This document shows positions 1-14,325 of a DNA stretch of 14,325 nt, piece by piece. The translations under genes and the position numbers were made by a program. Below the pieces are notes generated by a model. That model ran no database searches. It saw only the letters and a program-made list of their open reading frames with translations, and had not been told where the DNA came from. The stretch covers positions 1 to 14,325 of the forward strand of contig DASVDK010000353.1 of NCBI GenBank assembly GCA_036381125.1, read 5' to 3'. Positions within the stretch are counted from its first letter, which is position 1. Each line of letters opens with the position of its first letter. This DNA comes from DASVDK01 sp036381125 [NCBI: Thermodesulfobacteriota bacterium] (lineage in GTDB: Bacteria; DASVDK01).

Positions 1-1500
<1,500 letters not shown>

Positions 1501-1565
1501 GAAGCTCTCTTACCCCCTCCTGGGAGAATTCTTCGGGGCAACCGGAAATAGTGCCCCCAAGGCGC

Positions 1566-1580
1566 GCGAGCGCTGCTCGC
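1566..1580 (-). other. hairpin in rpsA 5' leader
   Basis: This is a perfect 6-base inverted repeat (GCGAGC/GCTCGC) with a 3-base loop. It lies between the candidate rpsA promoter and the ribosome binding site, so it would be in the untranslated leader of rpsA mRNA. S1 is autoregulated through its leader in enterobacteria, so a structured leader is plausible here, but no S1-specific element can be recognised. It could also be chance in such GC-rich DNA. Confidence 0.35.
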
Positions 1581-1595
1581 CCGCAAAGTGCCCGA

Positions 1596-1624
1596 ATGCT
1601 ACCACCCCACCCGGGCCAACGCAA
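1596..1624 (-). promoter_or_regulatory. candidate sigma70-like promoter for rpsA
   Basis: On the minus strand a TTGCGT (-35-like, 1619-1624) is followed after 17 bases by TAGCAT (-10-like, 1596-1601). Transcription would start about 90 bases before the rpsA ATG, in the gap after cmk. This would let S1 be made at a higher level than the enzymes upstream. The match is moderate (4 of 6 in each box) and rests on inspection only. Confidence 0.4.
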
Positions 1625-1654
1625 GTAAGGGCGTAAATTTCCTTCGTTTTGGGG

Positions 1655-2356
1655 TCACGACCCCCCGCCGGCCCGAACCCGGGCGACCTCTGCTGCCATC
1701 AGGTCGACCACCTCGTCGATGGAGAGCGGCCCGGTGTCGAGCAAGATGGCGTCCGGCGCCCGGACGAGGGGCGAGTGCGCCCGGGTCCGGTCCCGCTCGT
1801 CCCGAGTGGCCATGTCCCCGGCGAGCCAGACCCTGTCGACGACGTTCCCCTGCTCGGCCAGCTCGGCCGCGCGGCGCGCGACCCGGACCTCGAAGGGGGC
1901 CGTGAGAAAGAACTTCACCTCCGCGTCCGGGAAGACGACGGTCCCGATGTCGCGGCCGTCGAGCACCACGTCGCCCGCCTGCCCGAGCCGCCGCTGCTGG
2001 GCCACGAGGCTGCGGCGGACCCCCTCGAGCGTCGAGACCCGGGAGGCGGCCTCGGCCACCTCCGGCCGCCGGATCTGGGCCGTGAGGTCCTCGCCGTTTA
2101 CGACGACCCGCGGCCGGGCGTCGGGCGACGGGTTGGACCGGTCGGGCGGGAACTCGAACGCCAGGGAGTCGGCCAGGCCGGCAAGGCGCTGCTCGTCGTC
2201 GAACGGGATGCCCTGGCGCATGGCCAGCCAGGCGACCGCCCGGTACATGGCCCCGGTGTCGATGTACGAGAGGCCGAGCCGCACGGCCAGGCGGCGTGCG
2301 GCGGTGCTCTTCCCGGAGCCCGCGGGGCCGTCGATGGCCACTCTGATCGGCCTCAC
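1655..2356 (-). CDS. cmk: Cytidylate kinase (CMP/dCMP kinase)
   Basis: Phosphorylates CMP and dCMP with ATP in the cytoplasm for nucleotide supply. The N-terminal P-loop GPAGSGKST is at residues 10-18 and is followed by the DTGAMYRA segment of the CMP site. The VLDGRDIGTVVFPDA motif and the late RDxxDRxRxxxPL arrangement with a DTG near the C-terminus are diagnostic. I chose the GTG at 2354-2356, preceded by AGGTGAG about 6 bases upstream; this gives 233 residues, normal for the family. The frame stays open upstream to 2470, but that stretch is a low-complexity Arg/Gly/Pro translation without homology features. The TGA stop sits inside a GGGGTC/GACCCC inverted repeat (1651-1664). It lies between aroA and rpsA, a conserved bacterial order. 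Confidence 0.95.
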   Translation of the reverse strand: MRPIRVAIDGPAGSGKSTAARRLAVRLGLSYIDTGAMYRAVAWLAMRQGIPFDDEQRLAGLADSLAFEFPPDRSNPSPDARPRVVVNGEDLTAQIRRPEVAEAASRVSTLEGVRRSLVAQQRRLGQAGDVVLDGRDIGTVVFPDAEVKFFLTAPFEVRVARRAAELAEQGNVVDRVWLAGDMATRDERDRTRAHSPLVRAPDAILLDTGPLSIDEVVDLMAAEVARVRAGGGS

Positions 2357-2539
2357 GACCTGCTCACCTGCTGGCACGGGCCTTCCGCCGCGCCACCCCC
2401 GCCCGGCGGGGTCCCCCGCGGCCGCCCGCGACCAGGCGCGCGCGGGCCCTCCGCGGGGCCCCCGGCGCACCGGGAGGCCTCCCTCCGCGGCCCGACGCGA
2501 GAAGCGGCGTTCGCAAGGCGTACCTGAGAAGGTACTTCA
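2357..2539. other. aroA-cmk spacer, GC-rich, no gene seen
   Basis: This 183-base gap is unusually long for an otherwise tightly packed operon. It contains a hairpin directly after the aroA stop (2520-2535) and several G/C-run inverted repeats further on. I see no convincing promoter box or small gene. The cmk reading frame happens to remain open across part of it, to 2470. It may be an mRNA processing or partial-termination segment. Confidence 0.4.
2520..2535 (-). other. hairpin just after aroA stop
   Basis: A perfect 6-base stem GTACCT/AGGTAC with loop TCTC (minus strand) begins 4 bases after the aroA TGA. No T-run follows, so it does not qualify as a standard intrinsic terminator. It could stabilise the 3' end of an aroA transcript or be chance. 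Confidence 0.3.
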
Positions 2540-3856
2540 TCACCGTCTGAGGCCGTCGAGGAGGTCGGCGAAGCCGGGGAAGGATGTGTCGATGCAGGCG
2601 GCGTCCTCGACCACGGTCTCCCCGGCGGCCACGAGGCCGGCGACCGCGGCCGACATGGCGGTCCGGTGGTCCCCGCGCGAGCCGACGCGGGCGCCGCGGA
2701 GCGGGCGGCCCCCCTCGATGACCATCCCGTCGGGGGTCGGCGTCACGCGCCCCCCCATGCGGGTCAGCGTCTCGGCCATCGAGGCGATCCGGTCGGTCTC
2801 CTTGACCCGCAACTCCTGGGCGTCGTGGATGACCGTCGTCCCCTCGGCCACCGCCGCGGCGACGGTCAGGGCCGGCAGCTCGTCGATGGCCCGCACCACG
2901 AGGTCGCCGGCGATCTCGGTCCCCCGCAGCCGGCTCGCCCGCACGCGCACGTCGCCGACCGGCTCGGGGCCGTCGTCCCGCCGCGCGACGACCTCGATGC
3001 TGCCCCCCATGGCCCGGAGCACGTCGAGCGCCCCGGTCCGCGTCGGGTTGAGCCCGACCTCCCGCAGGAGGAGGTCCGAGCCCGGGGTGATCAGCGCCGC
3101 GACGAGGAAGAAGGTGGCCGAGGAGAAGTCTCCCGGCACGGCGAACGCCCGCCCCGACAGGCGCGTCCCCCCGCGGACGGCGACGCCGTGGCGGCCCAGC
3201 CGGTGGAGGTCGGCCCCCATGAAGGCGAGCATCCGCTCGGTGTGGTCGCGAGACACCCGCGGCTCCTCGACCACGGTCTCGCCGTCGGCCACGAGGCCCG
3301 CAAGGAGGAGGGCCGACTTCACCTGGGCGCTCGCCACGGGCGAGTCGTAGTGGATGCCCGTGAGCGGCGAGCCGACGATGGTGAGCGGCGCCCGCGTGCC
3401 GCCCTGGCGGCCGATGATCCGGGCCCCCATGCGGGCGAGCGGATCGATCACCCGCCCCATCGGGCGACTCCGCAGCGACGCGTCGCCCGTGAGGACCGAG
3501 ACGAAGGGCTGACCGGCGAGGATGCCGGTGAGCAGCCGGGTCGTCGTGCCGGAGTTGCCGCAGTCGAGGACGTCGTCCGGCTCGACCAGGTGCTGGCCGG
3601 CCCGGCGCGGGCCGCCCGCCCCCCTGATCGTGACCGTCGTCCCCTCGAGGCGGACGTCGACCCCCATCCGCCGGAACGCCTCGACCGTCCGGTGGTTGTC
3701 CTCGCCGGTGAGGAAGCCGGTCGCGCGGGTCTCCCCTTCGGCCAGGGCGCCGAGCATGACGGCCCGGTGGGAGATCGACTTGTCGCCCGGCACGCGCGCC
3801 TCGCCGCGGAGGGGCGCGCCGGACGTGACGGTGAGCGTGCGGGGGGTGCCGGTCAT
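2540..3856 (-). CDS. aroA: 3-phosphoshikimate 1-carboxyvinyltransferase (EPSP synthase), class II-like
   Basis: Transfers enolpyruvyl from PEP to shikimate-3-phosphate, the sixth shikimate-pathway step. The 438-residue protein has the two-lobed family signatures in order: GDKSISHR (residues 24-31), LDCGNSGTTTRLL, GDASLRSRPMGRV, SAQVKSALLLAG, SRDHTERML, NPTRTG, LRVKETDR and DHRTAMS. GDKS, SAQxK, RDHTE and NxTR are the motifs used to define class II (CP4/Bacillus-like) enzymes, many of which tolerate glyphosate. The active-site NSGT keeps the Gly that is Ala in CP4, so tolerance is not assured. The ATG (3854-3856) overlaps the tyrA TGA in an ATGA arrangement, which indicates translational coupling; an AGGGA lies about 9 bases upstream. 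Its length is normal and the protein appears intact. Confidence 0.97.
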   Translation of the reverse strand: MTGTPRTLTVTSGAPLRGEARVPGDKSISHRAVMLGALAEGETRATGFLTGEDNHRTVEAFRRMGVDVRLEGTTVTIRGAGGPRRAGQHLVEPDDVLDCGNSGTTTRLLTGILAGQPFVSVLTGDASLRSRPMGRVIDPLARMGARIIGRQGGTRAPLTIVGSPLTGIHYDSPVASAQVKSALLLAGLVADGETVVEEPRVSRDHTERMLAFMGADLHRLGRHGVAVRGGTRLSGRAFAVPGDFSSATFFLVAALITPGSDLLLREVGLNPTRTGALDVLRAMGGSIEVVARRDDGPEPVGDVRVRASRLRGTEIAGDLVVRAIDELPALTVAAAVAEGTTVIHDAQELRVKETDRIASMAETLTRMGGRVTPTPDGMVIEGGRPLRGARVGSRGDHRTAMSAAVAGLVAAGETVVEDAACIDTSFPGFADLLDGLRR

Positions 3857-4719
3857 CCGATGCGGTCCCTGAGCGCCTTCGCCGAGGCGAAGGTCCGCTC
3901 GACGAGGTCGCCGTCCCCGGCGCTGAGCCCGGCCCGAAGCCGGGTCACCTGCGCCGAGAAGGCGTCGATCGCCTCGATGAGGTGGCGGCGGTTCGCCAGG
4001 CAGATGCCGCGCCAGAGGGCGGGCGACGAGGCGCCGATCCGGGTCGTGTCCCTGAGCCCGCCGCCCGAGAGGCGCAGGGCCGCATCGGCCAGGGTCGGGT
4101 CCTCGGCAAGCGTCGCCAGGAGGGCGTAGACGACCAGGTGCGGCAGGTGCGACACCGCGGCGAAGGCGGCGTCGTGCGCCTCCGGCTCCATTCGCAGGAC
4201 CGTGGCGCCGAGGAGACGCCACAGCTCCGTGACCCGGGCCACGGCCGCCTCGTCGGTGCCGGCGAGCGGCGTGACGACGGCGAGGCGCCCCGCGAAGAGG
4301 TCCGCGCTGGCCGCGGCGAGCCCCGAGCGCTCCGTGCCGGCGATGGGGTGGCCAGGCACGAACGGGACGCCGGCGGCGGCGGCCGGCTCGCGGAGGGCGG
4401 CGATGACCGGCCCCTTCACGCTCCCCACGTCGGTCACGACGGCTCCGCGGCCGAGGTGCGGCAGGGCGGCCCGCGCCGCGCCGGCCATCGACTCGATGGG
4501 GGTCGCGAGGAGCAACAGGTCGGCCCCTCGCGCGGCAGCCGCCGCGTCCGGGCTCGCCTCGGCCACGAGGCCGGCCGACACGGCCGCCGCGCAGGCGGCC
4601 GGGTCGGTGTCGGCGCCGGTCGCGCGCCCGAAGAGGCCGCGCGAGCGGCCGGCCGCGAGGACCGAGCCGCCGATCATGCCGAGGCCGACGACGGCTATGT
4701 GGCGGAACGGCGGGGTCAC
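3853..4719 (-). CDS. tyrA: Prephenate dehydrogenase (TyrA family)
   Basis: Oxidatively decarboxylates prephenate (or arogenate) toward tyrosine, in the cytoplasm. The 288-residue protein starts with a Rossmann nucleotide-binding motif, VVGLGMIGGS, and an acidic residue at the end of the second strand (GADTD) that favours NAD over NADP. The family's GHPIAGTERSG substrate/catalytic segment follows, then a helical dimerisation domain with SHLPHLVVYALL. There is no fused chorismate mutase and no C-terminal ACT domain; mutase activity comes from pheA. The GTG at 4717-4719 shares its first base with the aroF TAG stop (TAGTG). The frame is open further upstream, but that portion is antisense-like translation across aroF. 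Whether it prefers prephenate or arogenate cannot be read from the sequence. Confidence 0.94.
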   Translation of the reverse strand: MTPPFRHIAVVGLGMIGGSVLAAGRSRGLFGRATGADTDPAACAAAVSAGLVAEASPDAAAAARGADLLLLATPIESMAGAARAALPHLGRGAVVTDVGSVKGPVIAALREPAAAAGVPFVPGHPIAGTERSGLAAASADLFAGRLAVVTPLAGTDEAAVARVTELWRLLGATVLRMEPEAHDAAFAAVSHLPHLVVYALLATLAEDPTLADAALRLSGGGLRDTTRIGASSPALWRGICLANRRHLIEAIDAFSAQVTRLRAGLSAGDGDLVERTFASAKALRDRIG

Positions 4720-5735
4720 TACATGTCTCGCCCGACGACCCGGGCGATCTGCCTGAGGTCCTGCATGAGCGAGGCGAAGCGCTTCGGCTTGAGCGCCTGG
4801 GGACCGTCGCAGAGCGCCACCTCCGGCCTGGCGTGGACCTCGATCATGATGCCGTCGGCGCCGGCCGCCACGCCCGCCCGGGCGAGCGGCTCGACGAGGC
4901 TCCACTTGCCGGTGGCGTGCGACGGGTCGACCACGATCGGCAGGTGCGTCAGCTCCTTGAGGAGCGGCACCGCCGAGATGTCGAGCGTGTTGCGCGTGGC
5001 GGTCTCGAAGGTGCGGATGCCCCGCTCGCAGAGGACGATGTCGCGGTTGCCCTCGCTCATGATGTACTCGGCCGCGAGCAGGAACTCGTTGATCGTGGCC
5101 GAGAGGCCGCGCTTGAGGAGCACCGGCTTGCGCACCTTGCCGACCTCCGTGAGGAGCCGGAAGTTCTGCATGTTGCGGGCGCCGATCTGGATCACGTCCG
5201 TGTACTTCATGATGGCCGGCAGGTCCGAGGCGTCCATCAGCTCGGTCACGACGCGCAGGCCTGTCTGCTCGCGCGCCTCCGCCAGGTACTCGAGTCCCTC
5301 CTCGCCGAGCCCCTGGAAGGCGTAGGGCGAGGTGCGCGGCTTGAACGCCCCGCCGCGGAGGAACTTCGCCCCCGCCTCCTTCACCGCGTGGGCCAGCTCG
5401 AGCACCATTCCCCGGTCCTCGACCGAGCAGGGGCCGGCGATCATCTGCACCGCCGTGCCGCCGAACACCGCGCCCCTCACGTCGATCAGCGAGTTCTCCG
5501 GCCGGAAGTCCCGCGAGGCGAGCTTGTAGGGTTTCAGGATGGGGACGACCCGCTCGACGCCCGGAAAGCCGTCGATCGGCTGCGACTGCAGGAGCGTCTC
5601 GTCGCCGATGGCCCCGATGACGGTCCGCTCGGTCCCCTTCGAGATGTGCACCCGGTACCCCATCTGCTCGAGGCGCCTGGTGACGCGCTGGATGTCCTCG
5701 TCGCTCCGATGGGTCGGCTTCATCACGATGATCAT
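4719..5735 (-). CDS. aroF: 3-deoxy-7-phosphoheptulonate (DAHP) synthase, T. maritima type with N-terminal regulatory domain
   Basis: Condenses PEP with erythrose 4-phosphate, the committed first step of aromatic biosynthesis. Residues 1-65 form the ferredoxin-like (ACT-related) domain that in the Thermotoga maritima enzyme mediates tyrosine feedback inhibition. Residues 70-338 are the TIM barrel with GPCSVED (101-107), LRGGAFKPRTSPY (126-138), KRG (208-210) and DPSHATG (270-276). C103, H273, E299 and D310 fall one residue from the known T. maritima metal ligands (C102, H272, E298, D309), so the site looks complete. The ATG is preceded by AGAGGA about 10 bases away. It is separated from hisC by 92 bases and touches tyrA. 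The symbol aroF is used by family convention. Confidence 0.96.
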   Translation of the reverse strand: MIIVMKPTHRSDEDIQRVTRRLEQMGYRVHISKGTERTVIGAIGDETLLQSQPIDGFPGVERVVPILKPYKLASRDFRPENSLIDVRGAVFGGTAVQMIAGPCSVEDRGMVLELAHAVKEAGAKFLRGGAFKPRTSPYAFQGLGEEGLEYLAEAREQTGLRVVTELMDASDLPAIMKYTDVIQIGARNMQNFRLLTEVGKVRKPVLLKRGLSATINEFLLAAEYIMSEGNRDIVLCERGIRTFETATRNTLDISAVPLLKELTHLPIVVDPSHATGKWSLVEPLARAGVAAGADGIMIEVHARPEVALCDGPQALKPKRFASLMQDLRQIARVVGRDM

Positions 5736-5779
5736 GCGTCTGTCTTCCTCTTGCCTCTACGGGCCACTGGTCCCTCTCT

Positions 5780-5795
5780 GCGCGCCCCGGCGCGC
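5780..5795 (-). other. hairpin in hisC-aroF spacer
   Basis: A perfect 6-base GCGCGC stem (7 if the inner C-G pair forms) with a short loop lies in the 92-base gap between the hisC stop and the aroF start. It is about 45 bases before the aroF ATG. No T-run follows on the minus strand. It might be an mRNA structure affecting aroF expression, but simple GC repeats like this also arise by chance here. Confidence 0.25.
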
Positions 5796-5827
5796 ATCCG
5801 CGGCGTCACCCTGCGCACCGGCCGCCC

Positions 5828-6931
5828 CTAGCCCCGGAGGCACGCCGCGAGGGCGGCGACGCACCGTTCGTTCTCGATTCGCGTCCCGACCGAGATGCGG
5901 ACGTGGTCCGGCAGGCCGTAGCCGTCCACGGGGCGCACGATCACCCCCGCCCCGAGGAGCGCGTCGGCGAGCGCGGCCCCCTTGACCGGCGTCTTCACCA
6001 GCAGGAAGTTCGCCTGCGACGGCACGACCTCGAGCCCGAGGCGGCCGATCGCCTCGGCGAGGTACCGGCGCCCCTCGAGCGTCACGTCCCGGGTCGTCTC
6101 GAGATGGGACCGGTCGGCGAGGGCCGCCTCGGCCGCGGCGAGGGCCGGGCGCGACACGTTGAAGGGGGGCCGCACGCGGTTCAGGTCGGCCGCCACGGCC
6201 GGCGTCGTGAGGCCGTAGCCGACCCGGAGGCCGGCCAGGCCGTAGATCTTCGAGAACGTCCGGAGGACGAGGACGGGCGGGCGTCCCGGCCTGCCGTCCC
6301 GGAGGTACGCGAGCCCGTCCGGCACGTCCGACCGGTCCACGAACTCGATGTACGCCTCGTCGACGACGAGCAGCAGGTCCGGCGGCAGCCGGTCAACGAA
6401 CCGGCCGAAGGCCGGCTCGGTGACCACCGTCCCGGTCGGGTTGTTCGGATTGCAGACGAAGACGATCCGCGTCCTCGGCGTGACCGCGGCCAGCATCGCG
6501 TCCAGGTCGTGCACGAGGCCCCGGCACGGCACCTCGACCGGCCGGCCGGCCGCCGCCGTCACGGCGAGCTTGTAGACCACGAACGCGGGCGCGGCCATGA
6601 CCGCCTCGTCGCCCGGCCCCACGTAGGCCCCGACCGCCAGCCGGATCAGCTCCGAGGAGCCGGCGCCGACGACGATGCCGTCGGCGGCGAGCCCGAAGTG
6701 GGCGGCAAGCCTCTGGCGGAGCGCCCAGCCGCCGTCGTCCGGGTAGCGGTGCACGTCGGCCAGCGCCTCGCGCGCCGCGGCGAGCGCGAGCGGCGACGGG
6801 CCGACGGGGTTCTCGTTTGAGGCGAGCTTGACCGAGTCGGAGATGCCGAGTTCCCGCTCGACCTCCTCGATCGGCTTGCCCGGCACGTACGGGACGAGGC
6901 CGGCGACGTGCGCCGGCGGTCGGAGTGTCAT
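5828..6931 (-). CDS. hisC: Histidinol-phosphate / aromatic aminotransferase (HisC family, PLP-dependent)
   Basis: A fold-type I PLP aminotransferase of 367 residues. It has LASNENPVGPSP near residue 40, GAGSSELIRL for cofactor phosphate binding, CNPNNPTGT, VVDEAYIEF, and the Schiff-base lysine K228 in TFSKIYGLAGLRVGYG. The RISVG arginine near the C-terminus binds the substrate carboxylate. By family it transaminates imidazole-acetol phosphate in histidine synthesis. No other his gene is present, and it sits between pheA and aroF/tyrA, so I infer that its main role is phenylpyruvate and 4-hydroxyphenylpyruvate transamination, as known for some HisC proteins. The ATG (6929-6931) follows GGAGGGGGG by a few bases and lies 20 bases after the pheA stop. 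Exact substrate range is undecided. Confidence 0.93.
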   Translation of the reverse strand: MTLRPPAHVAGLVPYVPGKPIEEVERELGISDSVKLASNENPVGPSPLALAAAREALADVHRYPDDGGWALRQRLAAHFGLAADGIVVGAGSSELIRLAVGAYVGPGDEAVMAAPAFVVYKLAVTAAAGRPVEVPCRGLVHDLDAMLAAVTPRTRIVFVCNPNNPTGTVVTEPAFGRFVDRLPPDLLLVVDEAYIEFVDRSDVPDGLAYLRDGRPGRPPVLVLRTFSKIYGLAGLRVGYGLTTPAVAADLNRVRPPFNVSRPALAAAEAALADRSHLETTRDVTLEGRRYLAEAIGRLGLEVVPSQANFLLVKTPVKGAALADALLGAGVIVRPVDGYGLPDHVRISVGTRIENERCVAALAACLRG

Positions 6932-6951
6932 GGCGCCCCCCTCCGCCGGCC

Positions 6952-8034
6952 CTAACCCCGAGCCTTCGGGTAGGAGCCGAGGACCTTCACGAACTGGGTG
7001 TAGTGCCGAAGCTCGTCGAACGCGGCAGCGAGCCGGGGGTCCGACATGTGACCCTCGACGTCGAGGAAGAACACGTAGTCCCAGGCCCGCTTCTTGGTGG
7101 GACGGCTCTCGATCTTGGTGACGTTCACCCCCCGCGACGCGAAGCAGCCGAGGATGCGGTGGAGGATGCCGACCTCGTCCTTGATCGAGAAGAGGAGCGA
7201 CGTCTTGTCCGCGGCGCCCCGCTCCGGCTCCTTCTGGCCGATGACGAGGAAGCGCGTGGTGTTGTGCGGGTTGTCCTGGATGCGCCGCGCGACCGGCCGG
7301 AGGTTGTAGAGCGACCCCGCGACCTCGCTCGCGATGGCGGCGGCGGTGGGGTCGTCGACGACCATCTGCGCGGCGGCCGACGTGCTGGTGACGTCCACCG
7401 TCGGCACGTTGGGCAGGTGCTTCTGGAGCCAGAGGCGGCACTGGGCGATCGCCTGCGGGTGCGAGTAGATCTTCTGCACGTCCTCGATCCGGCCGGAGAC
7501 GCTCAGCAGGTCGTGGTGGATCACGAGCTGGATCTCGGCGAAGATCTTCAGGGCCGAGTCGAGGAACATGTCGAGGGTGTGGGTCACCACCCCCTCGGTG
7601 GAGTTCTCGATGGGGACGACGCCGAACTGCACCCGCCCGCGCTCGACCTCGTCGAAGACGTCGGCGATGGTTCGGGCCGCGACGTACGTCGCCGAGCTGC
7701 CGAACTGCTGGACGGCCGCCTGGTGCGTGAAGCTCGCCTTGGGGCCGAAGAAGGCCACCTGGACCGGCTGCTCGAGGGCGAGCGACGCCGAGATGATCTC
7801 CCGGTAGACGGTGTGGAGCGCCTCGGTCGGGAACGGCCCGGTGTTGATCCGGGCGAGCCGCTCGTGGACCTCGCGCTCGCGCTCGGGCGCGTAGAAGCTC
7901 CTGCCCGTCTCGCGCTTGAGGTCGCCCACGCGGAGCACCGCGGCGGCTCGGCGGTTGAGGAGCGCGACGATCTCCGCGTCGACCGCGTCGATCTCCTGGC
8001 GCAGGCGGGCGAGTTCGGCCGACGGGTCGGCCAT
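6952..8034 (-). CDS. pheA: Bifunctional chorismate mutase / prephenate dehydratase (P-protein)
   Basis: Converts chorismate to prephenate and then to phenylpyruvate. The 360-residue protein has an AroQ-type helical chorismate mutase at about residues 5-88 (LRQEIDAVDAEIVALLNRR, then GDLKRETGR). The prephenate dehydratase domain spans about 91-270, with VAFFGPKASFTHQAA, VPIENSTEG and the catalytic-site TTRF at 259-262. A C-terminal ACT domain spans about 278-350, with GIL (289-291) and the ESRP motif (309-312) that binds phenylalanine for feedback inhibition. The ATG at 8032-8034 has GGAGG 7 bases upstream (complement of 8042-8046). It is the first gene of the aromatic operon, directly behind a good promoter. 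The frame continues upstream as non-conserved sequence, which I excluded. Confidence 0.97.
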   Translation of the reverse strand: MADPSAELARLRQEIDAVDAEIVALLNRRAAAVLRVGDLKRETGRSFYAPEREREVHERLARINTGPFPTEALHTVYREIISASLALEQPVQVAFFGPKASFTHQAAVQQFGSSATYVAARTIADVFDEVERGRVQFGVVPIENSTEGVVTHTLDMFLDSALKIFAEIQLVIHHDLLSVSGRIEDVQKIYSHPQAIAQCRLWLQKHLPNVPTVDVTSTSAAAQMVVDDPTAAAIASEVAGSLYNLRPVARRIQDNPHNTTRFLVIGQKEPERGAADKTSLLFSIKDEVGILHRILGCFASRGVNVTKIESRPTKKRAWDYVFFLDVEGHMSDPRLAAAFDELRHYTQFVKVLGSYPKARG

Positions 8035-8064
8035 GAGGGTGCCTCCGGAGCAAGGAATCCCGGG

Positions 8065-8094
8065 AATATAGCAGGGATATCGGCGGGATGGCAA
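8065..8094 (-). promoter_or_regulatory. sigma70-like promoter for the pheA operon
   Basis: On the minus strand, TTGCCA (complement of 8089-8094) is followed after 18 bases by TATATT (complement of 8065-8070). This is 5 of 6 matches in each box to the vegetative consensus, in DNA that is otherwise very GC-rich. Transcription would start near 8058, leaving about 24 bases of leader before the pheA ATG with the GGAGG site inside it. No room remains for a leader-peptide attenuator. The same -35 hexamer and spacer length occur before the TAXI gene. Confidence 0.65.
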
Positions 8095-8204
8095 CTGGCC
8101 CGGCCGACCGGGCCGCCTCGCGCCGCGGCGGGCCGGCGACCGCGCCCACGCAACTGCATCCACGGAGCCGGAGGGATCGGATACACCGGGTGTGCGCGCG
8201 GATC

Positions 8205-8239
8205 GCATCGGCCCGGCTGAGCCGTCCGTTGCCCGATGC
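8205..8239 (+). promoter_or_regulatory. inverted repeat, possible operator
   Basis: GCATCGG (8205-8211) and CCGATGC (8233-8239) form a perfect 7-base inverted repeat separated by 21 bases. The pair lies about 20 bases upstream of the -35-like box at 8260, where activator sites often sit. No known operator consensus is recognised, and this could be coincidence. Confidence 0.25.
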
Positions 8240-8259
8240 ACTGTGGCTCCGCTTCTCTC

Positions 8260-8288
8260 TTGACGCGATACGGCGACGCGCGTACTCC
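8260..8288 (+). promoter_or_regulatory. weak candidate promoter for the secreted-peptide operon
   Basis: TTGACG (8260-8265, 5 of 6 matches to the -35 consensus) is followed after 17 bases by TACTCC (8283-8288), a poor -10 match. Transcription would begin about 150 bases before the ATG at 8445, giving a long leader that includes the dyad at 8303-8325. The weak -10 suggests an activated promoter or another sigma factor. Confidence 0.3.
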
Positions 8289-8302
8289 TGTTACCACGGA
8301 TG

Positions 8303-8325
8303 GCGGATCGCGCGCGTCGATCCGC
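8303..8325 (+). other. 8-base dyad in the leader of the 8445 gene
   Basis: GCGGATCG and CGATCCGC form a perfect 8-base stem with a 7-base loop. It lies just downstream of the candidate promoter, so it may be a repressor operator or a stable leader hairpin. It is followed by GC-rich sequence with no T-run, so it is not a typical terminator. Confidence 0.35.
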
Positions 8326-8444
8326 GCAGCCCGCTCGGGCGACGTGCTCGTCTCGACGTGCCCGCACCGCGTGCTCCGCATCCAGACGATCCCGCCGCCC
8401 ACCCCCTCGCTCTGAAGCGTCACCCTCCCGGAGGGAGACCGCCG

Positions 8445-8792
8445 ATGTTGATGAGACTCCTGTTCTCGATCCTGGCGCTCGTGGCGATCGCCTGGGCGAC
8501 GCCGGCGACGGCGGCCCCCACGGCCCTCGCCGACTCGGACCTCGACTCCATCGTCGCGGGACACGACTGGAAGGACCGGCACGTCGACCGCAAGAAGGAC
8601 TTCGACAGGAAGGACTTCGACAAGAAGGACCGCGGCAAGCACCTCGGCCAGAAGAAGGACAGGAAGCACAAGCACTTCGCCGACAAGAAGAAGGACAGGG
8701 CGCACAAGCGCTTCGCGCACCAGGACCGCAAGCATCACCTCGTGAAGAAGATCCTCGTCATCAAGCACGTTCGCCTCCTGAACCTTCACTAG
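8445..8792 (+). CDS. Small secreted Lys/His/Asp-rich repeat protein with leader-like motif (putative substrate)
   Basis: I recognise no named family. The 115-residue product has a clear signal peptide (residues 1-24, ending ATPATAA). Next comes LADSDLDSIVAG (28-39), which resembles leader ends cut after Gly-Gly or Ala-Gly by C39 proteases. Residues 40-115 contain 19 K, 9 R, 11 H and 12 D of 76, with no Glu and no Cys. They form imperfect 10-12-residue repeats beginning KKDR and end in a hydrophobic-basic tail (about 99-115). The ATG at 8445 has GGAGGGAG about 8 bases upstream; the ATG at 8451 is an alternative. A strong hairpin follows the stop, then genes for a C39-like protease and an outer-membrane pore. 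I infer that it is the exported, processed substrate of those two. Antimicrobial, metal-binding or matrix roles are all possible. Confidence 0.75.
   Translation: MLMRLLFSILALVAIAWATPATAAPTALADSDLDSIVAGHDWKDRHVDRKKDFDRKDFDKKDRGKHLGQKKDRKHKHFADKKKDRAHKRFAHQDRKHHLVKKILVIKHVRLLNLH
8622..8750 (+). repeat. imperfect tandem repeat of about 30-36 bases inside the small secreted-protein gene
   Basis: Residues 60-102 are built from degenerate units starting KKDR: KKDRGKHLGQ, KKDRKHKHFAD, KKDRAHKRFAHQ and the partial DRKHHLVKK. The DNA units start aagaaggac and are 30, 33 and about 36 bases long. Two shorter KDFD units (residues 51-59) precede them. The pattern suggests internal duplication followed by divergence. 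Confidence 0.6.
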
Positions 8793-8809
8793 CCGCTCGC
8801 GCCCCGGCC

Positions 8810-8837
8810 CCCCCGGCGAGCCGGAGCTCGCCGGGGG
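8810..8837 (+). terminator. strong GC hairpin between the small gene and the C39 gene (partial terminator or RNA stabiliser)
   Basis: CCCCCGGCGAG (8810-8820) and CTCGCCGGGGG (8827-8837) form a perfect 11-base stem with a 6-base loop, starting 18 bases after the TAG stop. No T-run follows, so full intrinsic termination is not expected. Such hairpins often protect the upstream message and reduce read-through, which would raise output of the small protein relative to the protease and pore. Confidence 0.55.
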
Positions 8838-8876
8838 CCGCCCGGGACGCGACGGTTCCGGAGTCGCAAGAGGCCG

Positions 8877-9539
8877 ATGCACCCGAACCGGGCGGCCCGC
8901 TGCCGCCTCACCCTGGCCCTCGTCGCCCTTGCCTCCGCGGCCGGCGCCTGCGCCGCCGCACCGGCCCCGGACGCGGGCGCGGCCGGACCGGGCAAGGCCG
9001 TCCGCTCCCTCCTCGAGATCCGCCGGGCGGGCGTCGTCATCCAGGAATGGGACCTGAGCTGCGGCGCCGCGGCGCTCAGCACCGTGCTCTCCTACGACTA
9101 CGACGACTGGACGCCCGAGCGCGAAATCGCCCTCTCGATCCTCGAGCAGACCGATCCGGCGCGCGTGCAGCGGCGCGGCGGCTTCTCGCTCCTCGACCTC
9201 AAGCGCTTCGCCGAGAGCCGCGGCTACAGGGCGACCGGCTACCGCGGCCTCACGATCGAGGACCTCACGGCCCTCGAGGCGCCGGCGATCGTGCCGGTTC
9301 GCGTCAAGGGGTACGAGCACTTCGTCGTCGTCCGCGGCGTGCGAGGCGACCGGGTGCACCTCGCCGATCCGGCCTTCGGCAACCTGACACTGCGGCGCGA
9401 CCAGTTCCGGCGCGTGTGGTACGACGGGATCGGCTTCGTCGTCGACCGCCCGGCTCCCGAGGCGCCCGATCCGGCGCCCGACCCGATCCCCGACACGCCC
9501 GGCGACGCGCCGACCGGCGAGATGCGGCACGAGCCGTGA
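8877..9539 (+). CDS. Exported stand-alone C39-family cysteine protease (FapD-like)
   Basis: A 220-residue protein with an N-terminal export signal; AAGAC at residues 21-25 is a weak lipobox, so it may be a lipoprotein. The peptidase C39 fold covers about residues 42-187. Q56 (oxyanion hole) lies six residues before catalytic C62 in QEWDLSCGAAAL; H148 is in GYEHFVVVRGV and D164 in VHLADPAFG. All catalytic residues are therefore present. The GFSLLDLKRFAESRGY segment matches FapD-type proteases of Pseudomonas functional-amyloid operons. The C-terminus is a Pro/Asp-rich tail. Unlike bacteriocin exporters it has no ABC transporter domains, so it would act in the periplasm. The ATG is preceded by AAGAGG at short spacing. 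Its stop overlaps the next start (GTGA). I infer that it cleaves the small secreted protein, the pore, or both. Confidence 0.85.
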   Translation: MHPNRAARCRLTLALVALASAAGACAAAPAPDAGAAGPGKAVRSLLEIRRAGVVIQEWDLSCGAAALSTVLSYDYDDWTPEREIALSILEQTDPARVQRRGGFSLLDLKRFAESRGYRATGYRGLTIEDLTALEAPAIVPVRVKGYEHFVVVRGVRGDRVHLADPAFGNLTLRRDQFRRVWYDGIGFVVDRPAPEAPDPAPDPIPDTPGDAPTGEMRHEP

Positions 9540-10510
9540 GCGGGCCGCGGCGCCGCCGCGGCGTCTGGCTTGCGGTCCTCGCCGCCGCAGCGGCACTCGA
9601 GGCCGGCGCACCGGACCCGATCCGGGCCGAGGAGCCGACCGAGTCGGACGAGGAGGCCGAGGAGGCGCAACTGCTGACCGCGCTCGAGCGGGCGCTCATC
9701 CAGCGCGGCGGGCTCCTGCTGCCGCCCTGGCGGGTCGAGATCGAGCCCAGCCTCACGTACACCCAGTCGACCCGGCAGACGCTCGCCACGGACGACGCCG
9801 GGGTCGCCTTCACCGAACGGGTGCAGCGCGACACCCTCGACCCCGAGGTGACCTTCAGGCTCGGGCTGCCGTGGCGGCTCCAGCTCGCGACGACCGTCCC
9901 CTTCCGCTACGAGCGGCAGCGGACCGTGATCGCGGACAGCGCCGAGGAGACGCGCGATCGGTTCGGGCTCGGCGACGTCGACGTGGAGCTGAGCGCGCAC
10001 CTCCTGCAGGAGCGCGGGCTCCTGCCCGACCTGCTGGCGAGCGCCCGCTGGAAGAGCACGACCGGCGAGGGGCCGTTCGAGGTCGGCCCGGGCGAGATCC
10101 CCCTCGGCACCGGCTTCGACGCGATCGAGGTGACCCTCACCGCCACGCGGTCGCGCGACCCCGTCGTCTTCATCGTGGACCTGACCTACACCGTGAACGT
10201 CTCGACCGCAACGTCGCTCGGACGGATCGACCCGGGCGACGAGATCGGCTACGCGCTCGGGCTCGTGCTCGCGCTGAACCCGGAGACCTCCCTCGACCTC
10301 ACGTTCGAGCACCGGTTCGCCCGTCACACGACCCTGGCGGGCGAGCAGGTGCCGGGCACCTCCGAGTCGATCGGCCTGGTCTCGCTCGGGACCTCGTACG
10401 TCCTCGCGCGCAACGTCTCGCTCGACCTGTCGGTGGGGTTCGGCGTGACCGCCGACGCCCCGGACGTTCAGGTGACGCTCGCGGTCCCGGTCCGCTTCCC
10501 CCCCCGCTGA
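9536..10510 (+). CDS. Outer-membrane beta-barrel protein, FapF-like putative export pore
   Basis: A 324-residue protein starting at GTG 9536-9538, inside the stop of the protease gene, so it is probably translationally coupled. It has a basic N-terminus and hydrophobic signal peptide (about 1-31), an acidic stretch (32-43) and a short helix (about 44-57). Then comes RGGLLLPPWRVEIEPSLTY (57-75), characteristic of FapF-like and Phenol_MetA_deg-type barrels as I remember the family. Residues 66-324 alternate polar and hydrophobic residues in amphipathic strands with acidic turns, as in a barrel of about 12 strands. It ends VRFPPR, so the terminal residue is not the usual aromatic. FapF is a trimeric, helix-plugged pore exporting amyloid subunits; a similar role for the small protein at 8445 is inferred. 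It could instead be an unrelated porin. Confidence 0.8.
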   Translation: MSGPRRRRGVWLAVLAAAAALEAGAPDPIRAEEPTESDEEAEEAQLLTALERALIQRGGLLLPPWRVEIEPSLTYTQSTRQTLATDDAGVAFTERVQRDTLDPEVTFRLGLPWRLQLATTVPFRYERQRTVIADSAEETRDRFGLGDVDVELSAHLLQERGLLPDLLASARWKSTTGEGPFEVGPGEIPLGTGFDAIEVTLTATRSRDPVVFIVDLTYTVNVSTATSLGRIDPGDEIGYALGLVLALNPETSLDLTFEHRFARHTTLAGEQVPGTSESIGLVSLGTSYVLARNVSLDLSVGFGVTADAPDVQVTLAVPVRFPPR

Positions 10511-10621
10511 CCGCCCGCCGCTCACCGCTCGCCCGGGCGCCCTGCCCCGGCTCGCGCCCCTCGACCCTCCAGCGCCCCGGCCGTCCACCGGGACCGGTCC
10601 GACGCGCGTGACGTACCCGCG
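10511..10621. other. convergent intergenic region with dyads, no T-run terminator
   Basis: These 111 bases separate the convergent barrel and TRAP permease genes. They contain the palindrome GGACCGGTCC (10591-10600). GTGACG/CGTCAC (10608-10625) forms a 6-base stem with a 6-base loop that overlaps the permease stop codon. Neither strand has a T-run after a hairpin, so termination may be Rho-dependent. Confidence 0.35.
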
Positions 10622-12517
10622 TCACCCGGCCGTCGCCGCCTGCGCCGCCCGGCGGCCTCGCACGACCTGCGACGCGAGCGCCGCGACGAGGCAGCCGAAG
10701 CCGGCCGAGTCGGTCACGAGGCCGGGGTCGATGAGGAGCAGCGCCGAGGCGCCGAGGAGCAGTCGCTCGAGCCGGGTCGCAGGCCGGCGCAGGTAGCCGC
10801 GGAGCGCCGCGGCGAGCGCGACGGCGCCGGTCGCGGCGGTGACGACCGCCCAGGCCACCTCGATCGGTTCGCCGACGAGCAGGAGCGCCGGACCGAAGAC
10901 GAACATGTACGGCACGAGGAACCCGGCGGCGCCAGCCTTCACCGCCTCGACTCCCGACTCCCAGAGGCGCGCCCCGCCGATGCCGGCCGCCGCGTAGACC
11001 GCCAGCGCCACCGGCGGCGTGATGGCCGACAGGCAGGCGAAGTAGAGCACGAACAGGTGCGCCGCGACCTCGGGGACGCCGAGCCGGATCAGGGCCGGGA
11101 TGAGGAGCGCGGCCTGCACGATGTACGCGGGGGTCGTCGGCATCCCCATGCCGAGCACGATGCCGGCCGCCATCGTGAGAAGAAGCGCGAGCACGAGGTG
11201 GTTGCCGGCCACGGCCAGGACGAGCGACGTGAAGCGGATGCCGACGCCGGTGAGGGCGACGACCCCCACGATGATCCCCGCCACGGCGCACGTGGCGGCG
11301 ACCGCGAGCGTGTTGCGGGCCCCCTGCTCGAGCGCCTCGAGGATCGAGCGGGGCCCCATGCGCGTCTCCCGCCTGAGCCACGAGAGGAGCACCACCGACG
11401 CCGTCGACCACAGGGCGGCGTAGGTCGCCGTGAAGCCGGCGACCATGAAGCCCAGGATCACGATCACGGGCAGGAAGAGGTGCCCGCGGCGCAGAACGAC
11501 CTCGCGCAGGCTCGGCAGCTCGGCCTTCGGCACCCCCTTGAGGTCCGACCGCAGCGCCTCGAAGTGGATCGAGAAGAAGAGGGCGACGTAATAGAGCAGG
11601 GCCGGGATGAGCGCGTGCCTGGCCACCTGGATGTAGGGGATCCCGGTGAACTCCGCCATGACGAAAGCGGCCGCCCCCATGACCGGCGGCATGAGCTGCC
11701 CGCCGGTGGAGGCGGTGGCCTCGACGGCGGCGGCGAAGGCCGGCCGGAACCCGGCCCGCTTCATGAGGGGGATCGTGAGCCAGCCGTCCACCATGACGTT
11801 GGCGACGGCGCTGCCCGAAACGGTGCCGAACAGCGTCGAGGAGACGACGGAGACCTTCCCGGGGCCGCCGCGGCTGCCGCCGGTCAGCGCCGTCGCGAAG
11901 TCGGTGAAGAACTGACCGACCCCCGACGCCGCGAGGAAGGCGCCGAAGACCACGAACACGATCACGTACGTCGCGCTGACCGCCAGCGGGATGCCGAAGA
12001 TCCCCTCGGTCGTGAGGTAGAGCTGGTCGAGGACCAGCTCCAGGCTGAACCCGGGATGGGCGAGGAGCCCCGGCAGCCACGGCCCGAGGAAGGCGTACAC
12101 GAGGAACACGACGGCCGTGATCGGCAGCACCCAGCCGGTCGTTCGCCTCGCCGCCTCGAGCACGAGGAGCACGGTGAGACAGCCGAAGAGCACGTCGGCG
12201 CGCCGGAGCGGGTCGGCGTAGTAGATGCGGGTGACCACGTACTCGTAGTTCCAGAAGAGATACCCCACCGCCGCCACGGCCAGCGCCATCAGGGCGAGGT
12301 CGAGCGCCCAGCCGAGGCGGCGCCCGCGAGCGCGGGCGCCGTTCGGCATGGTGAGGAAGATCAGGAGGAGCGCGAAGAGGAGGTGCGTCCCCCGCAGGAT
12401 GATCGCCTCCGGCGTGCCGGTGGCGACGACGTAGAGGTGGTAGACCGACATCCCGATCGCGAGGAGGGCGGCCACCCTCGCGACCGGGCCGGTCAGCCTG
12501 CCAGGCTCGCGCTCCAC
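10622..12517 (-). CDS. TRAP transporter fused permease (DctQM type), TAXI-associated
   Basis: An integral inner-membrane transporter that uses an ion gradient to import a substrate delivered by its periplasmic binding protein. It has 631 residues and many hydrophobic segments. The N-terminal part (about 1-150) corresponds to the small DctQ subunit, and the rest to the large DctM subunit. Signatures include TLFGTVSGSAVANVMVDG (about 228-245), the MKRAGFRPAFAAAVEATAS segment and GGQLMPPVMGAAAFVM, and in the second half GMGMPTTPAYIVQAALL and LSAITPPVALAVYAAAG. Fusion of Q and M subunits is typical of TAXI-type TRAP systems. The start is the GTG at 12515-12517, 6 bases after the stop of the binding-protein gene, so the two form one operon. 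Substrate cannot be read from the sequence; known systems carry carboxylates or amino acids such as glutamate. Confidence 0.95.
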   Translation of the reverse strand: MEREPGRLTGPVARVAALLAIGMSVYHLYVVATGTPEAIILRGTHLLFALLLIFLTMPNGARARGRRLGWALDLALMALAVAAVGYLFWNYEYVVTRIYYADPLRRADVLFGCLTVLLVLEAARRTTGWVLPITAVVFLVYAFLGPWLPGLLAHPGFSLELVLDQLYLTTEGIFGIPLAVSATYVIVFVVFGAFLAASGVGQFFTDFATALTGGSRGGPGKVSVVSSTLFGTVSGSAVANVMVDGWLTIPLMKRAGFRPAFAAAVEATASTGGQLMPPVMGAAAFVMAEFTGIPYIQVARHALIPALLYYVALFFSIHFEALRSDLKGVPKAELPSLREVVLRRGHLFLPVIVILGFMVAGFTATYAALWSTASVVLLSWLRRETRMGPRSILEALEQGARNTLAVAATCAVAGIIVGVVALTGVGIRFTSLVLAVAGNHLVLALLLTMAAGIVLGMGMPTTPAYIVQAALLIPALIRLGVPEVAAHLFVLYFACLSAITPPVALAVYAAAGIGGARLWESGVEAVKAGAAGFLVPYMFVFGPALLLVGEPIEVAWAVVTAATGAVALAAALRGYLRRPATRLERLLLGASALLLIDPGLVTDSAGFGCLVAALASQVVRGRRAAQAATAG

Positions 12518-12523
12518 GGGCGG

Positions 12524-13489
12524 CTACGGCTTGCCGACCTCGTCGAAGTACCGCTTCGCACCCGGGTGGAACGGCACCCCCACGTCCACCGCCATCTGCG
12601 AGACGGGCCGCCCCTTCATGGCCGAGACCACGACCGCGAGCTGGTCGCGGTTCTCGACGATCGCCTTCGTGACGCGGTAGACGAGGTCCTCCGGCACCTT
12701 CGCGTTGGCCACGATGTGCGTGTAGGTGCCGACCGTGACCGCGTCGGTCTCCTGGCCGGGGTAGGTCCCCCTGGGGATCGTGAGGGTGGCATAGCCGACG
12801 TTCTTGGCCTTGAGCTTCGCGAGCGCCTCCGGCCCGATGGAGAGCACGTGCACGGGCCGCGCCGTCGCGAGGTCCTGCACCGACGAGGCCGGGATCGTCG
12901 TGATGAGGGCGAAGGCGTCGGCCTGCCGGTTCTTGATCAGCTCGACGGCGTCGGTGTAGCTCACGTGATGGACCTTCGCGAGGTCGTCGTAGGAGAGGCC
13001 GTGCACCTCGAGCAGCTCGCGGGCGATCTGCTCGCCGGTGTTGCCGCGCGGCTGCGTGGCGAGTCGCTTGCCCTTGAGGTCGGCCACGGTGCGGATGCCG
13101 GAGTCGGCCGGCACGACCACCTGGAAGTACTGGTCGTAGAGGGTGACGACGTTGAGGACGTCCCTCGTCGGCGACTCGAACGGCGCCCGCCCGGCGTACC
13201 CGTCGGCGGTGGAGTTGGCGTTGCCGAAGCCGAGATCCGCCCGCCCGCCCTGCAGCGCCTTCACGTTGGCAATTCCGGCGCCCGGCAGAACGGTCACCTG
13301 GACGCCCGGGGCGTCCTTCTGGACCAGCTCTGCGATCGCGCCGGCGAGGGGGATCCAGCTCCCTCCCTGTGGACCGCTCATGAGCTTGAGCTGACGCACG
13401 GCGCCGGTCTGGCCCTGGGCGGAGGCCGGCACGGGCGCGGCGGCGAGCGCGAGGAGCGCGAGGACGGCGAGCAACGACAGACGGCGCAT
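12524..13489 (-). CDS. TAXI family TRAP transporter solute-binding protein
   Basis: A periplasmic binding protein of 321 residues with a Sec signal peptide (about 1-25, ending PASAQ). The mature part has hallmarks of the TAXI family: KLMSGPQGGSWIPLAGAIA early, LPGAGIANVKALQGGRADLGF, then DLKGKRLATQPRGNTGEQIARE and the DAVELIKNRQADAFALITTIP hinge region in shorter pieces. It ends with VPFHPGAKRYFDEVG, also common in the family. The ATG at 13487-13489 has a full AGGAGGT only 3-4 bases upstream. A good promoter and a leader hairpin precede it. It supplies ligand to the fused permease 6 bases downstream. The ligand is unknown; the divergent thiamine-diphosphate enzyme suggests a carboxylate or 2-oxoacid, which is only context. 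Confidence 0.96.
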   Translation of the reverse strand: MRRLSLLAVLALLALAAAPVPASAQGQTGAVRQLKLMSGPQGGSWIPLAGAIAELVQKDAPGVQVTVLPGAGIANVKALQGGRADLGFGNANSTADGYAGRAPFESPTRDVLNVVTLYDQYFQVVVPADSGIRTVADLKGKRLATQPRGNTGEQIARELLEVHGLSYDDLAKVHHVSYTDAVELIKNRQADAFALITTIPASSVQDLATARPVHVLSIGPEALAKLKAKNVGYATLTIPRGTYPGQETDAVTVGTYTHIVANAKVPEDLVYRVTKAIVENRDQLAVVVSAMKGRPVSQMAVDVGVPFHPGAKRYFDEVGKP

Positions 13490-13505
13490 GGCACCTCCTC
13501 CGGAT

Positions 13506-13527
13506 GTGCCGGCAGGGACGCCGGCAC
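13506..13527 (-). promoter_or_regulatory. 8-base leader hairpin or operator upstream of the TAXI gene
   Basis: GTGCCGGC and GCCGGCAC form a perfect 8-base inverted repeat with a 6-base loop. It lies between the promoter and the Shine-Dalgarno site, ending 6 bases before AGGAGGT. It may be a regulator binding site or an RNA hairpin affecting translation of the binding protein. No known operator consensus is recognised. Confidence 0.4.
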
Positions 13528-13585
13528 GAGCGATCGGGACCGGTGTCGCGCGTCGGAGCTTCGGGCCGCCCGCGTATGGAACATC

Positions 13586-13615
13586 ATTTTATTCAGACTT
13601 CGCGCCGCCTGGCAA
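13586..13615 (-). promoter_or_regulatory. sigma70-like promoter for the TAXI-TRAP operon
   Basis: On the minus strand, TTGCCA (complement of 13610-13615) is followed after 18 bases by TAAAAT (complement of 13586-13591), each 5 of 6 to consensus, inside one of the few AT-rich patches in the window. Transcription would start near 13579, giving a leader of about 90 bases that contains the hairpin at 13506-13527. Confidence 0.6.
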
Positions 13616-13640
13616 GCCGTGACTCGCTATCATGGGCGGC

Positions 13641-14325
13641 ATGACGAGCATGAACGCTGGTCGAGCGGTGGTGGAGGCGATGCGCCGAGCCGGCATCACG
13701 CGGGCCTTCGGGGTGCCGGGGGAAAGCTTCCTCGCCGTGCTCGACGCCTTCTACGAGGCCCCCCTGACCTTCGTCTCGACCCGCCACGAGGGGGGCGCCG
13801 CCTTCATGGCGTCCGGCTACGCGAAGACGAGCGGCGAGATCGGTGTCTGCATGGGGACGCGGGCCGTCGGCTCGAGCAACATGGCGATCGGGATCCACAC
13901 CGCGCGGCAGGACTCGACCGCGATGCTGGCCATCGCGGGGCAGGTGAACCGGGACTTCATCGGCCGCGAGGCCTTCCAGGAGCTCGACCTCGTCGCCGTC
14001 TTCTCCCGGTACTGCAAGTGGGCGGTCCAGATCGACGACGCCGCCCGCGTGCCCGAGCAGATGGCACGGGCGATCCGGATCGCGACGACCGGGCGGCCCG
14101 GCCCGGTCCTGGTGGCGCTCCCCGAGGACATGCTCCGCGACACGGCGGACATGCGCTTCGAAGAGGTGCGCGCCGTCGCGCCGCCGCCGGCCGACCCGTC
14201 CGCGCTCGACGAGGCGCTTGCGGCGCTCCTCGCCGCCGAGCGCCCGCTCGTCCTGGCCGGAGGGGGGGTCCTCGCCTCCCCTGGCGCGTGCGACGCGCTC
14301 GTCCGGTTCGCCGAGGCCGCCGAGG
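13641..14325 (+). CDS. Thiamine-diphosphate-dependent enzyme, acetolactate synthase superfamily (N-terminal part, truncated by window edge)
   Basis: A cytoplasmic enzyme using thiamine diphosphate to make or break carbon-carbon bonds next to a keto group. The frame is open to the window edge (228 codons seen). The N-terminal PYR-binding domain is clear: FGVPGESFLAVLDA at 23-36, catalytic glutamate E50 in RHEGGAAFMASGYAK, IAGQVNRDF and the GREAFQELDL segment, then TTGRPGPVLVALPEDM and the start of the central domain. The usual TSGPGATN loop is replaced by GTRAVGSSN, which sets it apart from true acetolactate synthases. In-frame ATGs at 13632, 13641 and 13650 are all possible; none has a good Shine-Dalgarno, and I chose 13641 as the most family-like. 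It is divergent from the TAXI-TRAP operon. Substrate is unknown. Confidence 0.9.
   Translation, partial: MTSMNAGRAVVEAMRRAGITRAFGVPGESFLAVLDAFYEAPLTFVSTRHEGGAAFMASGYAKTSGEIGVCMGTRAVGSSNMAIGIHTARQDSTAMLAIAGQVNRDFIGREAFQELDLVAVFSRYCKWAVQIDDAARVPEQMARAIRIATTGRPGPVLVALPEDMLRDTADMRFEEVRAVAPPPADPSALDEALAALLAAERPLVLAGGGVLASPGACDALVRFAEAAE

Follow-up and report, generated by a model that had tools for sequence, protein, structure and literature searches.

Organization of the locus

The window, that is, the whole stretch of DNA analysed, is 14,325 nucleotides long. Three co-oriented open reading frames (ORFs) on the + strand encode a small protein that we call the cargo (8445-8792), a C39 peptidase (8877-9539) and a barrel protein (9536-10510). 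The features are as follows.

8430..8434, + strand: GGAGG, which probably serves the cargo gene as its ribosome-binding site (read directly)
8445..8792, + strand: cargo gene, 115 aa, stop included (ORF, translation and leave-one-out leader HMM)
8445..8513, + strand: likely Sec signal peptide, residues 1-23, with a presumed end at ATA/A (read by eye; aligned with 51 others)
8526..8561, + strand: C39-type leader core, L-12 ADSD L-7 DS I-4 V A-2 G-1 (HMM; spacing compared with PMC6363468 and PMC6959990)
8562..8789, + strand: predicted mature cargo, 76 aa
8810..8837, + strand: hairpin in the gap from the cargo to the protease gene (perfectly paired stem of 12 bp, loop of 4 bases, not followed by a T run)
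8877..9539, + strand: exported FapD/FilB-like C39 peptidase, 220 aa (Pfam, NCBIfam, alignment and fold model)
9060, 9318 and 9366, + strand: protease catalytic residues Cys62, His148 and Asp164, respectively
9536..10510, + strand: FapF-fold outer-membrane barrel, 324 aa, GTG start (NCBIfam, PDB sequences and fold model)
9641..9703, + strand: helix at residues 36-56, predicted to precede the barrel (secondary-structure prediction)

The GGAGG is separated from the cargo ATG by 10 bases, and third-position G+C is 96% in the cargo ORF and 94 and 96% in the neighbouring genes. The protease and barrel genes share four bases (GTGA, 9536-9539). All ORFs of the co-oriented trio were present, and the 4-base protease-pore overlap described in the first-pass annotation was confirmed. 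No match to the Fap amyloid subunits (FapB/FapC) or to FapE was found among the 11 window proteins scanned, which bears out the earlier claim of a FapD/FapF-like pair lacking Fap amyloid subunits. The eight other window proteins scanned, all encoded on the opposite strand, were enzymes of aromatic and histidine amino-acid synthesis, cmk and a TRAP/TAXI transporter; none of these eight was Fap-like.

The exported protease and the barrel

The protease matched the Pfam C39 family (PF03412) with an E value of 5.7e-17 and 62.2 bits (gathering score, 22), and its best NCBIfam match was FilB (E = 1.4e-34). C62, H148, D164 and Q56 did not vary among 31 aligned proteases, that of the window being one of them. 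The exported C39 protease with all catalytic residues, as first proposed, was thus upheld. The predicted model of the protease best matched the LahT protease-leader complex (6mpz, E = 5.6e-8), in which the leader residues V-4, L-7 and L-12 sit in a groove (PMC6363468). The window protease belongs to the AG-leader clade (branch support 99/89). No close relative of it was found in 247 genomes of the phylum of L053 and 245 genomes of the phylum of L028, where the best match had 47% identity.

The barrel matched FapF in NCBIfam (E = 4.3e-15) and among PDB sequences (E = 2.3e-10), and also FilC in NCBIfam (E = 1.8e-11). In the structural comparison with FapF suggested earlier, the top 18 PDB fold matches were all chains of FapF, the best of them with E = 2.7e-20 and a TM of 0.82, scaled to the target length. 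The similarity lies in the barrel itself, residues 94-320; the FapF likeness claimed at first therefore stood, but not its placement at the N-terminus. The heptad-like N-terminal stretch of many relatives was absent from the window barrel in an alignment of 22, read by eye. The helix predicted at residues 36-56 may correspond to the plug helix of FapF.

The cargo protein and its leader

The cargo begins with a hydrophobic signal ending ATA/A (by eye), which is followed by ALADSDLDSIVAG. A leader HMM built from 51 other leaders, with the window row omitted, picked the cargo frame out of 173 window frames of at least 30 residues at E = 2.2e-7, and the runner-up scored 0.081. The leader stands immediately behind the Sec-like signal, and L-12, L-7, I-4, A-2 and G-1 reproduce the canonical spacing of C39 leader substrates (hydrophobic at -12, -7 and -4; small at -2 and -1). 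The PCAT leader consensus, L-12xxxE-8L-7xxxxG-2G-1 as given in PMC6959990, is also matched, the window residues at -8 and -2 being D and A. The small signal-peptide protein with a leader-like motif noticed at first was confirmed. This leader, which the first-pass annotation half saw and undervalued, is regularly C39-spaced and common in altered form to FapE and FilA. Cleavage of the cargo is predicted directly after 8561.

The mature cargo consists of 67% K/R/D/E/H, with K+R minus D+E equal to 16, and N+Q make up 4%. This does not define a new class of Lys/His/Asp cargo, as had been supposed; the window cargo is instead an outlier among 75 leader proteins (67% charged vs a clade median of 11%). 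The clade leader proteins, one to seven per locus, are of low charge (median 0.11), and in 43 of 71 Ala/Gly/Ser/Thr make up 40% or more. The window cargo matched neither DUF6160 nor FilA in Pfam or NCBIfam. An assignment as an Asr-like acid-shock protein was rejected (20.7 bits vs a cut-off of 50; E = 5.7e-4). Seventy cargos scanned against NCBIfam and Pfam gave only weak matches to known families. In NCBIfam, 18 families were weakly matched at E 0.05, most often Asr (6 cargos, best 5.7e-4), ExtJ (5, 0.024) and the CTB bacteriocin family (3, 0.011); in Pfam, 11 families were weakly matched by one member each (best 0.0024).

Recurrence of the leader beside the protease

A small leader gene had been predicted to recur beside such pairs, and this held. 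In the AG clade, 30 of the 32 other loci carry a leader gene, 29 of them by the leader HMM, whose training loci came from the same scan, and one by pattern, 5.8 kb away; in the other two loci the contig begins at the protease. The leader gene of L017, at 12432, was found with looser criteria. A fixed pattern, which itself fixes the positions it reports, matched 68 of 459 protease-strand ORFs within 3 kb of the protease, against 7 of the 1090 ORFs in the remainder of these loci, and the ORFs matched near the protease occur in 27 of the 32 clade loci. Across 474 genomes, the leader was present in 10/10 with the protease type, as defined by an E cut-off chosen after gaps in the scores were seen, vs 1/464 without it, a spurious match. 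Seven of the 10 genomes lay outside the training loci of the HMM; one of the seven, G095, is 85% identical in DNA to L029. On the protease tree, the leader label clustered, with 18 changes; 200 shuffles averaged 41.7 and none went that low, although 39 of the 89 rows had no leader label under the pattern used.

The arrangement varies. In G099, some 6 kb separates the leader genes from the protease; in L015, and mostly in L038, the leader genes are on the opposite strand. No leader was found within 3.2 kb in G683/L165 (protease E = 9.7e-40). Among the 18 loci L170-L187, L170 carries a leader, L175, L179 and L181 have none in their 2.0-3.4 kb, and the sole match in L174 lies inside the protease itself. 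A leader match in G067 was rejected since it had no AG. Related pairs lacking any small gene, or the small gene standing alone, had been named as findings that would speak against the proposal; neither was the pattern found, apart from one orphan FilA-like leader protein in L188, with no protease or pore within 5 kb. When ORFs of at least 80 residues from 33 loci were grouped by BLAST, the protease was present in 33/33 and the barrel in 31/33, and cargos were widely shared. No immunity-like or modifying gene was widespread among these ORFs, a size limit below which such genes would be missed.

Comparison with known systems

In both the window and the Fap system of Pseudomonas (FapA-F), a C39 protease is exported and accompanied by a barrel, and the two barrels share one fold. 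Colocalised fapD-fapF homologs have been reported in five additional phyla (PMC6173800). The system was first put forward as a candidate for an undescribed one; however, such pairs outside fap operons were already known (PMC6173800), and Fil is a second one. The window protease scored 111.9 bits against a FapD cut-off of 330 (NF058616) and the barrel 55.4 bits against a FapF cut-off of 700 (NF058560), both below the family limits. By eye, the barrel lacks the N-terminal coiled coil/heptad stretch of FapF. The 11 window proteins scanned gave no FapB/FapC/FapE match, and the cargo is charged rather than Gln/Asn-rich. The FapE leader has the same design as that of the window (L-12 SDA E-8 L-7 AQ L-4 R G-2 R-1, the second R being -1), but Fap leaders end in RGR or RGG, whereas the window leader ends in AG. 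This leader was read from one authentic FapE, adjoining authentic FapD and FapC. P. otitidis and PA7 were rejected as canonical Fap references; their FapD matches were below the cut-off, so another Pseudomonas genome was used. With fixed patterns, 5 of 33 loci of the Fap branch had no leader within 3 kb. The AG pattern gave 14/549 near matches in the Fap branch, in a form that also accepts LDxVRGG, and other foreign patterns tried across branches gave 0-1 near matches.

Fil (FilA, FilB, FilC) is a putative pilus of Acinetobacter. The window protease matches FilB and the barrel FilC, but at 119.7 bits vs a cut-off of 475 and 44 bits vs 630, respectively, and the protease falls in a separate tree branch. 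In FilA of L005 (332.9 bits vs a cut-off of 220), the signal is followed by MDDAALSAATGQ, the same frame as in the window leader. The Fil leader ends in GQ and that of the window in AG, and the window cargo has no DUF6160/FilA match. With fixed patterns, no leader was found within 3 kb in 9 of 22 loci of the Fil branch. Peptidase-containing ABC transporters (PCAT/AMS; LahT, PCAT1, ComA) have in common with the window the C39 fold and the placing of the leader residues (L at -12 and -7, a hydrophobic one at -4, small ones at -2 and -1). In contrast to them, the window protease is separate, exported and free of an ABC transporter domain, and its leader follows a Sec-like signal and has A-G in place of G-G.

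The catalytic cysteine of FapD is needed for amyloid secretion. To our knowledge, which protein FapD cuts has been a standing question ever since that result. A December 2025 review (PMC12822426) goes no further than to name the N-terminus of FapE and the periplasmic portion of FapF as presumed FapD targets, and Rouse et al. name FapF itself as a possible target (PMC5557850). In Fil and Fap, each protease has a leader of its own type next to it, as in the authentic FapE-FapD pair, and this provides a concrete candidate FapD site. The comparison of leaders suggests cleavage of FapE after LSDAELAQLRGR.

Proposed mechanism and alternatives

We believe that the three genes probably form a small module for secreting protein in two steps, of the same kind as FapD/FapF. 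The 115-residue cargo would be exported by Sec, and signal peptidase would take off about residues 1-23. The periplasmic C39 peptidase would then bind the exposed leader through L-12, L-7 and I-4 and cut after AG, and the 76-residue charged mature protein would exit unfolded through the FapF-like barrel. The genes and their order, the catalytic residues, the predicted folds, the C39-spaced leader, its recurrence and the match between leader type and protease branch were established directly; we infer that the cargo is cleaved and exported by this module. Our guess is that the released polyampholyte binds anionic matrix polymers or metal ions.

Three other readings were considered. C39 leaders typically occur on antimicrobial and quorum peptides (PMC6363468), the mature peptide is small and cationic, and weak matches to the CTB bacteriocin family were seen in 3 of 70 cargos (best E = 0.011); the cargo might thus be a bacteriocin-like or signalling peptide that acts on other cells, with Sec and an outer-membrane pore having replaced the cytosolic ABC exporter. 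We consider this unlikely, as no immunity-like or modifying gene is widespread in the 33 loci (ORFs of at least 80 residues), and the Ala/Gly/Ser/Thr-rich, low-charge clade proteins, at one to seven per locus, look more matrix- or fibre-like. It is quite improbable that the window is a degraded Fap-like operon whose substrates were lost or lie elsewhere, with the charged ORF as a drifting remnant. The barrel does lack its N-terminal stretch, and the nearest relatives (L009, L011, L014, L023 and L025) share one small cargo family and one large protein family, neither of which is found in the window. However, the leader retains all of its spacing positions, the catalytic residues are intact, codon use and the ribosome site look normal, and all three frames are open.

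The C39 protease could also process the pore or another envelope protein, with the cargo a periplasmic Asr-type basic protein lying upstream by chance. The weak Asr match of the cargo (E = 5.7e-4; 20.7 bits vs a cut-off of 50), seen weakly in 6 of 70 cargos, points this way, as does the suggestion of Rouse et al. that FapF may be a FapD target (PMC5557850). We regard this as very unlikely, since it does not explain why the cargo matches the leader HMM and has C39 spacing, or why leader and protease type go together across genomes.

Beyond the two-step module itself, we lean towards the view that a secretion code underlies it: a Sec signal followed directly by a C39 leader, which a periplasmic FapD-type protease reads, after which a FapF-type barrel releases the cargo. 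The proposed leader reads L-12 ... M/L-7 ... hydrophobic -4 ... [AG] or RG, then G, Q or R. Fap (FapE, RG[GR]), Fil (FilA, GQ) and the AG branch would be its dialects, and amyloid would be one use of it. For the puzzling FapD protease of amyloid export, the comparison names a position in FapE together with the rule behind it. If true, the code is widespread and so far unrecognised, and the window presents it detached from amyloid, with a charged polyampholyte as cargo. The scattered fapD/fapF homolog pairs would then belong to a single secretion system whose substrates bear a legible tag, and small secreted proteins belonging to no family would become recognisable from sequence.

Gene organization of the module

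The three plus-strand genes of the module are flanked on both sides by groups of opposite-strand genes in the window. The short names of the flanking genes were assigned from family matches. One flank holds pheA, hisC, aroF, tyrA, aroA and cmk, that is, an aromatic amino-acid gene cluster with hisC and cmk at 1655-8037; the other holds a TRAP fused permease and a TAXI binding protein. The elements of the module are as follows:

8445-8792, plus strand, cargo gene
8810-8837, hairpin between the cargo and protease genes, 12-bp stem
8877-9539, plus strand, C39 peptidase gene
9536-10510, plus strand, FapF-fold barrel gene

The cargo gene encodes a product of 115 residues, with a signal peptide followed by ALADSDLDSIVAG and then by 76 residues. 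The hairpin lies in the 84-base gap between cargo and protease genes, and folding of positions 8790-8880 gives a z of -3.8. Possibly, this hairpin could set the cargo level above that of the machinery. The protease stop codon and the GTG start of the barrel gene, which encodes 324 residues, overlap by 4 bases.

The peptidase and the barrel

The window peptidase has a hydrophobic N-terminus and matches Pfam C39 (E 5.7e-17). Its NCBIfam matches to FilB (E 1.4e-34) and FapD (E 2.6e-32), from the Acinetobacter Fil and Pseudomonas Fap systems, both fall far under the cut-offs. C62, H148, D164 and Q56 were invariant in an alignment of 31 proteases. The AlphaFold2 model of the protease (mean pLDDT 81) had as its top structural match 6mpz, the LahT peptidase solved with a leader peptide. 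Tandem C39 genes were seen at L026:2481-3104 and 3321-3947, in the same locus as four leader-bearing cargos.

The barrel model had a mean pLDDT of 86, and its PDB matches 1 to 18 were all FapF chains, with COG4313 after them. Sequence similarity to FapF spans residues 94-320. A heptad-like stretch ahead of the barrel, judged by eye, is present in many relatives and absent from the window protein. Export of the cargo through this barrel is predicted from its fold similarity to FapF.

A putative C39-type leader behind a Sec-like signal

The window protease was aligned with relatives from plasmid records, and public genomes were scanned; the best 80 loci of at least 592 stretches were retained, which biases the set towards near relatives. 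Small proteins beside these proteases carry a Sec-like signal, judged by eye and hydrophobicity, and then motifs such as LSDSQMDAVSAGG. We tallied 72 leaders, 71 from 29 clade loci and one from the window, with positions counted back from the predicted cut. L-12 was found in 69 of 72, M or L at -7 and D-6 in all 72, V or I at -4 in 69, A-2 in 68, G-1 in 65, Q or E at -8 in 62, and T or S at -3 in 61. The selecting pattern had preset [LIVMFA] at -12, [LM] at -7, [DS] at -6, [VIMA] at -4, [AGSY] at -2 and [GAQS] at -1, so the findings are the narrowing within these choices together with T/S-3 and Q/E-8, and nothing more. The LahT groove takes up V-4, L-7 and L-12 of its leader (PMC6363468), and the PCAT leader consensus is given as L-12xxxE-8L-7xxxxG-2G-1 (PMC6959990). 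Judged by sequence, the putative leaders beside these proteases have the known C39-leader spacing. The window leader has L-12, D-8, L-7, I-4, A-2 and G-1. With the window row left out of the leader HMM, the window frame scored E 2.2e-7 and the runner-up among 173 frames 0.081.

Leader genes co-occur with the protease

The first leader pattern, written after examples had been seen, hit 75 of the 1219 ORFs that lie within 3 kb of the protease and on its strand, versus 10 of 3069 other ORFs in the same loci. Fixed patterns were then counted by protease branch. The AG pattern was found in 68/459 near versus 7/1090 far ORFs in the AG branch (32 loci; 27 loci with it), the GQ pattern in 18/281 versus 7/725 in the Fil branch (22 loci; 13), and the RG pattern in 43/549 versus 8/1409 in the Fap branch (33 loci; 28). 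The HMM, trained partly on these loci, detected a leader gene in 29 of 32 AG-branch loci; of the others, two (L027 and L043) begin with the protease gene, and in L017 the leader lies 5.8 kb downstream.

On the protease tree, the window falls within a clade of 34 of the 89 rows (support 99/89). Thirty are labelled AG, three are unlabelled (L027 and L043, which are cut, and L017), and one (L037) has a GG ending. Leader labels required 18 changes versus a shuffled mean of 41.7, and none of 200 shuffles was as low; near copies among the rows help this clustering, and the 39 of 89 rows without a leader under the labelling pattern were scored as a separate label.

The 16 genomes behind 16 loci gave 58 leader-HMM matches at E 0.01 or less. 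In fifty-one of them the match extends into the leader region of the model, and for 50 of the 51 the distance to the protease is at most about 5.5 kb. The exception, a FilA-like protein that carries PLDDAELSQVSGADG, has neither a protease nor a pore in the 5 kb around it.

Among 200 genomes from the order of G011, 5 hold an AG-type protease (E below 1e-60) and 6 have leader matches (E 1e-4 or less), namely the same 5 and G067. The G067 match is without AG and was discounted. In the class of G010 (274 genomes), the protease was found in 5 (E below 1e-55) and leader matches in exactly the same 5. The protease cut-offs were set in visible score gaps, 3.4e-68 to 2.9e-46 and 3.4e-59 to 2.4e-49; further genomes with weaker C39 matches (25 and 20) had no leader match. 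Pooled, the leader was present in 10/10 genomes with this protease type versus 1/464 without, counts in which up to two genomes may belong to both samples and misses are possible, since first-look candidates of some genomes were scored in part. Seven of the 10 were not training loci (G095, G099, G158, G351, G369, G387 and G461). G095 has 85% DNA identity to L029 over 3.4 kb, and the leader genes of G099 are located about 6 kb away from its protease.

In the phylum of G003 (247 genomes), 10 had a protease match, 9 at E below 1e-60. Leaders were looked for beside the proteases of 8 newly used genomes, several of them near copies, and a leader gene was directly upstream in 7 by HMM; in the eighth, G536, it was recognised by eye and again when a wider stretch was examined.

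The window cargo and its neighbours in relatives

K, R, D, E or H make up 67% of the 76 residues after the window leader. This charged fraction (0.67) compares with a median of 0.11 among 75 leader proteins (72 from the clade, 3 from L039 and L042), and the next highest, L015 and one L039 protein, reached 0.28. The window cargo stands alone among them in charge. Its nearest parallel is a Nitrosomonas cargo, L015:4498-4815 (minus strand), with a Lys/His/Asp patch, TKKHDHHADWKHFDHKFFKGPK, directly after the leader.

The five nearest relatives (L009, L011, L014, L023 and L025) have in common a small cargo with LININAVNSxVxVLLNLNxNI. They also share a large protein, in which the HMM detects a leader in 4 of 5. 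The window has neither. Of 33 loci compared, only these five hold the large-protein family, whose leader-bearing members (about 370-600 aa) are:

L009:3815-5503
L011:2483-3694
L011:3741-5528
L023:4232-5362
L025:2479-3714

By reading, a response-regulator-like gene lies no more than about 3.1 kb from the protease in L017, L018, L021, L023, L024 and L038, and a LysR-type-regulator-like gene occurs in L013, L019, L022, L029 and L030.

Links to Fil and Fap

Homolog pairs of fapD and fapF are already known from five additional phyla (PMC6173800), and a 2013 paper already regarded FapD and FapF as likely members of two larger families (PMC3792158). Searches of the open-access literature turned up no account, for Fap, Fil or related systems, of a C39 leader that follows a Sec signal.

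The FilA/DUF6160 proteins L005:4700-5545 and L076:5331-5762 likewise have a leader, MDDxALSxxTGQ, beside a C39 protease. The isolated FilA-like leader protein described above is L188:5037-5504; its genome has the AG module at another place.

For Fap, we used as reference a Pseudomonas genome with a FapD above the NCBIfam cut-off. The gene beside it also exceeds its cut-off, as FapE (341 bits against 250), and so does the one after that, as FapC (294 against 195). This authentic FapE (L166:730-1467, minus strand) has a signal peptide followed by VELSDAELAQLRGRY, with the register L-12, E-8, L-7, L-4 and G-2 (taking the last R before Y as -1) in this one protein. No such motif was found near the start of FapC in the same reference. 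An Aeromonas FapE-like protein, under the FapE cut-off, has LADGELAHLRGRY. Rouse et al. detected no peptides covering roughly the first 70 residues of FapE (PMC5557850). We read FapE as a probable leader-bearing substrate.

RGG or RGR leaders also lie beside FapD-like proteases in L172, L173, L176, L177 and L182-L187, from the phyla of the genomes of L053 and L028. Such leaders in these phyla widen the Fap-type dialect.
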